A stretch of DNA of 64,000 bases from Chitinophagales bacterium. GTDB lineage: Bacteria > Bacteroidota > Bacteroidia > Chitinophagales > JADIYW01. The notes beneath the pieces are model-generated. The model did no database searches. It saw only the letters and a list, made by a program, of their open reading frames with translations, and was not told where the DNA came from. Of the stretch, positions 1-64,000 are shown in pieces. A program made the translations under genes and the position numbers. The stretch's first letter is position 1. Every line of letters starts with the position of its first letter. The stretch lies in NCBI GenBank assembly GCA_023957245.1, contig JAMLHJ010000013.1:1-64000 (forward strand), written 5' to 3'.

Positions 1-7
1 CATTAAC

Positions 8-51
8 TATATTTGAAAGAGTTTGGGAAAGATTTTTTTCACAGACTGGCG
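8..51. repeat. 3' end of cassette-boundary repeat (copy 0)
   Basis: This partial copy is cut by the window edge. It shares the string AAGAGTTTG-G-AAGATTTTTTTC and the ending CTGGC with the complete copies at 1570-1746 and 3829-4003. It ends at the GTT at 51-53, which opens the first gene block. The family and its meaning are discussed under the other copies. Confidence 0.7.
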
Positions 52-194
52 TTATGTGCAAGTGTAACGACCGACATTGCCAAACATCAAGACGACCTTT
101 TTACTTCAAGATTTTTTTTACGGATTGTGATATTTTGACCCTTTGTGCGAATAATTAAAAAAGTAGCAAGTTGAACACTTAATTATTTAATCGA

Positions 195-392
195 ATGGGA
201 AACACAAAAAACAAATCATTGGCTATTGCATCTATTGCAATACTGCCCTTGATAACAGGATGCGGAATAACAATCACAAGAAATCACTATTATTGTTATC
301 CTGACCAAAGTGTAAAAAAATCAAACAAAAATGAAACACCAATCAACTATCCAATTGATACACTGACAAATTATAGGAATGGACAAAATTGA
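195..392 (+). CDS. Small predicted lipoprotein (65 aa), unknown function
   Basis: I do not recognise a family. The N-terminus has Lys residues, a hydrophobic stretch (about residues 9-20) and a lipobox-like I-T-G-C with Cys23, so a mature lipoprotein of about 43 residues is predicted. The tail is polar and rich in Asn, Lys and Tyr. The 3' end overlaps the start of the ECF sigma factor by 14 bases, which suggests translational coupling. It is the first gene of a three-gene block bounded by the cassette repeats. A role as sensor or partner of the sigma factor is inference from position only. A chance short ORF is possible, but the lipobox and the overlap argue for a real gene. Confidence 0.55.
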   Translation: MGNTKNKSLAIASIAILPLITGCGITITRNHYYCYPDQSVKKSNKNETPINYPIDTLTNYRNGQN

Positions 393-891
393 CAAATCCG
401 ACATATTTCTCTCTGTTGTTCAAACTAATAAAGGTATCATCTACAAGGTAGTGAATTCGTATTGTCAAAATATTGAAGACCGAAAAGACCTCGTTCAGGA
501 AATTATTATCCAACTATGGAAATCGTTTGACAATTATGACGACAATTTCAAACATTCAACTTGGATGTATCGGATTTCATTAAATGTTGCCATATCATTT
601 TACCGGAAAGAAAATAGTAGAAAGAAAATATCAAACCCTTTAATAGACGGAATTATCAATTTCTCGGATAATGACGATTTTGAAGATAAGGAAACTGATT
701 TGGGTATTTTACAACAGATGATTTCGCAACTAAAAGATTTGGATAAAGCATTGATACTACTTTATTTGGAAGAAAAGAGTTACAAAGAAATTTCCCAAAT
801 TATAGGTATTTCAGAAACGAATGTTGCTACTAAAATAAACCGTATCAAAAACAGCTTAAAACAAAAATTCACTCAACTTAAAAATCAATAA
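379..891 (+). CDS. ECF-type RNA polymerase sigma-70 factor
   Basis: At 170 aa it has the usual length of an extracytoplasmic-function sigma factor, with sigma-2 and sigma-4 regions only. Region 2 (about residues 18-82) includes DLVQEIIIQLWKSF and the WMYRISLNVAISFYRK stretch that bind core polymerase and the -10 element. Region 4 (about 112-165) has a helix-turn-helix around SYKEISQIIGISETNVATKINR for the -35 element. It should direct transcription of a small regulon in response to an envelope or external cue. It lies between a small lipoprotein gene (14-base overlap) and a membrane protein gene one base downstream, so the three form one operon. An ECF factor carried as cassette-like cargo is unusual. 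The family call is firm; its targets are unknown. Confidence 0.92.
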   Translation: MDKIDKSDIFLSVVQTNKGIIYKVVNSYCQNIEDRKDLVQEIIIQLWKSFDNYDDNFKHSTWMYRISLNVAISFYRKENSRKKISNPLIDGIINFSDNDDFEDKETDLGILQQMISQLKDLDKALILLYLEEKSYKEISQIIGISETNVATKINRIKNSLKQKFTQLKNQ

Positions 892-892
892 A

Positions 893-1552
893 ATGGAAAA
901 TACAGAATTAATTAGCATTTGGAAACAACAAAATGCAAAAATAGACAAAGCATTAGCAATTAATGAATTGCTACTAAAAGAAGTTATTAATAATAAAGCC
1001 AAGACTTCTTTGAAATCATTGATAAAATTAAAAACAGCAGGAATTATTGCTTTTGTTCTTTATCTGCTTCTTTTAAGCTATGCATTGGTTTATGCTTTTT
1101 CCAACTATTCCTCGGCTTGGAATTATTTTATTGTTTCAATTTCAGCAATCGTTTTAGTTAATATAAAAGGCTTTTCGGACTACGTTAAACATCTCATTTG
1201 GACTAATAACATCAATTATAATGGTAGTGTAATGGAAATTCAGCAGCAATTGTCACGACTGCAATTATCCATAATCAACCACGCTAAAACAATGTGTTTA
1301 CAGTTCCCATTTTACACTACATTTTATTTAAGCAATAAATGGTTTCCACAGAGTGTCGGATTTGGATACATAATTTTTCAGGTATTCCTGACAGGTTCTT
1401 TTATATATTTCAGCTATTGGTTATACAAAAACCACAAACCCGAAAACTTAGACAAAAAATGGTTCAGGAATATGATTACGGGGTCGGGCGGTAAATCAGT
1501 AATGAAAGCAATGGAGTTTTATAAGGAAATGGAAGAGTTTAAAAAGGGATGA
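893..1552 (+). CDS. Membrane protein downstream of ECF sigma factor, possible anti-sigma partner
   Basis: This 219-residue protein has a soluble, charged N-terminal segment of about 45 residues, then hydrophobic segments near residues 48-69, 76-93 and 157-178, and a charged C-terminal tail. I see no enzymatic motif. It starts one base after the sigma factor stop codon, so the two are almost certainly co-transcribed. Genes placed directly after ECF sigma factors often encode their membrane-bound anti-sigma factors, and the short cytoplasmic N-terminus could fill that role. That is inference from position: no zinc-binding anti-sigma motif or FecR-like domain is visible. Confidence 0.6.
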   Translation: MENTELISIWKQQNAKIDKALAINELLLKEVINNKAKTSLKSLIKLKTAGIIAFVLYLLLLSYALVYAFSNYSSAWNYFIVSISAIVLVNIKGFSDYVKHLIWTNNINYNGSVMEIQQQLSRLQLSIINHAKTMCLQFPFYTTFYLSNKWFPQSVGFGYIIFQVFLTGSFIYFSYWLYKNHKPENLDKKWFRNMITGSGGKSVMKAMEFYKEMEEFKKG

Positions 1553-1569
1553 CAAGAGCACCAGCACAT

Positions 1570-1746
1570 AACATTATGACGAATAGAAAAAAGCCATGAA
1601 TACAGCCATCCAATACTGAGATGGTGAGGCTTTTTGCTATTCGTAGCACTTTTTCAATCTCAGCAATCATTCAATTATTGAGCGATCAATACCAATTTTT
1701 ATATTATATTTAAAAGAGTTTGAGAAGATTTTTTTCGCAGATTGGC
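1570..1746. repeat. Cassette-boundary repeat, copy A (complete)
   Basis: This 177-base noncoding unit begins AACATTATGACG and ends GATTGGC. By hand alignment it is about 88% identical to copy B (3829-4003), with 19 substitutions and one 2-base gap. Its left part folds: 1579-1595 pairs with 1628-1644 in a 17-bp stem with one A/G mismatch, and an inner stem pairs 1606-1610 with 1620-1624. Its right part (1646-1746) is AT-rich and the best conserved. It separates the sigma-factor block from the ParD block. The layout resembles an integron attC site, but the ends do not match the standard GTTRRRY / RYYYAAC cores, so a different or divergent system is possible. Confidence 0.8.
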
Positions 1747-1834
1747 TTTGTGTGTCAGCATTTCAGAACAGAACCACCAATAAAAATTTTGATTTAATAC
1801 CAAGGATTGGTATATTTATTTCAAATTTATCAGC

Positions 1835-2086
1835 ATGGCTAAGAATACATCAATTTTGTTAGGCGACTATTTTGACAACTTTATAAAGCAACAAATTAAA
1901 AGTGGAAAATTCTCTTCTGCTAGTGAAGTCGTGCGAACAGCTTTAAGAATGTTCGAGTTTGAAGAATCAAAAAAAGCAGAACTTATAAACGAACTTAAGA
2001 AAGGAGAAAAATCTGGTTTTGTACAAGAATTTAATCGTGATAATTTCAAAAAAGAACTACATCAAAAACACCTTGCCAAGAAATGA
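1835..2086 (+). CDS. parD: Type II antitoxin, ParD family
   Basis: The 83-residue protein has the ribbon-helix-helix signature of ParD antitoxins: a short beta segment (NTSILLG), then helices through DYFDNFIKQQIKSGKFSSA and SEVVRTALRMFE. A charged C-terminal tail normally wraps the ParE toxin. It would bind its own promoter and neutralise the toxin. The stop codon overlaps the toxin start in an ATGA arrangement, but that toxin carries two nonsense codons, so this antitoxin is now an orphan. A TTTTG at 1787-1791 followed 19 bases later by TATATTTA (1811-1818) is a plausible promoter. The reading frame is intact. Confidence 0.92.
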   Translation: MAKNTSILLGDYFDNFIKQQIKSGKFSSASEVVRTALRMFEFEESKKAELINELKKGEKSGFVQEFNRDNFKKELHQKHLAKK

Positions 2087-2382
2087 ATTACAAAATAAGC
2101 ATCGAGGCAAAAAATGACATTTAAAAAATTTGGTTATACACTTTTGAGAACTAGTCGATAGAACAAGCGGATCATTATTTTGATTTAATCATGAACGAAA
2201 TCGAATACATTGCGAAAAACCCAAAATATGGGAAGGATTTTAGTGATGTAAGAAAAGATTATTTTAGAACTCAAATCAAATCACATTTCATATTTTACAA
2301 AGTGAATTCGAAGCAGAAAGAAGTTGAAATTGTCAGAGTCTTACATCAAAGAATGGATATTGAAAATAGACTCAACGAATAA
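2083..2382 (+). pseudogene. parE: ParE-family toxin, inactivated by two in-frame stop codons
   Basis: Reading from the ATG at 2083, which overlaps the parD stop, gives a full-length ParE frame of about 99 codons. It is interrupted by TAA at 2122-2124 and TAG at 2152-2154. Continuing in the same frame gives typical ParE sequence: IEQADHYFDLIMNEIEYIA, then the conserved end SHFIFYKV-EVEIVRVLHQRMDIENRL. The second stop sits where homologs have Trp and is one base from TGG. The first is one base from GAA or AAA. ParE toxins poison DNA gyrase. An internal ATG at 2191 could yield a 63-residue C-terminal fragment, but without the N-terminal helices it should not be a working toxin. Confidence 0.88.
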
Positions 2383-2385
2383 ACT

Positions 2386-2541
2386 ATGACTGACTTTTTA
2401 GATTGGCAGAAACTAACGGAAAAGCTGAAAACCGTACCGAGTAAGCAAAACGAAAAAAACACAATAAAATGGGTACAACATGATCTAAGATCTTTTTGGT
2501 TTTTTTCTTCCACAAAAGAAAAAACCGTATCTTTGAGATAA
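2386..2541 (+). CDS. Short ORF of 51 codons, doubtful
   Basis: An ATG-initiated frame begins three bases after the parE pseudogene stop. Its first ~35 residues (MTDFLDWQKLTEKL and on) look like a plausible protein start, but the second half becomes low-complexity Phe/Ser/Lys. It has no family I recognise. It may be a truncated remnant or chance. The promoter of the next gene lies inside its 3' end, which argues against a conserved product. Confidence 0.2.
   Translation: MTDFLDWQKLTEKLKTVPSKQNEKNTIKWVQHDLRSFWFFSSTKEKTVSLR
2528..2535 (+). promoter_or_regulatory. Bacteroidetes -7 element TATCTTTG
   Basis: This is an exact match to TAnnTTTG, placed 16 bases before the ATG of the AAA ATPase gene. 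I see no TTG at the usual 17-23-base distance upstream, so the -33 half is weak. It would let the ATPase be transcribed independently of the toxin-antitoxin pair in the same block. Confidence 0.5.
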
Positions 2542-2551
2542 ATTTTAGGGT

Positions 2552-3814
2552 ATGGAAGAATTTTTTAGTGAAATCAGAAAATATAATTTCTGGGACGAAA
2601 ACATCCCTAATCTTGGTTATTATCGTACTGATTATGTCGAAAAAATTTATAGTTTTTCGGGCAACAGATTGGTTAAAGTATTAGTCGGGCAACGTCGAAC
2701 AGGTAAAAGTTATGTCCTACGTCAGCTACTTAATAAGCTAACGCAGAATAATGTAAATAAAATCAACACATTATATATCAACAGAGAATATACTGATTTT
2801 GATTTCCTAAAAACCTACAAAGACCTTGACAAATTTGTAAAATTCTACAAAAAAGAACTAAAAGTTAAGGGCAAAATTTATCTTTTTATTGATGAAATTC
2901 AGAATATAGAGGCTTGGGAATATTTTATAAATTCGTATTCACAAGATTTTACCCAAGAATACGAAATTTATATTTCAGGCTCTAACTCAAAAATGCTTTC
3001 AGGCGAATTATCAACGCTTTTAAGTGGTAGATATATAGAATTCGAGATTTTTCCTTTCAGTTATACGGAGTATTGTGGCATTTTGCAAAAAGACAATTCA
3101 AAACAAAGTTTTGTTGATTATATGGAAAGTGGTGGACTACCCGAACTTTTTCACTTGCAAAATGAAGAAACCAAACGCAATTATGTTTCAGCAGTTAAAG
3201 ACACCGTTTTTCTTCGTGATATTATACAACGATATAGCATAAAAGAGCCGAAACTTTTGGAGGATGTTTTTGTGTATTTGGTAAACAATGCGGCAAATAT
3301 GGTATCCATAACAAACATTGTAAAATATTTCAAAAGTTTACAGCGCAACACAACATATGATACTATTTCAGCTTATATTGGCTATTTGGAAGATGCGTTT
3401 TTAGTGCATAAATCAGAACGCTACAACATTAAAGGAAAAGATACCATTTCGGGAAATGCTAAATATTATATCAATGATATGGCGTATAAAAATTACCTCT
3501 ATACAGGTTTTGGATATGGTATTGGTTACAAACTTGAAAACATCGTGTATTTAATCTTAAAACGTGCAGGGTACAAAGTTTATACAGGTGTTACAAACTA
3601 CAAAGAAGTTGATTTTGTAGCGTTAAAAGACGACAACGTTTTATATGTACAAGCCACTTATTTGCTTGTTGACGAAAATACAATAAATCGAGAATACAGC
3701 CCACTTGAACAAATTGCTGATAACTATGAAAAGGTGGTAGTTTCACTTGACGATGGTGCTTTCCCGCAAAAAAACGGAATAAAACATATACAAATGTGGA
3801 ATTTCAGACCTTAA
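2552..3814 (+). CDS. AAA-family ATPase with DUF4143-type C-terminus
   Basis: The 420-residue protein has a Walker A GQRRTGKS (residues 46-53) and a Walker B LFIDEIQ (111-117). A sensor-like ISGSNSKMLSGE is followed by the LSGRYIEFEIFPFSYTEY segment typical of the AAA_14/DUF4143 group. The C-terminal half ends with a small alpha/beta region containing EVDFVALKDD, reminiscent of a nuclease-like fold, although I cannot confirm catalysis. These standalone ATPases are very common in Bacteroidetes accessory DNA and their role is not settled. It has its own -7 element and lies in the same repeat-bounded block as the ParD/ParE pair. Length and motifs are normal for the family and the frame is intact. 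Confidence 0.9.
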   Translation: MEEFFSEIRKYNFWDENIPNLGYYRTDYVEKIYSFSGNRLVKVLVGQRRTGKSYVLRQLLNKLTQNNVNKINTLYINREYTDFDFLKTYKDLDKFVKFYKKELKVKGKIYLFIDEIQNIEAWEYFINSYSQDFTQEYEIYISGSNSKMLSGELSTLLSGRYIEFEIFPFSYTEYCGILQKDNSKQSFVDYMESGGLPELFHLQNEETKRNYVSAVKDTVFLRDIIQRYSIKEPKLLEDVFVYLVNNAANMVSITNIVKYFKSLQRNTTYDTISAYIGYLEDAFLVHKSERYNIKGKDTISGNAKYYINDMAYKNYLYTGFGYGIGYKLENIVYLILKRAGYKVYTGVTNYKEVDFVALKDDNVLYVQATYLLVDENTINREYSPLEQIADNYEKVVVSLDDGAFPQKNGIKHIQMWNFRP

Positions 3815-3828
3815 AAGCATCTGCCTAC

Positions 3829-4003
3829 AACATCATAACAAATAGAAAAAAGCCATAAATACTGCCATCCAATACTGAGCCGGTGTGGCATTTTGCTATT
3901 TATAGCACTTTTTCAATCTCAGCAATCATTCAATTATTAAGCAATTAACACCAATTTTTATATTATATTTAAAAGAGTTTGAGAAGATTTTTCATAGGCT
4001 GGC
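3829..4003. repeat. Cassette-boundary repeat, copy B (complete)
   Basis: This 175-base noncoding copy runs from AACATCATAAC to GGCTGGC. It keeps the stem of copy A in weaker form (3840-3854 against 3887-3901). One stem pair changes from G-C in copy A (1581/1642) to A-T here (3840/3901), and the single A/G mismatch is retained at the same position. It separates the ATPase block from the PIN-toxin block and is followed by the GTT at 4004-4006. Confidence 0.8.
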
Positions 4004-4100
4004 GTTGACTATCCGGTTGCCTAAACGCATTAGAAATTGAAATTTTGACCTTATAACAACATTTTTTCGTAAATTCGGGGAAAGAGTTAAAACTTGAAAA

Positions 4101-4331
4101 ATGAAAACAGCATTGCAAATAGATATAACCTTTGACCAGATTTTGTCTATGGTAAAACAGTTGTCCAGGAAGCAGAAAATTGAGCTTTCCAAAGAGTTAG
4201 AAAAAGAAGCGATAGACTCGAAACTAACTCAACTGTTGAAATCATTTAAGACGAAAGAGCTTGACCTGAAAACGATAAATTCAGAAGTCGAAACTGTAAG
4301 ACAGGAAATCTATGCCAAACAAAAACATTAA
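4101..4331 (+). CDS. Antitoxin of a PIN-type toxin-antitoxin pair
   Basis: The 76-residue, highly charged helical protein (MKTALQIDITFDQILSMVKQL, then Lys/Glu-rich helices) has the size, composition and position of a Bacteroidetes antitoxin paired with a PIN-domain toxin. Its last 20 bases overlap the start of the PIN frame at 4312, the usual coupling for such modules. The N-terminus may form a small DNA-binding fold, while the C-terminus would cover the toxin active site. The frame is open, yet the partner toxin has a nonsense codon. A TTTTG at 4043-4047 and TAAATTCG at 4070-4077, 22 bases apart, are a possible promoter. Confidence 0.75.
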   Translation: MKTALQIDITFDQILSMVKQLSRKQKIELSKELEKEAIDSKLTQLLKSFKTKELDLKTINSEVETVRQEIYAKQKH

Positions 4332-4731
4332 AGTCATTTTTGACACCAACGTTTGGATAAGTTTTCTGATTGGTAAACACCTTACAAAAATTAAGCGATA
4401 TATTTCAAGTGGGGAAATTATAGTTGTAACGACAGACCAACTGTTAACTGAAATCAAAACAGTAACGGCACGCCCAAAGCTCAAGAAATACTTTCCTAAA
4501 TAGAATGTTCAAGAGTTGCTGAATCTTTTAGAAACTATTGCAGAGAACATTGAAATTAAGCCTATACATTTTATTAATAGAGACCCGAAAGATAATTTTC
4601 TTTTGGACTTGATAGATTTTTCAAAAGCTGACTATTTGGTAACGGGAGACAAAGACTTATTAGAGCATAACCCTTTTAAGACAGCAAAAATATTAACACC
4701 TACAGAATTTGAAAAACAGATGAGAAAATAG
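4312..4731 (+). pseudogene. PIN-domain toxin (VapC-like), interrupted by an in-frame TAG
   Basis: The frame from ATG 4312 reads a PIN domain start (KVIFDTNVWISFL, acidic Asp11), an acidic Glu47, and a stop TAG at 4501-4503 (codon 64). The same frame then continues for 75 codons with the remaining PIN signature, RDPKDNFLLDL (Asp94) and DYLVTGDKDLL (Asp113), ending at a normal stop at 4729-4731. PIN toxins are RNases that use these acidic residues to bind metal. The stop cuts the catalytic set in two, so the toxin should be inactive. CAG, AAG or GAG to TAG is a one-base change. TTG at 4516 could restart translation, but that fragment lacks the first two acidic residues. Confidence 0.85.
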
Positions 4732-4742
4732 CCCAAACCACC

Positions 4743-4842
4743 AACATTATGTCGAATAGAATAAACCCATAAATAGCAATCCCATACTGAAACTATGAAG
4801 ATTTTGGCTAATCCTTTTTCAACGACTCTTCATGCTAGGGCG
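4743..4842. repeat. Cassette-boundary repeat, copy C (short, degenerate)
   Basis: It begins AACATTATGTCGAATAGA, like copies A and B, and ends at GGGCGTT (GTT 4842-4844). It lacks most of the conserved AT-rich right part and its stem is poorly paired (GAATAGAATAAA against the reverse complement of ATTTTGGCTAATC). It marks the right edge of the island. The ~215 bases from here to the protease gene show nothing I can name beyond AT-rich upstream DNA. Confidence 0.6.
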
Positions 4843-5059
4843 TTTAGATAGTTTTGTAGTTGCTATAAACTCCAACTCAAATATTTATCCCTAATTAAAA
4901 CATATTAGGTCATTATATTCTCAATAAAAAATATTTTTTGCAAATTTTAATATCAAAGCATTTGACATTAATTTGATTTATCCGTAATCTTGAAGCATAA
5001 GAGTGTAAATTCCTTTTTATCGAAAAATCTTTTTGTTTATTTAGTATTAGTCATTTCCT

Positions 5060-6643
5060 ATGAAATTCCTAAAATCATATCTTTTTATTTTCTTCTTATT
5101 CTATACCAGCAGTTCTCTTTTTGCTCAAGATGCTTTTAATAAGATGTCCTATTTCCTCAAACTTATTCAATCTCAATATGTTGAGGAGGTCAATCTAGAT
5201 TCGTTGGTAGAAATAGGTATAACAAGTATTTTGGAACATCTGGATCCTCACTCTGTGTATATGAATAAAGAGGATCTCAAAAAAGCCAATGAACCTCTAG
5301 AAGGAAATTTTGAAGGGGTGGGAATTCAGTTTAATATCGTTGACGATACCATCAATGTTGTACATGTTATTCAAGGTGGTCCTTCTCAAAAAGTGGGAAT
5401 ACAAGATGGAGACAAGATTGTAAAAGTAAATGGCGACACTGTAGCTGGAAATGGCATTACCAACGACCAAGTATTCAAAAGATTGAGAGGACCCAAAGGA
5501 ACTGAGGTGGTCATAGGTGTAAGTCGAATTGGAGAACCTGATATTATCGATTTTTTAGTTGTAAGAGATAAAATTCCTTTATTTGCAATAGATGCCGCAT
5601 ATCTCAATCCAGACAAAATAGGCTATATCAAGTTGTCAAGATTTTCTGCAACTGCCACTAAAGAAGTAAAATCTGCAATAGATTCATTAAATGGACTGGG
5701 CATGAAAAGTTTGATTTTGGATCTCACAGGCAATGGAGGTGGATATCTCAATCAAGCACAAGGATTGGCAGATTTGTTTTTAGATGATGAAAAATTGATT
5801 GTCTATACCGAAGGTCGAGCACAACCACGTCAAGAATTGCATGCTGAAGATAAAGGCCCTTTTGAAAAAGGTCGCCTTGTCATTATGGTAGATGGTGCGA
5901 GTGCAAGTGCGAGTGAGATTGTCTCTGGAGCTGTACAAGATTGGGATCGTGGTGTATTGGTTGGACGTAGAACGTATGGGAAAGGGCTGGTTCAAAAAAG
6001 TTATACATTGCCAGATTATACGGCTATTAGATTGACAATGGCTCATTATTATATTCCGAGTGGTAGATGTATCCAAAAGCCTTATAAGAATGGCAATAAA
6101 AAATATGCTGAAGATTTATATGATAGATATGAAAGTGGAGAATTGTTCGATGAAAATAAAATTGATATCGTAGATTCTACTCTGTATTACACTCATGGCA
6201 AGCGTCCAGTATATGGTGGCTGGGGAGTGATTCCTGATGTATATGTTCCTGCTGATACTTCTTGGCGTTCAGATTTTTATAGTAAAATCATTCGTTCGGG
6301 ATTGTTTTCAAAATTTGCACTCAAATATGTCAATAATCATAGACCTGAATTGAATCAGAAATATCCTGATTTAAATACTTTTATTAAAAATTTCAATACT
6401 GAAGGAACACTTTGGATGGACTTCTTAGCGTATGCTGAAGAAAAAGAGGTCAAACCTGAAGGGGATTATTCTGCTAGTATTCGAAATATGCAGATGCAAT
6501 TAAAAGCATTAGTAGCACAATATTTATTTGATTCAAAAGCATATTTCCAGATTATCAACGATTTAGATCCAATTTATATCAAAGCAATGGATATCATCAA
6601 TAACAAATCCTATAAAAAGATTTTAGATGGTAGTGAAAAATAA
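5060..6643 (+). CDS. Carboxy-terminal processing protease, S41 family
   Basis: This 527-residue exported serine protease has a signal peptide (MKFLKSYLFIFFLFY to about residue 22). A PDZ domain follows (about 75-165; GVGIQFNIVDDTI, GIQDGDKIVKVNGD), then the S41 core. The catalytic Ser-Lys pair is visible: Ser283 in GASASASE and Lys308 in TYGKGLVQ, 25 residues apart as in Tsp/CtpB. About 200 residues after the core form a C-terminal extension common in Bacteroidetes members. It should cleave C-terminal segments of periplasmic or envelope proteins. It stands alone between the cassette island and a long repeat-rich gap, with no obvious operon partner. The family call is firm; the substrate is unknown. 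Confidence 0.93.
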   Translation: MKFLKSYLFIFFLFYTSSSLFAQDAFNKMSYFLKLIQSQYVEEVNLDSLVEIGITSILEHLDPHSVYMNKEDLKKANEPLEGNFEGVGIQFNIVDDTINVVHVIQGGPSQKVGIQDGDKIVKVNGDTVAGNGITNDQVFKRLRGPKGTEVVIGVSRIGEPDIIDFLVVRDKIPLFAIDAAYLNPDKIGYIKLSRFSATATKEVKSAIDSLNGLGMKSLILDLTGNGGGYLNQAQGLADLFLDDEKLIVYTEGRAQPRQELHAEDKGPFEKGRLVIMVDGASASASEIVSGAVQDWDRGVLVGRRTYGKGLVQKSYTLPDYTAIRLTMAHYYIPSGRCIQKPYKNGNKKYAEDLYDRYESGELFDENKIDIVDSTLYYTHGKRPVYGGWGVIPDVYVPADTSWRSDFYSKIIRSGLFSKFALKYVNNHRPELNQKYPDLNTFIKNFNTEGTLWMDFLAYAEEKEVKPEGDYSASIRNMQMQLKALVAQYLFDSKAYFQIINDLDPIYIKAMDIINNKSYKKILDGSEK

Positions 6644-7244
6644 TTTTAGGAATAGGCATTTTAATACTCCATTTAATGTCGTTTAGTTAAGAAATGATTT
6701 GGCTTAGATTCTTACAGAAATCGGAGATTCGACGGAGCCAATGGCTCGAAATAGTCCATTTTTTATAGTAAAGTGTCATGTTGTTAAGCATCTCTAAATA
6801 ATATTACTTCGCTATGAGATTCTTTAAGAAAAGGACAGTGGTATTGTCATGCAGAGCTTGCGAAGAAGCATCTATAAAGAGACGACCCTGAAATGAATTC
6901 AGGGACGTTATATAGATAGAATTGTACGTTGCGCATGCGTCCTGCACCATAGATTTTGATGCTGGGCACCCACTATACGAAGAAAGCGTGATTTCTTCAA
7001 CTGTTTGAGACGAAGTCGAGTTTTGAAGAAATAACTTTCAAGTATTTAGTGGGTCAGCGAAAAATCCGGTGCGATTCTTTTGCATACTTTTTCTTCTAAA
7101 GAAAAGTATGAAGAAAAAATATTGAAGTAATATATAGATTGCTTAGTTCCTCGCTATGATTTTCTTGGCTCGTGATGATAAGCATCTATAAATTTATTAA
7201 AATACATAATAAACGATATTGATACTCCTTTCCTAAAAAACATT
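6644..7244. other. 600-base gene-free stretch built of short dispersed repeats and hairpins
   Basis: I find no credible ORF here. The motif AAGCATCT(A/C)TAAA occurs three times (6786-6798, 6866-6878, 7180-7192), and TCGCTATGA occurs near 6809 and 7151. A perfect 7-bp hairpin lies at 6886-6904 (CCCTGAA/TTCAGGG, flanked by two more pairs beyond an A/A mismatch). A bulged hairpin at 7083-7110 has arms CATACTTTT/AAAAGTATG. Strings such as TGTCATGCAGAGCTTGCGAAG resemble extragenic repeats I recall from other Bacteroidetes genomes. Local base composition is more GC-rich than the neighbouring genes. No T-run follows either hairpin in the right orientation to call a terminator. Confidence 0.6.
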
Positions 7245-8951
7245 TTACCCTCCTGAAGCTACTTTAAAATTGGATTCAGTATGTAGCTGTTCTTTTGCCC
7301 ATAAAGACAATTTGGGTCTTTCAATTTTGGAATTATGGCGAGGATCTACTGGCAATTTGTCTATAAATAATAAATGCTTGATTAGTAATGTTTGCTGATT
7401 TTGACTAGCTAGATTTAATAAATTTTTACGCAATTCCTCTTTACTTGTAGAACTATCCTCTTTCAACTGAATACAAATCACAGGGATTATTTCTCCCTGA
7501 TAATCCACGCTAGCAAGTCCACTTCTTTGAACTTCTGGATGTGTATTGAAGATAAATTCTGCTTGTAGTGTAAAGACATCTCCTTTTGAAGTCACCACTC
7601 TTTGCGTCACTCGTCCACACACCCAAAGCCTTCCTTTCTCATCAATATATCCTGTATCTCCTAGCCTATGCCATTGCCCTGATGAATCTGGCACTTTATT
7701 TTTTTTGGTGCTTTCTTCATCCAAATAATAGGCAGGGCTGATATGTTCTCCTCTGACAAGTATTTCTCCCAACTCTCCTAAAGGAAGTTCTTCTGTCTGC
7801 TCAATAGAAGAAATAACCCCGTCAATAATTTTAACGACACGGATTTCTATACCATCAAAAGGTCGTCCTACACAGATGCCTTTCCCTTGATTGGTCAATG
7901 GGAATGTTTCTGACAATGCTTCTTGAGCACTCATTTCTGTCGATGGCAACGCTTCTGTAGCCCCATAATTTGAAAACACCTGTGCATCTGGACCCATCAT
8001 TTCCAATAAATCTCTTTTCACACTTTCAAGGATAGGCGCACCTCCACCTATCACCCTCTTAAAATTTGGTGTTTGTATATTATGCTTTACTGCATATCTA
8101 GCCATTCTTTGCAAAATAACTGGAGAAGCAAAGCAAGACTCTACTTTACAATCATTGATAACTTCCAATAGTGCTTTAGAATTAGTCCGCTCAGGTGTAT
8201 CTCTAGGCAATTTGATAGGAGGTACAACCATTGTTCCTCCTGCACTCAATGCAATAAAGAAAAATGCAGGAAATACTGGCATATCTACATGTACTTTCTT
8301 GTCAGGTTCAAATCTCCAGCTTTGATGTACTACTTCAAATAGCTTAGAGTAATTTTTATGCAAATAGAGTGTTGGTTTGGCTGGTCCCGTACTTCCTGTT
8401 GTATATAAGACGGTTGCTGGATCTTCAAGACTTACATCAGGATCTTGAGGAAATGCAGGAGCCTTGCGCCTTAGTGAGTCCAATGTATATGCTCCAGGGA
8501 AAAACCCATCAATTACAACAGATTTTTTCAAAAATCGAGGTCCCCAACCAAATGCTGTTCTTCCTAAAAAAGCCAAGGGGACACCTACAAATGCTTCTGG
8601 CTTCAACCGATTCAATCGCTCACTTACATTCAAATATCCCACTGCTGGATCTATCAAAATAGTAAAAGCTCCTACTCGTTGTAACGCTAGTCCCAATACA
8701 CAAGCTTCATAACTTGGAGGCATCATACTGACGGTTTTCGTGCCTTCATGAATGCCAATCTCTCTCAATCCTGGTGCAACAGACTCTGTATCAGCAGAGA
8801 GCTGCGAATAGGTGTATTTTTTATATTTTCTCTTGCCAGTCCAATCATGTCCATCAGGTTCAATTACTGCAATTCTATTGGGGAAATGAATAGCCGTCTG
8901 TCTAACCACTTCTGCAAGATTAAAAATTTTACTTTTAGTTGATACTGCCAT
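7245..8951 (-). CDS. AMP-dependent ligase, OleC-like (beta-lactone synthetase/acyl-CoA ligase family)
   Basis: This 568-residue ANL-superfamily enzyme has the phosphate loop YTTGSTGPAKPT (residues 183-194), NYGATEA (328-334), GDTGYIDEKGRLWVCGR (431-447) and the catalytic Lys542 in DPRHNSKIER. Two features point to the OleC branch rather than ordinary acyl-CoA ligases: the segment EAFVGVPLAFLGRTAFGWGPRF (119-140) and the RHN-K-R C-terminal signature. OleC converts beta-hydroxy acids to beta-lactones using ATP. It starts one base after the stop of the alpha/beta hydrolase gene, matching the OleB-OleC neighbourhood, but no OleA thiolase or OleD reductase is present here. Exact chemistry is inference; a fatty-acid CoA ligase is the alternative. 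Confidence 0.8.
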   Translation of the reverse strand: MAVSTKSKIFNLAEVVRQTAIHFPNRIAVIEPDGHDWTGKRKYKKYTYSQLSADTESVAPGLREIGIHEGTKTVSMMPPSYEACVLGLALQRVGAFTILIDPAVGYLNVSERLNRLKPEAFVGVPLAFLGRTAFGWGPRFLKKSVVIDGFFPGAYTLDSLRRKAPAFPQDPDVSLEDPATVLYTTGSTGPAKPTLYLHKNYSKLFEVVHQSWRFEPDKKVHVDMPVFPAFFFIALSAGGTMVVPPIKLPRDTPERTNSKALLEVINDCKVESCFASPVILQRMARYAVKHNIQTPNFKRVIGGGAPILESVKRDLLEMMGPDAQVFSNYGATEALPSTEMSAQEALSETFPLTNQGKGICVGRPFDGIEIRVVKIIDGVISSIEQTEELPLGELGEILVRGEHISPAYYLDEESTKKNKVPDSSGQWHRLGDTGYIDEKGRLWVCGRVTQRVVTSKGDVFTLQAEFIFNTHPEVQRSGLASVDYQGEIIPVICIQLKEDSSTSKEELRKNLLNLASQNQQTLLIKHLLFIDKLPVDPRHNSKIERPKLSLWAKEQLHTESNFKVASGG

Positions 8952-8952
8952 T

Positions 8953-9792
8953 TTATTGATGTTCTTCTAAAAATTCTCTAATAATATTTGCAGATGCATC
9001 TGGAAGCTCCATCATCACAAGATGACCTCCTCCAATCAAAAATTCTTCACGCTGTGGATGAAGATTTTTATTTAGTTTTCTTCCCGCTTTTGAGGAAAGA
9101 ATTAGATTGTCTTCTCCCCAGATTGTACAAATAGGTGGAAAATGTTGAGTAGTATTCATACTATCAAATTGATCATAATTGACTAAATCATCCAAAGTCA
9201 AAAGCAATGAATTCATCTGCCCTTCACCTGTAAAACAGGCACATAAATCTTCTGTCTTTTCAAGATGTTGAGCTCTACCAATAGGTCCAAATTGCATTTT
9301 TAATGATTGTTCACTCATCAAATTATTGAGCTTAAATCTTCCAAGTCCTTTGTATAAAAGCTTAGAAAATTGAGGCGCTGTCTTTCTCAATTTTAAAAAG
9401 GAGCCTAAATATCCTTTATCAAATGTATTGTATGTCAAAGGATTAAAGAGTATCAATGCTCGAACATTGTCAGTGTTTTGCCTAGCATAAGCCAAAGAAA
9501 TTGCACTACCCATACAGTTTCCAACCAATACTACATCGCTTAACTCCTGTTCAGTAATAAATGCAGATAAGATTTCTAAATGCAATTCTATCGGCATTTC
9601 AGATTTAGGTTTGGAGGAAGCTCCATAACCCAGTAAATCAATTGAATAACACGAATAGCTATCTGAAAGGATGTCCACAATTCTATCCCAAATCACATGA
9701 GATGTTCCTCCATTATGAATAAAAACTATAGGCTGCCCTTTGCCTGTCTGCTCATATTGAATATCGAAATTACCAAAATTGAATGTATGCAT
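8953..9792 (-). CDS. Alpha/beta hydrolase with a cysteine nucleophile
   Basis: The 279-residue protein has an alpha/beta-hydrolase layout: oxyanion segment HNGGT (26-30), nucleophile elbow G-N-C-M-G-S with Cys93, acid Asp228 in WGEDN, and His257 in GGGHLVM. A Cys in place of the usual Ser is uncommon (dienelactone hydrolases are one precedent). OleB proteins use Asp, so this is not a canonical OleB. It is the first gene of a two-gene operon with the OleC-like ligase. Upstream on the minus strand, TTTTG and TAGATTTA are 19 bases apart and end 3 bases before the ATG, so the mRNA may be nearly leaderless. No signal peptide is seen, so it is probably cytoplasmic. Confidence 0.82.
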   Translation of the reverse strand: MHTFNFGNFDIQYEQTGKGQPIVFIHNGGTSHVIWDRIVDILSDSYSCYSIDLLGYGASSKPKSEMPIELHLEILSAFITEQELSDVVLVGNCMGSAISLAYARQNTDNVRALILFNPLTYNTFDKGYLGSFLKLRKTAPQFSKLLYKGLGRFKLNNLMSEQSLKMQFGPIGRAQHLEKTEDLCACFTGEGQMNSLLLTLDDLVNYDQFDSMNTTQHFPPICTIWGEDNLILSSKAGRKLNKNLHPQREEFLIGGGHLVMMELPDASANIIREFLEEHQ

Positions 9793-9888
9793 TCTTAAAT
9801 CTAATCAATTAGCATTAAAATGCAAAAGAAAAGCTATATTTTATTTCGTCATTATCTATCACTTTAGAAGAAGAATTTTCTATAACTT

Positions 9889-9933
9889 TCCCCTCATTCA
9901 CATCTGTGGAAAACTACCATAAAATCTGCTCAA
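9889..9933 (+). repeat. 45-base direct repeat, left copy (helicase insertion boundary)
   Basis: This is identical over 45 bases to 11953-11997 and in the same orientation; homology stops at both ends. It lies 3 bases beyond the helicase stop codon and contains TGTGGAAAACTACCAT. With the right copy it brackets 2,019 bases that hold only the helicase gene. It could be an attL/attR-type duplication or a very long target duplication. Confidence 0.92.
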
Positions 9934-9936
9934 GAT

Positions 9937-11808
9937 CTACTTCCTTCTTAAGTAATCTAGTTTTTTTTCAGTTCCATTCTTATCTATATATTTCCACCAA
10001 ACCCATCCATTTAGTTCATGACTATTATTAGTATAATCAAAAGTAGCCTCTACAGCTGCTTTTGATGGACTTAAATTAGACTTTCCCTTATATGTAACTT
10101 TCCCTGTTGATTTGTTAAATTTTGCAGTTGCCTTTATATTTTGATGATGGAAATAATGAAAAATTTCAATCTCATCTGGAGAAAAAATAGTCTTATTAGG
10201 TTCTCTTTTAATAATTGAATAATCTTCTATCGAAGATTGTCTTGATATTGTTGTAGATAAAGAAGGTTCGTTAAAAATCTTTAAAAAATCATCTTTATCC
10301 TCTTCTATAAAAATATCATTTGTATCTATTATTTCATGGCATTGTTTTTTTATCAATTCCAAAACTTGATCAAATCTTTGAGGTTTAAAATTTAACTGTA
10401 ATTTACCTAGTTCTATTTCTAATTCTTTTTTGGATTTTTCCAAATTTTTTTTAACATCACTAATTACTTCGTTTTCTATAAGTTCATTATACCTATTTAT
10501 AGCTTTAGTGATTTCATTTATACGTTCATTCATAGTATTGTGATTTTTATCTATCAATTTTTTTTCAATTAAATTATATTCTATTGTTTTGCTATATTCT
10601 ATATCTTTTAACTCATCCATTTCAACAAGTCTAATTGCATTACTTTCTTTAGGAATAATATTTCTTTCTTTAGAAAAAATATCATTTATTATTCCCACAA
10701 TAGAATTTTTGTCTATTGCTATTTTTTCCTTACTTCCTTTCAAATCCCATCTTCTCTCCATTTTAGGTAACCCATGTTCTTTCCAAAGTCCTGCATTATC
10801 TAATATTATCCCAAAAAGCTTATTGTAATGAGGCCTCATACACCTTCCAACCTGCTGTAAAAATAAAGTCAACGACTTTGTAGGTCTTGCAAGTTGTACA
10901 GCATCAACATCTGGGCAATCAAATCCCTCCGTAAAAATATTTACATTACATAAAATATTGAATTTACTCTGTCTAAATTCTTCAATAATTTTTCTTCGTT
11001 CCTCAGATGTAGTATAGGTATCAATAGACCTTGCTATGTATCCGCTATTATTGAATTTTTCAACTATTTTGTCACAATGTGTTCTATTGACCGCAAATAT
11101 TATAACTTTCTTCCCCTCTGCAAAGTCCTTATAGCTCTGAACTAAGTCTGCCATTATATCATTACTTTGCATTACTTCCCCTAGCTCAGTTTCATCATAA
11201 TCACCTGCTATTATTCTTACATTACTTAAATCAGGCGTATGGCTTGCATAATATCTAATATTTGATAAATATTTATTTTCAATAAACCATTTAATTTGAT
11301 TTGAAATTATCAATTTTTCAAATAAATCTTGAAACCCCTGCCCATTTGTTCTGATAGGAGTTGCTGTAACTCCTAAAAATTTACTACTTGGATAAAACTC
11401 CCAAAGTTGTTTGTAGGTATTTGCAAGAGCATGATGTGCCTCGTCTATAATAACTAATGAAAATATGTCATTTTGATGTTCTTCTCTCCTTACCAAAGTT
11501 TGAATAGAAGCCACTTGGATTGGTGCTGATTGTATTCCAATATAATTTGCAGAAATAATACCAGTAGTCAAATGATATCCACTAACAAGTCTTTCAAAAA
11601 CCTGCTCTACTAATTCCTTTCTATGAGTTACTATTAAGACTTTTTTATCCTTGTTAATTTCAGTAATAAACAACCTCGCTATTTCGCAAAAAAGAGTAGT
11701 CTTTCCAGTTCCTGTTGGCATTTGAAATAAAACACTATTACAAGTTCTCCAAGATTCAAATATTTCATCAATTCCTTGTTTTTGATATTCTCTCAATTGT
11801 ACATTCAT
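9937..11808 (-). CDS. DEAD/DEAH-box SF2 helicase with RAMA-like C-terminal domain
   Basis: The 623-residue protein opens with LREYQKQGIDEI, then Walker A MPTGTGKTT (30-38), DEAH (122-125), TATP (148-151) and, in the second RecA domain, QQVGRCMRP (318-326). A Glu/Lys-rich, probably coiled-coil stretch spans about 400-475. The last ~68 residues (556-623) read KFNKSTGKVTYKGK, then SPSKAA, then ELNGWVWWKY. This resembles RAMA/DUF4357-type modules found in restriction and defence proteins, which are thought to recognise modified DNA. No nuclease motif is visible. The gene stands alone between perfect 45-base direct repeats, as in a one-gene mobile or defence island. Helicase activity is firm; the RAMA call and defence role are inference. 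Confidence 0.88.
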   Translation of the reverse strand: MNVQLREYQKQGIDEIFESWRTCNSVLFQMPTGTGKTTLFCEIARLFITEINKDKKVLIVTHRKELVEQVFERLVSGYHLTTGIISANYIGIQSAPIQVASIQTLVRREEHQNDIFSLVIIDEAHHALANTYKQLWEFYPSSKFLGVTATPIRTNGQGFQDLFEKLIISNQIKWFIENKYLSNIRYYASHTPDLSNVRIIAGDYDETELGEVMQSNDIMADLVQSYKDFAEGKKVIIFAVNRTHCDKIVEKFNNSGYIARSIDTYTTSEERRKIIEEFRQSKFNILCNVNIFTEGFDCPDVDAVQLARPTKSLTLFLQQVGRCMRPHYNKLFGIILDNAGLWKEHGLPKMERRWDLKGSKEKIAIDKNSIVGIINDIFSKERNIIPKESNAIRLVEMDELKDIEYSKTIEYNLIEKKLIDKNHNTMNERINEITKAINRYNELIENEVISDVKKNLEKSKKELEIELGKLQLNFKPQRFDQVLELIKKQCHEIIDTNDIFIEEDKDDFLKIFNEPSLSTTISRQSSIEDYSIIKREPNKTIFSPDEIEIFHYFHHQNIKATAKFNKSTGKVTYKGKSNLSPSKAAVEATFDYTNNSHELNGWVWWKYIDKNGTEKKLDYLRRK

Positions 11809-11879
11809 TACTATTTAATCTATATCTGAATTAGTTATTGATAAAGATATGAAAAAATACTATACATAAATCTTTCAAT

Positions 11880-11893
11880 CAAATTCGAATTTG
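11880..11893. promoter_or_regulatory. 14-base perfect palindrome upstream of the helicase
   Basis: CAAATTCGAATTTG reads the same on both strands. It sits about 70 bases upstream of the helicase start and inside the inserted segment, so it could be an operator or a recombination-site element belonging to the insertion. A minus-strand TATCTTTA (complement of 11842-11849) between it and the gene is a possible -7 element. Function is unproven. Confidence 0.35.
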
Positions 11894-11952
11894 TATCCTA
11901 TTCCTAACATTGAATATAAATATTCCCTATAGCTATCATCCAAAGGCAGAAA

Positions 11953-11997
11953 TCCCCTCATTCACATCTGTGGAAAACTACCATAAAATCTGCTCAA
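11953..11997 (+). repeat. 45-base direct repeat, right copy (helicase insertion boundary)
   Basis: Exact copy of 9889-9933. Excision between the two copies would remove 2,064 bases and leave one copy in a short divergent intergenic region between the hydrolase (minus strand) and the beta-lactamase-fold gene at 12103 (plus strand). Confidence 0.92.
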
Positions 11998-12102
11998 AAT
12001 ATTTTTCTATCTTTCAAAATCCTTTATTTTCAAGGGTTAAAGTTTTGTTAAGCATGGTCAGTCAATTAAATATCTCTTATTTTTAAACGTTCTAGAAAGA
12101 AT

Positions 12103-13545
12103 ATGCGAGGTCTAATTTTAATATTAATACTATTCTTTACTCTTCCTTTTAGGCAAGATGTTTTTGCTGTAGATAATATATTAATACTTGATAGTGCAAA
12201 AATTGACATACAAAATTCTGTTTCAAGTATTGATAAATATTATACTTCACTCAATCAAAGCGGAAAGTTTAATGGCAATATTTTAATTGCTTATAAAGGC
12301 GAAACGATTTATAAGAAATCTTTAGGTTATGCCATAAAATCTACTGGTGAGAGATTGACTCAAGAGTCTTCATTTCAATTAGCATCTACAAGCAAACCTT
12401 TTACTGCTGCTGCTATTTTAATTTTATTTGAAAGAGGAAAATTAAATCTTGATGATTTAGTGACTGATTTTTATTCTGATTTTCCTTACAAAGGAGTAAC
12501 GATTAGACATTTGCTCAGTCATCGTTCAGGACTTCCAGATTATTTAAACTATGGTGCATTATTTGGCAAAAAGTCTTATATCTCCAATCAAGATGTAATG
12601 GATATGTTTGCCTCAAAAAGACCCAAAAGGTTAGCAGCTCCTAATACCGTTTTTAAATATAACAATAGTAATTATGCTGTATTAGCGGCATTGGTTGAGC
12701 ATATTTCTGGTGAATCTTTTGCTGAATTTTGTAAAGAAAATATTTTTGATCCTTTAAAAATGAAAAACACTTGGGTATGGCATCCTACTCAAGAAAGAAA
12801 AAAAGGGCAGACTTATGGATATAATGCATCTTGGACTCCAAGAAAATCAGATATGTTTGATGGTGTGGCTGGAGATAAAGGGGTCTATTCTACAACAGAG
12901 GATTTATTGAAATGGGATCAATCGTGGACGAATAATACTTTATTGAAAGCGACTACAATTCATGCTGCTTATGAAGGGCAAACAAAAGGAAATAGCAAAA
13001 AAGATTATGCGTTAGGATGGAGAACCAATACCTTGCAAGATGGTAAGAGAATGATTTATCACAATGGATGGTGGCACGACTATAATATTGTTTTCAAGAG
13101 ATATATAGATGATAGTCTGACAATTATCATCATGTCCAATAAGTATAATCAATCTGTCTATAATACAGATTATGTAGAAAATTCAATATTGAAAGACAAT
13201 AATTATAACGATTTCAATATCACCGAACCTCTTTATGCTGTCAATCTAGAGGAAAATATGATTGAATACAATATCCAATATCACCCTTTTAGTTTTCCTC
13301 CCAATCCTCTTGAAAAAGAAATAAATGCCAATTCAGTAAAAAAAGCTCCTAATCCTGCTTCTCCAAGTACTACTCCTAACACCGAGTCTAAGTATTATGT
13401 AGTGAAAAAAGGAGATACCTTATTTAATATTTCTCAAAGATTTAATATCACAGTAGAAACATTGAAAAAATGGAATAAAATGGCAAGTGCCAATATTCAA
13501 CTAGGGCAAAAATTATTGATTGATCGACTGAAAGGAAATGATTAA
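12103..13545 (+). CDS. Beta-lactamase-fold serine hydrolase with C-terminal LysM domain
   Basis: This 480-residue exported protein has an N-terminal hydrophobic signal (residues 3-16). A class C beta-lactamase/PBP-type domain follows, with S-T-S-K at 95-98 (nucleophile Ser95, Lys98), Y-N-N at 186-188 and H-N-G at 320-322. The C-terminal ~45 residues form a LysM (YYVVKKGDTLFNISQRFNIT, NIQLGQKLLI), which binds peptidoglycan or related glycans. It probably acts on D-amino-acid peptides or esters at the cell wall; antibiotic hydrolysis cannot be inferred. A paralog starts six bases after its stop, so the pair is an operon from tandem duplication. The LysM is absent from the paralog. The start ATG precedes a convincing signal sequence. 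Confidence 0.9.
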   Translation: MRGLILILILFFTLPFRQDVFAVDNILILDSAKIDIQNSVSSIDKYYTSLNQSGKFNGNILIAYKGETIYKKSLGYAIKSTGERLTQESSFQLASTSKPFTAAAILILFERGKLNLDDLVTDFYSDFPYKGVTIRHLLSHRSGLPDYLNYGALFGKKSYISNQDVMDMFASKRPKRLAAPNTVFKYNNSNYAVLAALVEHISGESFAEFCKENIFDPLKMKNTWVWHPTQERKKGQTYGYNASWTPRKSDMFDGVAGDKGVYSTTEDLLKWDQSWTNNTLLKATTIHAAYEGQTKGNSKKDYALGWRTNTLQDGKRMIYHNGWWHDYNIVFKRYIDDSLTIIIMSNKYNQSVYNTDYVENSILKDNNYNDFNITEPLYAVNLEENMIEYNIQYHPFSFPPNPLEKEINANSVKKAPNPASPSTTPNTESKYYVVKKGDTLFNISQRFNITVETLKKWNKMASANIQLGQKLLIDRLKGND

Positions 13546-13551
13546 AACAAC

Positions 13552-14742
13552 GTGGGTATTTTAAAAAATTTTTCTTTAAGGCTTTTATCATTTATTATCA
13601 TTTACTCTTTATCTGTTTCTTCCTGTGGAAACAAGGATAAAAAATTCTTTTCTTTTAGAAAATCTAAATCCATTGAACAAAGTCCTCTTCAAGTGGATGC
13701 AAATACACTGAAAGAATGGAAAGAAAAAATTGGAGATTATTATAGTCAATTACATAGAAATGCTCATTTCAATGGCAATGTTCTTGTTGCAAGACAAGGC
13801 AATATTATTTATTCTGGGTCATTTGGGGTGAAGGATTTAATCACCAATGATTCTTTAGATATCAATTCTGTCTTTCAAATTGCTTCTGTGAGCAAAACTT
13901 TTACCGCTATGGCAATCATGAGCTTGGTAGAAAAAGGAAAAATAAATTTACACCAAAAACTAGGAGATTTCTTTATTGATTTTCCATATAAGGATATTAC
14001 AGTAGAAGATCTTTTGACTCACCGTTCTGGATTGCCCAATTATCTTTCTGTCACAGAAAAAGATTGGAGTAAAGATGGCCCCAAAACCAATAAAGAGCTT
14101 TTAAAATATTTTAAAGAGAAGCAACCCAAACCATTAGGCAAACCCAATAGGTCATTTTCATATAACAATTCTAATTATGCGCTACTGGCACTAATCATTG
14201 AGCAAGTTTCTGGAATGCCTTATGAAGATTATATGAAAAAAAATATCTTCAAGCCTCTAGGAATGAATAACACTTATATTTATTCAGCCCAACATCAAAT
14301 TCTCCCTACTCAAAATCTTACTAAAGGATACCAAAATAGAAACAGAGAAGATGAGATGGTCGCCTCAGACGGAATTGTAGGAGATAAAAATATTTATTCT
14401 ACTGTTTTAGATTTATTGAAATGGGAGAGAGCCAATTCTCATACTATATTATTTAAACAATCGACATTAGATAGTTCTGTAGTAGGCAGGAGCAATGAAA
14501 AGCAAGGAGTGAGAAATTATGGCTATGGATGGCGGATTTCACAAAATCCAAATTTTGGAAAAATCATCTACCACAATGGTTGGTGGCATGGATATACTGC
14601 TGCTTTTGCTCGAAATCCAAAAGATGAAACTGTCATCATCGTATTGTCAAATATTTATAACAAGAGCACTTATAAAACACAGCCTGTATGGGATATCTTG
14701 TACGGTGAAGGTGCTTTCTCTTCACAAGATTTTAATGAATAA
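13552..14742 (+). CDS. Beta-lactamase-fold serine hydrolase, predicted lipoprotein
   Basis: The 396-residue paralog of the preceding gene has S-V-S-K at 112-115, Y-N-N at 204-206 and H-N-G at 341-343. It starts with GTG, the only start that keeps the signal sequence, and has a lipobox-like V-S-S-C with Cys25, so it is probably lipid-anchored. The shared segments FNGN, FQIAS/FQLAS, DFPYK, HRSGLP, YNNSNYA and YHNGWWH show recent common origin with the upstream gene. It lacks the LysM, so anchoring may be by lipid in one paralog and glycan binding in the other. The 3' end overlaps the convergent SRPBCC-type gene by 11 bases. Confidence 0.9.
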   Translation: MGILKNFSLRLLSFIIIYSLSVSSCGNKDKKFFSFRKSKSIEQSPLQVDANTLKEWKEKIGDYYSQLHRNAHFNGNVLVARQGNIIYSGSFGVKDLITNDSLDINSVFQIASVSKTFTAMAIMSLVEKGKINLHQKLGDFFIDFPYKDITVEDLLTHRSGLPNYLSVTEKDWSKDGPKTNKELLKYFKEKQPKPLGKPNRSFSYNNSNYALLALIIEQVSGMPYEDYMKKNIFKPLGMNNTYIYSAQHQILPTQNLTKGYQNRNREDEMVASDGIVGDKNIYSTVLDLLKWERANSHTILFKQSTLDSSVVGRSNEKQGVRNYGYGWRISQNPNFGKIIYHNGWWHGYTAAFARNPKDETVIIVLSNIYNKSTYKTQPVWDILYGEGAFSSQDFNE

Positions 14743-15733
14743 GAAATCCTATTTTCATCAAGCTCGTATCTAATTCATTCTTCAATTTGAAATAATCTGA
14801 ATAGCTGATATATGGTTCGGGATTTATTGACCAACCATTCTTCTTGGCAGCAACTTTTGCTTTCTGAACAACTTTGGGATATCCTTCTTCTGAACCATAA
14901 TAACTATACACCATATATTTCCCATCAAAATATTTGATAGGCAGAGAGTCAAAATTTTTCACACCATCAAGAATTGGACTACCAAATACAACAACAATTT
15001 TCCCATCGTTTAACGTAGCTAATTTTTGGTAGAAAAAATAAAAATTTTCATCCTGTGTAGTTTTATCATGATAGGTTTTCAATCGTTTGGCAATACTATC
15101 GCGATACCGATAAAACGAATCTGGCAATATCGTGTCCATACTATAAAGAGAGGGTTTCCCAATTGTGTTTTCGATATAAAAGCTATCACTTGACCAACCG
15201 CTGTGTTGATGAGAGTCAAATAAATAGGGATTGATATTTCTAAGGCTTTTTTTAATATCCCTGACAAACCATCGATATATCAAAAATCCCATCAGTCTGG
15301 CACCACTATCTTTGAAATGGAGTGTCATATTCCACTCCACTTGCGTTCCATCTTCTAGCTCTTCAAAATTTAACTGTGCTACAATAGAATCTGCAGAAAG
15401 TGTCCTAATCAAAAAATCTATTTTAGTATTGGGTTCAGCACTTTTGATTTCAATGGTATTATAATTATTTGAACTGCTTCTCCATTTCAAAAAGGCTCCA
15501 TCTCCCATAAATTTTGGGCTATAAGTAGGAGCGTACTTGGAGCTTGAATCCACCCATACATTCCAATGTTTCCAATTTTTAAGATTATTGAATAACTGAA
15601 AAGTCGTCTTAGGCGTGCCGTAAATAAATTCCGTTTGTGAAATTTGATACGATGATGGTAAAAATATTGAAATAAAATATAACAATATTATCAAGAAAGA
15701 AAAACACACTATGACGAGAGAGGACTTTTTCAC
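14732..15733 (-). CDS. SRPBCC (START-like) domain membrane-anchored protein
   Basis: The 333-residue protein has one N-terminal membrane segment (about 6-27). A helix-grip domain with GTPKTTFQLFNNLKNWKHWNVW near residues 39-60, then FEELEDGTQVEWNMTLHF, is typical of polyketide cyclase/SRPBCC proteins that bind a lipophilic ligand. The C-terminal ~140 residues are a second part I do not recognise. Its start overlaps the stop of the MazG-like gene in an ATGA arrangement, so the two are co-translated. No catalytic residues can be assigned, and a ligand-binding role is inferred from the fold only. Confidence 0.7.
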   Translation of the reverse strand: MKKSSLVIVCFSFLIILLYFISIFLPSSYQISQTEFIYGTPKTTFQLFNNLKNWKHWNVWVDSSSKYAPTYSPKFMGDGAFLKWRSSSNNYNTIEIKSAEPNTKIDFLIRTLSADSIVAQLNFEELEDGTQVEWNMTLHFKDSGARLMGFLIYRWFVRDIKKSLRNINPYLFDSHQHSGWSSDSFYIENTIGKPSLYSMDTILPDSFYRYRDSIAKRLKTYHDKTTQDENFYFFYQKLATLNDGKIVVVFGSPILDGVKNFDSLPIKYFDGKYMVYSYYGSEEGYPKVVQKAKVAAKKNGWSINPEPYISYSDYFKLKNELDTSLMKIGFLIH

Positions 15734-16074
15734 TGAGGGTAAAGTTTTGAATTGTTTTTATGTCTTTTGCTATCTCTCTTTGTTTTTTTATCCAAATTCT
15801 TTTTTAGAGCCTCTGTCAAGTCTATCCCTGTCTGATTGGCTATACAAATAAGGACAAAAAGGACATCTGCAAGTTCATCTGCCAGTTCTTTGGAATTGTC
15901 ACTTTCTTTAAATGATTGATCTCCATACATTCTAGCCATTAATCTAGCAACTTCTCCTACTTCTTCAGTAAGAATAGCCATATTAGTAAGTTCACTAAAA
16001 TATCTTACTCCATTCTCTTTTATCCATTGATCTATAATCGATTGAGCTTCTTCGATTGTCATCTTCATATTCAT
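15730..16074 (-). CDS. MazG-like nucleotide pyrophosphohydrolase
   Basis: The 114-residue protein has the MazG fold signature: metal-binding Glu37, Glu38 and Glu41 in TEEVGEVARL, and Glu67/Asp70 in ELADELADVLFVL. It should hydrolyse a nucleoside triphosphate to the monophosphate and pyrophosphate, as in house-cleaning of aberrant nucleotides. It is a single-domain form of normal length. It heads a two-gene operon with the SRPBCC protein. Either of the first two Met codons could be the start (MNMKM). Confidence 0.88.
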   Translation of the reverse strand: MNMKMTIEEAQSIIDQWIKENGVRYFSELTNMAILTEEVGEVARLMARMYGDQSFKESDNSKELADELADVLFVLICIANQTGIDLTEALKKNLDKKTKRDSKRHKNNSKLYPQ

Positions 16075-16250
16075 ACTGATAAGATACTAATTTCTATATT
16101 ATTTGGCATTTACATAGGATAAAATTAAAGAAATGGAGAAAATCATTTTTTGACAATATGCATTGTATATTAATGCTTCTATTGAATTTACAATCAAATC
16201 AGTTCAATACATTTAGATAAGGAAAAGTATTAACAAATTATCTATTTTTT

Positions 16251-16258
16251 TAATTTTG
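16251..16258 (+). promoter_or_regulatory. Bacteroidetes -7 element TAATTTTG
   Basis: An exact TAnnTTTG lies 18 bases before the ATG at 16277. It overlaps the TTG at 16256 that could otherwise be taken as an upstream start, which supports the later ATG. Confidence 0.5.
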
Positions 16259-16276
16259 TTGCAAATTATTATAAAA

Positions 16277-16771
16277 ATGAAAAAGATATCTGCTTTATTC
16301 ATGGCATTCCTCGTAGTTTTTCAAATGGGATATGCAAATGGTATTTTAAAAAGCTCTACTAGCATTCCTATTAGAAATGTAGAAAGTATTTCTAGTGAAT
16401 CCCAAAATACTGTTTATGAATTTCAAGTTATTAAAGATATTAAAGATTCTCAGGGCAATATAATTATAGCTGAAGGGACTCCAGTATTAGTAGATTTAAA
16501 AGTAAAGAAGAGCAAATCCATTGGCAAGGCTGGTGTTGTAGATATAAAACTAAAAAGTGTTGAAACAATTGATGGAAAAACTGTTGACCTCAAAGGTGGA
16601 ATAGTTATAGAACCTGAAAGTAGTAAAGGTAAAGTTTTAGGCATTGGCTTAGGAGTTGGACTATTACTAACATGGCCTATGCTACTTTATCTAATTAAAA
16701 AAGGAGACAAAGCTGTACTTTCAGAAAATACAACTATTATTGGCAATCCAATCATGGATTACGAATTTTAG
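16277..16771 (+). CDS. Secreted protein of unknown function with C-terminal hydrophobic segment
   Basis: I chose the ATG at 16277 because MKKISALFMAFLVVFQMGYA is a clean signal peptide and the preceding codons overlap the -7 element. The 164-residue product has a beta-rich central part in which charged strands alternate with Gly turns (IIAEGTPVLVDLKVKK, GVVDIKLKSVETIDGKTVDLKG). A Gly-rich hydrophobic segment (KVLGIGLGVGLLLTWPMLLYLI) may span or cap a membrane, followed by GDKAVLSENTTI. The pattern matches uncharacterised Bacteroidetes envelope proteins. I cannot assign a function. Confidence 0.75.
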   Translation: MKKISALFMAFLVVFQMGYANGILKSSTSIPIRNVESISSESQNTVYEFQVIKDIKDSQGNIIIAEGTPVLVDLKVKKSKSIGKAGVVDIKLKSVETIDGKTVDLKGGIVIEPESSKGKVLGIGLGVGLLLTWPMLLYLIKKGDKAVLSENTTIIGNPIMDYEF

Positions 16772-16837
16772 CATTTGTAAGTTGAATTCTGCAAGAATAT
16801 CAGGTGATTTGAAAAAATTTAAGTACTTTAGATATTT

Positions 16838-18103
16838 ATGGCAGTTTTTTTCTTGCTACTGGCACTCTTTATATTTGCTCTTTTTGCGGGAGTAGAGACA
16901 GTATTTACTTCTGGGCGAATCAATACTTATAAGGCTCAGGATTTCAATCAAAGCACGATAAAAATTGCCCAGAAATTTTCACAGAAACCATTAAATCTTC
17001 TTATTTCTTGTTATGGATTGAAATTGGCATCTATCGGAGTCATTGCTTGGATAATCATAGAACAAATACAATTTTTATACGAAAGAGCTTATTCCATTGA
17101 TAGATTGAACCAGACGCTCATCATTTCAGAGATTGTCTTGCTTATCTTTTTGACTATTTTCTTTGAGTTTTTACCTAAAAATTTCTCTCGTTTATATGCA
17201 GAGAGTATTATCCCTGTATTTTCTTCATGGATAATTAAGCTGTTGGACATTTTTTATTTGCCTTCTATGCTTATTGAAAAGATATGCAGAGCTCTTCTAT
17301 TCTCATTAAAGATTGAAAATATCAATACCAGGATAGAATACACCTCTCTCAATTTAGAAAGGTTAATTATTGAGCACCAAAATGCTAATCCAGAAGCAGA
17401 TAATACAAGTGTCGATACAGAGTTGTTTGAGAATGTGTTGTTTTTGAAAAATCTCAAAGTAAGGGAATGTATGATTCCAAGAAATGAAATTTCTTCTATA
17501 GAAATCAATGATGGTATTGACCAGTTGAAAAAAACAATCATTCAAACCTATCACTCAAGAATATTGGTATATGAAGAAACGATAGATAATATAAAAGGAT
17601 ATGTTCACCACTTTGACTTACACAAACAACCTTCTCAGATTGCAGATATTTTGATTCCAATAAAAGTTGTTCCAGAGACAATGCCCATCCAGACATTAAT
17701 GAATATGATGATTGCAGAAAATAAAAGCATTATTTGGGTCGTAAATGAATATGGAGGAACTGCAGGAATTGTGACCTTGGAAGATATCTTAGAAGAAATT
17801 TTTGGAGAAATAGATGATGAATACGACAATAAAAATCTCATTGAAAACCAATTGTCTAAAAATGAGTTTATTTTATCTGGAAGATTAAAGATTGACAGAG
17901 TAAATGAAGAGTATTCTCTCTCAATACCAGAAGGAGATTATGAAACTATCTCAGGACTATTAGTCAATAAAATAGGAAGTATTCCCAAAGAAAATGAAAT
18001 TATCAAAGTTGACAACTATATCTTTAAAGTGTTAAATGTGTCAGAAACCAAGATAGAAACTATCAAATTAACTTTAGAAGAACCAACAAATAATTTACAA
18101 TAA
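16838..18103 (+). CDS. CNNM/CorC-HlyC family membrane protein with CBS domains
   Basis: The 421-residue protein has an N-terminal DUF21/CNNM membrane part (hydrophobic segments within residues 1-140). A CBS pair begins at KVRECMIPRNEISSIE (near residue 207) and continues through the NEYGGTAGIVTLEDILEEIFGEIDDEYD segment. A C-terminal CorC/HlyC domain (about 340-415, GDYETISGLLVNKIGSIP) completes it. These proteins are linked to Mg or other cation handling. GldE, needed for gliding in flavobacteria, has the same architecture, so it could be a GldE-like protein, but nothing in the sequence decides this. It precedes the PpiD-like gene, which has its own promoter. Confidence 0.88.
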   Translation: MAVFFLLLALFIFALFAGVETVFTSGRINTYKAQDFNQSTIKIAQKFSQKPLNLLISCYGLKLASIGVIAWIIIEQIQFLYERAYSIDRLNQTLIISEIVLLIFLTIFFEFLPKNFSRLYAESIIPVFSSWIIKLLDIFYLPSMLIEKICRALLFSLKIENINTRIEYTSLNLERLIIEHQNANPEADNTSVDTELFENVLFLKNLKVRECMIPRNEISSIEINDGIDQLKKTIIQTYHSRILVYEETIDNIKGYVHHFDLHKQPSQIADILIPIKVVPETMPIQTLMNMMIAENKSIIWVVNEYGGTAGIVTLEDILEEIFGEIDDEYDNKNLIENQLSKNEFILSGRLKIDRVNEEYSLSIPEGDYETISGLLVNKIGSIPKENEIIKVDNYIFKVLNVSETKIETIKLTLEEPTNNLQ

Positions 18104-18115
18104 TATATTTTCTTA

Positions 18116-18146
18116 TTTGGTAATCATGTATAACCTATTATTTTTG
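18116..18146 (+). promoter_or_regulatory. Full Bacteroidetes promoter TTTG-N19-TATTTTTG
   Basis: A TTTG at 18116-18119 and a TATTTTTG at 18139-18146 are separated by 19 bases, an exact match to the -33/-7 pair described for Bacteroidetes housekeeping sigma. It sits 32 bases before the PpiD-like gene. Confidence 0.65.
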
Positions 18147-18178
18147 CAATTGATTTTTAAATTATTTTTTAATAAACT

Positions 18179-20290
18179 ATGGCTTTAATCGGAAAAATAC
18201 GCCAAAAAACAGGACTACTTCTTGGTTTTATTGGAGTGTCTATGCTTATCTTTTTAGTTCAAGAAGCTATCAGTTCTCAAAATTTGATGGGAGGTTCTGC
18301 AAAAACTCTTGGAAAAATTAACGGAGAAAAGGTAAGTGCTCAAGATTTTTTTAATGATGTAACTACTTATGAAACTCGATTGAAAACGCTCAATCCCAAT
18401 ATCAGTTTCAATGAGCAGAACTCAATGTATATCAGAGAAGAAGTGTGGAATAACTATGCGGTAAAATATATCTTGGGAGAAACAATAGAGAAACTAGGAT
18501 TGTCTGTGTCTAATGAAGAACTAGCAGAAGCATTCAAAGGAGAAAATATCAACCCTTTGGTCATGAATGTACTAGGTCAATCTTTTGTCAATCCAGAAAC
18601 TGGAGCTTTTGACAAAGCTAAGATGGAACAAGCTCTTAACAATATGGATGCTGTAGATCCTCGTTTGAGAGAAACAGTTATTCAATTAGAACCTCTTGTA
18701 AAGCAAGATAGAGTACGTACTAAATATGCTTCATTGGTAGCTAAATCGGCATATATTCCTACTTTCTTAGCTGAAAGCAAATTGGCTGAAAATAAAATCT
18801 TAAATATCGATGCTCTTTTTGTTCCTTATTCAACTATAGCAGACGATAAAGTCAAAGTTACAGATGAAGAGATAGCTGCATATATCAAAAATCATACTTT
18901 GAAATATAAAAAAGAGGCTAATGTCGTTGTAGATATTGTCACTTTTGATGTGCTTCCTAATACAGCTGATGTTGAAGAAATAACAGCTCAAGTATTGCAA
19001 AATAAAGATGGACTTATTAATACTGATGATGATTCGCTATATATTGCAAGAAGCTCCGTACAAGGAGGTAATATTATCTATCAAACTGCAGAGGAGATTA
19101 AAAACTTCGGGAGAGTAAATGCTGATTCTCTTAGCAATGCGCCTGAAGGTAGTTTTGTCGGTCCATATAAAGAAGACAACAAAATTGTCCTTTCTTATAT
19201 TGCAAGTAGAAAGTTGATTCCTGATAGCGTGAGAGCATCAAGAATAGTTCTTTCTTATAAAAATGCTGAGGATGTTGCAGCTAAAAAGAAATTAGCCGAA
19301 CAAATTGTTCAAGAAGTTAAAAGTGGACAAGCATCATTTGCACAAAAAGCGAGTGAGTTTTCTGATGACCCTTCTGCGAAAAACAATGGTGGAGATTTCG
19401 GATTTGTTGGTCATGGAGTAGCAGATCCTGAATTAAATAAGAGATTGTTTTACGATATGGGAGTAGGTGAAATTGAATCAATTGAAACGCCTAATGGTAT
19501 CTTTATTCTTCAAAAAACAGCTCAAGTCGGTTTAAAACCTGCAACCAGAGTAATTGATTTCACAGGCGACTTGGTAGCTAGCGATGCTACATCAAAAGAT
19601 ATTTATAACAAGGCTAATGAGTTTTGGAATGACTCAAAAAATCCAAAAAGCTTTGATGAAAAAGCAAAAGCTGAAAAGACTTTAAAAGATATTACTGTTT
19701 TTGCTAAAGATATCAATGTGGGTGGTCTTGAAGGAACTCGCCCTGTAGTTGCATGGGCATTTAAAGATGGTAAAGCTGGAGATGTAAATTTCTTTGATCT
19801 TTCAGATAAATACGTAGTTGTCAAAATCGATGCTAAAAATGAAAAAGGTTTAGCAAGTGTCAGTGATGTAAAAAATGAAGTGACTCCAATTTTAGCGAAT
19901 GAGAAAAAAGCTCAATTGATTCAAAAAAATCTTAGTGACTCCAAAACTGCTGATTTAGCTACATTGGCAACAAAAAGCAATGGTCAAGTATTCAATGGTG
20001 TCATACTCCAAGCTAATAATAATTTTGTTCCTCAATTGGGAATGGAGCCAAAAGTGGTTGGTACAGCTTTGGGTACAAAAGATGGTAAGCAATCTGCAGC
20101 AATTGAAGGTAACAACGGAGTATATGTCGTGAAAACCAATTCTATTGAAGATCTTTCAGGAAATGTCGATGCAAATTTGTTTAAAAATCAATTGTATCGC
20201 CAAAATGCATCTATACTTAATTTTGACAATATCTTCAGTACGATATTGAAGAATGCCAAAATAGATGATAATAGATATATGGTGTACTAA
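18179..20290 (+). CDS. ppiD: PpiD-like periplasmic peptidyl-prolyl isomerase/chaperone
   Basis: The 703-residue protein has a single N-terminal membrane anchor (LLLGFIGVSMLIFLVQEAI, about 13-31), a SurA-like N-terminal chaperone region (35-240), and a parvulin domain at about 350-445. The parvulin domain includes VRASRIVLSY, FAQKASEFSDDPSAKNNGGDFG and IESIETPNGIFILQ. The order and length match PpiD, a membrane-anchored helper of outer-membrane and secreted protein folding. It has a strong promoter and a strong terminator at 20310-20347, so it forms a single-gene transcript. Codon choice is relatively G-rich, consistent with a well-expressed gene. Confidence 0.88.
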   Translation: MALIGKIRQKTGLLLGFIGVSMLIFLVQEAISSQNLMGGSAKTLGKINGEKVSAQDFFNDVTTYETRLKTLNPNISFNEQNSMYIREEVWNNYAVKYILGETIEKLGLSVSNEELAEAFKGENINPLVMNVLGQSFVNPETGAFDKAKMEQALNNMDAVDPRLRETVIQLEPLVKQDRVRTKYASLVAKSAYIPTFLAESKLAENKILNIDALFVPYSTIADDKVKVTDEEIAAYIKNHTLKYKKEANVVVDIVTFDVLPNTADVEEITAQVLQNKDGLINTDDDSLYIARSSVQGGNIIYQTAEEIKNFGRVNADSLSNAPEGSFVGPYKEDNKIVLSYIASRKLIPDSVRASRIVLSYKNAEDVAAKKKLAEQIVQEVKSGQASFAQKASEFSDDPSAKNNGGDFGFVGHGVADPELNKRLFYDMGVGEIESIETPNGIFILQKTAQVGLKPATRVIDFTGDLVASDATSKDIYNKANEFWNDSKNPKSFDEKAKAEKTLKDITVFAKDINVGGLEGTRPVVAWAFKDGKAGDVNFFDLSDKYVVVKIDAKNEKGLASVSDVKNEVTPILANEKKAQLIQKNLSDSKTADLATLATKSNGQVFNGVILQANNNFVPQLGMEPKVVGTALGTKDGKQSAAIEGNNGVYVVKTNSIEDLSGNVDANLFKNQLYRQNASILNFDNIFSTILKNAKIDDNRYMVY

Positions 20291-20309
20291 AATTTATATC
20301 CTTATAAAA

Positions 20310-20347
20310 ACAAAAGCCATTCAAATTGAATGGCTTTTGTTTTTTTA
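20310..20347 (+). terminator. Rho-independent terminator after the PpiD-like gene
   Basis: A 15-base inverted repeat, ACAAAAGCCATTCAA (20310-20324) against TTGAATGGCTTTTGT (20326-20340), is followed by a run of T to 20347. The A-rich left arm also makes it bidirectional in principle. Confidence 0.88.
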
Positions 20348-20449
20348 TATCCTTTAGAAAAACCTTGAATTCAATTATTGAATTTTTAATCAAAAAAGAA
20401 TGACAATAAAAATTGTAAATTTTCAAACAATCTCTTAACTTAATAAAAT

Positions 20450-20956
20450 ATGTCAATCGTAAATAAAGTAGCTCAAAGCGGAATTGTTACTCTGGATTTA
20501 GAAGACCTACATCCTAAGAATGAGATAGTTGAATTTGATTTAAGCGATTATTTATTTAGAGGATTATTGCTTAGAGAAAAAGAGTTCAGAGTTCATTTGA
20601 AAGAATTGGATTGGAGTCAATTTAACGACAAGATTGTGGCGGTATATTGTTCTACAAATGCCATTGTTGCACAGTGGGCGTATATGCTGATTGCCAATTA
20701 TTTGATACAAAATAAAATTCCTTTTTACTTTGGCACAAAAAGTGAAGTGTTTGAATCAGTGCTCAATCAAGCTATTCAGGATATTTCAGTCAGTGATTAT
20801 GTAGATAAAATAGTTGTCGTCAAAGGGTGTGGAAAATATCCCAGTCCAGATGTGGCTTATTTAGAAATTACAAAAAAACTATTGCCTGTTGTCAAATCTT
20901 TGATGTTTGGAGAGCCTTGTTCTACTGTTCCTATTTATAAAAGAAAAGAAAAATGA
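20450..20956 (+). CDS. DUF2480 family protein
   Basis: The 168-residue soluble protein matches the Bacteroidetes-specific DUF2480 pattern: EIVEFDLSDYLFRGLLLREKEFR, then AVYCSTNAIVAQWAYMLI, then the C-terminal GCGKYPSPDVAYLEITKKLLPV and GEPCSTVPIYKR. Function is unknown. The conserved Cys residues near the end could bind metal or be redox-active, but this is speculation. Its stop overlaps the start of the lytic transglycosylase by four bases (ATGA). Confidence 0.82.
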   Translation: MSIVNKVAQSGIVTLDLEDLHPKNEIVEFDLSDYLFRGLLLREKEFRVHLKELDWSQFNDKIVAVYCSTNAIVAQWAYMLIANYLIQNKIPFYFGTKSEVFESVLNQAIQDISVSDYVDKIVVVKGCGKYPSPDVAYLEITKKLLPVVKSLMFGEPCSTVPIYKRKEK

Positions 20957-21882
20957 CAAGAAGTAAAAAGAAGATTTTATTATTTGCCTCTTTAGGCTTA
21001 ATCATAGGTTTTGGAATAGGTTCAGCATTTCAAAATCCAACTCAATATATATCCTTCAATTTAAAAAATGCCAACACCTCTAATGTCAGTTTGGTATCTC
21101 ATGGTGCAGCCCCAAAATTGCCTGTCAAAATAGATTTTGCTGGTGAAGAGACACCTATGAATGATATAGAAGTCAGAGAACGTCTAGATAGAGAGATTGT
21201 GGTCAATTCATTTAGACATAGTAGTACTGTGCTCTTATTGAAACGAGCCAATCAATGGACTCCATTATTGAAACAGATTTTAAAAGGAGAAAATATTCCT
21301 GAAGATTTTATTTATCTCAGTATGGCAGAAAGCGATTTGTCTCAGGTAACTTCACCTTCCAACGCATCTGGGTTTTGGCAGTTTCTCAAACCAACAGCTA
21401 TTCAATACGGATTGATTGTCAATGATGAAGTTGATCAACGTTTTGACATTGAAAAATCTACTTATGCAGCATGTAAATATCTTAAAGATTCATACGACAA
21501 ATTGGGCTCTTGGACGCTTGCTGCTGCTGGTTATAATATGGGCATGACGGGCGTATCTCGACAAGCAACTGAACAAGGAAGCCAAAATTATTATGACTTA
21601 TATCTGAATACAGAGACAAGTAGATACGTTTTCAGAATACTAGCATTAAAAGCTATACATCTTCATCCAGAAGACTTTGGTTATATGGTCGCTTCTGAAG
21701 ATTTATACGAACCATACAAATACAGAGAAATTCAAGTAGATGGAGCTGTAAGCTCTTGGATTTCATTTGCAAAAGAAAATGGGACAAGTTATAAAGAGTT
21801 GAGAAGACATAATCCTTGGATTCGTAGTACTTCCATGAAAAATATCAATAAGAATACTTTTACAGTTAAAATACCAATTTAA
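20953..21882 (+). CDS. Lytic transglycosylase, SLT/MltD-like
   Basis: The 309-residue protein has an N-terminal signal or anchor (ILLFASLGLIIGFGIGSAF). Its SLT domain carries the catalytic Glu126 in YLSMAESDLS, followed by SNASGFWQFLKPTA and AAAGYNMG. It cleaves peptidoglycan glycan chains with formation of 1,6-anhydro ends. The C-terminal region (YREIQVDGAVSSWISFAKENGTSYKELRRHNPWI) resembles the linker before LysM repeats in MltD, but no complete LysM follows. It is coupled to the DUF2480 gene. The 3' end overlaps the convergent gmhB-like gene by 17 bases. Confidence 0.9.
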   Translation: MTRSKKKILLFASLGLIIGFGIGSAFQNPTQYISFNLKNANTSNVSLVSHGAAPKLPVKIDFAGEETPMNDIEVRERLDREIVVNSFRHSSTVLLLKRANQWTPLLKQILKGENIPEDFIYLSMAESDLSQVTSPSNASGFWQFLKPTAIQYGLIVNDEVDQRFDIEKSTYAACKYLKDSYDKLGSWTLAAAGYNMGMTGVSRQATEQGSQNYYDLYLNTETSRYVFRILALKAIHLHPEDFGYMVASEDLYEPYKYREIQVDGAVSSWISFAKENGTSYKELRRHNPWIRSTSMKNINKNTFTVKIPI

Positions 21883-22402
21883 TGAATTCATTGAAAGATG
21901 AAATATTAATATCTGCACGTTCAGAAAAATATTGATTATTCTTCATCCATATTGTTTTCATTCCCAATCTTTTTCCTAATTCAATATCTGAATCTTTATC
22001 TCCAATGATAAATGATTTACTAAAATCAATGTCTGGAAAATCGTTTTGCGCCTGCAAGGGCATTCCAATATTGGGTTTTCTCAGAATATTATCGGGAGAG
22101 GCTAAATCTGGAGCGAAATAAATAGCATCAATTCTTCCACCTTCAGCTACAATTCTATTTATCATTTGAAGATGAATTTCTGCCAAACCCTCATGCGTAA
22201 GCAATCCCTTTGCAATACATTGTTGATTGGTAATCACTATTATATATTTAAATCGATCTGAAAGCTCTTTAATACAACTTAAAAAACTGGGTATAAATTC
22301 AAATTCATCCCAATTCAAAATATAAGCATCATTGATATTCTTATTGATAACGCCATCTCTATCCAAAAAGAGTGTCCAATTACTATCAAATTCTATTTTC
22401 AT
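21866..22402 (-). CDS. gmhB: D,D-heptose 1,7-bisphosphate phosphatase (HAD family), zinc-site-less variant
   Basis: The 178-residue HAD-IIIA phosphatase has the nucleophile motif DRDGVIN (Asp14, Asp16), ITNQQ (motif II), RKP, and GDKDSDIELGKRLG (motif IV). It should remove the C7 phosphate of heptose 1,7-bisphosphate. Classical GmhB has a Cys/His zinc loop before RKP; here the matching stretch (YFAPDLASPDNILRKPNIGM) has no Cys, so the structural zinc is absent. It is the last gene of the heptose operon and overlaps the nucleotidyltransferase by four bases. Operon context strongly supports the assignment; a related HAD phosphatase is the alternative. Confidence 0.85.
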   Translation of the reverse strand: MKIEFDSNWTLFLDRDGVINKNINDAYILNWDEFEFIPSFLSCIKELSDRFKYIIVITNQQCIAKGLLTHEGLAEIHLQMINRIVAEGGRIDAIYFAPDLASPDNILRKPNIGMPLQAQNDFPDIDFSKSFIIGDKDSDIELGKRLGMKTIWMKNNQYFSERADINISSFNEFIKLVF

Positions 22403-23079
22403 AATAGTTCTATCTTTGCTTTATAGTAATCCTCAGGTATTCCAATATCTATAAAATAATTATCATAAATAGTTGCTCCAATCCTCAATTTGGAAGTGTT
22501 CTTTTCTAAGATTACGCTTTCAAAAGAAAATTTAGTTGGAAGATTTATATTGTCAAAAATAGTTTTTTTAGCATAATAGATTCCTCCATTTATCAAGCCT
22601 TCCTTACATGCTTTCTTTTCATTAAAAGCAACAATCAAATTGTCTTCATTAACATTTACAGTACCATATCTATCAAAGTCATACATCTGCTTTAATGCCA
22701 ATTGAATATCATTTTGCTCATTCTTCAAACTTTGTAAATCAATATCAAAAAAGGTATCTCCATTAAGTATAAAAGTATCTTCATTGATAAATTCCATTGC
22801 TTTTTTTATAGCTCCACCTGTGCCTAATGGTTCATTCTCAATACTGTATTCAATATTGATGTCTAAATATTGATGTCCAAAATAATCAACAATCTTTTCA
22901 TAGAGGTAGCCTACGCTTAGTATGACTTCAGCTACTTCATTTTTCTGCAAATAATTAAAAAGGTAGTGTAAAAATGGTTTATGATGAATTTCTGCCATCG
23001 GCTTAGGAACATCACTCACAACTCCATTAAGCCTTGTTCCCATTCCTCCTGCTAAGATTATTGCGGGTGTATTACACAT
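22399..23079 (-). CDS. hddC: Heptose-1-phosphate guanylyltransferase (HddC-like nucleotidyltransferase)
   Basis: The 226-residue sugar nucleotidyltransferase has an N-terminal AIILAGGMGTRLNGVVSDVPKPM signature and a metal-binding FILNGDTFFDID. Placement between gmhA and gmhB, with an hddA-type kinase in the same operon, indicates transfer of GMP to D-glycero-alpha-D-manno-heptose 1-phosphate to give GDP-heptose. The ADP route would use a bifunctional HldE, which is not seen here. Nucleotide choice (GTP) is inference from context. It lies two bases after the gmhA stop. Confidence 0.85.
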   Translation of the reverse strand: MCNTPAIILAGGMGTRLNGVVSDVPKPMAEIHHKPFLHYLFNYLQKNEVAEVILSVGYLYEKIVDYFGHQYLDINIEYSIENEPLGTGGAIKKAMEFINEDTFILNGDTFFDIDLQSLKNEQNDIQLALKQMYDFDRYGTVNVNEDNLIVAFNEKKACKEGLINGGIYYAKKTIFDNINLPTKFSFESVILEKNTSKLRIGATIYDNYFIDIGIPEDYYKAKIELL

Positions 23080-23081
23080 TA

Positions 23082-23654
23082 TTAGAACAATTGTTTTTCT
23101 ACAAGCTCACAAATAATATGACCAATAGTAATATGACACTCTTGAATCCTAGGTGTATCCATAGAAGGAACATTAATAAGATACTCACAGTATTCTTTCA
23201 TTTTTCCACCTGTTTCTCCAGTAAAACCAATAGTATGCATCCCTCTTTCTTGTGCTACCTTGAGCGCTTCAATAATATTTTGAGAGTTCCCAGATGTCGA
23301 TAATCCTATTAAAACATCGCCTTCCCTGCCTTTTGCTTTCACAATTCTTGAATAAACTTCATTGTATGAATAATCATTTGCCACTGCTGTCAAATAAGAC
23401 GTATTGACATGTAATGCTTCTGCATCTAAAGGCTCTCTATCTTTATAAAATCGACCAGAAAGCTCTGCTGCTAAATGTTGTGCATCTGCTGCTGAACCAC
23501 CATTTCCACAAAACAATACTTTCTTATCATTTTGAAATGCTCTTACAATAACATTTATAACTTTTTCAATCTCAGATAAGAGAACCTTATTATTCAACAC
23601 ATTTTGCTTTGTATGAATTGCAGCTTGTAATATTTCTTGTATTGATGAATCCAT
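23082..23654 (-). CDS. gmhA: Sedoheptulose 7-phosphate isomerase
   Basis: The 190-residue SIS-domain isomerase has VLFCGNGGSAADAQHLAAELSGR (about 45-67), GLSTSGNSQNIIEAL and the C-terminal HITIGHIICELVE. The length matches GmhA. It converts D-sedoheptulose 7-phosphate to D-glycero-D-manno-heptose 7-phosphate, the first committed step of heptose synthesis in the cytoplasm. It lies nine bases after the kinase gene and two bases before the nucleotidyltransferase gene in one operon. Confidence 0.93.
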   Translation of the reverse strand: MDSSIQEILQAAIHTKQNVLNNKVLLSEIEKVINVIVRAFQNDKKVLFCGNGGSAADAQHLAAELSGRFYKDREPLDAEALHVNTSYLTAVANDYSYNEVYSRIVKAKGREGDVLIGLSTSGNSQNIIEALKVAQERGMHTIGFTGETGGKMKEYCEYLINVPSMDTPRIQECHITIGHIICELVEKQLF

Positions 23655-23663
23655 TCCTTCTTT

Positions 23664-24689
23664 TTAATTTATTGTCCAAGTAGTTAGTCCTTCATTGGTA
23701 ATATTATAATCAATGACTTTTCCTCCCAATTTGTTTAATGTCTTTATCAAATTATACTTATAAATATATGGCGCATAGAAAACCATAAAGCCACCTCCTC
23801 CAGCACCAGAAATTTTTCCACCAGTCGCTCCATTTTCTATTGCAATTTTATAAATACTATCAATATTGTCATTAGATATCTTATCTACCATAAGTTTTTT
23901 ATGCTGCCAACCTTCGTGTAAAATTTTCCCAACATCATCAATATTCCCTTTTAAAACTGCTTCTTTCATCAAAACGCTTTGTTGTTTCAGTTGTAACATC
24001 GCATCTATAGATTTTTCATTTTTATTGATAACATTATTGGATTGTTCTTGAATAATTTCAGAAGAAAGTCTTGATGTCTGGGTATAATATAAAACTAGAT
24101 TATGCTCCAATTCTCTAAGATATTCAGATTTTACTCTTAAAGGGTTTACTATAACTTTATTATCATTGTAAAACTCCATATAGTTTACACCTCCAAAAGT
24201 CGCAGCATATTGGTCTTGCTTCCCCCCAGCCATTTTTAAATCTTCTCTCTCAATCTTATACGCTAAGTGAGCAATATCATACTCTCCTAATGGTAATTTT
24301 AACCACTCAACAAAAGCTCCAAGTATAGCAACTACAAGGGTAGATGAAGAACCCAATCCAGAGCCTGGAGGAGCATCAACATAAGTACTCATCTCAAATG
24401 AAAGCTTCTCTTTCACAAAGTCTCGCACAATACGATTATAAACTCCCTTTGCTAAATCCAAATTGCCATCAATAGGTAAAATATCTGCACTACCTAAAAC
24501 TATCTTTTCATTTCGATCAATAGCATTTATTGTAATCTTCCCATCATCTGTTGGATGGATAGTCGCATAAGCATATAAACTGATTGTCACATTTAGTATT
24601 GCTCCACCATATATATCTGAGAATGGAGAAACATCTGTACCTCCTCCTGCCAATCCTATTCTTAAAGGAGCTTTACTTCTAACTATCAT
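23664..24689 (-). CDS. hddA: D-glycero-alpha-D-manno-heptose 7-phosphate kinase (GHMP family)
   Basis: The 341-residue GHMP kinase has the N-terminal RSKAPLRIGLAGGGTDVSPFS, the ATP loop PPGSGLGSSSTLVVAILG (about 106-123) and the C-terminal GGKISGAGGGGFMVFYAP. The sequence and operon neighbours gmhA, hddC and gmhB identify the HddA type that phosphorylates the C1 position. It is the first gene of the four-gene heptose set and lies 66 bases after a glycosyltransferase gene on the same strand. A minus-strand TAAATTTA just before the ATG is a possible -7 element. Confidence 0.9.
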   Translation of the reverse strand: MIVRSKAPLRIGLAGGGTDVSPFSDIYGGAILNVTISLYAYATIHPTDDGKITINAIDRNEKIVLGSADILPIDGNLDLAKGVYNRIVRDFVKEKLSFEMSTYVDAPPGSGLGSSSTLVVAILGAFVEWLKLPLGEYDIAHLAYKIEREDLKMAGGKQDQYAATFGGVNYMEFYNDNKVIVNPLRVKSEYLRELEHNLVLYYTQTSRLSSEIIQEQSNNVINKNEKSIDAMLQLKQQSVLMKEAVLKGNIDDVGKILHEGWQHKKLMVDKISNDNIDSIYKIAIENGATGGKISGAGGGGFMVFYAPYIYKYNLIKTLNKLGGKVIDYNITNEGLTTWTIN

Positions 24690-24755
24690 AATGTAAATTT
24701 ACAATTTATTTTTATGCAATAAATTCAATATAATTTTGATGTATAGTGAACCTAT

Positions 24756-25889
24756 TTATAATTGTTTAGCCATATTTTTAATCTTTTGGCTTAACGTATT
24801 CCAACTATATTTTTCTTTTTCAACTTGGATATTTTGAACAAATTCATGTTCCTTATTGAACATATAAAAATTATTAATTGCATTCGCTACATCCAATGGT
24901 TGTTGAGTTACCACATATCCTACTTTCCCATTAGGAACTATCTCTGGCAATCCTCCGACATTGGTGACTACCATTGGTTTGTCAAAATGATAACAAATTT
25001 GAGTTACTCCACTTTGAGTGGCTGATTTATAAGGTTGAACAACTAAATCTACTGCACAAAAATATGTTGCCACTTCATCATCAGGAATATATCTTGTATG
25101 CAATTCCAATTGATTTCTAATATCTAAAGCATCTATCAATTTTTCATATTCTTTCTGGTTGGAATAATATTCCCCAGCAATAATCAATTTTAACTGAGCT
25201 TGTTGCTTTTTTAAAGATACCATTGCATTCAATAAGATATCTAAACCTTTATAATCTCTAATCAGTCCAAAAAATAAGATATAAGGCGTATTCATCTCCA
25301 ATCCCAATATTTTTTTTGCTTCCAACTTACTAATTGGACTACCATAATTATCAAAAAGAGGATGTGGTGTTAATTCTCTAGGCTTTTTCTTATTGAACAC
25401 GCTTAAATCATTATAGACGCTTTTACTCATCGTAATAAAACCAGAAATAGCACCTACAAAATATTTTGTCAAAATATGGTCTCCAAAGCGTTTCTCATGA
25501 GGAATAACATTATCCAGAATAGAGATGACTTTTGTATGTCTGTTCAATCTAACTATTCTGCTGATTGTGCCTAAACAAGGTCCCATAAACGGTAGCCAAA
25601 ATCTGACTATCAAAATATCTGGTTTCCAATCTTTAATCTTTAAGCCTACTTTTATCCAATTCCAGGGATTAACAGAATTGATACATACTTCTATATCCAA
25701 ATCTTTTGGTGCAGGTAGATTTGAATATTGAGATGTTCCAGGAAATAAAAACTCTGGATATTGGAGTGAAAAAGTATAAATCTTTACTTCGTCACCTTGA
25801 GAAATATATTCCTTAGCCAATCTTTCATTATATGCTGACAAACCACCCCTTAATGGATGAGCAGGTCCTAATATTGCTATCTTCATCAT
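24756..25889 (-). CDS. Glycosyltransferase family 4 protein
   Basis: The 377-residue GT-B enzyme has an N-terminal GPAHPLRGGLSAYNERLAKEY and C-terminal Rossmann motifs ILFFGLIRDYKGLDILLNA and VVQPYKSATQSGVTQICYHF, followed by VVTNVGGLPEIV. These belong to retaining GT4 enzymes that use nucleotide sugars. It lies directly upstream of the heptose operon, so a GDP-heptose donor is a reasonable guess, but the acceptor and donor cannot be read from sequence. It acts on the cytoplasmic side of the inner membrane in envelope-polysaccharide assembly. Confidence 0.87.
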   Translation of the reverse strand: MMKIAILGPAHPLRGGLSAYNERLAKEYISQGDEVKIYTFSLQYPEFLFPGTSQYSNLPAPKDLDIEVCINSVNPWNWIKVGLKIKDWKPDILIVRFWLPFMGPCLGTISRIVRLNRHTKVISILDNVIPHEKRFGDHILTKYFVGAISGFITMSKSVYNDLSVFNKKKPRELTPHPLFDNYGSPISKLEAKKILGLEMNTPYILFFGLIRDYKGLDILLNAMVSLKKQQAQLKLIIAGEYYSNQKEYEKLIDALDIRNQLELHTRYIPDDEVATYFCAVDLVVQPYKSATQSGVTQICYHFDKPMVVTNVGGLPEIVPNGKVGYVVTQQPLDVANAINNFYMFNKEHEFVQNIQVEKEKYSWNTLSQKIKNMAKQL

Positions 25890-25985
25890 CTAAATAGTAC
25901 TAAAAAAATAAAATATAAAAACTTCACCTAGTATATGTACAAATATAATCTATAAAAACTATTTATATAAGTACTTAAAAAGAAA

Positions 25986-26014
25986 ATAGCCCATACCGAT
26001 AGGGTACAGGCTAT
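25986..26014 (-). terminator. Terminator of the outer-membrane barrel gene (minus strand)
   Basis: ATAGCC (25986-25991) pairs with GGCTAT (26009-26014), with an inner TACC/GGTA extension. Read on the minus strand the hairpin is followed by TTTTCTTTTT. It lies 23 bases after the stop of the barrel protein. Confidence 0.7.
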
Positions 26015-26036
26015 AAATTTTATAATAATTAAATGA

Positions 26037-26582
26037 TTATAACTTGATAGATACACCGATTTTCGCAGGTGAAATTTCCATTCCTCCAACTTCCAATGCA
26101 ATACCAAACTTAGGAGTAAAGTAATATCTCAAACCAATACCAGATCCTACTCTAAATTGACCAGAACTTGATGGTTTTGTCCAACCTGGATAATCTTTAT
26201 AACCAGACCATCTGTAAAGATTGTATCCTAAATGTAATGGAACATAAAAATCTATTTTATCAGCTTTCAAATCTTTGGATACTTTATCATCAATCAGTTG
26301 CCAAAAATGAAATACACCTCTTGCTCCGAATCCTATTCTATAAAAATTAATATTAGAACTACTATTTGTACTAAAACCTGCAAAACCTCCTACACTCACA
26401 TAATTGTGAACTGCATACTCTGCATTCAATGTAGCTCCAATACCAAAACCACTTGAATAAGCACCATAACCTCCAAGGTTCAAAGAAGGCTGAATAATAA
26501 AGTTCCCTTTCTCAATTGCTTGTCCTTTCACAAAAGGCACCATTGACATCAATAATAATGCGCTTAATAATATCTTTTTCAT
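26037..26582 (-). CDS. Small outer-membrane beta-barrel protein
   Basis: I start the gene at 26582, because MKKILLSALLLMSMVPFVKG is a typical signal peptide; an earlier in-frame start would add nine residues. The 181-residue product alternates aromatic and Gly residues through repeated amphipathic strands (FIIQPSLNLGGYGAYSSGFGIGATLNAEYAV, VGSGIGLRYYFTPKFGIALEVGG) and ends in KIGVSIKL, as in 8-stranded barrels. A specific function is not evident. It has its own terminator. Confidence 0.8.
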   Translation of the reverse strand: MKKILLSALLLMSMVPFVKGQAIEKGNFIIQPSLNLGGYGAYSSGFGIGATLNAEYAVHNYVSVGGFAGFSTNSSSNINFYRIGFGARGVFHFWQLIDDKVSKDLKADKIDFYVPLHLGYNLYRWSGYKDYPGWTKPSSSGQFRVGSGIGLRYYFTPKFGIALEVGGMEISPAKIGVSIKL

Positions 26583-26725
26583 TTGTAAATATTTATAAAC
26601 AAAGTTCAAACAAGTTTTTTAAAATGTCAATACAATTGATAAAATACTTTTTGATAACAGCTTATTTTAATGGTATTTACAGAAATTATATATCATTCAA
26701 GCACTAATTCTTACATTTACATAAT

Positions 26726-27994
26726 ATGCAAGCCGTAAAAAATAAGTTGATTTTTGATGATTTTATAAAAATTCTAGCACTATTATGGTGTCTTGCTACA
26801 GGTTGGAGTACAGCTCTCATCAATATAATGATGGTAATTACAATGATTTGTATTGTTGTCAATAGCCTTTATACTAAAAATAATTTTTTGAATATTTCTA
26901 TTCTCAGTCATCCTACTATTATTCTATTCTTATTGCTTGGAGTAAGTATTTTATGGTCAGCAGATACGTATGGAGGTCTGAAAAATTTAAAATCCTATTT
27001 GCCCTTTTTATTATTTCCAATTGCTTTCTATTATGTTTCAAAAACAGATAATAATACTATTGAACGTGGGGTAAAATATTTAATCTATTCATTGCTATTA
27101 GCTTATTTAGTGACAATAATTTGGAATTTAGTTCCTATTCCAACTGCCAATCATTTATCCAATCATCTTTTAGAGCATATTGTCAAACCTTTTACAAATT
27201 CTAATAAATTTCTTTTTGGCTGGTATGTTCCCTTTATGGAAAGAATACATTTTGCCAATCTACTCTCACTAAGTGGTCTTACAGCAATATTTATTTTCTT
27301 AAAAAGAAAAAGATGGTATTTCATTGTCATAGCATTAGTGCTTTTGAGTGCTCCATTTCTATTGGGAGCTAGAGCTGCAATGATAGGAATAGCAGGATTT
27401 CTACCTTTTATATTTATCTATATTTTCAGTCAATATTCAAAAAAGACAAGTCTATTTATCATTCTTTTTAGTATCCTAGTGATAAATATATCTGCCTATC
27501 TTTTTTATCCAAGTATCAAATCAAGATATCAGCAAACAAAATATGAATTAGAGTCCATCCAAAACAATCAACTTCAAGAGAAGGACTTTGTACATTTTGC
27601 AACTTTTACAAGGTTTGCCTCATGGAAAACAGCTTGGAATATGTTCAAAGAAAAACCAATTTTAGGATATGGGATAGGTAATTATTTGGAGTTATATGAA
27701 AATAAATATCATCAAGAATACGAAGATTTACCTATGACATATCACTCTCAATTTTTATACTTTTTGGGAATTTTTGGTGTGATTGGATTAGTCTTGTTTT
27801 TCTTATCGTATTTATATTATGGATTTACGTTAATAGGTATTTTACCCAAAATCTATTTTTTATGTTTCAGTATTTATACTTTTTGTGTATGGTTTTTTGA
27901 TACAGGACTATTACAAAAGAAGGAAATGATGGCTTTTACACTATTTTTATGTTTCGCAAAATGGCTGGAAAAATCAGAAATATCATCCACTTAA
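26726..27994 (+). CDS. O-antigen ligase/polymerase family membrane protein
   Basis: The 422-residue protein has about ten hydrophobic segments and the Wzy_C/WaaL signature FTRFASWKTAWNMFKEKPILGYGIGNY (about 291-317), which sits in the large periplasmic loop. Such proteins join or polymerise undecaprenyl-linked polysaccharide in the periplasm. Ligase and polymerase cannot be separated from sequence alone. Its 3' end overlaps the following glycosyltransferase gene, so the two are coupled, and the heptose operon lies just upstream on the other strand. Confidence 0.85.
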   Translation: MQAVKNKLIFDDFIKILALLWCLATGWSTALINIMMVITMICIVVNSLYTKNNFLNISILSHPTIILFLLLGVSILWSADTYGGLKNLKSYLPFLLFPIAFYYVSKTDNNTIERGVKYLIYSLLLAYLVTIIWNLVPIPTANHLSNHLLEHIVKPFTNSNKFLFGWYVPFMERIHFANLLSLSGLTAIFIFLKRKRWYFIVIALVLLSAPFLLGARAAMIGIAGFLPFIFIYIFSQYSKKTSLFIILFSILVINISAYLFYPSIKSRYQQTKYELESIQNNQLQEKDFVHFATFTRFASWKTAWNMFKEKPILGYGIGNYLELYENKYHQEYEDLPMTYHSQFLYFLGIFGVIGLVLFFLSYLYYGFTLIGILPKIYFLCFSIYTFCVWFFDTGLLQKKEMMAFTLFLCFAKWLEKSEISST

Positions 27995-29064
27995 GTTCTG
28001 CTGATATTTGGAGAGGAGCCGAACAGCAAATAATATATCTTTATCAAGGCTTGAAAGATAAAGGATACCATCAAACTATTTACTGTTCAGAAAAAGGAGT
28101 TTTAGCACAATATTGTATTGAAAATAATATTCCACATATCAGCTACAATAGAGAAAGTGGACTTAATCTTCATTTGGTTTCGCTAATCAGAAAAGCCAGT
28201 CAAAATCAAGAAGTTGATATTTTTCATATTCATGATCCTCATGCGCATCATGCATATATACTCGCTTATTTATTGGGAGTGAAAACTTCAGCAATACTCC
28301 ATCGAAGAGTAGATTTTCCTACGGCTAAAAATATATTTTCAGCTAGTAAATATGCTATCAGTGGTATTAAAAAGATAGTCTGTGTTTCTCAGAGAGTGAA
28401 AGAAATTTTTAAAGACAATGAAAAAGTCTATCAAAAATGTGAAGTCATATATGATGCTATTGATATAGAGAAATTTCAAAAAATTGGTGGTAGAAATATA
28501 CTAGAAAGAGAATTTCCTCAATTAAAAGATAGGTTCATTGTAGCCAATATCGCCGCTTTAGTAGATCACAAAGATTATCCTACTTTCTTGAAGGCAATAC
28601 ATTATCTTATTAAAACTTTAGGGGAGAAAAATATAAAAGTACTAATTATCGGTAAAGGTGCTGAAGAAGAAAATATTAGGAAATTAATCAAAGATTATCA
28701 TCTGAAAGAAGATGTCATCCTACTTGGACACAGAGAAAATATAGCTCATCTTTTAAACGGAATTGATGTATTTACATTTACTTCCAAAATGGAGGGATTT
28801 GGTTCGACAATATTAGAAGTGATGTCAGCCAAAGTGCCTATCATAGCTACAAATGTAGGTGGAGCAGCCGAAATTTTAATTCATCGAAAATCAGCACTCA
28901 TTTCAAATGTAGGAGATTATATCAGAATAGCTCAAAATATTGCTGAACTCAAAACTCATCCATCATTAAAACAAAGTCTTATTCATCAAGCATTTGAAGA
29001 TGTAAAACATTTCAGTATTGAAAACTATGTCAAAAAGATAGAAGATATTTATTATAGTTTGTAA
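27961..29064 (+). CDS. Glycosyltransferase family 4 protein
   Basis: The 367-residue GT-B enzyme has an N-terminal IIHLSSADIWRGAEQQIIYL and a C-terminal donor-site EGFGSTILEVMSAKVPIIATNVGGAAEIL with the E-x7-E pair. I prefer the ATG at 27961 (MAGKIRN) over 27949 because it shortens the overlap with the upstream gene; both are in frame. It probably adds a sugar to the lipid-linked glycan handled by the neighbouring O-antigen ligase-like protein. Donor and acceptor are unknown. Confidence 0.87.
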   Translation: MAGKIRNIIHLSSADIWRGAEQQIIYLYQGLKDKGYHQTIYCSEKGVLAQYCIENNIPHISYNRESGLNLHLVSLIRKASQNQEVDIFHIHDPHAHHAYILAYLLGVKTSAILHRRVDFPTAKNIFSASKYAISGIKKIVCVSQRVKEIFKDNEKVYQKCEVIYDAIDIEKFQKIGGRNILEREFPQLKDRFIVANIAALVDHKDYPTFLKAIHYLIKTLGEKNIKVLIIGKGAEEENIRKLIKDYHLKEDVILLGHRENIAHLLNGIDVFTFTSKMEGFGSTILEVMSAKVPIIATNVGGAAEILIHRKSALISNVGDYIRIAQNIAELKTHPSLKQSLIHQAFEDVKHFSIENYVKKIEDIYYSL

Positions 29065-29139
29065 AATCTATCTTCAAAATTATTGGTAATCATCAATTCA
29101 GTATAATCTCATTTAAAATTATGTAGTTTTATAATTGTT

Positions 29140-29712
29140 ATGAAAGTAGGTTTGTTTTTCGGTTCTTTTAATCCAATACATAATGGACATCTCATCATTG
29201 CCAATAAAATGTATGAAGCAGGAGGCTTTGAAGAAGTATGGTTTGTACCTTCTCCTCTCAATCCATTTAAAGAGCAAAAAGATTTATTGCCTTTTGAAAA
29301 TAGATTGAAGATGATTAAAAAAGTGATTAAACATCACCCACATTTGAAAGTAAATCCTATAGAAAATGAACTATCTATACCTTCATATACCATTCATACA
29401 TTAGAATATCTTCAAAAAGAACACGAGAATATTACATTCCATATCATCATGGGAACAGATATTTTAACAGATTTTCATCGATGGAAAGATCATGAAAAAA
29501 TTTTACAACTTACTGAATTACATATTTATAACAGAAATATTGATACAGATAAAAAACTTTTTGAAAGTGGAAAAATTCATCATCACCAACTGCCATTATT
29601 AGATATTTCTTCTACTTCAATAAGAGCGAGCATAAAAGCTGGAAAAAGTGTGATTGGTGAAATTGATTCAAAAGTATATAAACAAATACTTCGCCATCAA
29701 TGGTATTTGTAA
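29140..29712 (+). CDS. nadD: Nicotinate-nucleotide adenylyltransferase
   Basis: The 190-residue protein has the nucleotidyltransferase signature GLFFGSFNPIHNGHLI (HxGH) and the C-terminal DISSTSIRASIKAGKS motif. The conserved VPSPLNPFK segment and its length fit NadD. It makes deamido-NAD from nicotinate mononucleotide and ATP. nadA (quinolinate synthase) lies 2 kb downstream, so two NAD genes flank the candidate replication origin. Confidence 0.93.
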   Translation: MKVGLFFGSFNPIHNGHLIIANKMYEAGGFEEVWFVPSPLNPFKEQKDLLPFENRLKMIKKVIKHHPHLKVNPIENELSIPSYTIHTLEYLQKEHENITFHIIMGTDILTDFHRWKDHEKILQLTELHIYNRNIDTDKKLFESGKIHHHQLPLLDISSTSIRASIKAGKSVIGEIDSKVYKQILRHQWYL

Positions 29713-29822
29713 GTTGGTATGAAAAATATTGTGTGAAAAATTCTAAAAAAAATATTTGAAGCAATGCATTATTGAGTGAGATAAATTAATTTTAAATTTT
29801 AACCCACACTAAAATTTTTAAT

Positions 29823-31160
29823 ATGAAAAAAATTATCTTATTACTTATCTCCTTCATTTTTACATATAATTCTTGGTCACAACAATGTATTGTTCAGGGC
29901 TTATACGGAAATGCAAGTAAAGTATATAATAGCGATGGCACAATCAATCCCAATTATTTTATTATAGGTGGTGACAGAGGTGATAATTATGGATTGTCTG
30001 ATGTTAAAGGCAATTTGATAGTACCTCAAGAATATGATCCGTATTTTATCATTAGCAATGGGAAGACAATTTCAAAGAATTTTAATAAAAAGACGATTGA
30101 TTTATGGGATTTGAATACTCAAAAAAAAGTGCAGCTTCCAGGAATAAGTGGAAATGAAACAGTAGGAGATAATGGATTAATTGCAATAGAATTTAGTAAT
30201 GAAAAGTGGGGTTATTGTGATATAACTGGAAAAATTGTATTACCAGCTAAATACAGTTTTGCTGAAGAATTTACCAATGGGCGTGCTTTGGTAACTATGA
30301 ATTATAATGAATATGGCATTATAGATGATAAAGGCAATTGGGTAGTCGAACCAAAAAAAATCTCTTATATCCGCTATGCTCCCAATGTGATACTTTTTCA
30401 AGAAGAAACAGGAGAAAATACAAAATCTGGATTAATGGATATTAATGGAAAAATAGTTATTCCAGAAGGTATCTATGAAAATTTTGAATTCAGAAGTGGT
30501 ATAATTGAAGCAATTAAAGGAGATAAAAAAGGAGATTTATATAACTATTCATTAAAAAAATTGACAAATGAAGATTGTTGGATTCCTGATGGCAATGAAA
30601 TGACTGAAGCAACAGATGGATATATTGTTGCTATGGATAGTAAAGGTTATGAATTTGTTATTGATACAAATGGTAATAAGTATTTACAAAATAAATATGA
30701 GTTTATTCAAATACAATTGAATTACTTCACTGGAAAAGCAACAGGATTATTTACTGTGGAAACAAATCCAGCAGATGGAGATAAGCCTGAAACCTATGCA
30801 GTAGTTAAATTAGATGGTACGGTACTTATAGATGGAAATATAAATGATGTGGTTAATTTAGACGATAAAGTCATTTTTACTGGTGAAAAAATTGATGGTA
30901 GAATATTATTTTCTTTAAGAAAAATCAATGGCGATATTATTAAAAAAGACGTGTGTGATAACATTTTGGAATTTTATAAACAGTATGCATTTGTTACAAA
31001 TGGAAACAAACGAGGTGTATTGAATGTATTAACAGGTGAATGGGTAATCCCCTTGGAATATGCAAAACTCTTAGATGTAAGTGATTGTAGTATCAAGTTC
31101 GCTGATTTTAATGGTAAAGAGGTTGATTTTGACCAAGATTTAAATAAAATTTCTAAATAA
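29823..31160 (+). CDS. Secreted WG-repeat protein
   Basis: The 445-residue protein has a signal peptide (MKKIILLLISFIFTYNSWSQ). Multiple WG-type repeats follow, in the form KWGYCDITGKIVLPAKYSFAEEF and EYGIIDDKGNWVVEPK, spread over most of its length. WG repeats form beta-propeller- or strand-like folds of poorly known role, and many Bacteroidetes carry them. A molecular function cannot be given. It ends with a clear rho-independent terminator at 31192-31230. Confidence 0.82.
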   Translation: MKKIILLLISFIFTYNSWSQQCIVQGLYGNASKVYNSDGTINPNYFIIGGDRGDNYGLSDVKGNLIVPQEYDPYFIISNGKTISKNFNKKTIDLWDLNTQKKVQLPGISGNETVGDNGLIAIEFSNEKWGYCDITGKIVLPAKYSFAEEFTNGRALVTMNYNEYGIIDDKGNWVVEPKKISYIRYAPNVILFQEETGENTKSGLMDINGKIVIPEGIYENFEFRSGIIEAIKGDKKGDLYNYSLKKLTNEDCWIPDGNEMTEATDGYIVAMDSKGYEFVIDTNGNKYLQNKYEFIQIQLNYFTGKATGLFTVETNPADGDKPETYAVVKLDGTVLIDGNINDVVNLDDKVIFTGEKIDGRILFSLRKINGDIIKKDVCDNILEFYKQYAFVTNGNKRGVLNVLTGEWVIPLEYAKLLDVSDCSIKFADFNGKEVDFDQDLNKISK

Positions 31161-31191
31161 ATCAGATTTAAAAACCTATTATAATATTTCT

Positions 31192-31230
31192 AATAGCTGT
31201 GTCTTAATTGATACAGCTATTTTTATTTAG
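31192..31230 (+). terminator. Rho-independent terminator after the WG-repeat gene
   Basis: AATAGCTGT (31192-31200) and ACAGCTATT (31213-31221) form a 9-bp stem with a 12-base loop, followed by TTTATTTAG. It isolates the candidate origin downstream from transcription of the WG gene. Confidence 0.82.
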
Positions 31231-31380
31231 AATATAAATCAACCCCTTCAATTAACAGTTATTAACATTGTAACTATAACTATACATAAGTTATTCAAAA
31301 CGAGTAAACTAATTTTAACATTTGATACTTAGTAAAGTCACTAAAAGTTGGAGTGGAACAAAGTGTGAAACAATAAAAAA

Positions 31381-31389
31381 TGTGGATAA
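31381..31389 (-). promoter_or_regulatory. Perfect DnaA box (TTATCCACA on the minus strand)
   Basis: The plus strand reads TGTGGATAA. It lies centrally between the arms GTGTGAAACAA (31363-31373) and TTGTTTCACAC (31400-31410), which makes a chance match less likely. Confidence 0.65.
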
Positions 31390-31401
31390 GGTCAGTAACT
31401 T

Positions 31402-31440
31402 GTTTCACACACATTAAAATTGCGTTCCACACACATTAAA
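31402..31440 (+). repeat. Two iteron-like direct repeats, 22-base period
   Basis: GTTTCACACACATTAAA (31402-31418) and GTTCCACACACATTAAA (31424-31440) differ at one base and are spaced by about two helical turns, so a bound protein would lie on the same face. They sit just to the right of the perfect DnaA box. Confidence 0.7.
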
Positions 31441-31566
31441 TCAGGCTAATTTTAAACAAAGTCAACATACTATTCACAATAAAATTAATGTTGACAGTAG
31501 GTAAATTTTATGTTAAGATATACAAGCAACAGAGTGTGGACAAGTATAAAAGATACTTGATTTTGT

Positions 31567-31574
31567 TACATTTG
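31567..31574 (+). promoter_or_regulatory. Bacteroidetes -7 element TACATTTG
   Basis: An exact TAnnTTTG about 150 bases upstream of nadA. No good -33 TTG is visible at 17-23 bases upstream. If used, nadA transcription would start inside the candidate origin. Confidence 0.4.
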
Positions 31575-31724
31575 TAATCATCGAAGGATGTGGAAATAGT
31601 AATTGAGAGTTTTAGTAAGTTAAAATCCAAGAAAGTGTATAAAATTTTCTTTCTACAAATCCACAGCTTTAATGATGAGAAATAATAAAATAAAATTTAA
31701 TTACTCTATTATAACTATATTATT

Positions 31725-32717
31725 ATGGAGAAGAAGAATCTCGAAGAATTAGGATATTTGGATATTGCTGTAGATCCTACATTAGATTTGTTTGAAGAAA
31801 TTCAAAAATTGAAAAAAGAGAAAAATGCTATTTTGTTGGCGCATTATTATCAAGATGCAGACATTCAAGATATAGCAGATTATATTGGAGATAGTTTGGG
31901 ATTGGCTCAAAAAGCTGAATCTACAGAAGCAGATATGATTGTTTTTGCTGGTGTTCATTTTATGGCTGAAGTAGCTAAAATTTTGAATCCAAGTAAAAAA
32001 GTAGTGATTCCTGATTTGAAAGCCGGATGTTCATTAGCTGATGCTTGTACAGCTGAAGATTTTATTGCTTTCAAAGCTAAATATCCTGATCATGTTGTTG
32101 TTTCTTATATCAATTGCAGTGCAGAAATTAAAGCTTTGAGTGATTATATCTGTACTTCTAGTAGTGCAGAACATATTGTCAATAGTATTCCAGCTGACAA
32201 AGGGATTATTTTTGCCCCTGACAGGAATTTAGGAGGCTATTTAATCAAGAAACTCGGTCGAGATATGGTTCTATGGGACGGATCATGTATCGTGCATGAA
32301 ATCTTCTCTCTAGATAAAATACTAAAATTAAAAGAGCAAAATCCAGAAGCAAAATTTATTGCTCACCCTGAATGTGAAGCTCAAGTATTAGAACATGCTG
32401 ATTATATTGGTTCTACAACTGCATTATTGAAATATACAATAGAAAATGAAGCTCAATCTTTCATTGTAGCTACTGAAACAGGTATTTTACATAAAATGCA
32501 AGAAAATAGTCCTTTTAAGACTTTTATTCCTGCTCCTCCAAATAATGCTTGTGCTTGTAATGATTGTCCATACATGAAACTCAATACTTTAGAAAAAATT
32601 TATAATGCTATGAAATATGAGCAACCTGAAATTTTAATGGATGAAGAATTGAGATTGAAAGCTAAATTACCTATTGATAGGATGTTGGAAATCTCTGCTA
32701 AAGCTGGGATTAAATAG
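31725..32717 (+). CDS. nadA: Quinolinate synthase
   Basis: The 330-residue protein has the NadA hallmark segments [23 protein letters not shown] (about 35-57), FAGVHFMAE, the cluster-ligand Cys102 in [10 protein letters not shown], Cys188 in DGSCIVHE and the C-terminal Cys group at 276, 278 and 281. Three of these cysteines hold a [4Fe-4S] cluster. The enzyme condenses iminoaspartate with dihydroxyacetone phosphate to quinolinate, the first dedicated product of NAD synthesis. No nadB or nadC lies adjacent. Its 3' end overlaps the convergent scpA gene by eight bases. Confidence 0.95.
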
Positions 32718-33459
32718 AGTTCTTACTTAATAAGATATTATTGTAGCCATCTCTTATTTGGATGCTAATCTGTTGTTGTTGAATCAATTCTAGCATAGAT
32801 AGAAAAATAAATACAGCATGAATTTTTGTTTTGCATTCAACAAATAATTCATCAAAAGTGCAATGATTTTTCAAATCTAATAAAGTGAGCAATTTTGTTT
32901 TTTCCTCTTCAACTGTATATAAGTAGGGAACAACTTTATGTTCTACTTTAAGTTTTCTATCTGAATATTTTTCAATTACCTTGTAAAAACTTTTATAGAG
33001 TTTAAATAAACTGATTTGTTCTAAATCATTTTCAAGACTATAATTTTCTATGATTTCTTTTAATTCATTTTTGATGGTTCCACGTGAAAAATGTTGCATT
33101 CTCTTATCTTCCATCGTTTTAAGAATTTCAAGGACATCTTTAAACTGTTTGTATTCCAATATTTTTTGAACGAGTTCTTTTCTAGGGTCGATTTCATCAC
33201 CTTTCTCATTGAGTTCTTTTCTAGGAATCAACATTTTTGTTTTGATGCGCATCAGTGTAGCAGCTACTAAAATAAATTCACTAGCTACTTCAATATTCAT
33301 TTGTTCTAGAGAATGTATATAGTCTAAGAAATCTTGTGTAATTTGGTGGATGGGAATATCTTGAATATTCAATTCATCCCTTTCAATAAAAAATAAAAGA
33401 AGATCAAAAGGTCCTTCAAATTGAGGTAAAGAGATATTATATGAATTTGAATCAGACAT
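32710..33459 (-). CDS. scpA: Segregation and condensation protein A
   Basis: The 249-residue kleisin has an N-terminal [37 protein letters not shown], then [21 protein letters not shown], and a C-terminal winged-helix-like end ([34 protein letters not shown]). ScpA joins the two SMC heads and, with ScpB, forms the condensin that is loaded at ParB-parS. Its place close to parS-like sites and a candidate origin fits that role, although scpB and smc are not adjacent. The gene itself contains a parS-like 16-mer at 33076-33091. It is divergent from the gene at 33484, 24 bases away. Confidence 0.92.
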
Positions 33460-33483
33460 TTAACAATTGTAAATATAAATCTT

Positions 33484-34761
33484 ATGACTGAAAAGCAACG
33501 TATTGTTATTTATTCTTTGATAGATAGTGAACGTTTAAAGTATGTTCTAGATACGATTTTCAATGAACGCTTACAAATTTCTTATCTACTTACAAATAAT
33601 CTTCAAGCGATAGGAGAGTCAGATGAAGTGATAGAATACAATTATCAAAAGAGCACTGATTATAATTTTATTCAGGCTAATCAGTTGATTGAAAATAGTT
33701 TTATGGATAAGTCTTTCCGTCCTACTATTTCAGGTGAAGGGGAAGATTTATTACTTTTTCCCAATTCTGATAGTTTATTAGAAATGGATATTTTTTCAGC
33801 TACTTTTTATTGTTTATCTCATTTTGATGCCTATACACAAACGCAATTTGATATTCATCAGCGAATAATTTTTAGTAAATGGTTTCCAAGAATTTCTGGA
33901 TTGGATAGATTGCCATATATAGAAATATGGATTGAAAAACTAAGATTACATTTGATGAATCAAGGTTTTAATTGTGGAATAAGTACTTTTCGACAAGATA
34001 TTTCTTTTGATATTGACCACTTTTATTTATTTGATCAAAGACCTATTTTACAACATTTGAAAGCTTCTATTGGAGATATTATCAGAGGTAAATTTTTTCA
34101 ATTATTTCAACGTTGGTTAATCATTTTAGGACTTACAGAAGATCCAGCTGAGAAGTTTTTTAATTTTTTAGATTATCAGAATAGTGAGAAATTTTCTTTT
34201 TTTATTTTAATGAAACAAGGAAAAAATAATAGTTTGAATCCTTTGAATGAATTAAAAAAACTTTTGATAAAAAAGTTAAAAAGATATGGTCAATTGGGTA
34301 TTCACCCTTCTTATGAATCTTCATTTAAAAAAGGTTTAATTAAAAAAGAATTGATGGAATTGCAGAAAATATCTGAACAGTATATTTCAGTTTCTAGATT
34401 TCATTTTTTGAGGTTAAGTTTTCCTTCTTCATTTCATCAATTGATAGAATCGGGAATTAAAATTGATAAATCTATTGGCTATTATGATTGTCCAGGATTT
34501 TTATCATCTACATCACTACCTTATTTTTTCTTTGATCCTATTTTAAATCAAAGGTTGGAGTTAATGATACAGCCATTTTTATGGATGGATTCTATGAATA
34601 AATATTATAGAAATATTGATGAAGATGATGAAAAGCGTGAATTACATGAAATTAAACGAGTTGTAAAGAAATACAATGGCAATTTTAGCGTTGTTTTTCA
34701 TAACGATAGCATGATTGATAGAAGATATCGTGTCTTGTTTAAATCGTTATTGTATAATTAA
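33484..34761 (+). CDS. DUF7033/polysaccharide-deacetylase-like protein
   Basis: The 425-residue soluble protein has an N-terminal half resembling DUF7033 (AYTQTQFDIHQRIIFSKW and RPYIEIW-type segments) and a C-terminal half with traces of a polysaccharide deacetylase barrel: LGIHPSYESSF, VSRFHFLRLSFP and SIGYYDCPGFLSSTSLPYFFFD. The His/Asp metal ligands of active NodB enzymes are only partly visible, so activity is uncertain. Many Bacteroidetes carry such proteins, probably in envelope glycan metabolism. No partner gene is obvious; a T9SS-linked operon follows with its own promoter. Confidence 0.65.
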   Translation: MTEKQRIVIYSLIDSERLKYVLDTIFNERLQISYLLTNNLQAIGESDEVIEYNYQKSTDYNFIQANQLIENSFMDKSFRPTISGEGEDLLLFPNSDSLLEMDIFSATFYCLSHFDAYTQTQFDIHQRIIFSKWFPRISGLDRLPYIEIWIEKLRLHLMNQGFNCGISTFRQDISFDIDHFYLFDQRPILQHLKASIGDIIRGKFFQLFQRWLIILGLTEDPAEKFFNFLDYQNSEKFSFFILMKQGKNNSLNPLNELKKLLIKKLKRYGQLGIHPSYESSFKKGLIKKELMELQKISEQYISVSRFHFLRLSFPSSFHQLIESGIKIDKSIGYYDCPGFLSSTSLPYFFFDPILNQRLELMIQPFLWMDSMNKYYRNIDEDDEKRELHEIKRVVKKYNGNFSVVFHNDSMIDRRYRVLFKSLLYN

Positions 34762-34798
34762 GTTAAGCGTTATCTTAAAGTTTTTTAATAATTATTCA

Positions 34799-34806
34799 TA
34801 ATTTTG
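34799..34806 (+). promoter_or_regulatory. Bacteroidetes -7 element TAATTTTG
   Basis: An exact TAnnTTTG 22 bases before the ATG at 34829 of the first PorP/SprF gene. It would drive the three-gene PorP-CHU_C-PorP operon. Confidence 0.5.
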
Positions 34807-34828
34807 TTGTTTTTTCTTATTGATATTC

Positions 34829-35866
34829 ATGAAAAAAATAGGAGTAGTATTATTTATAATTTTTAGCTGTCATTTTTTAATGAATACAGTATGGGGACAA
34901 GATTATAAATTTAATCAGTTTTATAATTCACCATTGAATCTCAATCCTGCATTGACAGGAAAGGTAAAGGGACTTTTTAGATTAGGTGCTAATTATAGAA
35001 TTCAGTCAGTACCTGTTTCCACTCCTGCACCTTATAGTACATTGAGTGCAGCTGCAGATTTTGGATTGATGCAATCACAATTGAATGGAGATATTTTGGG
35101 AGTAGGATTGATTGCTTCGGCTGATAATCAAGCTGGTGGAGCTTTGAAAACTACTGATATTATGGCTTCTATAGCTTATCATAAAAGTTTTGGTAGAGAT
35201 AATAATCATTATTTAAGTGCAGGTTTTCAATTTGGTATTAAGAATAGAAGATTAGATATTTCACAATTATATTTTGAATCACAGTTTAATCCATCTATCA
35301 ATGGTTTTGATATGACACTTCCTAATTTGGAATCATTTAGTTCAGAATCATTTACGAGATTGAATATGCATACTGGTATTTTTTGGTCATCCAATTTTTC
35401 TAGTTTATTAAGTGCTTATGCAGGAGTATCTGCTTTTAATTTGATGCGTCCAAAGGATAGTTTTTTTTCAGCTGATTCTGAGAGAAAATTAAAATTTCAT
35501 GGTCATGGTGGATTGACTATCAATATCAATGATAAGATAATGATAAATCCCAATGGAATATTTATGTCTCAGTATAATCTAACTAATTGGGTAGCTGGAA
35601 GTCAATTTTCTTATAATTTATCAGGTAATCGTCCTTATGAAACATCTGTTTTTGTTGGAGGATGGTATGATGGTAGTGGAGCTATTATTGGTTCTGCTGG
35701 AGTGCAATTAAAAGGACTGCAATTAACATTGAGTTACGATAGAACTATTTCAGATTTAAGTAATGCTAATAATGGATTCGGTGCTTTTGAAACTTCAATT
35801 ATTTATCAATCAACTCCCATTTCAAACAATAAGAAATATACTATAATGGCTTGTCCAGTTTTTTAA
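34829..35866 (+). CDS. PorP/SprF family type IX secretion outer-membrane protein
   Basis: I start at ATG 34829 (MKKIGVVLFIIFSCHFLMNTVWGQ), a good signal peptide; the upstream in-frame codon is only a TTG. The 345-residue product carries the PorP/SprF opening YKFNQFYNSPLNLNPALTGKVKGLFRLGANYR and repeated barrel strands. SprF-type proteins are needed to export or attach specific large adhesins through the type IX secretion system. The next gene encodes a protein with a type-B sorting domain, the likely client, and a second PorP/SprF gene follows. Confidence 0.9.
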   Translation: MKKIGVVLFIIFSCHFLMNTVWGQDYKFNQFYNSPLNLNPALTGKVKGLFRLGANYRIQSVPVSTPAPYSTLSAAADFGLMQSQLNGDILGVGLIASADNQAGGALKTTDIMASIAYHKSFGRDNNHYLSAGFQFGIKNRRLDISQLYFESQFNPSINGFDMTLPNLESFSSESFTRLNMHTGIFWSSNFSSLLSAYAGVSAFNLMRPKDSFFSADSERKLKFHGHGGLTININDKIMINPNGIFMSQYNLTNWVAGSQFSYNLSGNRPYETSVFVGGWYDGSGAIIGSAGVQLKGLQLTLSYDRTISDLSNANNGFGAFETSIIYQSTPISNNKKYTIMACPVF

Positions 35867-35875
35867 TATTATAAC

Positions 35876-36937
35876 ATGAATTTTTATAAAGTATTTTGTT
35901 TACTATTTTTTATATCACCGTTTCAAAAATATTATGCTTGCGAAGGAACAGATTTTCAAATTGATATAAATGATGTTTCTTGTTTTAACCAATCTGATGG
36001 TAGTATAGAGATTGTTCCAACATTAATTTCCGATAAATTACCTTATCAGTATTCTTTGAATGGTGGTAGTTTTACATCTCAATCTATTTTTACTAATTTA
36101 TCTGCTGGAGATTATCAATTGACAGTTAGAAATAGTGATGGGTGTGATTCTATTCTACCTAATTTGATAAAGGTAATACAACCAGAAGAATTGAAATTAA
36201 ATATCATAGCTGAACCAATCTTATGTGGTAATGATGCAAAATTATATACCCAAATTAGTGGTGGGGTAGGTCCTTATTTATATACTTGGAATAATAATTC
36301 TGCAATCAATGGAGATACACTTAGAAATCTTAAAGCAGGATTTTACCAACTACAGATTAAGGATCAAAATGCTTGTACTGTTTCAGATACAATCACCATA
36401 GAAGATAAATCAGCTTTTTCAGTTTCTGCAAGTTCTTCAAAAGATGAAATTATTATTGGAGAAGATATTTTATTGAGTTCTCAAGTATTAGGAGGTAGTT
36501 CAAATATTTCTTATCAATGGTTTCCGATAGATGGAATAGAATGTTCTAATTGTCAAGAATCATCTGCTTTATTATTTAAAAGTACTGAAATCTACATTGT
36601 AGCTAATGATTTGGATTATGGTTGTACTGCTTCAGATACAATTTTTATTACTGTTAAGGGTGAATTTTCTTTATATATTCCAAATGCTTTTTCGCCAAAT
36701 GGTGATGGAAAGAATGAACTTTTTCAAGTTTATGGGATAGGTATTCAAGAGGCAACTTCAAAGATTTATGATAAGAATGGCTTTTTAGTCTATGAAGGAG
36801 ATGTTTTAAGTTTAGGTTGGAATGGTAAAGTTAATGGTCAAAATTCTCTTCCTGGATTATATTTTTACCACTGTTCTGTTCAATATTCTGATGGTACTAT
36901 TCGTGAACAAAAAGGGCAATTAACATTAGTAAGATGA
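35876..36937 (+). CDS. Secreted protein with SprB-like repeats and gliding-motility C-terminal (CHU_C) sorting domain
   Basis: The 353-residue protein has a signal peptide, then SprB-type repeat units (DVSCFNQSDGSIEIVP, PYQYSLNGGSF, LSAGDYQLTVRNSDGC and PYLYTWNNNSAINGDTLRNLKAGFYQLQIKDQNACT). An Ig-like region follows. The C-terminal domain, YIPNAFSPNGDGKNELF to GLYFYHCSVQYSDG, is the type-B sorting signal read by the type IX system. It is short compared with SprB-class adhesins. Sandwiched between two PorP/SprF genes with four-base overlap to the second, it is probably exported and anchored by them. Confidence 0.9.
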   Translation: MNFYKVFCLLFFISPFQKYYACEGTDFQIDINDVSCFNQSDGSIEIVPTLISDKLPYQYSLNGGSFTSQSIFTNLSAGDYQLTVRNSDGCDSILPNLIKVIQPEELKLNIIAEPILCGNDAKLYTQISGGVGPYLYTWNNNSAINGDTLRNLKAGFYQLQIKDQNACTVSDTITIEDKSAFSVSASSSKDEIIIGEDILLSSQVLGGSSNISYQWFPIDGIECSNCQESSALLFKSTEIYIVANDLDYGCTASDTIFITVKGEFSLYIPNAFSPNGDGKNELFQVYGIGIQEATSKIYDKNGFLVYEGDVLSLGWNGKVNGQNSLPGLYFYHCSVQYSDGTIREQKGQLTLVR

Positions 36938-37980
36938 GGAAGATTTTAGTTGTATTTGCAATAGTAATTGTTGGTTTGAGTTTTCAGCATCTCAAAGCTC
37001 AAGATTTACATTATTCTCATCATGTCTATAATCCTCTTTATTATAGTCCAGCGTTTACTGGTTTTATTGAAAGTAAATTGAGATTGAATGCATCTTATGC
37101 TGATAGATATAGACAATCTTTTGGAAAAGATGGTATGCGAACTGTATTTGCAAGTGGAGATATCAATATACCATTTGAGAATGGTGTTTCTACAAGTAAT
37201 TTAGGAATAGGATTATCTTTTTACAATCATAGAGCTGGTGAGAATATGATTATGGATAATCAGACAGCTTTATCTGTTGCTTATAGATTGCCACTAGGAA
37301 AGGATGGTCATCATACTTTAAGTGCAGGTTTTAATTTTTCATTTTTGAATAGGAAATTTAATTATAGTAATCTTCAGTTTGGAAATCAATTTGATGGAAT
37401 TTATTACAATCCTAATATCAATAGTGGAGAAACTGATGAATATCCATCTATTAATAAAATTGATTTAGGAGTTGGTTTATTATATTCTTTTTCTGGAAAT
37501 GAACATTTTAGAGGATATGTTGGAGCTTCTGCTTTTCATTTGATACCTGAACAAGATGATTATATTACTTTTGGTCAAGTTTTGCGTTATAATGTACATA
37601 TGGGTTTAGAAGCAGATATTAATAATTTGACCTTAGAACCATCTTTAATGATTGATAATCAAGGCAAAGCGATGGAACTTTATACAGGAGTTTTATTGAA
37701 ATATTATTTAATTAAAGATAAAACTGATCAATTTTCAATATTTGCTGGTCCATATTTAAGAATGTATAAATCTCCGATAGGTAAATTTTCTTTATACACT
37801 CTAAATGCCTTTATTGGTGCACAATTTAATGATTTACAATTATTTATGACTGCTGACAATACTTTAAACACCTCAAAAAATACTTTTAGTGGGTTTAATG
37901 GATTTGAGATAGGTTTAAACTATTTTATAGGAAATAGTAATAAGAATGGAAAGAGAATTTATTGTCCTTCCTTTAAATAA
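36934..37980 (+). CDS. PorP/SprF family type IX secretion outer-membrane protein, second copy
   Basis: The 348-residue paralog of the gene at 34829 opens with the signal MRKILVVFAIVIVGLSFQHLKAQ, then DLHYSHHVYNPLYYSPAFTGFIESKLRLNASYADRYR, and shares the LGIGLSFYNHRAGE and LSAGFNFSFLNRKF segments. It overlaps the CHU_C gene in an ATGA arrangement. The two paralogs are well diverged, so they may serve different clients or form a mixed complex. The gene stops right at the first parS site. Confidence 0.9.
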   Translation: MRKILVVFAIVIVGLSFQHLKAQDLHYSHHVYNPLYYSPAFTGFIESKLRLNASYADRYRQSFGKDGMRTVFASGDINIPFENGVSTSNLGIGLSFYNHRAGENMIMDNQTALSVAYRLPLGKDGHHTLSAGFNFSFLNRKFNYSNLQFGNQFDGIYYNPNINSGETDEYPSINKIDLGVGLLYSFSGNEHFRGYVGASAFHLIPEQDDYITFGQVLRYNVHMGLEADINNLTLEPSLMIDNQGKAMELYTGVLLKYYLIKDKTDQFSIFAGPYLRMYKSPIGKFSLYTLNAFIGAQFNDLQLFMTADNTLNTSKNTFSGFNGFEIGLNYFIGNSNKNGKRIYCPSFK

Positions 37981-37996
37981 TGTTTCACGTGGAACT
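37981..37996. promoter_or_regulatory. parS-like centromere site 1
   Basis: TGTTTCACGTGGAACT matches the widely conserved parS 16-mer (TGTTYCACGTGRAACA) at 15 of 16 positions. It begins directly after the PorP/SprF stop codon and lies in a noncoding gap. ParB would nucleate here to position the origin region. Confidence 0.82.
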
Positions 37997-38017
37997 TATA
38001 TTTTGTTCAATATAGAT

Positions 38018-38033
38018 AGTTTCACGTGGAACA
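38018..38033. promoter_or_regulatory. parS-like centromere site 2
   Basis: AGTTTCACGTGGAACA matches the parS consensus at 15 of 16 positions. It lies 37 bases after site 1, centre to centre, and 26 bases before the mnmG start codon. Two copies in the same orientation in a 79-base gap are unlikely by chance. Confidence 0.82.
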
Positions 38034-38059
38034 ATTTATTCTAACATAATTTAAATAAA

Positions 38060-39925
38060 ATGAATTATCCTGAATATGATGTTATAGTAGTAGGTGCTGG
38101 TCACGCTGGATGCGAGGCTGCTGCTGCTGCTGCAAATATGGGTTCAAAGGTTTTGCTAATCACCATGAATATGGAAGTAATGGCAAAAATGAGCTGTAAT
38201 CCTGCAATGGGTGGAGTAGCTAAAGGTCAGATATTACGTGAGATTGATGCATTAGGTGGTTATTCTGGTATTGTTACAGATAAGACGATGATTCAATTTA
38301 GAATGTTGAATAAGTCTAAAGGTCCAGCCATGTGGAGTCCAAGAGCTCAAAGTGATAGAATGTTATTTTCACAAGAATGGAGAAAACTTTTAGAACAGAC
38401 ACCCAATGTCGATATGTGGCAGGAAATGGTCAAAGAATTAATTGTTGAAGATGGAGTATGTGTAGGTGTTGTTACAAACTTAGGCATTCCATATCGTTCT
38501 AAGTCTGTAGTATTAACTAATGGAACATTTTTAAATGGTCTTATTCATATTGGAGAGAAGCAATTTGGTGGTGGTAGGGCAGGTGAGGGCGCTGCGAGAG
38601 GTATTACCGAACAACTAGTATCATTGGGATTTGTAAGCGGAAGAATGAAAACGGGTACTCCTCCTCGTGTGGATGGTAGAAGTTTGGATTATTCAAAAAT
38701 GGAAGTGCAATATGGTGATGAAGATGTTGTTGGGTTTTCTTATAAAAATATTGATAAACCTCTACATCAAAGACCTTGTCATATTACTTATACCAATCAG
38801 GAAGTTCATGATGTTTTGAAAACTGGTTTTGATAAATCCCCAATGTTTGCAGGTCGTATTCAAGGCTTAGGACCTAGATATTGTCCTTCGATAGAAGATA
38901 AAATCAATAGATTTGCAGAAAGAGATCGCCATCAAGTATTTGTTGAACCAGAAGGATGGGATACTGTTGAAGTTTATGTTAATGGATTTTCTACTTCTCT
39001 TCCAGAGCAAGTTCAGTATGAAGCATTAAGAAAAATTCCTGGTTTTGAAAATGCAAAAATGTTTAGACCTGGATATGCTATAGAATATGACTATTTTCCA
39101 CCAACACAATTAAATGCTTCTTTAGAAACTAAATTGGTTAAAAATTTATTTTTTGCTGGACAGATTAATGGTACAACTGGTTATGAAGAGGCTGCATCTC
39201 AAGGCATAATGGCTGGAATCAATGCACATCTTACTATCAATGGGAAAGATCCTTTAGTTTTAAGTAGAGATGAAGCTTATATCGGAGTATTGATTGATGA
39301 TTTAATTAATAAGGGAACTGATGAGCCTTATCGTATGTTTACATCTAGAGCAGAATATAGAATCTTATTAAGACAGGATAATGCAGACATTAGGTTAACT
39401 GAAAAATCCTATTTGCTTGGGTTAGCTGATGAAAGTAGATATCAAAGAGTAAAAGAAAAAATAGCAAAAAGTGAAGAAATAGTTGATCTTTTAAAGAAAT
39501 CTAGTGTATTACCTGATATGGTAAATCCTTATTTGCTGAGTATGGAATCTGCTGAAATTACTCAAAGAACCAAATTGGATAAGATTCTTTCTCGCCCTCA
39601 TATTACTATTTTAGGTTTGATGGATGCTATTCCTTCTATTCATATTCTCCTTCAAGAATTTGAAAAGGAATTTTTAGAACAAGCAGAAATCCATATTAAG
39701 TACGAAGGATATATTTTAAGAGAGAAGGAAATGGCAAATAAACTTCATAAATTAGAGGAAGTAAAATTACCGACTAATTTGGATTATAGCTCAATTAAAT
39801 CTTTGTCTATGGAAGCTAGAATAAAATTAAATCAAATAAAACCTCAAACAATTGGGCAAGCGAGTAGAATAAGTGGAGTTTCTCCTGCTGATATATCGGT
39901 ATTGATGGTCTTTATGGGAAGATAA
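38060..39925 (+). CDS. mnmG: tRNA uridine-5-carboxymethylaminomethyl modification enzyme MnmG
   Basis: The 621-residue flavoprotein has the FAD-binding DVIVVGAGHAGCEAAAAAANMG (about 6-27), CNPAMGGVAKGQI, and GTFLNGLIHIGEKQFGGGRAGE. The MnmG segment MKTGTPPRVDGRSLDYSKME and a C-terminal helical end (ISGVSPADISVLMVF) complete it. With MnmE it installs the carboxymethylaminomethyl group at U34 of several tRNAs. In many bacteria mnmG (gidA) lies close to the replication origin and par loci, as seems to be the case here. The next gene starts on the last base of its stop codon. Confidence 0.96.
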   Translation: MNYPEYDVIVVGAGHAGCEAAAAAANMGSKVLLITMNMEVMAKMSCNPAMGGVAKGQILREIDALGGYSGIVTDKTMIQFRMLNKSKGPAMWSPRAQSDRMLFSQEWRKLLEQTPNVDMWQEMVKELIVEDGVCVGVVTNLGIPYRSKSVVLTNGTFLNGLIHIGEKQFGGGRAGEGAARGITEQLVSLGFVSGRMKTGTPPRVDGRSLDYSKMEVQYGDEDVVGFSYKNIDKPLHQRPCHITYTNQEVHDVLKTGFDKSPMFAGRIQGLGPRYCPSIEDKINRFAERDRHQVFVEPEGWDTVEVYVNGFSTSLPEQVQYEALRKIPGFENAKMFRPGYAIEYDYFPPTQLNASLETKLVKNLFFAGQINGTTGYEEAASQGIMAGINAHLTINGKDPLVLSRDEAYIGVLIDDLINKGTDEPYRMFTSRAEYRILLRQDNADIRLTEKSYLLGLADESRYQRVKEKIAKSEEIVDLLKKSSVLPDMVNPYLLSMESAEITQRTKLDKILSRPHITILGLMDAIPSIHILLQEFEKEFLEQAEIHIKYEGYILREKEMANKLHKLEEVKLPTNLDYSSIKSLSMEARIKLNQIKPQTIGQASRISGVSPADISVLMVFMGR

Positions 39926-41682
39926 TGTTGTATAAAAGGTTTTTTTATTTATTGTGTTGTTTAGTCATTTCTTGTGCTACTCCTGGACTTCCTGAAGGTG
40001 GTCCTAAAGATACTTATGAACCTTTTCCTAAAAAATTTAATCCTCTTAATTATTCTACAAACTTTAATAACGATAAGATTACGGTTCAGTTTGATGAATG
40101 GGTTCAAGTAGCTAATTTGAATCAAAATCTAATTATCTCTCCTCCAATATTGCCTCAACCTGATGTAAAAGTCAAAAAAAATTTATTAACTATTGATTTT
40201 AAAAACCCTTTAGATTCTAATACAACTTATAGTATTGATTTTGGTAATTCTATAAAAGATATTAATGAAGGAAATATTTTGAGCAATTTTAAGTATATTT
40301 TTTCTACTGGTTCTTTTTTGGATAGCTTGTCAATTCAAGGTAAGGTATCTACTTATAGTGCCCAAAATATTCCTGAGAATACTTTTGTCTTATTATATAA
40401 ATCAGGTGATGATTCTATAATCACTCGACAAAAACCAGAATATATTTATAAAATTCAAAAGGATAATACTTTTAAAATTGATTATTTGCCAAGAGATTCT
40501 TTTCGAATTTTTGTTCTTAATGATTTGAATAATAATTTTATTTATGACTTACCTACAGAGTGGGTAGGAAAATTAGATCAACCTATATTATTAGACTCAA
40601 CACAATCTGATATAGAATTGTTTGTTGATTTACCTGAAGTTAAAGATTTAAAGGTGCTTAACTCCAATTTTTCAAATATCAACAAAATTTTGACAATTGA
40701 ACTGAATAAAGAAGTTAATCCTCAAAAAGATAGTATTTTTCTTCAAAATTTCACTTTCAACTCGTACAAGTTTTTGAATACAGATTTCACTTCAAAATTT
40801 TTAAGCTTTTTTATTTATACTAATTCATTATCAGATACTTGTGAATTATTTATTAATGATATAATAGTGGATAGTTTGCGCTTTTCTAAGCCTTCACAAT
40901 CGCTTGAGAATGAAGTATTCTTACCAATGGCCAAGATGATGGGCAAAGATTCAATTCTCAGCGCGTATAAAAATTGTAATTTTCAGTTTTTTTCTAATGT
41001 TCCCATTTCTGTTATAGATAAAAATAAAATTTTCTTTGTTTCTGAACATGACACAATAGATATTAAGAATTTTTCTATTCAAGAAAATCAGTGGGGATTT
41101 AGAATTGAAGATACTTTATCTGAGAATTTTGAGGGTAGAATTCTTTTTTTAGATTCTGCAATAGGTTTTCAAAATTCTTCATTTTCTCATTTAGTTTCTT
41201 GGCCTATCCATTTCGTCCCTGTTTCCAATTTTGGTCAAGTCAATTTTGATGTTCATTTACCTTCAAATGAAAAATCATACATTTTGAAGTTTTTTAAAGA
41301 GAATGGTTATTTACTTAATGAATATTTAGTCCAAGGTGATACTTCTTTTCATTTAGATACTTATGGTAAGGATGATGAAAAATTTTTTATTGAAGTGATT
41401 GAAGATTTGAATCATAGTGCCACGTGGAACGGATATTCATTTTGGAACAATATAGCACCCGAACGTGTTTTTAAATCTGAGTTGTATTCATCTAAATCAA
41501 ATTGGGAAAATAATTATAATATAAATGTTGATTTTTCTAAAAAGCAATTACCTACAACTATAATCAATTGGTTAAATTATTTTATTAAAAAAAACAGTAA
41601 ACCAACTTCTAAACCACAATCTTTTGAAGAAAAGAATATGAATAGTTCATCTACACCCAAATCTTTTCAAAGAGACAAATAA
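39925..41682 (+). CDS. Predicted lipoprotein with Ig-like (Big_5) domain
   Basis: The 585-residue protein has a short signal and the lipobox-like V-I-S-C (Cys17), then ATPGLPEGGPKDTYEPFPKKFNP. The segment KITVQFDEWVQVANLNQNLIISPPI, ending in TYSIDFGNSIKDINEGN, is typical of the Bacteroidetes Ig-like/Big_5 lipoproteins. The rest is beta-rich with no catalytic motif. It shares one base with the mnmG stop, so the two are co-transcribed. A parS-like 16-mer (13/16) lies inside it at 41416-41431. Function is unknown; an envelope structural role is likely. Confidence 0.8.
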   Translation: MLYKRFFYLLCCLVISCATPGLPEGGPKDTYEPFPKKFNPLNYSTNFNNDKITVQFDEWVQVANLNQNLIISPPILPQPDVKVKKNLLTIDFKNPLDSNTTYSIDFGNSIKDINEGNILSNFKYIFSTGSFLDSLSIQGKVSTYSAQNIPENTFVLLYKSGDDSIITRQKPEYIYKIQKDNTFKIDYLPRDSFRIFVLNDLNNNFIYDLPTEWVGKLDQPILLDSTQSDIELFVDLPEVKDLKVLNSNFSNINKILTIELNKEVNPQKDSIFLQNFTFNSYKFLNTDFTSKFLSFFIYTNSLSDTCELFINDIIVDSLRFSKPSQSLENEVFLPMAKMMGKDSILSAYKNCNFQFFSNVPISVIDKNKIFFVSEHDTIDIKNFSIQENQWGFRIEDTLSENFEGRILFLDSAIGFQNSSFSHLVSWPIHFVPVSNFGQVNFDVHLPSNEKSYILKFFKENGYLLNEYLVQGDTSFHLDTYGKDDEKFFIEVIEDLNHSATWNGYSFWNNIAPERVFKSELYSSKSNWENNYNINVDFSKKQLPTTIINWLNYFIKKNSKPTSKPQSFEEKNMNSSSTPKSFQRDK

Positions 41683-41729
41683 TTAATACAGAACTTAAAT
41701 GAAATTCTTATCTGTTTCGATACATTTCC

Positions 41730-41737
41730 TAAATTTG
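41730..41737 (+). promoter_or_regulatory. Bacteroidetes -7 element TAAATTTG
   Basis: An exact TAnnTTTG 16 bases before the metZ ATG. It gives metZ its own start site separate from the mnmG operon. Confidence 0.5.
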
Positions 41738-41753
41738 TAAGATATATATAATC

Positions 41754-42920
41754 ATGAAGTTTGAAACTCTAGCTATACGTACTCAACATGAACGTGCTTT
41801 CCGTGAACATTCTGTTCCTTTATATTTGACTTCTAGTTTTTTATTTGATGATGCAGAACAAGCGAGAGCTTTATTTACAGGCGAAATTGAGGGGAATATC
41901 TATTCTCGCTACTCCAATCCCAATGTAAACGAGTTTGTTGAGAAAATGGCGGTTTTAGAAGGATATGAAGATGGTTTTGGTACAGCTTCAGGTATGGCTG
42001 CTGTTTATTCTAGCATGATGCCGTTTTTAAAGCAAGGAGATCATATTTTGGCTTCAAGTGCGCTTTTTGCTTCGACCATGAAGATTATTTCTGAGTATTT
42101 TCCTAAGTGGGGAATTGAATATTCATTTTTTGATATCAATCGTCCAGAATCTTGGGAATCTGAAATCCGTCCTAATACTAAAATGATTTTTGCAGAAACA
42201 CCTTCAAATCCTGCTTTGGTATTGATTGATTTACAATTTTTAGCTAGTTTGGGTAAGAAGCATAATATTTTGGTCAACGTGGACAATTGTTTTGCTACTC
42301 CATATTTGCAAAGACCTTCTGATTATGGAATTGATATTGTGACTCATAGTGCAACCAAATTCATTGATGGTCAAGGGAGGGTGACAGGTGGAATTGTTTT
42401 GGCTAGTAAAGAGATTATTGCTGATGTAAGGGCATTTTGTCGTCAGACAGGACCGTCTATGTCACCTTTTAACGCGTGGATATTATCCAAAAGCCTTGAA
42501 ACACTTCACGTGCGTATGGATAGACATTGTCAGAATGCATTGAATATTGCTGAATGGCTAGAAACTCAAGAAGAAATTAAAAAGGTGATTTATCCTTTTT
42601 TGCCTTCTCATCCTCAGTATGAACTAGCTAAGAAACAAATGCGTCAAGGAGGTGGTATTGTTACTTTTGAAGTAAAAGGAGGATTAGATAGAGGCAGAAA
42701 TTTTCTGAATAGTTTGGAGATGTTTTCTCATACGGCCAATCTTGGAGATGTAAGAACGATTGCCACTCATCCAGCTTCAACTACTCACTCCAAAATCTCA
42801 GCAGAACAGAGAGAGGCTGCTGGAATTTTTGATGGTACAATAAGGCTTTCTGTAGGTCTAGAACATATTGATGATATCAAAGCAGATATTGCTCAAGCAC
42901 TTATAAAATCGAAGGTGTAA
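41754..42920 (+). CDS. metZ: O-succinylhomoserine sulfhydrylase
   Basis: The 388-residue enzyme of the Cys/Met-metabolism PLP family has YSRYSNPNVNEF near residue 50, the PLP-binding GTASGMAAVYSSM, and the Schiff-base Lys202 in THSATKFIDGQGRV. The segment KFIDGQGRVTGG separates MetZ from cystathionine gamma-synthase and from most O-acetylhomoserine enzymes. It makes homocysteine from O-succinylhomoserine and sulfide in methionine synthesis. It stands alone behind its own -7 element. Confidence 0.9.
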   Translation: MKFETLAIRTQHERAFREHSVPLYLTSSFLFDDAEQARALFTGEIEGNIYSRYSNPNVNEFVEKMAVLEGYEDGFGTASGMAAVYSSMMPFLKQGDHILASSALFASTMKIISEYFPKWGIEYSFFDINRPESWESEIRPNTKMIFAETPSNPALVLIDLQFLASLGKKHNILVNVDNCFATPYLQRPSDYGIDIVTHSATKFIDGQGRVTGGIVLASKEIIADVRAFCRQTGPSMSPFNAWILSKSLETLHVRMDRHCQNALNIAEWLETQEEIKKVIYPFLPSHPQYELAKKQMRQGGGIVTFEVKGGLDRGRNFLNSLEMFSHTANLGDVRTIATHPASTTHSKISAEQREAAGIFDGTIRLSVGLEHIDDIKADIAQALIKSKV

Positions 42921-43078
42921 GTGGGATTCCTTATTTTTTAAACTTATCTATAATATTCAATTCGGCAATTTTAGTAACAAGCATCCTCAGGGAGCTACTA
43001 AAGAAATTGAGTTAGGATAAGTGAAAAGAGAAGTACACCTCTCCATTTTATATCTTACCTCTCACCAACAAATAAACC

Positions 43079-44371
43079 TCAAGGGCTGCATTGGCAAGAA
43101 AATTTTCTAGGGATATAGCATGCTCCCAATTCTTCATTTGATGAATTGATATTGAAATTGTCTAAATTCCACACAGCTCCAGAAGAAATTTGTCCAAAAT
43201 AAATATCATAGCCTGAACTTGCTGCTCTTGTACTTGAAAAAAATAAATAATCAGAACCAACTGGATATGCATCTGAATTGTTAGAAGATAAATCATTGAT
43301 ACTGAGACTTGTGCTATTTCCTAAAAAGTCAGCTAGATGAATTTGATCGTGGTGAATAGAAGGAGAAAGCCACCTAGAATATAGAAAAGAAGAATTATTT
43401 CGAACGATTGGATAATATTCAGAAACATTTGAAATAGATAATAATGCGGTATTATTACTTCCATCTTTATTGATAATATAAATATCTGAACTTGCTCCTG
43501 CTCCTCTTGCATATACGATTTTCTGTCCATCAGAACTAAAGTATGGCATTGATTCTTCGGGGACTCCACCATTGTTTGTAATGCTAGTGATATTTGAACC
43601 GTCTAGAGCCATTGTTTTTATATCTCCGTTTTGCTTGAAAATAATTTGACTTCCATCAGGAGATATTTTGGGGTCTTCATCTCTTATTCCATTGCCTTGA
43701 GTGAGATTAATAGGTAAGTGATTGGCATTCAAATCCCAAATATAGATATCCCAATCTCGTGGCAGACCTGCATCATCTCCCATAAATACAATGTGTGAGG
43801 CATTGGGAGAAAAATGTGCATTCATTGCATGGTCAATATTCCAATTGGCACTTAAATCTTTTTTTGTGTTAGTTGAAAAATCGTACAAATACAGTTTGGA
43901 ATCCCATGCACCGTATGAACTATAACTATGGTAAATCAATAACCCCATTGTTAAGGGAAAGGGGTTGGACAATATCGAAAATGCATTAGAAACATCTCCT
44001 TCTGTATAGAAATCTGCCCCTATACTATCTTTGAATACTTTTGTATAAAAATAGCAATTCCCAATCGGAACGTTTGCCCCAGGAGACCATTGTAATTGAA
44101 CAGTGTCAGTGCTTCCAGAACTTAAAAACAAATTTTTTCTGATGGGAGAAAAGTCATGCCAAGCATTGTTGCCATCTTGTGCAGAAGCAGTGATATAAAA
44201 AAATCCATTTGTACTTCCAATGTTTTTTATAGTAATAGTAGCAATGACAGATTCAGCCCCTCTTTTGATTTGGGGCTTATCAAAAGTAATATTCATAATG
44301 CTAGCATTGGGAGTAGCATAGACTAGCATCTGCAACAAGTTAAATATTATGATGAATACTGCTTTTTTCAT
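43079..44371 (-). CDS. Secreted TolB-like beta-propeller protein
   Basis: I start at 44371 (MKKAVFIIIFNLLQMLVYA, a clear signal peptide); an upstream in-frame ATG would add 25 residues with no matching signal. The first ~115 mature residues form a CARDB/Ig-like domain (IKRGAESVIATITIKNIGSTNGFFYI). PD40/TolB-type propeller repeats follow, for example AHFSPNASHIVFMGDD, PKISPDGSQIIFKQNGDI and PYFSSDGQKIVYARGAG. No catalytic residues are seen. It probably binds a ligand or protein in the periplasm or outside. The C-terminus FSCQCSP is unusually Cys-rich. Confidence 0.78.
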   Translation of the reverse strand: MKKAVFIIIFNLLQMLVYATPNASIMNITFDKPQIKRGAESVIATITIKNIGSTNGFFYITASAQDGNNAWHDFSPIRKNLFLSSGSTDTVQLQWSPGANVPIGNCYFYTKVFKDSIGADFYTEGDVSNAFSILSNPFPLTMGLLIYHSYSSYGAWDSKLYLYDFSTNTKKDLSANWNIDHAMNAHFSPNASHIVFMGDDAGLPRDWDIYIWDLNANHLPINLTQGNGIRDEDPKISPDGSQIIFKQNGDIKTMALDGSNITSITNNGGVPEESMPYFSSDGQKIVYARGAGASSDIYIINKDGSNNTALLSISNVSEYYPIVRNNSSFLYSRWLSPSIHHDQIHLADFLGNSTSLSINDLSSNNSDAYPVGSDYLFFSSTRAASSGYDIYFGQISSGAVWNLDNFNINSSNEELGACYIPRKFSCQCSP

Positions 44372-44514
44372 GACTATTTCAAGGTTAAAAATTCCCTTTG
44401 TTAAAAAAGATAGAGCGATATTTTTGCCTATAATATTCATGTACAATATAAATGAATAAGGTAAAACTTTGTAGATATTGACAAAGAAAAATATTTATTT
44501 GTATGATAAAATTT

Positions 44515-45258
44515 TTACCTTTTTTCTGTCACACCAATCATGACTCCAAAATTTCCGTCTGTTTGTGTCCATTTTTTCTCAGGCAGATAAGTCCTTGATA
44601 CAAAGCCATCTAGAAATAATGCATTTTGACATCCAAGATTTTGAAAATATTTAGCAAAATCGTAAAAGTTGATATTCTTTTTTGACATTGCAAATACCAC
44701 TTTATTATTGGGTAAAATACCTACTCCATTTCTAATATTTAGATTAGAGGAGCTTTCTTTAAATGCAGGATGAATTTGACCATCAATCACAAGCATTGGT
44801 CCTGATTGGGTGGCGTATTTAATATTCCCGTTGTTTTTGAAATCTTCTGTTTTGACTACAAAAGGAATATTGTCTGTCGTGATATAAAAAATTCCATTGG
44901 GTTTCAAATAAAAGTTCCCATTAGCTGATGCTCTATTTATTTGTTTCAGAATTTTACCATTTTCAATATAAAGACCCAAAGGAGTATTGTCTTGCATATA
45001 CATTCCTGCATTCATTGCAAAGGTCAAAGTCTTATTTTTGCTTTCGATAAATGCTTTCAAATTGGTAATATTTTTTAAAATATTGCCATTGTCATCTTTC
45101 CAATAGAGTTGTAAATCTTGAGTTTTAGGCTCAACAGTATATGATAAAATACTTTCATAACCTGCATTTTTTGAAGCTGTGAAAACAACAACTCCTGCTA
45201 TCAACAGAAGGGAAAGACACAATGCTATTATTGTTTTATTTTGTTTTAATATTGCCAT
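44515..45258 (-). CDS. Phosphodiester glycosidase (NAGPA/YigE-like) family protein
   Basis: The 247-residue protein has an N-terminal membrane or signal segment (IIALCLSLLLIAGVVVF). The NAGPA-type domain follows: LTFAMNAGMYMQDNTPLGLYIENGK, ATQSGPMLVIDGQIHPAF, IRNGVGILPNNKVVFAMSK and NALFLDGFVSRTYLP. Family members hydrolyse sugar phosphodiesters or act on cell-wall glycans. It lies 26 bases downstream of uvrC on the same strand, at the end of the series of genes starting at 52482. Confidence 0.85.
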   Translation of the reverse strand: MAILKQNKTIIALCLSLLLIAGVVVFTASKNAGYESILSYTVEPKTQDLQLYWKDDNGNILKNITNLKAFIESKNKTLTFAMNAGMYMQDNTPLGLYIENGKILKQINRASANGNFYLKPNGIFYITTDNIPFVVKTEDFKNNGNIKYATQSGPMLVIDGQIHPAFKESSSNLNIRNGVGILPNNKVVFAMSKKNINFYDFAKYFQNLGCQNALFLDGFVSRTYLPEKKWTQTDGNFGVMIGVTEKR

Positions 45259-45284
45259 TAATCGGGAGATAGAGATTGGTAAAT

Positions 45285-47093
45285 TTATTGCGTTTCCTTG
45301 GAAAAGTAATCCAATAAAAGTTTTGCTTTTGATTTGCCTATCAATTTTTCAAGGTCAGAGGATTCTGTTTCTCTAATTTTTTTAATTGAGCCTAATTTTT
45401 TTAAAAGCAATTCTGCTGTTTTAGGACCTATACCTGGAATGTCTGTCAAACTGGTTTTGATGGTTCCACGTGAACGTTGGTCTCTATGAAAAGTGATTGC
45501 AAAGCGATGCACTTCGTCTCTGATATGCTGAATAACTTTTAACGTTTCAGATTTTTTACTCAGATGTAGTGGATAGCTATCTCCAGGAAAATATAGTTCT
45601 TCTAATTTTTCTGCAATAGCAATTACATTAACTTTTGATGCTATGCCCAACTCTTCTAAGCTCTCAATAGCTTTACTCAACTGACCTTTGCCTCCATCAA
45701 TAACTATCAACTGAGGTAAATCTCTATTTTCTTCTAAAACTCGTTTATATCTTCTATAAATAATTTCTTTCATAGAGTCGAAGTCATTGGGACCTTCAAC
45801 CGTTTTGATATTGAAATGTCTATATTCAGAGCGGCTAGGCTTAGTGTTTTTAAAAACTGTCATAGCTGCAACAGGGAATGCTCCTTGTATATTGGAATTG
45901 TCAAAGCATTCTATGTGATATGGAAGAACCTTCATGCGGAGATCTTCTTTCATAATCAACAATATCCTTTCTTCATTGGGGATGGAGACATTTTTTTTGA
46001 TCTCATTTTTTTTGATGAACAAAGCATTTTTATGAGCTAAATCCAACAATTTTTTCTTATCTCCTATCTTAGGGATAGCATATAAATAATCTTCCAGACC
46101 ATTGTCTTCATTCAATTCAAATGGAAGGATTAATGGGTCTTTGTTTTCTAGTTGTGGAATTGTGTCAATGATAGCATGTTCCAAAAGATATTCTTTTGAC
46201 TCATCTAATTTTCTTGTTAAGATGACATTTTTGGCTTTAACGACTGTACCGTCATAAACATATAAATAATTGATGTATGCCTTTTTCTCATCGTCATGAT
46301 ACCCAAATACATGAAAATTTCCCAATCCGGGATGTACTATATGATTTCTATCCATATAGTCTTTCAGAAAGAGCATTTTATTTTTCCATTTTTCTGCTTC
46401 TTCAAATTGAAGATTTTGAGCAGCTTCTTCCATCCTTTCCTTCAACACTTGTCTGATAGTGGACAATTTTCCTTTCAGAATAGCACGTATTTCTTCAATA
46501 TTTTTTAAATATTCTTCTTCTGTCTGTCGCCCTTCGCAAGGACCCAAACAGTTGCCGATATGAAACTCTAGGCAAACTCTAAATTTCTTTGCCTGTATGT
46601 TTTTAGGAGAGAGATTGAGATCACAGCTTCTGATAGGATAAATCTGTTTGATGAGATCCATCAGTGCTCGGACATAATGCAAAGAGGTATATGGCCCATA
46701 ATATTCGGAGCCATCTTTGATATATTGACGAGTGAAAAATACTTTTGGAAAATGTTCATTAGTGATTTTGATAAAAGGATAGCTCTTATCATCTTTCAAT
46801 GCAATATTATATTTAGGTTGATACTGTTTAATAAGGGCATTTTCTAATAAAAGCGCATCTCTTTCAGTATTGACAACATTGTGTTGGATATCAGCAATTT
46901 TTTTGACTAATAACCTAGTTTTTGCAGATTGTTGTTGGTCTCTGTTAAAATAACTAGCAACTCTTTTTTTTAGATTTTTTGCTTTCCCGATATACAATAG
47001 TTTCCCTTCTTTATCATAGTATCGATAAACACCAGGCATTTCGGGGAGCGCATTGACTACGTCCGCTATTTTAGGGAGTAGTTTTTCTTCCAT
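45285..47093 (-). CDS. uvrC: UvrABC system protein C
   Basis: The 602-residue nucleotide-excision-repair nuclease has an N-terminal GIY-YIG domain (GVYRYYDKEGKLLYIGKAKNLKKRV, about 20-44), a UVR motif (NLQFEEAEKWKNKM), and the C-terminal RNase H-like domain (CFDNSNIQGAFPVAAMTVF; VIDGGKGQLSKA). A helix-hairpin-helix pair (LTDIPGIGPKTAELLLKKLGS) ends it. It makes both incisions around a lesion with UvrB. It lies five bases after the PBP gene. A half-matching parS-like site (45462-45477) is embedded near the HhH coding region. Confidence 0.95.
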   Translation of the reverse strand: MEEKLLPKIADVVNALPEMPGVYRYYDKEGKLLYIGKAKNLKKRVASYFNRDQQQSAKTRLLVKKIADIQHNVVNTERDALLLENALIKQYQPKYNIALKDDKSYPFIKITNEHFPKVFFTRQYIKDGSEYYGPYTSLHYVRALMDLIKQIYPIRSCDLNLSPKNIQAKKFRVCLEFHIGNCLGPCEGRQTEEEYLKNIEEIRAILKGKLSTIRQVLKERMEEAAQNLQFEEAEKWKNKMLFLKDYMDRNHIVHPGLGNFHVFGYHDDEKKAYINYLYVYDGTVVKAKNVILTRKLDESKEYLLEHAIIDTIPQLENKDPLILPFELNEDNGLEDYLYAIPKIGDKKKLLDLAHKNALFIKKNEIKKNVSIPNEERILLIMKEDLRMKVLPYHIECFDNSNIQGAFPVAAMTVFKNTKPSRSEYRHFNIKTVEGPNDFDSMKEIIYRRYKRVLEENRDLPQLIVIDGGKGQLSKAIESLEELGIASKVNVIAIAEKLEELYFPGDSYPLHLSKKSETLKVIQHIRDEVHRFAITFHRDQRSRGTIKTSLTDIPGIGPKTAELLLKKLGSIKKIRETESSDLEKLIGKSKAKLLLDYFSKETQ

Positions 47094-47098
47094 TTTCT

Positions 47099-49303
47099 TT
47101 AAAATTGACTTTCCAAACTCATTTCTTCAAGGGGAGCAAATCCCTCATAAAAGTTTTCTGAATCATCCTGACACACGTTTTGAATCAATGTAGTATCTGA
47201 AGGGGTAAAAAATTTAGCTTGTTCTATATCTTTAAATTTGGGGTCTTTCACAACTTTTTGGAAAAAATTGCCCCAGATAGGTAATGCCGCAGATGCACCC
47301 TGCCCTAGATAAGTGGTCCTAAATCGTAAGAATTGTTCATCATTTCCGACCCACACTCCTGCTACTAATTTAGGAGTATAGCCCATGAACCATGCATCAA
47401 CGTTTTTATTGGTTGTTCCTGTTTTACCAGCCATTTGCAATTCACCCATATTATAATTTCTCTTCAATCTGTTGCCTGTTCCTCCTGGTTCAATAACACC
47501 TTGCATCAAATTAATCATTTTATAGGCAGTATTACTTCCAAATGCCTCTATTCGTTTAGAAATAAATAATTTGATGACGTTCCCGTTTTTATCTTCAATA
47601 CGAGTCAGCATGATAGGTTCAGAACGAACACCTCCAGATGGGAAGCAACTATAAGCTGTCACCATTTCATATAGAGAAATATCTCCAGCCCCTAAGGCAA
47701 TAGCTGGATAAGCAGGAAGTTTGGTCTGGATACCCATTCTCTCTCCCATTTCCACCATCGCTGCAGCACCTAATTGCTGTACCAAATATGCAGCGCAACC
47801 ATTATCTGAGGTGGCTAAACATTTTTTCAAAGATTTATATCCTCCTGAACCAGACACTGTCCAATCACCAATTGTCACTGTTCCTGCTGGTACAGAAATA
47901 CACGGAGACCATCCATTATCCACTGCAAGCGTATAAAGAACTGGTTTATAGGTAGAACCTACTTGTCTTTTAGTATTGATATTAACGTGGTCAAATTTGA
48001 AATATTTAAAGTTGATTCCTCCTACCCATGCTTTGATATTTCCATTTTCTGGATCCATTGCCATAAATCCTGTTTGTAAGAAAAGCATGTGGTATTTTAT
48101 TGAATCCAAAGGTGTCATCACAGTATCTATCTCGCCTTTCCAAGAAAACACTTTCATCTTGGTTTTGGTATTGAAGATTTTTTCTATTTCGCTTTTTTCA
48201 ACATCTGCATCTACCAATTTTCGATATCTTTCAGAATTGACTTTAGCATGTTGAAGTCTATCTTTCCCTAATCCTTCTTCAAAAACTTTTGTTCCTCTAT
48301 ACTGATCTCTAAATAGTTTTTGATAAGAAGAGAGATGTTCTTTGACAGACTCCTCGGCATATTGTTGTAGCCTTGAATCTATAGTGGTGTAAATTTTCAG
48401 ACCATCTTTATACAGATTATATGTTGAACCATCTTGTTTGGGATTGTTTTTAAAGAAGGCTTTAAGTTCTTGTGCTAATACATCTCTGAAATAAGGAGCC
48501 AATCCTTCCAAATGGTTGATAGGTTTAAAATCTAGAACTATATCTTTTGCGCTGAGTTCTTTGTATTGATTGGGTGTCAAATATTTGTTTTTGACCATCT
48601 GGTTGAGCACCACATTCCTACGAGCTTTAGAATCATTGGGGTTTCCTTTAGGATTATATGCACTAGGAGCTTTGAGCATACCTACCAATACGGCTGACTC
48701 TTCAATTTTTAAATCTTTAGGGTTTTTATTAAAATATACATGAGCAGCACTATGAATACCTACCGCATGATTGACAAAGTCAACGGTATTGAAATACATG
48801 GCGATAATCTCTTCTTTAGTATATCTTTTTTCCAATTGAATAGCGATGACATATTCTTGTGCTTTTTCAATAATACGCTTGAAAATATTTTTTCTCCCTG
48901 TATTATTAAACATGTTTTTTGCCAATTGCTGGGTAATTGTACTTCCTCCTCCTTCTTTCCCTAATAAGAGAACAGCTCTTAGTGTTGCTTTAATATCTAT
49001 TCCAGAATGGTTGAAAAATCTTTCATCTTCAGTAGAGATTAATGCTTGTACAAGATTTTCTGGGAGGTCTTTAAACTCAATATTTGTTCTGTTGTCGATA
49101 AAATATTTTCCTAATAGCACTCCATCGGCAGTATAGATTTCTGATGCTAAATTAGATTTTGGATTTTCCAATTCTTGAATATCAGGCAGACTTCCAAAAA
49201 AGCCACAACCAGTGAGAAGAAAGAAGGTAAAGACAAATAATACGCCCATACCATAAGCCTTCAAGAGAAGGAAAGTTTTATTTTTAAATAGATTGTTCAT
49301 CAA
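47099..49303 (-). CDS. Bifunctional penicillin-binding protein (PBP1A class)
   Basis: The 734-residue class A PBP has one N-terminal membrane helix, then a GT51 glycosyltransferase domain (ALISTEDERFFNHSGIDIKATLRA, GGSTITQQLAKNMF, KRYTKEEIIAMYFNTVDF). The transpeptidase domain has active-site STYKP, SDNG (SxN) and KTGTT. It polymerises and cross-links peptidoglycan in the periplasm. The four-base overlap with the upstream TPR gene and five-base gap to uvrC define an operon. The C-terminus ends in a short acidic tail without a further domain. Confidence 0.94.
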   Translation of the reverse strand: MMNNLFKNKTFLLLKAYGMGVLFVFTFFLLTGCGFFGSLPDIQELENPKSNLASEIYTADGVLLGKYFIDNRTNIEFKDLPENLVQALISTEDERFFNHSGIDIKATLRAVLLLGKEGGGSTITQQLAKNMFNNTGRKNIFKRIIEKAQEYVIAIQLEKRYTKEEIIAMYFNTVDFVNHAVGIHSAAHVYFNKNPKDLKIEESAVLVGMLKAPSAYNPKGNPNDSKARRNVVLNQMVKNKYLTPNQYKELSAKDIVLDFKPINHLEGLAPYFRDVLAQELKAFFKNNPKQDGSTYNLYKDGLKIYTTIDSRLQQYAEESVKEHLSSYQKLFRDQYRGTKVFEEGLGKDRLQHAKVNSERYRKLVDADVEKSEIEKIFNTKTKMKVFSWKGEIDTVMTPLDSIKYHMLFLQTGFMAMDPENGNIKAWVGGINFKYFKFDHVNINTKRQVGSTYKPVLYTLAVDNGWSPCISVPAGTVTIGDWTVSGSGGYKSLKKCLATSDNGCAAYLVQQLGAAAMVEMGERMGIQTKLPAYPAIALGAGDISLYEMVTAYSCFPSGGVRSEPIMLTRIEDKNGNVIKLFISKRIEAFGSNTAYKMINLMQGVIEPGGTGNRLKRNYNMGELQMAGKTGTTNKNVDAWFMGYTPKLVAGVWVGNDEQFLRFRTTYLGQGASAALPIWGNFFQKVVKDPKFKDIEQAKFFTPSDTTLIQNVCQDDSENFYEGFAPLEEMSLESQF

Positions 49304-52300
49304 TAATTTTCTTGATAAAATAGTTTATACTCGTCCAATTTTTTCTCGGTAAATAATTCCTTGAAATTATCTTGCGAAATTAGTAGTATTTCTGCGTTAA
49401 TGAGGGCTTCTCTGATAGTTAAATTTTTTGAATTCTTGAGAATGCCCACTCCTTTACGAGCATCTTCAATATTGCTAAATCTTTTTACTAATAAAAGAGC
49501 AGTTTTGGCATCTAAATATGAGTTGCTTCCACGTATGCGTTGATTAGGAAAATCTTTTTCCAATTCTTCATTTATAGCTTCGACTAATTGGGTATTGTTT
49601 TGTTTCCTATCGTCTAATATGATGAGAACAAAGTGAAACCCATCTGCAAATTTGAATAATCCTTTTTGAGTTGGCTCAGTTGTCGTATTTTCTTTACCTG
49701 CCAATTCTTTATGATGTTCCAGCAATGTTTTGAGATATAAAGTAGCTTGTTCCGCTTCTGTTGTTTTGGGATAGGTAGTAATAATATTTTGTAAGGCAGA
49801 TTTATACTCTTCCCACTGCCCTAATTTACCTAATGAAATGGCTGCTAAAAATTCAACCTTTCTAATGAGATTTTTTTCAGTAGCATATTTTTCAAAGAAG
49901 AATAGTTTTTTCTCCAAGAGGGCAGCATATTGACCTTCTAAATACAATTGATATAAATCATTATAATAATCTTCTGCTTGTGAAATATTTTTTTCTTCTT
50001 TTCTGACATATTTTATCTCTCTGTTCTTCAATACTTTCTGGCTGAGTTCATGCTCTGGGTAATTTTGAAGTAAGCTATCTGTCGTTTTTTGAGCCATCTC
50101 CATCAAATTCATTTCTGAATAAATTAAGATTTTAGTGTAATAGGCTTCTGGAACGAGAGTGTTTTTGGGATATCTACTAATAAGACTATCGAGGTATAAG
50201 ATAGCCGCAGGATAGTTTTTGAGTTCGTGAAAGAATAATTTTCCTCTGACAAGATAAGATTTGGCAATAATCTCATTGGACTGTTCCAATTCTTCTTTTG
50301 TAGAAGGGATTTTTAAAGGAGCATTGGGTGTCGTTTGAGTAATAGTATCTAAGGCTTTTTGTTTCATTTCGTCAGTGAATCCAACGTAACTAAGCATGAT
50401 AGCTTCTCCTCTACGCCAATTATTGACATAAGGTCGTTCTCCCCAAACTTGTTTGAACTCATTGAAACCTTTGGAGCGCATATCAACATTGTAAAAATAC
50501 CATTGGCCTTTGGTGGTAAATTGATCTTGAGATAAATTAAAATTAGAAGAGCTTCCTATCCCTTCTGATGAGAAGGCTGCATTGTCTGCATTTTTTGCTG
50601 CTTCTTTTCTTTTTAGTTTTTTCTCGGTTTTGTTCTGTGCTTTTACAAATATGGCAAGGTCTTCTTTAGACAATGTAGATAGATAAATCAATGAATCTTG
50701 TTGATAAGCCAAACCTTGCTGTTCCACGATATCTTTAAGTGTTTTAACAGTTGAGCTAAGCTCCTTTTTCAAAACAGAGTCTTTCTGAATTTTGATTTGG
50801 GCACTATCATAAAACACATAAGCATCTTTGAACAGATATCGTTCGTAGGCAATATCTCCCAATTTTGCCAATGCTTTCCCTTTTTGGTCAGGTGAGCTAA
50901 AATTGTATGTCAATGCCTTTTTCAGTTGTTCGTTTGCTTTAGCCGTATCTGTTTGTAATAAAGATATTCCTGCAAGCGTATATAAAGCTTTGTCTCCAAC
51001 GATTTTGCTTTTTGAATATTTATTTAGCCCTTTGATGATTTCCAAGGAATCTTGATTTCCTACTAATTGTTGACGAGTAAAATCATTCATTTTTTCTAAA
51101 GCATTGTAGCTAATGACTTCATCTTTCCCTTTTTCGTAGATAGATTTATAGATATCATAAGCTCGTTGTGGATTTTCTTGGGCAGATAATTGAGCTAAAA
51201 GATAATTGTAGTAATTTTTCTCTTTTTTCTTCTTGATATAAGGGATAGCTTCTTCGAGAGCATCGGCTGCAAATTTGATTTGTCCTTTATTATAGAAATA
51301 GTACGATTTGACAATTAGGACATCTTTTCTTTGCTTTTTTCTGAGTTTGGTCAATGTTTTTGAATACTCAACGATACTTTCAGCATCAGAAAAATTTTGT
51401 TGTTTAATGAGTGTCTTGGTCATCCAAACTAATGCATCTGGGCGGCTTTGCAAGTGCTTGATTTTTTCCCAGAGTGTGAGTTTGTCAATATTTTCCTTTT
51501 GTTTTTGTGTCAAAGTATCTTCAACATTTCCAGCTTCTAGTTTTTCTTTGGTATATAATAAAGATTTGACTTTTTTGTCTGCTTGATTAGCAGCAGATTG
51601 ACTTCCTGAGTTTTTACCTCCAACTTCAATAGATACACCTTCGGAAATTTTATCGAGAATATCAGAAGCAGATTTCTTCTTCTTAGTAGAAGAAGGCTTG
51701 GAAGAAGTTGTTTTTGATGGAGTTGATTTTGTTGCAGAAGGAGCAGGAGCTTTATAAGTTCCCTTTGCCTTTTGCTTCAACATTTTCTCCTTTGCCTTTA
51801 TTTTTCTTTTGAGTTCTTTTTCTTTCGCCTTAGCTACAGCCTCCATTTTCTTTTTCTTGTCCTCAGCAGATTTGGCTATCTCGTTGCTTTTCTCTTTTTT
51901 TTGCTTTTCTAATTCTTTTTTCTTGCTATTAGCGATTTTAGTCAGCTCTTTTTGCCTTGCGACTTTGGCTTTCAAAATTGATTTTTGGGAAATAGCCGCT
52001 TTCTTATTGTTAAATTTTCCTCGTAATGCAGTAGAAACATATTGAAAATCAACAAGAGCACTGTCCATATTGCCTTTCAGAAAATAGGCTTTCCCCAATA
52101 AGGTATAACAATCATCTTTCCATCGAGTATAATCATGTCGCTGAAGGGTTACTCCTGTTTTGACAATGATTTTTTGCAAAAGGGCATCATTCCCTGAAAG
52201 AGATGGAGGGACATCATGAAAGTAAAAAGGTAATGTATCTTGATAATTGATGATAGCGTTGCGCTCATGCTCTTTCAGCATTTCGTCATATATCCGTTTA

Positions 52301-52482
52301 GCATTGAAATAATAATTATTTCTAGTATTAACATCTCCCCACGCTTTTTTAAGAATGCTGACATCTTTTTTCTTGCTTGGTTTTTTAGATGACTGTGCTA
52401 GTGTATGATTCCAATTGAAAAAGGAAAAATACATAGCAATAATTATATACCCTATTTTATACCACTTTTGGTGGAACATCAT
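49300..52482 (-). CDS. TPR protein, PorW/SprE-like type IX secretion component
   Basis: The 1,060-residue exported protein starts with a signal segment, then the SprE/PorW-like opening NNYYFNAKRIYDEMLKEH and WKDDCYTLLGKAYFLKGNMDSALVDFQYV. A Lys-rich, probably coiled-coil stretch (about 160-260; AKAKEKELKRKIKAKEKMLK, then Ser/Thr/Pro-rich) follows. Several TPR blocks come next, for example KNYPAAILYLDSLISRYPKNTLVPEAYYTKILIY. PorW/SprE is a periplasmic lipoprotein of the type IX system; here no lipobox Cys is visible, so anchoring may differ. The Lys-rich insert is longer than I expect for the family. The gene leads the operon with the PBP and uvrC. The family call is likely but not certain. 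Confidence 0.7.
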   Translation of the reverse strand: MMFHQKWYKIGYIIIAMYFSFFNWNHTLAQSSKKPSKKKDVSILKKAWGDVNTRNNYYFNAKRIYDEMLKEHERNAIINYQDTLPFYFHDVPPSLSGNDALLQKIIVKTGVTLQRHDYTRWKDDCYTLLGKAYFLKGNMDSALVDFQYVSTALRGKFNNKKAAISQKSILKAKVARQKELTKIANSKKKELEKQKKEKSNEIAKSAEDKKKKMEAVAKAKEKELKRKIKAKEKMLKQKAKGTYKAPAPSATKSTPSKTTSSKPSSTKKKKSASDILDKISEGVSIEVGGKNSGSQSAANQADKKVKSLLYTKEKLEAGNVEDTLTQKQKENIDKLTLWEKIKHLQSRPDALVWMTKTLIKQQNFSDAESIVEYSKTLTKLRKKQRKDVLIVKSYYFYNKGQIKFAADALEEAIPYIKKKKEKNYYNYLLAQLSAQENPQRAYDIYKSIYEKGKDEVISYNALEKMNDFTRQQLVGNQDSLEIIKGLNKYSKSKIVGDKALYTLAGISLLQTDTAKANEQLKKALTYNFSSPDQKGKALAKLGDIAYERYLFKDAYVFYDSAQIKIQKDSVLKKELSSTVKTLKDIVEQQGLAYQQDSLIYLSTLSKEDLAIFVKAQNKTEKKLKRKEAAKNADNAAFSSEGIGSSSNFNLSQDQFTTKGQWYFYNVDMRSKGFNEFKQVWGERPYVNNWRRGEAIMLSYVGFTDEMKQKALDTITQTTPNAPLKIPSTKEELEQSNEIIAKSYLVRGKLFFHELKNYPAAILYLDSLISRYPKNTLVPEAYYTKILIYSEMNLMEMAQKTTDSLLQNYPEHELSQKVLKNREIKYVRKEEKNISQAEDYYNDLYQLYLEGQYAALLEKKLFFFEKYATEKNLIRKVEFLAAISLGKLGQWEEYKSALQNIITTYPKTTEAEQATLYLKTLLEHHKELAGKENTTTEPTQKGLFKFADGFHFVLIILDDRKQNNTQLVEAINEELEKDFPNQRIRGSNSYLDAKTALLLVKRFSNIEDARKGVGILKNSKNLTIREALINAEILLISQDNFKELFTEKKLDEYKLFYQENY

Positions 52483-52630
52483 TCTAAAATTCTCTTAATG
52501 AAACGCAATTTCTCAATTTTATTTCATTTTTTCATTTATCCATCTAATTAACTCTTCAAAACTTAGAGATAATAAAAAGAAATTATATTGAATAGGTGAG
52601 GAATAGTTAATCTGACTTGATAATCTTTAG

Positions 52631-52638
52631 TATTTTTG
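52631..52638 (+). promoter_or_regulatory. Bacteroidetes -7 element TATTTTTG, leaderless context
   Basis: An exact TAnnTTTG that ends five bases before the ATG at 52644. With the start site expected 5-8 bases downstream of the element, the mRNA would begin at or within a base or two of the start codon. Confidence 0.55.
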
Positions 52639-52643
52639 TGCTG

Positions 52644-52853
52644 ATGTCAATTCAAAATAAAAAAAATCAATTTCAAACATGGGTGAGGTATTCTGCTATT
52701 GGTACTGAAATGGCAGCGGCTGTGTTTTTTGGTGGTTTTGGTGGGTACAAAATTGACCAATGGATGCAGAACGAAACACCATGGGCAACAATAGTCTTAT
52801 TATTTGTAGGGTTGTCAGCAGCATTTTATTTAGTTTATAAACAATTGAAGTGA
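52644..52853 (+). CDS. AtpZ/AtpI-like F-ATPase accessory membrane protein
   Basis: I start at 52644 (MSIQNKKNQFQTW); the earlier in-frame TTG overlaps the promoter. The 69-residue protein has two hydrophobic hairpin segments (YSAIGTEMAAAVFFGGFGGYKID and PWATIVLLFVGLSAAFYLVYKQL) with the glycine-rich first helix typical of AtpZ/AtpI. Such proteins help assemble the c-ring or supply Mg or Ca to the F-type ATP synthase. It overlaps the next membrane gene by four bases. The atp structural genes do not follow, so it is separated from its usual neighbourhood. Confidence 0.85.
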   Translation: MSIQNKKNQFQTWVRYSAIGTEMAAAVFFGGFGGYKIDQWMQNETPWATIVLLFVGLSAAFYLVYKQLK

Positions 52854-53245
52854 AAAATATTCATCAAAAATATCTCTACACCTCTCTAAGTGCATGGTTA
52901 TTAGTTACATCTACAGGGTGGATTGCTTCTTATTTTTTAGATACAGCCATTCGATTTTTTGTAATATGGCTAGGCATCATCTCTCTTGTAGCGATAGTAG
53001 CATTATGGCGTAATTCAACAAGTAAAAATTCGCAGTCTATCCAGTCAGCAATGTTTACTTTGGTGATTATCTCTCTAAAAATGTTTGCCAGTGGAGGTGT
53101 ATTTATTTATTACTTCTATTTCAATAAAGAAAAAATATTTATTCCTTTAGTGTCAGGGTTTTTGTTGATTGTAGGATATACCATTATTGAGACGATATTG
53201 GGATTCAAATTATCCAAATTATCCAAATTATCAAAGGAGGCATAA
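52850..53245 (+). CDS. Small integral membrane protein paired with AtpZ-like gene
   Basis: The 131-residue protein starts with GTG inside the AtpZ-like stop (GTGA overlap). It has four hydrophobic segments (about 10-28, 34-54, 66-87 and 94-115). It has no motif I recognise, but its position fits the small membrane proteins often found between atpZ/atpI and atpB. The C-terminus KLSKLSKLSKEA is encoded by three perfect copies of a 9-base unit. pheS follows with its own promoter. Confidence 0.7.
   Translation: MKNIHQKYLYTSLSAWLLVTSTGWIASYFLDTAIRFFVIWLGIISLVAIVALWRNSTSKNSQSIQSAMFTLVIISLKMFASGGVFIYYFYFNKEKIFIPLVSGFLLIVGYTIIETILGFKLSKLSKLSKEA
53206..53232 (+). repeat. Three tandem copies of a 9-base unit in coding DNA
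   Basis: CAAATTATC is repeated three times without change, adding Lys-Leu-Ser units to the C-terminus of the membrane protein at 52850. Unit length is a multiple of three, so copy number can vary without breaking the frame. Confidence 0.9.
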
Positions 53246-53320
53246 AAGCCATAAAATTGCAATTTTTGAATTCTTTATGCTATAAAAGTAATTAGAATAA
53301 AGGTTTTACATTTTGTTTCA

Positions 53321-53328
53321 TAATTTTG
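53321..53328 (+). promoter_or_regulatory. Bacteroidetes -7 element TAATTTTG, leaderless context
   Basis: An exact TAnnTTTG that ends five bases before the pheS ATG at 53334, the same geometry as for the AtpZ-like gene. It supports the 53334 start over the earlier in-frame start at 53313, which would lie upstream of the element. Confidence 0.55.
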
Positions 53329-53333
53329 TAGCT

Positions 53334-54368
53334 ATGGAAGTTTTCGAAAAAGCAAGTCAATTATTGGAGGAAGTTAAAAGTACTGAAATTTCTTCTCCAG
53401 AAAGCTTAGAAAAGTTTAGAATAAAGTTTTTGGGAAGTAAGAATATTCTTAAAGATCTTTTTGGCGAAATCAAATCTGTGCCTAATGAATTGAAGAAAGA
53501 ATTTGGTCAGAGGGTCAATGCTGTCAAACAAGAAGCTGAGGAAAAATATCAATCACAGAAAGAACAGTTTGAATCTCAAACTCAACAATTAGAGCTTGCA
53601 GAATTGGATTTGACTCGTCCAGGATATAGTCATACGGTAGGTTCTCGCCACCCAGTAAGATTGGTGATGGAAGAAATGGTGGAGATATTCAAGCGGATAG
53701 GATTTGTTGTAGAAGAAGACAGAGAGATTGAAGATGACTGGCATAATTTTTCTGCTTTAAATCTTCCAGAAGACCATCCTGCAAGAGATATGCAGGATAC
53801 ATTCTATATCTCATTGGATCCAGCAACAGTCCTTCGTACACATACTTCAAGTGTTCAGGTGCGTGTAATGGATAGACAGAAACCACCGATTCGTATTTTA
53901 TCACCGGGAAAAGTTTTTAGAAACGAAACTATTTCTGCTCGTTCGCATTGTTTTTTTCATCAAGTAGAAGGTTTGTATGTAGATGAAAATGTATCTTTTG
54001 CAGATTTATTACAGACTTTACAGTTTTTTGCAGCAGAGTTTTTTGGTGCAGATACCAAAATCAAGGTTCGTCCTTCCTATTTTCCATTTACCGAACCATC
54101 TGCTGAGGTAGATGTAAGTTGTTTCTTGTGTCATGGAGAAGGATGTAATGTCTGTAAGCATACCGGTTGGGTAGAGATTTTAGGTTGTGGAATGGTAGAT
54201 CCTAAAGTCCTTGAAAACTGTAAGATAGATTCTAAGAAATATTCTGGTTTTGCTTTTGGAGTAGGCGTTGAGCGTATTGCATTGATGAAGTATGGAATAA
54301 AAGATATCCGAGTACTTTCTGAAAACGATGTCCGTTTCTTAAATCATTTTAAGTCTGTGGTCGTATAA
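53334..54368 (+). CDS. pheS: Phenylalanine-tRNA ligase alpha subunit
   Basis: The 344-residue class II synthetase subunit has an N-terminal coiled-coil arm (residues 1-90, LGSKNILKDLFGEIKSVP), motif 1/2 segments (RPGYSHTVGSRHPVRLVMEEM; LRTHTSSVQVRVM; RSHCFFHQVEGLYVDE) and motif 3 GFAFGVGVERIALMKYGI. The Cys-rich VSCFLCHGEGCNVCKHTGW insert is common in bacterial PheS. It charges tRNA-Phe together with PheT, which is not adjacent here. The start is set by the -7 element just upstream. Confidence 0.95.
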   Translation: MEVFEKASQLLEEVKSTEISSPESLEKFRIKFLGSKNILKDLFGEIKSVPNELKKEFGQRVNAVKQEAEEKYQSQKEQFESQTQQLELAELDLTRPGYSHTVGSRHPVRLVMEEMVEIFKRIGFVVEEDREIEDDWHNFSALNLPEDHPARDMQDTFYISLDPATVLRTHTSSVQVRVMDRQKPPIRILSPGKVFRNETISARSHCFFHQVEGLYVDENVSFADLLQTLQFFAAEFFGADTKIKVRPSYFPFTEPSAEVDVSCFLCHGEGCNVCKHTGWVEILGCGMVDPKVLENCKIDSKKYSGFAFGVGVERIALMKYGIKDIRVLSENDVRFLNHFKSVVV

Positions 54369-54375
54369 CAGAATA

Positions 54376-55413
54376 ATGAAAAAAGCTCAGATTCAAAACG
54401 AAATTAATTTTCTCCGCACTCTTACTGTATATAGATTGTGGAATATGCTGAAGGTATATCTCTCTTTTTATATTTCACAGAAGTTTAAAAAACCTATACA
54501 ATGGGGCTTGCCCTTTTCTATTTCGATAGAACCGACAACTTCTTGCAATTTAAGATGCCCAGAATGTCCAAGTGGTTTGCGAGAATTTACTCGTCCTACG
54601 GGAATGTTAGATTCGGCATTGTTTCGTAAAGTTATCGATGATGTACATCGACATGTCAATTATCTGACCTTTTACTTTCAAGGAGAACCTTATTTGCATA
54701 AAGAATTTTTGGATATGGTAGAATATGCTAGAAAGAAAAAAATTTATACTGCTACATCTACTAATGGTCATTTTCTTACAGATGACAGAGCCAAAAGGAC
54801 AGTTGAATCAGGATTGGATAGGTTGATTATTTCGATTGATGGCACAACACAGGAAACATATAAACAGTATCGTATCGGTGGAAATCTTGAGAGGGTTATA
54901 AAGGGAGCTAAAAATGTCATAAAATGGAAAAAGGAGTTGAATAGCTCTACTCCTTATGTGATTTTTCAGTTTTTGGTGGTGAGACATAATGAGCATCAAA
55001 TAGATGATGTAAAAAATCTAGCTAGAGAAATAGGTGTTGATGAAGTTATTTTGAAGACAGCGCAAATCTATGATTACGAACATGGTAGTCCTCTCATTCC
55101 TGAGCAAGAAGAATATTCAAGATATAAAAAACAAGCCAATGGTACTTATACAATTAAAAATCTATTGGCCAATGGTTGCTGGAAATTGTGGCATTCTTGT
55201 GTAGTAACATGGGACGGTCGAGTACTTCCTTGCTGTTTTGATAAAGATGGGAAATATGTGATGGGCAATGTCAGTATCAATTCTTTCAAAAAGATATGGT
55301 GGAATAATCGCTATCATAACTTCAGGAAAAAAATCGTTCGCTCTCGTAAAGAGATTGATATGTGCAAAAATTGTAGCGAAGGATGTAAGGTAAATATCCG
55401 TTACGATTTCTAG
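54376..55413 (+). CDS. Radical SAM protein with SPASM-type C-terminus
   Basis: The 345-residue protein has the radical SAM motif C-N-L-R-C-P-E-C near residues 57-64 (CxxxCxxC) in EPTTSCNLRCPECPSGL. A C-terminal Cys set follows (GCWKLWHSCVVTWDGRVLPCCFDKDG, then MCKNCSEGCK), fitting auxiliary Fe-S clusters of a SPASM domain. It binds SAM and generates the 5'-deoxyadenosyl radical; the substrate is unknown. It starts seven bases after pheS, so may be co-transcribed. Relatives include peptide- and sugar-modifying enzymes. Confidence 0.85.
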   Translation: MKKAQIQNEINFLRTLTVYRLWNMLKVYLSFYISQKFKKPIQWGLPFSISIEPTTSCNLRCPECPSGLREFTRPTGMLDSALFRKVIDDVHRHVNYLTFYFQGEPYLHKEFLDMVEYARKKKIYTATSTNGHFLTDDRAKRTVESGLDRLIISIDGTTQETYKQYRIGGNLERVIKGAKNVIKWKKELNSSTPYVIFQFLVVRHNEHQIDDVKNLAREIGVDEVILKTAQIYDYEHGSPLIPEQEEYSRYKKQANGTYTIKNLLANGCWKLWHSCVVTWDGRVLPCCFDKDGKYVMGNVSINSFKKIWWNNRYHNFRKKIVRSRKEIDMCKNCSEGCKVNIRYDF

Positions 55414-55447
55414 CTTACAAATCCTCCGCCAAATTGTTCCTTCTTAA

Positions 55448-58033
55448 TTATTTATTTTCCAAGAATTTATTGATCTGATAGATAATAAACTCTTTGTGTG
55501 CTTTAGAAGAAGCATCGCCCGCGACATTAGCTGCCATTCTTTTTATCTTTTGCACCTCTGCTAATGTTGCAGATTTAGCCACTTGTGAAACGTCTGTAGA
55601 TTTTAATATCTGAATTAGCATTTCTACATATTTGACTTGTAATTGCTGTCTTAAAGTATTGACATTGCCAGAAATATCTTGCTTCACTATCGCTTGAGTC
55701 AAATCTGATAGCATGGTATTGATATCATATTGATTGCCATATAGTTTGGAATCAATGATTTTTTCCAAAGTATTTTTATGTAATATTTGCTTGAGTATCA
55801 ATGTTTGAATATTCAATATGCGTTCGTGAATACTTGGCAGCTCACTACTTCCATAAAATTCATAACCTCTTCTTTGAGATTGTAAATAGTTGTATAAATC
55901 AAATTCGCTATCAAATGCATTGGGTGCAAAAGCATATTTTGAAAGCATTTCCATTGCTCTTTTTTGTTCACTCAATTGTACTGGAACAAAAGGAGCTACT
56001 GTATCTTGACCAGCAAAATTTCTATTGATATACACACCTCCTATCCATCTACTGAGTACAGTAAAATTGCTTGAATTTCGACTTGAAAGAATGAAATAAG
56101 CATTTTTTAGTTCTTGGTATGACTGATTTTCTTTGATGTATTTAGATTTTAGTAAGGCAAATGTTTTATTATTAATTTGAATCTGCCCTTCTGCATAAGT
56201 GATAGGGTCGCTAGTCATATCATAAAGCATGGCTCTAGGATCTGTTCCTTTGCCTGGGCTTCTCATGTCATCTGCATCATTGAAAAATAAATTTTCTCTT
56301 TTGTTGGATTGAGCAAGGATTTTTTGAAGACCTTCATTTTCTTGCTCAGGAGAAAATTGTGAATAGCCATATTGTATTGCCCAACGGTCATATTGTCCTG
56401 GAACAATAGTAAAATAAGCTCCTTGCTGGTTTTTGTCTGGAGATACATTGGCGATATTGTAATCCATGACAGAGCTAGAAATTCCTTCTGTTGCTCCGTA
56501 ATGTTTGTTTTGCCACTGTTCATTTGAAGCATTATAGCTACCTGCAAAGTTGTGGTTCAAACCAAGCGTATGACCTACTTCATGAAGCACCAATTCGATA
56601 AGGCATTGTATCATGAAAGTATCTTTTTGGATATTGTCAAAATTATATGCCGTCATAATTGTTTGCCCATAAGAAAGATTTTCTCCAAGATTAGCACCTG
56701 CATTACAAAAATGTCCATCTCCAGAATGGGATAAATCTTCGTTTTCACTACTAATATTCAAACCAGAAAGTCCAAATATTTTAGCTTGTTTTATTCTGTT
56801 AGACAAATAAATCCATTCTAGCATGATATCTGCTCCGATAAGCTGACCTGTTCTTGGATTGGAAAAACTTGGACCATATCCACCAAAAGGAGGATTGGGA
56901 GAAGATGTCCATCTGATCACATTATAGCGAATATCTCCTGCATCCCAAGTGGCTGTGTCTGGTTGTATCTTACAGACTACAGCATTTTTGAATCCAGCTG
57001 CTTCAAAAGCAATATTCCATCTTTCTACTGCATCTTTAATGATAGGACGCAATGCATCTGGAGTAGTATTTTCTATCCAATAAACAATAGGTTCAACGGG
57101 TTCTGAAAGTGTCGCATTGCTATCCTTTTTTACAAGCGACCATCTTTTGATTTTGTCCTTATAAGGAGTAACGCTAGTTGAAGTCAATTCTGTTGTTTGG
57201 TTTAAAAAATACCCTACTCTTGGATCATCATATCTTGGTTTATAATCATTTTGAGGCATCTCGATAACAGAATGTCTGACTTTGACAGATACATTTCTAG
57301 CATCTGTGACTTCTCGATCTCCTTCATTGATAGGAGAAGGATTAGAATATACATATTCTACTTCGATATCTGTATTTTGAGGATAGTTTTGAAGTCTGAT
57401 ATATTTCGTTTTTTGAGCAGACAAACTTCCTAATGAAAAGCTATTGGGAACTGGGGTTGGGCTTGGAGAAGGTTTGATTTGGCTTAAAGTTTCTGAGAGA
57501 AAAATTCCGTCTGCATCAATCAAATATCTTGTAATTGTATTTCCAAGAGAATCTAGTGTATCCACTGTTACTGCTTGTATTTTTTCAGAAGCTAGGATGG
57601 GTTGATTGATATTAGCATCTTTGGCTTTACTCAATTCTGAATTTGGGTCAAAATAAAAAGACGTATTCTGTACTTTTATTTCTATTTTATCATAGACTTG
57701 AGAAAAGGTCAGAATAATATTATCACGATATGCTCCTCTGAAATATCCTGCATCAACAACGCCATCTAAGACATACATAAAATAGATATATTCTTTGTTG
57801 AATTGAGAGCTATTGATTTCCCAATATGTTTTCCCAGTAATAGAATCTTGATATAAAGGGAAAAGTCCATCTTTCTTTTTCAACTTTTCAGTAACCTCTT
57901 TAATTGATTTGAAATCACTCTTTTTAATTTCTGTTTTAGTCGTGTCTTGTGCTACCGCATCTTTCTTTTTCGATTTTGCAAAGCTTGTTTGAAGTGAAAG
58001 GAAAGCTAATAATATCAGGATATAATTTTTCAT
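55448..58033 (-). CDS. Zinc-dependent metalloprotease, DUF5117/DUF5118 family
   Basis: The 861-residue exported protein has a signal peptide (MKNYILILLAFLSLQTSFA), DUF5118/DUF5117-type N-terminal regions, and a metzincin-like zinc site HEVGHTLGLNHN (His484, Glu485, His488, His494) followed by SVMDYNIAN, the Met-turn-like segment. It would be a periplasmic or secreted peptidase. The substrate is unknown. The length matches the family, and the gene stands alone between convergent and co-directional neighbours. Confidence 0.9.
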   Translation of the reverse strand: MKNYILILLAFLSLQTSFAKSKKKDAVAQDTTKTEIKKSDFKSIKEVTEKLKKKDGLFPLYQDSITGKTYWEINSSQFNKEYIYFMYVLDGVVDAGYFRGAYRDNIILTFSQVYDKIEIKVQNTSFYFDPNSELSKAKDANINQPILASEKIQAVTVDTLDSLGNTITRYLIDADGIFLSETLSQIKPSPSPTPVPNSFSLGSLSAQKTKYIRLQNYPQNTDIEVEYVYSNPSPINEGDREVTDARNVSVKVRHSVIEMPQNDYKPRYDDPRVGYFLNQTTELTSTSVTPYKDKIKRWSLVKKDSNATLSEPVEPIVYWIENTTPDALRPIIKDAVERWNIAFEAAGFKNAVVCKIQPDTATWDAGDIRYNVIRWTSSPNPPFGGYGPSFSNPRTGQLIGADIMLEWIYLSNRIKQAKIFGLSGLNISSENEDLSHSGDGHFCNAGANLGENLSYGQTIMTAYNFDNIQKDTFMIQCLIELVLHEVGHTLGLNHNFAGSYNASNEQWQNKHYGATEGISSSVMDYNIANVSPDKNQQGAYFTIVPGQYDRWAIQYGYSQFSPEQENEGLQKILAQSNKRENLFFNDADDMRSPGKGTDPRAMLYDMTSDPITYAEGQIQINNKTFALLKSKYIKENQSYQELKNAYFILSSRNSSNFTVLSRWIGGVYINRNFAGQDTVAPFVPVQLSEQKRAMEMLSKYAFAPNAFDSEFDLYNYLQSQRRGYEFYGSSELPSIHERILNIQTLILKQILHKNTLEKIIDSKLYGNQYDINTMLSDLTQAIVKQDISGNVNTLRQQLQVKYVEMLIQILKSTDVSQVAKSATLAEVQKIKRMAANVAGDASSKAHKEFIIYQINKFLENK

Positions 58034-58117
58034 TCTTATAGTTTAATGAATTTAGGAGTACAAAATTGTATCAATAATTTGAATTTAGTAGAATTATCTA
58101 TTTAAAAATTTGAGAAA

Positions 58118-58516
58118 TTACTCGTTGTCTTCTTCATTTGTCTTAAATTTTTCAATATCTCTACGGTCTTTTTTGGTAGGACGTCCTATTCCTCTATCTC
58201 TGATTTCAAAATGCTGAACAAAAGCCGATGCCAATCTTTCTTTATCTTCTGGAGGTGTCAAATCTATATAACAGGCTTGTGCCTCAGGAGCGCCTACTCT
58301 CTTTTCAATGATTTTTTCAGCCTTGACAGTATATTTTATTCCCGTCTTTTGAAAAACAACAGTATGCCCTATTTGTATCTGAAAAGAAGCTTTGACATTT
58401 TGCCCATCGACCTTGACTTTGCCTGAACTACAAGCATCAGTCGCCAATGTTCGAGTCTTGAACCATCGAGTTGCCCAGAGCCATTTATCAATTCTTGTTT
58501 TTGTTAACTCTGCCAT
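58118..58516 (-). CDS. S4-domain RNA-binding protein (Hsp15/HslR-like)
   Basis: The 132-residue protein has an N-terminal S4 domain (RIDKWLWATRWFKTRTLATDACSSGKVKVDGQNVK) and a basic/acidic tail (DRGIGRPTKKDRRDIEKF) typical of the Hsp15 family. Hsp15 rescues stalled 50S subunits that carry peptidyl-tRNA. The gene is divergent from the small lipoprotein-like gene, 35 bases apart. Confidence 0.88.
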   Translation of the reverse strand: MAELTKTRIDKWLWATRWFKTRTLATDACSSGKVKVDGQNVKASFQIQIGHTVVFQKTGIKYTVKAEKIIEKRVGAPEAQACYIDLTPPEDKERLASAFVQHFEIRDRGIGRPTKKDRRDIEKFKTNEEDNE

Positions 58517-58551
58517 GATATAAATTTACTAACTTGCATAAAAGTGCCCAA

Positions 58552-58938
58552 ATGAAACGAAGATATTCAGGATTCCTGATTTTATTCTCTTTTTTGCTGA
58601 TTCAGTGCAAATCTTTGAAAGATGTAACAGAAGTTGCCCAGTTGCAAACCCTTATCAAAGGGAAATGGAATATTGAGCATGAAGAATGTTGCGGAAGGAC
58701 AAATACCGTAACTTATGGAGGCAATCAATCTATTGTCTTTAATACCAAAAAGCAAACTTATAGCATTTTAAAAGGTACAGAAAAGCAAAACTCTGGAAAG
58801 TATGCTTTAAGCTCTGATGAAAAAGGCACGATGATACAATTGGATGATCGTTATCCTGCAATTATAAGAATAACAGATGGCTTGCTTTATATTGATTGGA
58901 GTTATATGGACTTGAAAAGAGAAGTGTATAAACGATAA
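58552..58938 (+). CDS. Small lipocalin-like secreted protein
   Basis: I start at ATG 58552 (MKRRYSGFLILFSFLLIQC); the earlier in-frame TTG lacks support. The signal ends in L-I-Q-C, an imperfect lipobox with Gln at -1, so lipidation is uncertain. The mature part has the beta-strand pattern of small lipocalin-like Bacteroidetes proteins (LIKGKWNIEHEECCGRTNTVTYGGNQSIVF, then YSILKGTEKQNSGKYALS). The adjacent Cys-Cys pair is notable. Ligand and role are unknown. Confidence 0.65.
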   Translation: MKRRYSGFLILFSFLLIQCKSLKDVTEVAQLQTLIKGKWNIEHEECCGRTNTVTYGGNQSIVFNTKKQTYSILKGTEKQNSGKYALSSDEKGTMIQLDDRYPAIIRITDGLLYIDWSYMDLKREVYKR

Positions 58939-58943
58939 GATTT

Positions 58944-60464
58944 TTATAAAACTAAAGACGGGGTTAAGGAAACAGATGATTTTAGACTGTTTTCCCCTCC
59001 CCAAAAAATAATAGAAATGAGTAATAGTAGGATACTCATGCTGAATAAAGCATAAGCAATACTAAAATAGAATCCGATATAGCTTATTGCAGTCAATGGC
59101 ATTATTACTAAGAAGAAAATAAGATTGGAGTATTTAGATTGGAAATTTTTTACTTTCCATTCCATTAAGCCTAATAATATCAAAAAGCCAAATACGAATA
59201 TCCCTAATTTGATATTGACAGAAAATATGATGGCAGAAATGATGCATTTTGAAATGAAAGAAAGGAGTCCTTGCTTTTTTATTAAAAGAGAATTTAAAGA
59301 TAATTCATAGACTATTGCACTTAACATCAGTAAAACGATTCCCCATCCACTTCCTTTATTGGAAGCATAGTATGCAGTGATGGTGAGACAGCCCATTACC
59401 ATACCTTTGATGAGCGAATAATAAATAGAATTGTCTAAGTTTCTGATGAAATAAAGCAAGACTAGCAAAATATTTTTATAGAATAGTAGTATTGTGAAAT
59501 AGCTGCTAAAAGGATGAAATAAGGTCAAGAAAATATCCAAAAGTAGAACGAAGATCATCTGAACTTTTGAATTATCTTTTTTAATGATGAAGCTAAAATT
59601 GAAAATTAAAATGGAGATAAAAACCATTTTAGCGATATAAATCGACAACAATTCTTTACTCACCAAACCAAGCATATAAATCGACAAAATGGGAATTGAA
59701 AAAGTTGCTATATCTTTTACATTTCTCAATCTCAAATAAAGGAATAATGCTAATGGTAGCAGAAAGAATGCGCTCATTAATCCGCAAGTAATACCAATTG
59801 CTATGCTATCAAAAGATTTATGTTGTTCAATACCAGCTTTGATGACTTTCATCGCTGCAAACCCAATACTTATCAATAAAAACAATATAGTTGCATGCGA
59901 AATATTTGCTCTCAAAAAAGCGGTATATTCAAAAATATCTTTTCGATAGCTCCAAATAAAGAAGAAAACGAGGAGAAGTCCGATAACCGAAAGTGCTATT
60001 TGGGGCAGGTAGGATAAAAGGGTGAAAATGGGTTGCATTTCATTGTTCTCATAACCCAAATCTGTTCCGATTCTCAGCCCTAATCCTTCAGCATCATTCA
60101 AATGAGAAAACTTATCTAGATATAAATGAAGAATAATTGCCAGCCCTACGCTAAGAACAATTTGAGGGAGTTTTTTGAGGGAAGCAATATAATCTTGGCG
60201 ATATCTTGAAACTGTCCCGTATTGTGCTAGAGGAATCCAAATCCATGAAAGAAAATAGGTCATCAATACCCCAATCGGGATAAGAACAAATAGAATATTA
60301 ACCTTTGAATAGGAGAAAAGATGATACCTTGTTTCAGAAAATCTATATATAATATCTAAATCAGGAACCCAGCTCCCAACAATCAGTGCAGGAACATGGA
60401 AATAACGAGGAAGCCATCTTGCTAATGGTAAAACAAATCCTTGGTGAACTAAAGTATAAGGCAT
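58944..60464 (-). CDS. DUF4184 family membrane protein
   Basis: The 506-residue polytopic protein opens with MPYTLVHQGFVLPLARWLPRYFHVPALIVGSWVPDLDIIYRF, the DUF4184 signature with conserved His, Gly-Ser and Pro-Asp-Leu. About a dozen hydrophobic segments follow. The DUF4184 part is about half the length; the C-terminal ~270 residues add further membrane segments of no clear family. Function is unknown; the N-terminus resembles membrane-bound hydrolases related to YdjM/phospholipid enzymes. Confidence 0.75.
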   Translation of the reverse strand: MPYTLVHQGFVLPLARWLPRYFHVPALIVGSWVPDLDIIYRFSETRYHLFSYSKVNILFVLIPIGVLMTYFLSWIWIPLAQYGTVSRYRQDYIASLKKLPQIVLSVGLAIILHLYLDKFSHLNDAEGLGLRIGTDLGYENNEMQPIFTLLSYLPQIALSVIGLLLVFFFIWSYRKDIFEYTAFLRANISHATILFLLISIGFAAMKVIKAGIEQHKSFDSIAIGITCGLMSAFFLLPLALFLYLRLRNVKDIATFSIPILSIYMLGLVSKELLSIYIAKMVFISILIFNFSFIIKKDNSKVQMIFVLLLDIFLTLFHPFSSYFTILLFYKNILLVLLYFIRNLDNSIYYSLIKGMVMGCLTITAYYASNKGSGWGIVLLMLSAIVYELSLNSLLIKKQGLLSFISKCIISAIIFSVNIKLGIFVFGFLILLGLMEWKVKNFQSKYSNLIFFLVIMPLTAISYIGFYFSIAYALFSMSILLLLISIIFWGGENSLKSSVSLTPSLVL

Positions 60465-60494
60465 AACAGGAACTCCTCATCGAAATGCTATCAG

Positions 60495-62147
60495 CTATTG
60501 ATTCCAAAGCACATTTTCTTCTTGTTGATACCAGTCAAGATATTTATGTTCATGCTTCTTCTCTAGGACATTTCTTTTCACTTTCAAAGTCGGAGTCAAT
60601 AAATTATTGTCAATCGTCCACTCCTCTTTCATGATTATAACTTTTTTTATTCGTTCGTGCTTGTCCAATGAGGGATTGAGCTGCATGACTGTATTGACGA
60701 TACTCTCTTCGACCGTCTTTTTATCCAATAATTTAGCCTCTTCAGAAAGTACTATCATTGCCATTGTCTGAGGAAGATTGGAGCCGACAAGACAGACCTG
60801 TTCAATAAAAGTATTTTTGGATAGGTTCATTTCTATTGGTGCAGGTGCGACATATTTTCCTTTGTCTGTCTTAAAAATATCTTTGATACGTCCAGTGATT
60901 TTGAGGAAACCATCGAGATCTATTTCACCTTGGTCGCCAGTACAGATATAGCCATCTTTAGAGATAGTTTCTTGAGTTTTTTCAAGGTCTTTGTAATAAC
61001 CAATCATATTGGCTTCACTTTTGGCTTGAATTTCTCCTTCTTCTGAAATTCTTACATCTACATGAGGGAAAGGTTGTCCTACTTTTCCAGGCTTTCTGAA
61101 TTCGGATCTAGTAAAATGAGAATAAGCACAATTTTCAGTCATTGCATAGGCTTCACAGATTTTAATATCCAGCTTTTCAAACCAGTTCATCAATGAAGGA
61201 GGTAAAGGAGCTGCTCCTGAAAGCACATAATTGGCTCTGCCTAAGCCCAAACCTTCTTTGATTTTTTTCTTAAATATTGTAGATACAATCGGAATAGATA
61301 AGATAAGAGATAATTTTTCTTGAGGAACTTTTCCCAAAATCCCCATCTGAAATTTTGTCCAAATACGAGGAACTGCTAAAAAAACAGTAGGTTGTACTTT
61401 TTTGAGATTATTGGGGAAGCTGTCCAAAGATTCTGCAAAAGAAATCGTTCCTCCTGAATAAATGGCACCCATTTCCACAAGCATACGTTCTGCAATATGT
61501 GACATAGGTAGATAGGAAAAGAAATGTTCCTTGTCTTTATTGATATTTAAAAATGCCAAAGCATTGGCAGCAGCAAAAGAGATAGAATGGAAGGAATGCA
61601 TCACACCTTTAGGTAGTCCAGTAGTTCCAGAGGTGTAGATAATCGTAATGAGTTCATCTCCATTTCTTATTTCCGAAATTCGCAATGGAGGAGTATCTGC
61701 AATAATTTTATCCCAATTAGCATCACATTTTTCAGTCCAAAAAGGGAATGAAATCGTATGAACATCTGAAGGCATTCCTGCTTTTTGCCTTGCCCAATCA
61801 TCTAATTTTCCAACGAAAGCAACTTTGGCTTCGCTATGTTTCATTACATATTCAATAGTGTCAGCTGTAATTGTTGGATACAAGGGAACAGAGACATATC
61901 CTGCCATCATGATGGCCAAGTCGCTCATGATCCAATGCGCACAATTTTTAGAAAGGATAGCAATTTTACTGCCTCGCTCAAGACCTAGTCCTTGCAAATA
62001 TGCAGCAACACTTCTTATCTGTCTGTCTGCTTCACTCCATGTATAAGCATGCCATTCGCCTAGATAAGGTTGGTTTAAAAAGAGTTGTTTGGGCTTTGAA
62101 TTAACAAATTGCGCAAACTTTTCATGAGGATAAATAATATGAGCCAT
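60495..62147 (-). CDS. Long-chain acyl-CoA ligase, AMP-forming
   Basis: The 550-residue ANL enzyme has IIYTSGTTGLPKGVMHS (ATP loop), EAYAMTENCAYSHF, and the C-terminal GDQGEIDLDGFLKITGRIKDIFKTDKGKYVAPAPIE hinge typical of long-chain fatty acyl-CoA synthetases of the FACL/bubblegum type. It activates fatty acids to acyl-CoA through the acyl-adenylate. It does not carry the OleC-type segments seen in the ligase at 7245. It lies 30 bases before the DUF4184 gene on the same strand. Confidence 0.9.
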   Translation of the reverse strand: MAHIIYPHEKFAQFVNSKPKQLFLNQPYLGEWHAYTWSEADRQIRSVAAYLQGLGLERGSKIAILSKNCAHWIMSDLAIMMAGYVSVPLYPTITADTIEYVMKHSEAKVAFVGKLDDWARQKAGMPSDVHTISFPFWTEKCDANWDKIIADTPPLRISEIRNGDELITIIYTSGTTGLPKGVMHSFHSISFAAANALAFLNINKDKEHFFSYLPMSHIAERMLVEMGAIYSGGTISFAESLDSFPNNLKKVQPTVFLAVPRIWTKFQMGILGKVPQEKLSLILSIPIVSTIFKKKIKEGLGLGRANYVLSGAAPLPPSLMNWFEKLDIKICEAYAMTENCAYSHFTRSEFRKPGKVGQPFPHVDVRISEEGEIQAKSEANMIGYYKDLEKTQETISKDGYICTGDQGEIDLDGFLKITGRIKDIFKTDKGKYVAPAPIEMNLSKNTFIEQVCLVGSNLPQTMAMIVLSEEAKLLDKKTVEESIVNTVMQLNPSLDKHERIKKVIIMKEEWTIDNNLLTPTLKVKRNVLEKKHEHKYLDWYQQEENVLWNQ

Positions 62148-62278
62148 AATTATCTAGGTTAGTCTTGTTGAATTGAATTTAATCAAATGTTTGTTTTTCT
62201 AATAATATAATGCAAAAAATCATTATTTTATCTGAAAAGAGATAGAAAAAGGTCAGAAAATAGGAGTAAATGAAAAAC

Positions 62279-63205
62279 TTAACCTTTCCCTCTAAGGCCT
62301 AAAAACAAAACACCTAATAATACTAAAATTGTTCCGACACCTTGTGTCAGAGAAAAAGGCTCATGCAAAATGAAATAGGACATCAGAATGGTAGCCACTG
62401 GTCCAAATGTTGATAAGATTGCCGCATTTGAGGAGCCGATTAAAGAAATCCCTTTGGTCAATGCAAGAGTGGGAACAACTGTCGCTATTACACCCATTAA
62501 TGCACCATAAACATATACTTGCCAGTCATAGTGAAAAATATCTATACCATATATCCAACCAAAATGAATCAAAACAGCTATGACGGCAATCAGCATTGAA
62601 AGACTATTGAAGGTGACAATTCCCATCTGTTTGATGAGATTGTCGCTATAAACAAGGTAGAAAGCATAAGTCAAAGCACTGAGAAAAATATAGAAAATTC
62701 CTAGTCCTATATTGGAACTTTTAAAATCAAAATCTTGACTTATACATGCAATCAAAATCCCTGAATAAGTGATACCTACAGCTATAGCTTGTTGCCTAGA
62801 AATTTTTCTTTTGAAGATCCAAGCTCCTAATAAAAGTACTAATGTAGGATAGACGAAAACAATCAAGCGTTCAAGATTGGCTTGTACGTATTGCAATCCC
62901 AAAAAGTCAAAAAGGCTAGCTAAATAATACCCCAACAAACCAATAACTAATAGTTTACCCCAAGGAGCTGACTGTATCTTCTCTTTTGTGATAGATGGAG
63001 AAAAAATAATCACTCCCAAATAGTAAGGTAATGCAAATAACATCCTTAGCATCAATGCTGTTATAGCATCTACTCCGTGAGCTAGTGTCAGTTTGACAAA
63101 AATGGCTTTAGTACTGAAACATGCTGCTCCTATTAAAATCAGGATAACCCCTTTTTTAAAATCATTTTGTGAAGAATAAAATTTTGGAGAGCTGTTAAAA
63201 TTCAT
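62279..63205 (-). CDS. DMT-superfamily (EamA) transporter
   Basis: The 308-residue protein has ten hydrophobic segments in two EamA repeats. The first begins KKGVILILIGAACFSTKAIFVKLTLAHG, and the second around SNIGLGIFYIFLSALTYAFYLVYSD. The family exports metabolites, often amino acids or related compounds; the substrate cannot be predicted. It is transcribed alone, with 131 bases to the acyl-CoA ligase gene. Confidence 0.88.
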   Translation of the reverse strand: MNFNSSPKFYSSQNDFKKGVILILIGAACFSTKAIFVKLTLAHGVDAITALMLRMLFALPYYLGVIIFSPSITKEKIQSAPWGKLLVIGLLGYYLASLFDFLGLQYVQANLERLIVFVYPTLVLLLGAWIFKRKISRQQAIAVGITYSGILIACISQDFDFKSSNIGLGIFYIFLSALTYAFYLVYSDNLIKQMGIVTFNSLSMLIAVIAVLIHFGWIYGIDIFHYDWQVYVYGALMGVIATVVPTLALTKGISLIGSSNAAILSTFGPVATILMSYFILHEPFSLTQGVGTILVLLGVLFLGLRGKG

Positions 63206-63426
63206 TTTGCAAAGCTAAGAGTATTTGATTCTATGAAAGAGATATTGATAAAACAAGCATTCAATCGTTGTATTCTATTCAAAATTATTTAGAATTCTAA
63301 GGATTTTTCTTAAAAATCAGGTTATGAATTTATTTTTATCAGATTAAGATTGTGGTTCAAGTCATCTTTTTCAAATATTTTTATTCTATTTTCATTTTCC
63401 AATTAAACCTACGATAAGCGCCAACT

Positions 63427-64000
63427 ATGCCTGCATTTGATAAAATATTGCATTCAGATATCATTGGAGAAGTATGGGAGAAAGTTCTTTTACGTCTCAA
63501 AGAGAGTAGAATGCAGCATTTAATAACACTGAAACCTATTCAGGTGTATAATGAAACAATGCCTTATGACTTAGATGGAACACATCTCGATGTAGATATT
63601 AATGCTAGTATTGAGAATATAATTCAGAAACCTATTCAAAGGGCATTTGATTTTTTAGCACTTGATTTTAAATCAGCTGAGAAAGATTTATTCAGCTTGA
63701 ATGTGTCAGTCGATGTTGATGTCAGATTGGATTATGAAAATATTGGGTATTATTTAGATAAGCAATATGCCCATCAAGAATATTGGATTTTAGAGGATAG
63801 GGTAGGGCTTATTTTTGAAAGTTTTACACTGAATAAGAAGAATGACCAACTAGAAGTTGAAATACCGCTTCATATCAATGCTAAGTATAAAAACTTCAAA
63901 TATTCGGGAGATGCAAAGATATTTGCTAGAGGAAATATTGTTTATAATGCCTTTTTGAAAAAGGTTAAAGTGACAAATATCAGCTATGTTGCCACTTCTG
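63427..64000 (+). CDS. Start of an unidentified protein, open to the window edge
   Basis: An ATG at 63427 opens a frame of 191 codons that runs off the end. The sequence (MPAFDKILHSDIIGEVWEKV, then YDLDGTHLDVDINASIENII and FESFTLNKKNDQLEVEIPLH) alternates polar and hydrophobic residues as in amphipathic beta-sheets. I see no signal peptide. A lipid-binding or DUF4403-like fold is conceivable, but I do not recognise the family. Confidence 0.6.
   Translation, partial: MPAFDKILHSDIIGEVWEKVLLRLKESRMQHLITLKPIQVYNETMPYDLDGTHLDVDINASIENIIQKPIQRAFDFLALDFKSAEKDLFSLNVSVDVDVRLDYENIGYYLDKQYAHQEYWILEDRVGLIFESFTLNKKNDQLEVEIPLHINAKYKNFKYSGDAKIFARGNIVYNAFLKKVKVTNISYVATS

What the first reader, a model, noticed from the sequence alone, without database searches (positions are those of the whole stretch)
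31161..31724. Candidate oriC upstream of nadA
A 564-base gap in dense coding DNA holds one perfect DnaA box (31381-31389), one 8/9 box (31535), two 7/9 boxes (31589, 31657) and a TTCCACA core (31425), plus a 44-base tract with 41 A/T. A terminator shields it on the left. It lies about 6.5 kb from a pair of parS sites and next to scpA. Bacteroidetes origins are often not next to dnaA, so absence of dnaA is no objection.
Basis: partly seen in the sequence, partly recalled or inferred. Interest (0 to 1): 0.8.

Follow-up and report, generated by a model that had tools for sequence, protein, structure and literature searches.

The report
Chromosome replication origin beside nadA
This stretch of non-coding DNA is almost certainly where this Bacteroidota bacterium starts copying its chromosome; it is an ordinary kind of element in a previously unmarked place, next to an NAD-synthesis gene instead of next to dnaA, and relatives across its order share it.

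Summary
All stated motifs are present. In the organism's own 99.7-kb contig, the strand-corrected third-codon-position GC skew has one sharp step, exactly at this gap (log-likelihood gain 32.8; 0 of 2000 permutations reach it). The same step lies at nadA in a congener and in five single-contig relatives. The genome's only two exact parS sites are 6.3 kb away. Across 103 nadA upstream regions the most enriched 9-mers are DnaA boxes. A search of 296 related genomes for "box, 4 nt, TAATAGTAATA" hit 46 genomes once each; in 30 of the 31 where nadA's position is listed, the hit is about 70-150 bp upstream of nadA. The functional core is about 31250-31724. dnaA is on another contig. A rival three-box cluster (C12) lies in coding DNA with no skew step. 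One relative (G011) has its skew step elsewhere. Not tested: DnaA binding, unwinding, marker frequency. New member of a known kind; no report of the nadA location was found in the papers searched.

The parts
31250..31724 (.). oriC: conserved non-coding region between the left insertion and nadA
   Evidence: In both congeners nadD ends 468-472 bp upstream of nadA and the whole interval aligns. The skew step falls here.
31381..31389 (-). Perfect DnaA box TTATCCACA, centred in an 11-bp inverted repeat GTGTGAAACAA / TTGTTTCACAC (31363-31373 / 31400-31410)
   Evidence: box kept in congener L003/L014.
31402..31440 (+). Two 17-bp direct repeats GTTTCACACACATTAAA / GTTCCACACACATTAAA, 22 bp apart, each with a weak box core
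   Evidence: partly kept in L003. Role in DnaA binding is inferred.
31535..31543 (-). DnaA box-like TTGTCCACA (8/9)
   Evidence: reads TTGTCAACA in the congener, so weaker there.
31589..31597 (-). DnaA box-like ATTTCCACA (8/9)
   Evidence: kept in L003, L004 and L013.
31657..31665 (+). Unwinding-proximal DnaA box AAATCCACA, pointing at the A/T-rich tract
   Evidence: Aligned box in every family member examined; fixed 4-nt spacing to the trio motif in 60 related loci.
31670..31678 (.). Putative DnaA-trio tract TAATGATGA (degenerate form of the order-wide TAATAGTAATA)
   Evidence: Position and spacing conserved. Three NTN triplets from 31669, but 43% of random box-like cores also pass that lax test.
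31680..31723 (.). A/T-rich tract (41 of 44 A/T), putative DNA-unwinding element
   Evidence: nearly identical in the congener.
31491..31519 (+). Sigma-70-like promoter TTGACA-17-TAAGAT, possible nadA promoter inside the origin
   Evidence: though promoter hits in the region are at shuffle level; the element is conserved in L003.
31192..31221 (+). Intrinsic terminator of the upstream gene, insulating the origin
31725..32717 (+). nadA (quinolinate synthase), origin-flanking gene
   Evidence: Pfam PF02445, E 5e-122.
29140..29712 (+). nadD-like gene (cytidylyltransferase fold), direct left neighbour of the origin in sister genomes
   Evidence: Pfam PF01467; ends about 470-545 bp before nadA in congeners and family members.
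29823..31160 (+). WG-repeat protein gene inserted between nadD and the origin in this genome only
   Evidence: Pfam PF14903; found in none of the related loci.
37981..38033 (.). Two parS sites (37981-37996 and 38018-38033), the only exact ones in the genome

Best explanation
It is the single bidirectional, DnaA-dependent origin (oriC) of the main chromosome. Proposed action: DnaA loads on the boxes between 31363 and 31597, the box at 31657 directs an oligomer into the adjacent single-strand trio tract, the A/T-rich DNA at 31680-31723 melts, and two helicases are loaded to send forks both ways. ParB on the parS pair 6.3 kb away then gathers and segregates the new origins. Shown here: location (skew), motif content, conservation, parS linkage. 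Inferred from established DnaA/BUS biology: binding, melting, helicase loading, segregation.
For: Own contig: strand-corrected GC3-skew step between the genes flanking the gap, log-likelihood gain 32.8, 0/2000 permutations. Congener G002: best break 372.5 kb, nadA at 371.4-372.4 kb. G070, G094, G125, G223 and G300 (Arachidicoccus ginsenosidivorans chromosome): breaks within a few kb of nadA. The only exact parS sites lie near nadA in the own genome, G002, G011, G070, G177 and G300. TGTGGATAA in 43/103 nadA upstream regions against 0/62 control stretches. Box-N4-TAATAGTAATA is the only hit in 46/296 genomes and sits upstream of nadA in 30 of 31 checkable cases.
Against: Only one perfect box, and the trio tract is degenerate in this genus. 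G011 (same family) has its best skew break at 521 kb although nadA is at 682 kb and parS at 691 kb. The own genome is a 23-contig draft, so a whole-chromosome skew curve was not possible. No binding, unwinding or copy-number data.
Confidence: 0.94

Rival explanations
1. A DnaA-regulated promoter region of nadA (or a DnaA-titration site like datA/DARS), with the true origin elsewhere.
For: DnaA boxes also occur at regulated promoters; a sigma-70-like promoter lies inside the region; nadA starts directly after it.
Against: A promoter or titration site does not explain the skew switch at this exact gap in the own contig and six relatives, nor exclusive parS proximity.
Confidence: 0.04
2. The origin is elsewhere: the three-perfect-box cluster at C12:143585-143710, or near dnaA on C4.
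For: C12 has three perfect TTWTCCACA boxes in 126 bases, denser in perfect boxes than the nadA gap; many bacteria have oriC at dnaA.
Against: The C12 cluster lies inside long open reading frames and shows no skew step (gain 0.3 at the cluster, best 2.9 on the sampled contig). Only one box core was found within 600 bp of the box next to dnaA. dnaA is far from nadA and from the skew switch in all relatives checked.
Confidence: 0.01
3. A conserved cis-regulatory RNA (riboswitch or leader) for NAD synthesis.
For: Conserved non-coding region before an NAD-biosynthesis gene.
Against: No Rfam match up to E = 1; the enriched words are double-strand DnaA boxes on both strands; skew switch unexplained.
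Confidence: 0.01

Closest known systems
Bacterial oriC with a basal unwinding system (BUS), as in Bacillus subtilis and six tested species (PMC8287927)
   Same: DnaA box pointing at a short spacer, then a triplet tract, then A/T-rich DNA, all in a non-coding gap at the skew switch.
   Different: Not at dnaA. In the related loci the tract reads TAATAGTAATA (3'-NAT-5' repeats on the lower strand, first triplet often GAT) at a fixed 4-nt spacing; in this genus it is degenerate (TAATGATGA). Unwinding not tested.
Escherichia coli oriC (from memory, not compared here)
   Same: oriC away from dnaA; box R1 followed by a CTAATAAG-like stretch and A/T-rich 13-mers.
   Different: Different flanking genes; parS sites are present here and absent from the E. 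coli chromosome; IHF, Fis and Dam sites were not examined.
ParABS origin region (B. subtilis, Caulobacter, Pseudomonas)
   Same: parS sites within about 10 kb of oriC.
   Different: The single ParB match is on another contig, C20, not beside the origin.

Membership tests
Bacterial chromosomal oriC | GC-skew sign change at the locus | tested here: met
   Own contig step exactly at the gap; congener and five single-contig relatives. One relative (G011) does not fit.
Bacterial chromosomal oriC | Cluster of DnaA boxes in non-coding DNA | tested here: met
   8 box cores in 560 bases, maximum of the window; boxes enriched upstream of nadA in 103 loci.
Bacterial chromosomal oriC | A/T-rich unwinding element beside the boxes | tested here: met
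   41/44 A/T at 31680, conserved in the congener. Actual melting not tested.
Bacterial chromosomal oriC | Replication starts here in cells | not testable with these tools
   Needs marker frequency or fork mapping.
Basal unwinding system (BUS) | DnaA box followed within 16 bp by at least three 3'-NAN-5' trios (criterion of PMC8287927) | tested here: inconclusive
   Met in form (AAATCCACA, then TTA ATG ATG), but 43% of random box-like cores pass; the order-wide fixed-spacing motif is the real support.
Basal unwinding system (BUS) | DnaA-dependent strand separation on box plus trio DNA | not testable with these tools
   Biochemical assay needed.
dnaA-linked oriC | Adjacent to dnaA | tested here: not met
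   dnaA is on contig C4, and far from nadA in the single-contig relatives.
[quoted passage not shown]
   The only exact parS sites of the genome are at C5:37982 and 38019.

The most novel reading that the evidence does not exclude
Chitinophagales keep oriC locked beside an NAD-biosynthesis gene (nadD-oriC-nadA in this family) because initiation and NAD synthesis are coupled: DnaA bound at the origin controls nadA transcription, or transcription through the unwinding region gates initiation.
Probability: 0.12. Interest if true: 0.65.

Novelty: new member of a known kind. Interest (0 to 1): 0.4.

Why it matters
It fixes the origin of a draft genome and of much of a poorly studied order where oriC cannot be found by looking for dnaA. 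A simple searchable signature (box, 4 nt, TAATAGTAATA before nadA) gives a landmark for orienting genomes, for growth-rate estimates from read depth, and for building replicating plasmids. It also offers a conserved candidate unwinding element for testing how Bacteroidota DnaA opens DNA.

Tried and rejected
Raw GC skew in 20-kb samples was too noisy in G002 and G011; third-codon-position skew corrected for gene strand resolved G002 but not G011. Counting 1-mismatch boxes over the window is uninformative. The three-box cluster on C12 and the two-box clusters on C1, C21 and C22 were rejected as origins. Other core-rich stretches are dispersed repeat-like DNA. No Rfam family matches. A canonical Bacteroidetes promoter (TTG, 19 nt, TAnnTTTG) was looked for by eye before nadA and not found. 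The formal BUS test on the window alone is uninformative. Paper searches found no description of a nadA-linked origin; databases such as DoriC could not be queried.

Full report
WHAT WAS CLAIMED.

OBSERVATION. Every element is present at the stated place (gene identities). Box counts over the window are at chance (62 one-mismatch boxes against 54 expected), but the gap itself holds 8 box-core hexamers in 560 bases against a mean of 0.54 and is the densest place in the window. This density is not unique in the genome: sampled stretches elsewhere reach 7-8 cores in dispersed repeat-like DNA, and contig C12 has three perfect boxes in 126 bases. Box counts alone would therefore not settle the matter.

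SKEW TEST IN THE ORGANISM ITSELF. The window is bases 1-64000 of contig C5 (99,662 bases) of a 3.085-Mb, 23-contig genome. The GC skew at third codon positions of every long ORF on C5 was fitted with a gene-strand term and one step at an unknown position. The best step lies between the genes 29823-31160 and 31725-32717, that is, at this gap, with a log-likelihood gain of 32.8; 2000 permutations of gene order gave at most 12.4. Genes on both strands shift: left of the gap minus-strand genes run about -0.06 to -0.5 and plus-strand genes near zero; right of it plus-strand genes run mostly +0.1 to +0.5 and minus-strand genes are around zero to positive. A rival contig (C12) gave a best gain of only 2.9.

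SKEW TEST IN RELATIVES. The same fit puts the step at 372.5 kb in congener G002 (nadA 371.4-372.4 kb), 640.6 kb in G070 (nadA 639.1-640.0), 949.2 kb in G094 (948.5-949.5), 1037.9 kb in G125 (1039.3-1040.3), 2239.6 kb in G223 (2242.1-2243.1) and 2222.5 kb in G300, the Arachidicoccus ginsenosidivorans chromosome (nadA near 2217-2218 kb). In G070, sampled all round, raw skew is negative on one side of nadA and positive on the other, with the opposite switch between the 2.10 and 2.35 Mb samples, consistent with a terminus about half a chromosome away. G011, in the same family, is an exception: its best break is at 521 kb with nadA at 682 kb; local skew near nadA is weak, and an inversion or a shifted origin are both possible.

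PARS. The own genome has exactly two perfect parS sites, both in the 79-base gap at 37981-38059, 6.3 kb from the origin; no other exact match exists. In G002, G011, G070, G177 and G300 the only exact parS sites lie about 3-9 kb from nadA, and the reversed-pattern control found none; three other genomes have no exact match. dnaA is nowhere near, and the single ParB match is on C20.

COMPARATIVE ANATOMY. In 103 nadA upstream regions, the most enriched 9-mers are TGTGGATAA (43 regions against 0 of 62 control stretches), TGTGGAAAA, and words from TAATAGTAATA. Annotated examples show DnaA boxes pointing left, then a box pointing right, a GC-rich 4-mer, TAATAGTAATA, and an A/T-rich run before nadA. 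The trio-like motif matches with at most 2 mismatches in 95 of 103 regions; in 60 of these it stands exactly 4 nt after a box-like 9-mer. An unbiased search of 296 whole genomes of the order for TYMACA-N4-TAATAGTAATA hit 46 genomes once each (the reversed control hit four). Of the 31 of these with a listed nadA position, 30 have the hit about 70-150 bp upstream of nadA; G243 is the exception, and 15 could not be checked (compared by hand). In the window the corresponding elements are AAATCCACA (31657-31665), GCTT, TAATGATGAGA, then the 41/44 A/T tract: same box, spacing and position, but a degenerate tract. By the published BUS criterion (at least three 3'-NAN-5' triplets within 16 bp of a box, PMC8287927) it passes, but 43% of random box-like cores in the window also pass, so the formal test is uninformative here and the conserved position is the real support.

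BOUNDARIES. In both congeners a nadD-like gene ends 468-472 bp upstream of nadA, and in other family members about 500-545 bp. In the window the same nadD-like gene is at 29140-29712, and a WG-repeat gene with its terminator has been inserted between it and the origin; that gene is found in none of the related loci. Homology to the congeners begins near 31250. The origin proper is therefore about 31250-31724.

MECHANISM. Shown: location, motif content, conservation, parS linkage. Inferred from known DnaA biology: DnaA fills the boxes, the box at 31657 directs an oligomer onto the neighbouring single-strand tract, the A/T-rich DNA melts, helicases load, and ParB at parS segregates the origins. 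The perfect box is centred in an 11-bp inverted repeat and two direct repeats follow it; their role is unknown.

NOVELTY. A DnaA-type oriC away from dnaA is a known kind of element. The nadA location and the fixed-spacing motif across Chitinophagales were not found in the papers searched, but origin databases could not be queried, so predictions for some complete relatives may already exist there.

Noticed in passing
window 29823-31160: A WG-repeat protein gene with its own terminator sits between nadD and the origin in this genome only; it looks like a recent insertion right at the origin's left edge.
   Followed up: partly
window 31363-31410: The one perfect DnaA box is centred in an 11-bp perfect inverted repeat (GTGTGAAACAA / TTGTTTCACAC), partly kept in the congener.
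   Followed up: no
G000:C12:143585-143710: Three perfect DnaA boxes within 126 bases inside coding DNA; possibly a DnaA titration or regulatory site.
   Followed up: partly
L004/L005 (G001:C5:72917-73896): In the third congener nadA is split into two overlapping frames with internal stops; pseudogene or sequencing error.
   Followed up: no
G011:C13: Skew step at about 521 kb while nadA is at 682 kb and parS at 691 kb; a large inversion or a shifted origin.
   Followed up: partly
G000 whole genome: TTWTCCACA occurs 71 times against 126 for the reversed control pattern, so perfect DnaA boxes seem to be avoided in this genome.
   Followed up: no
G231:C1: A single-contig genome whose coordinate 1 lies about 640 bp upstream of nadA, as if its depositors had rotated it to this origin.
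   Followed up: no
L242:512, L229:3321, L129:7376: Dispersed intergenic repeat-like sequence rich in CTTTGTGGAA / TTCACA words in several places of the own genome, mimicking weak box clusters.
   Followed up: partly
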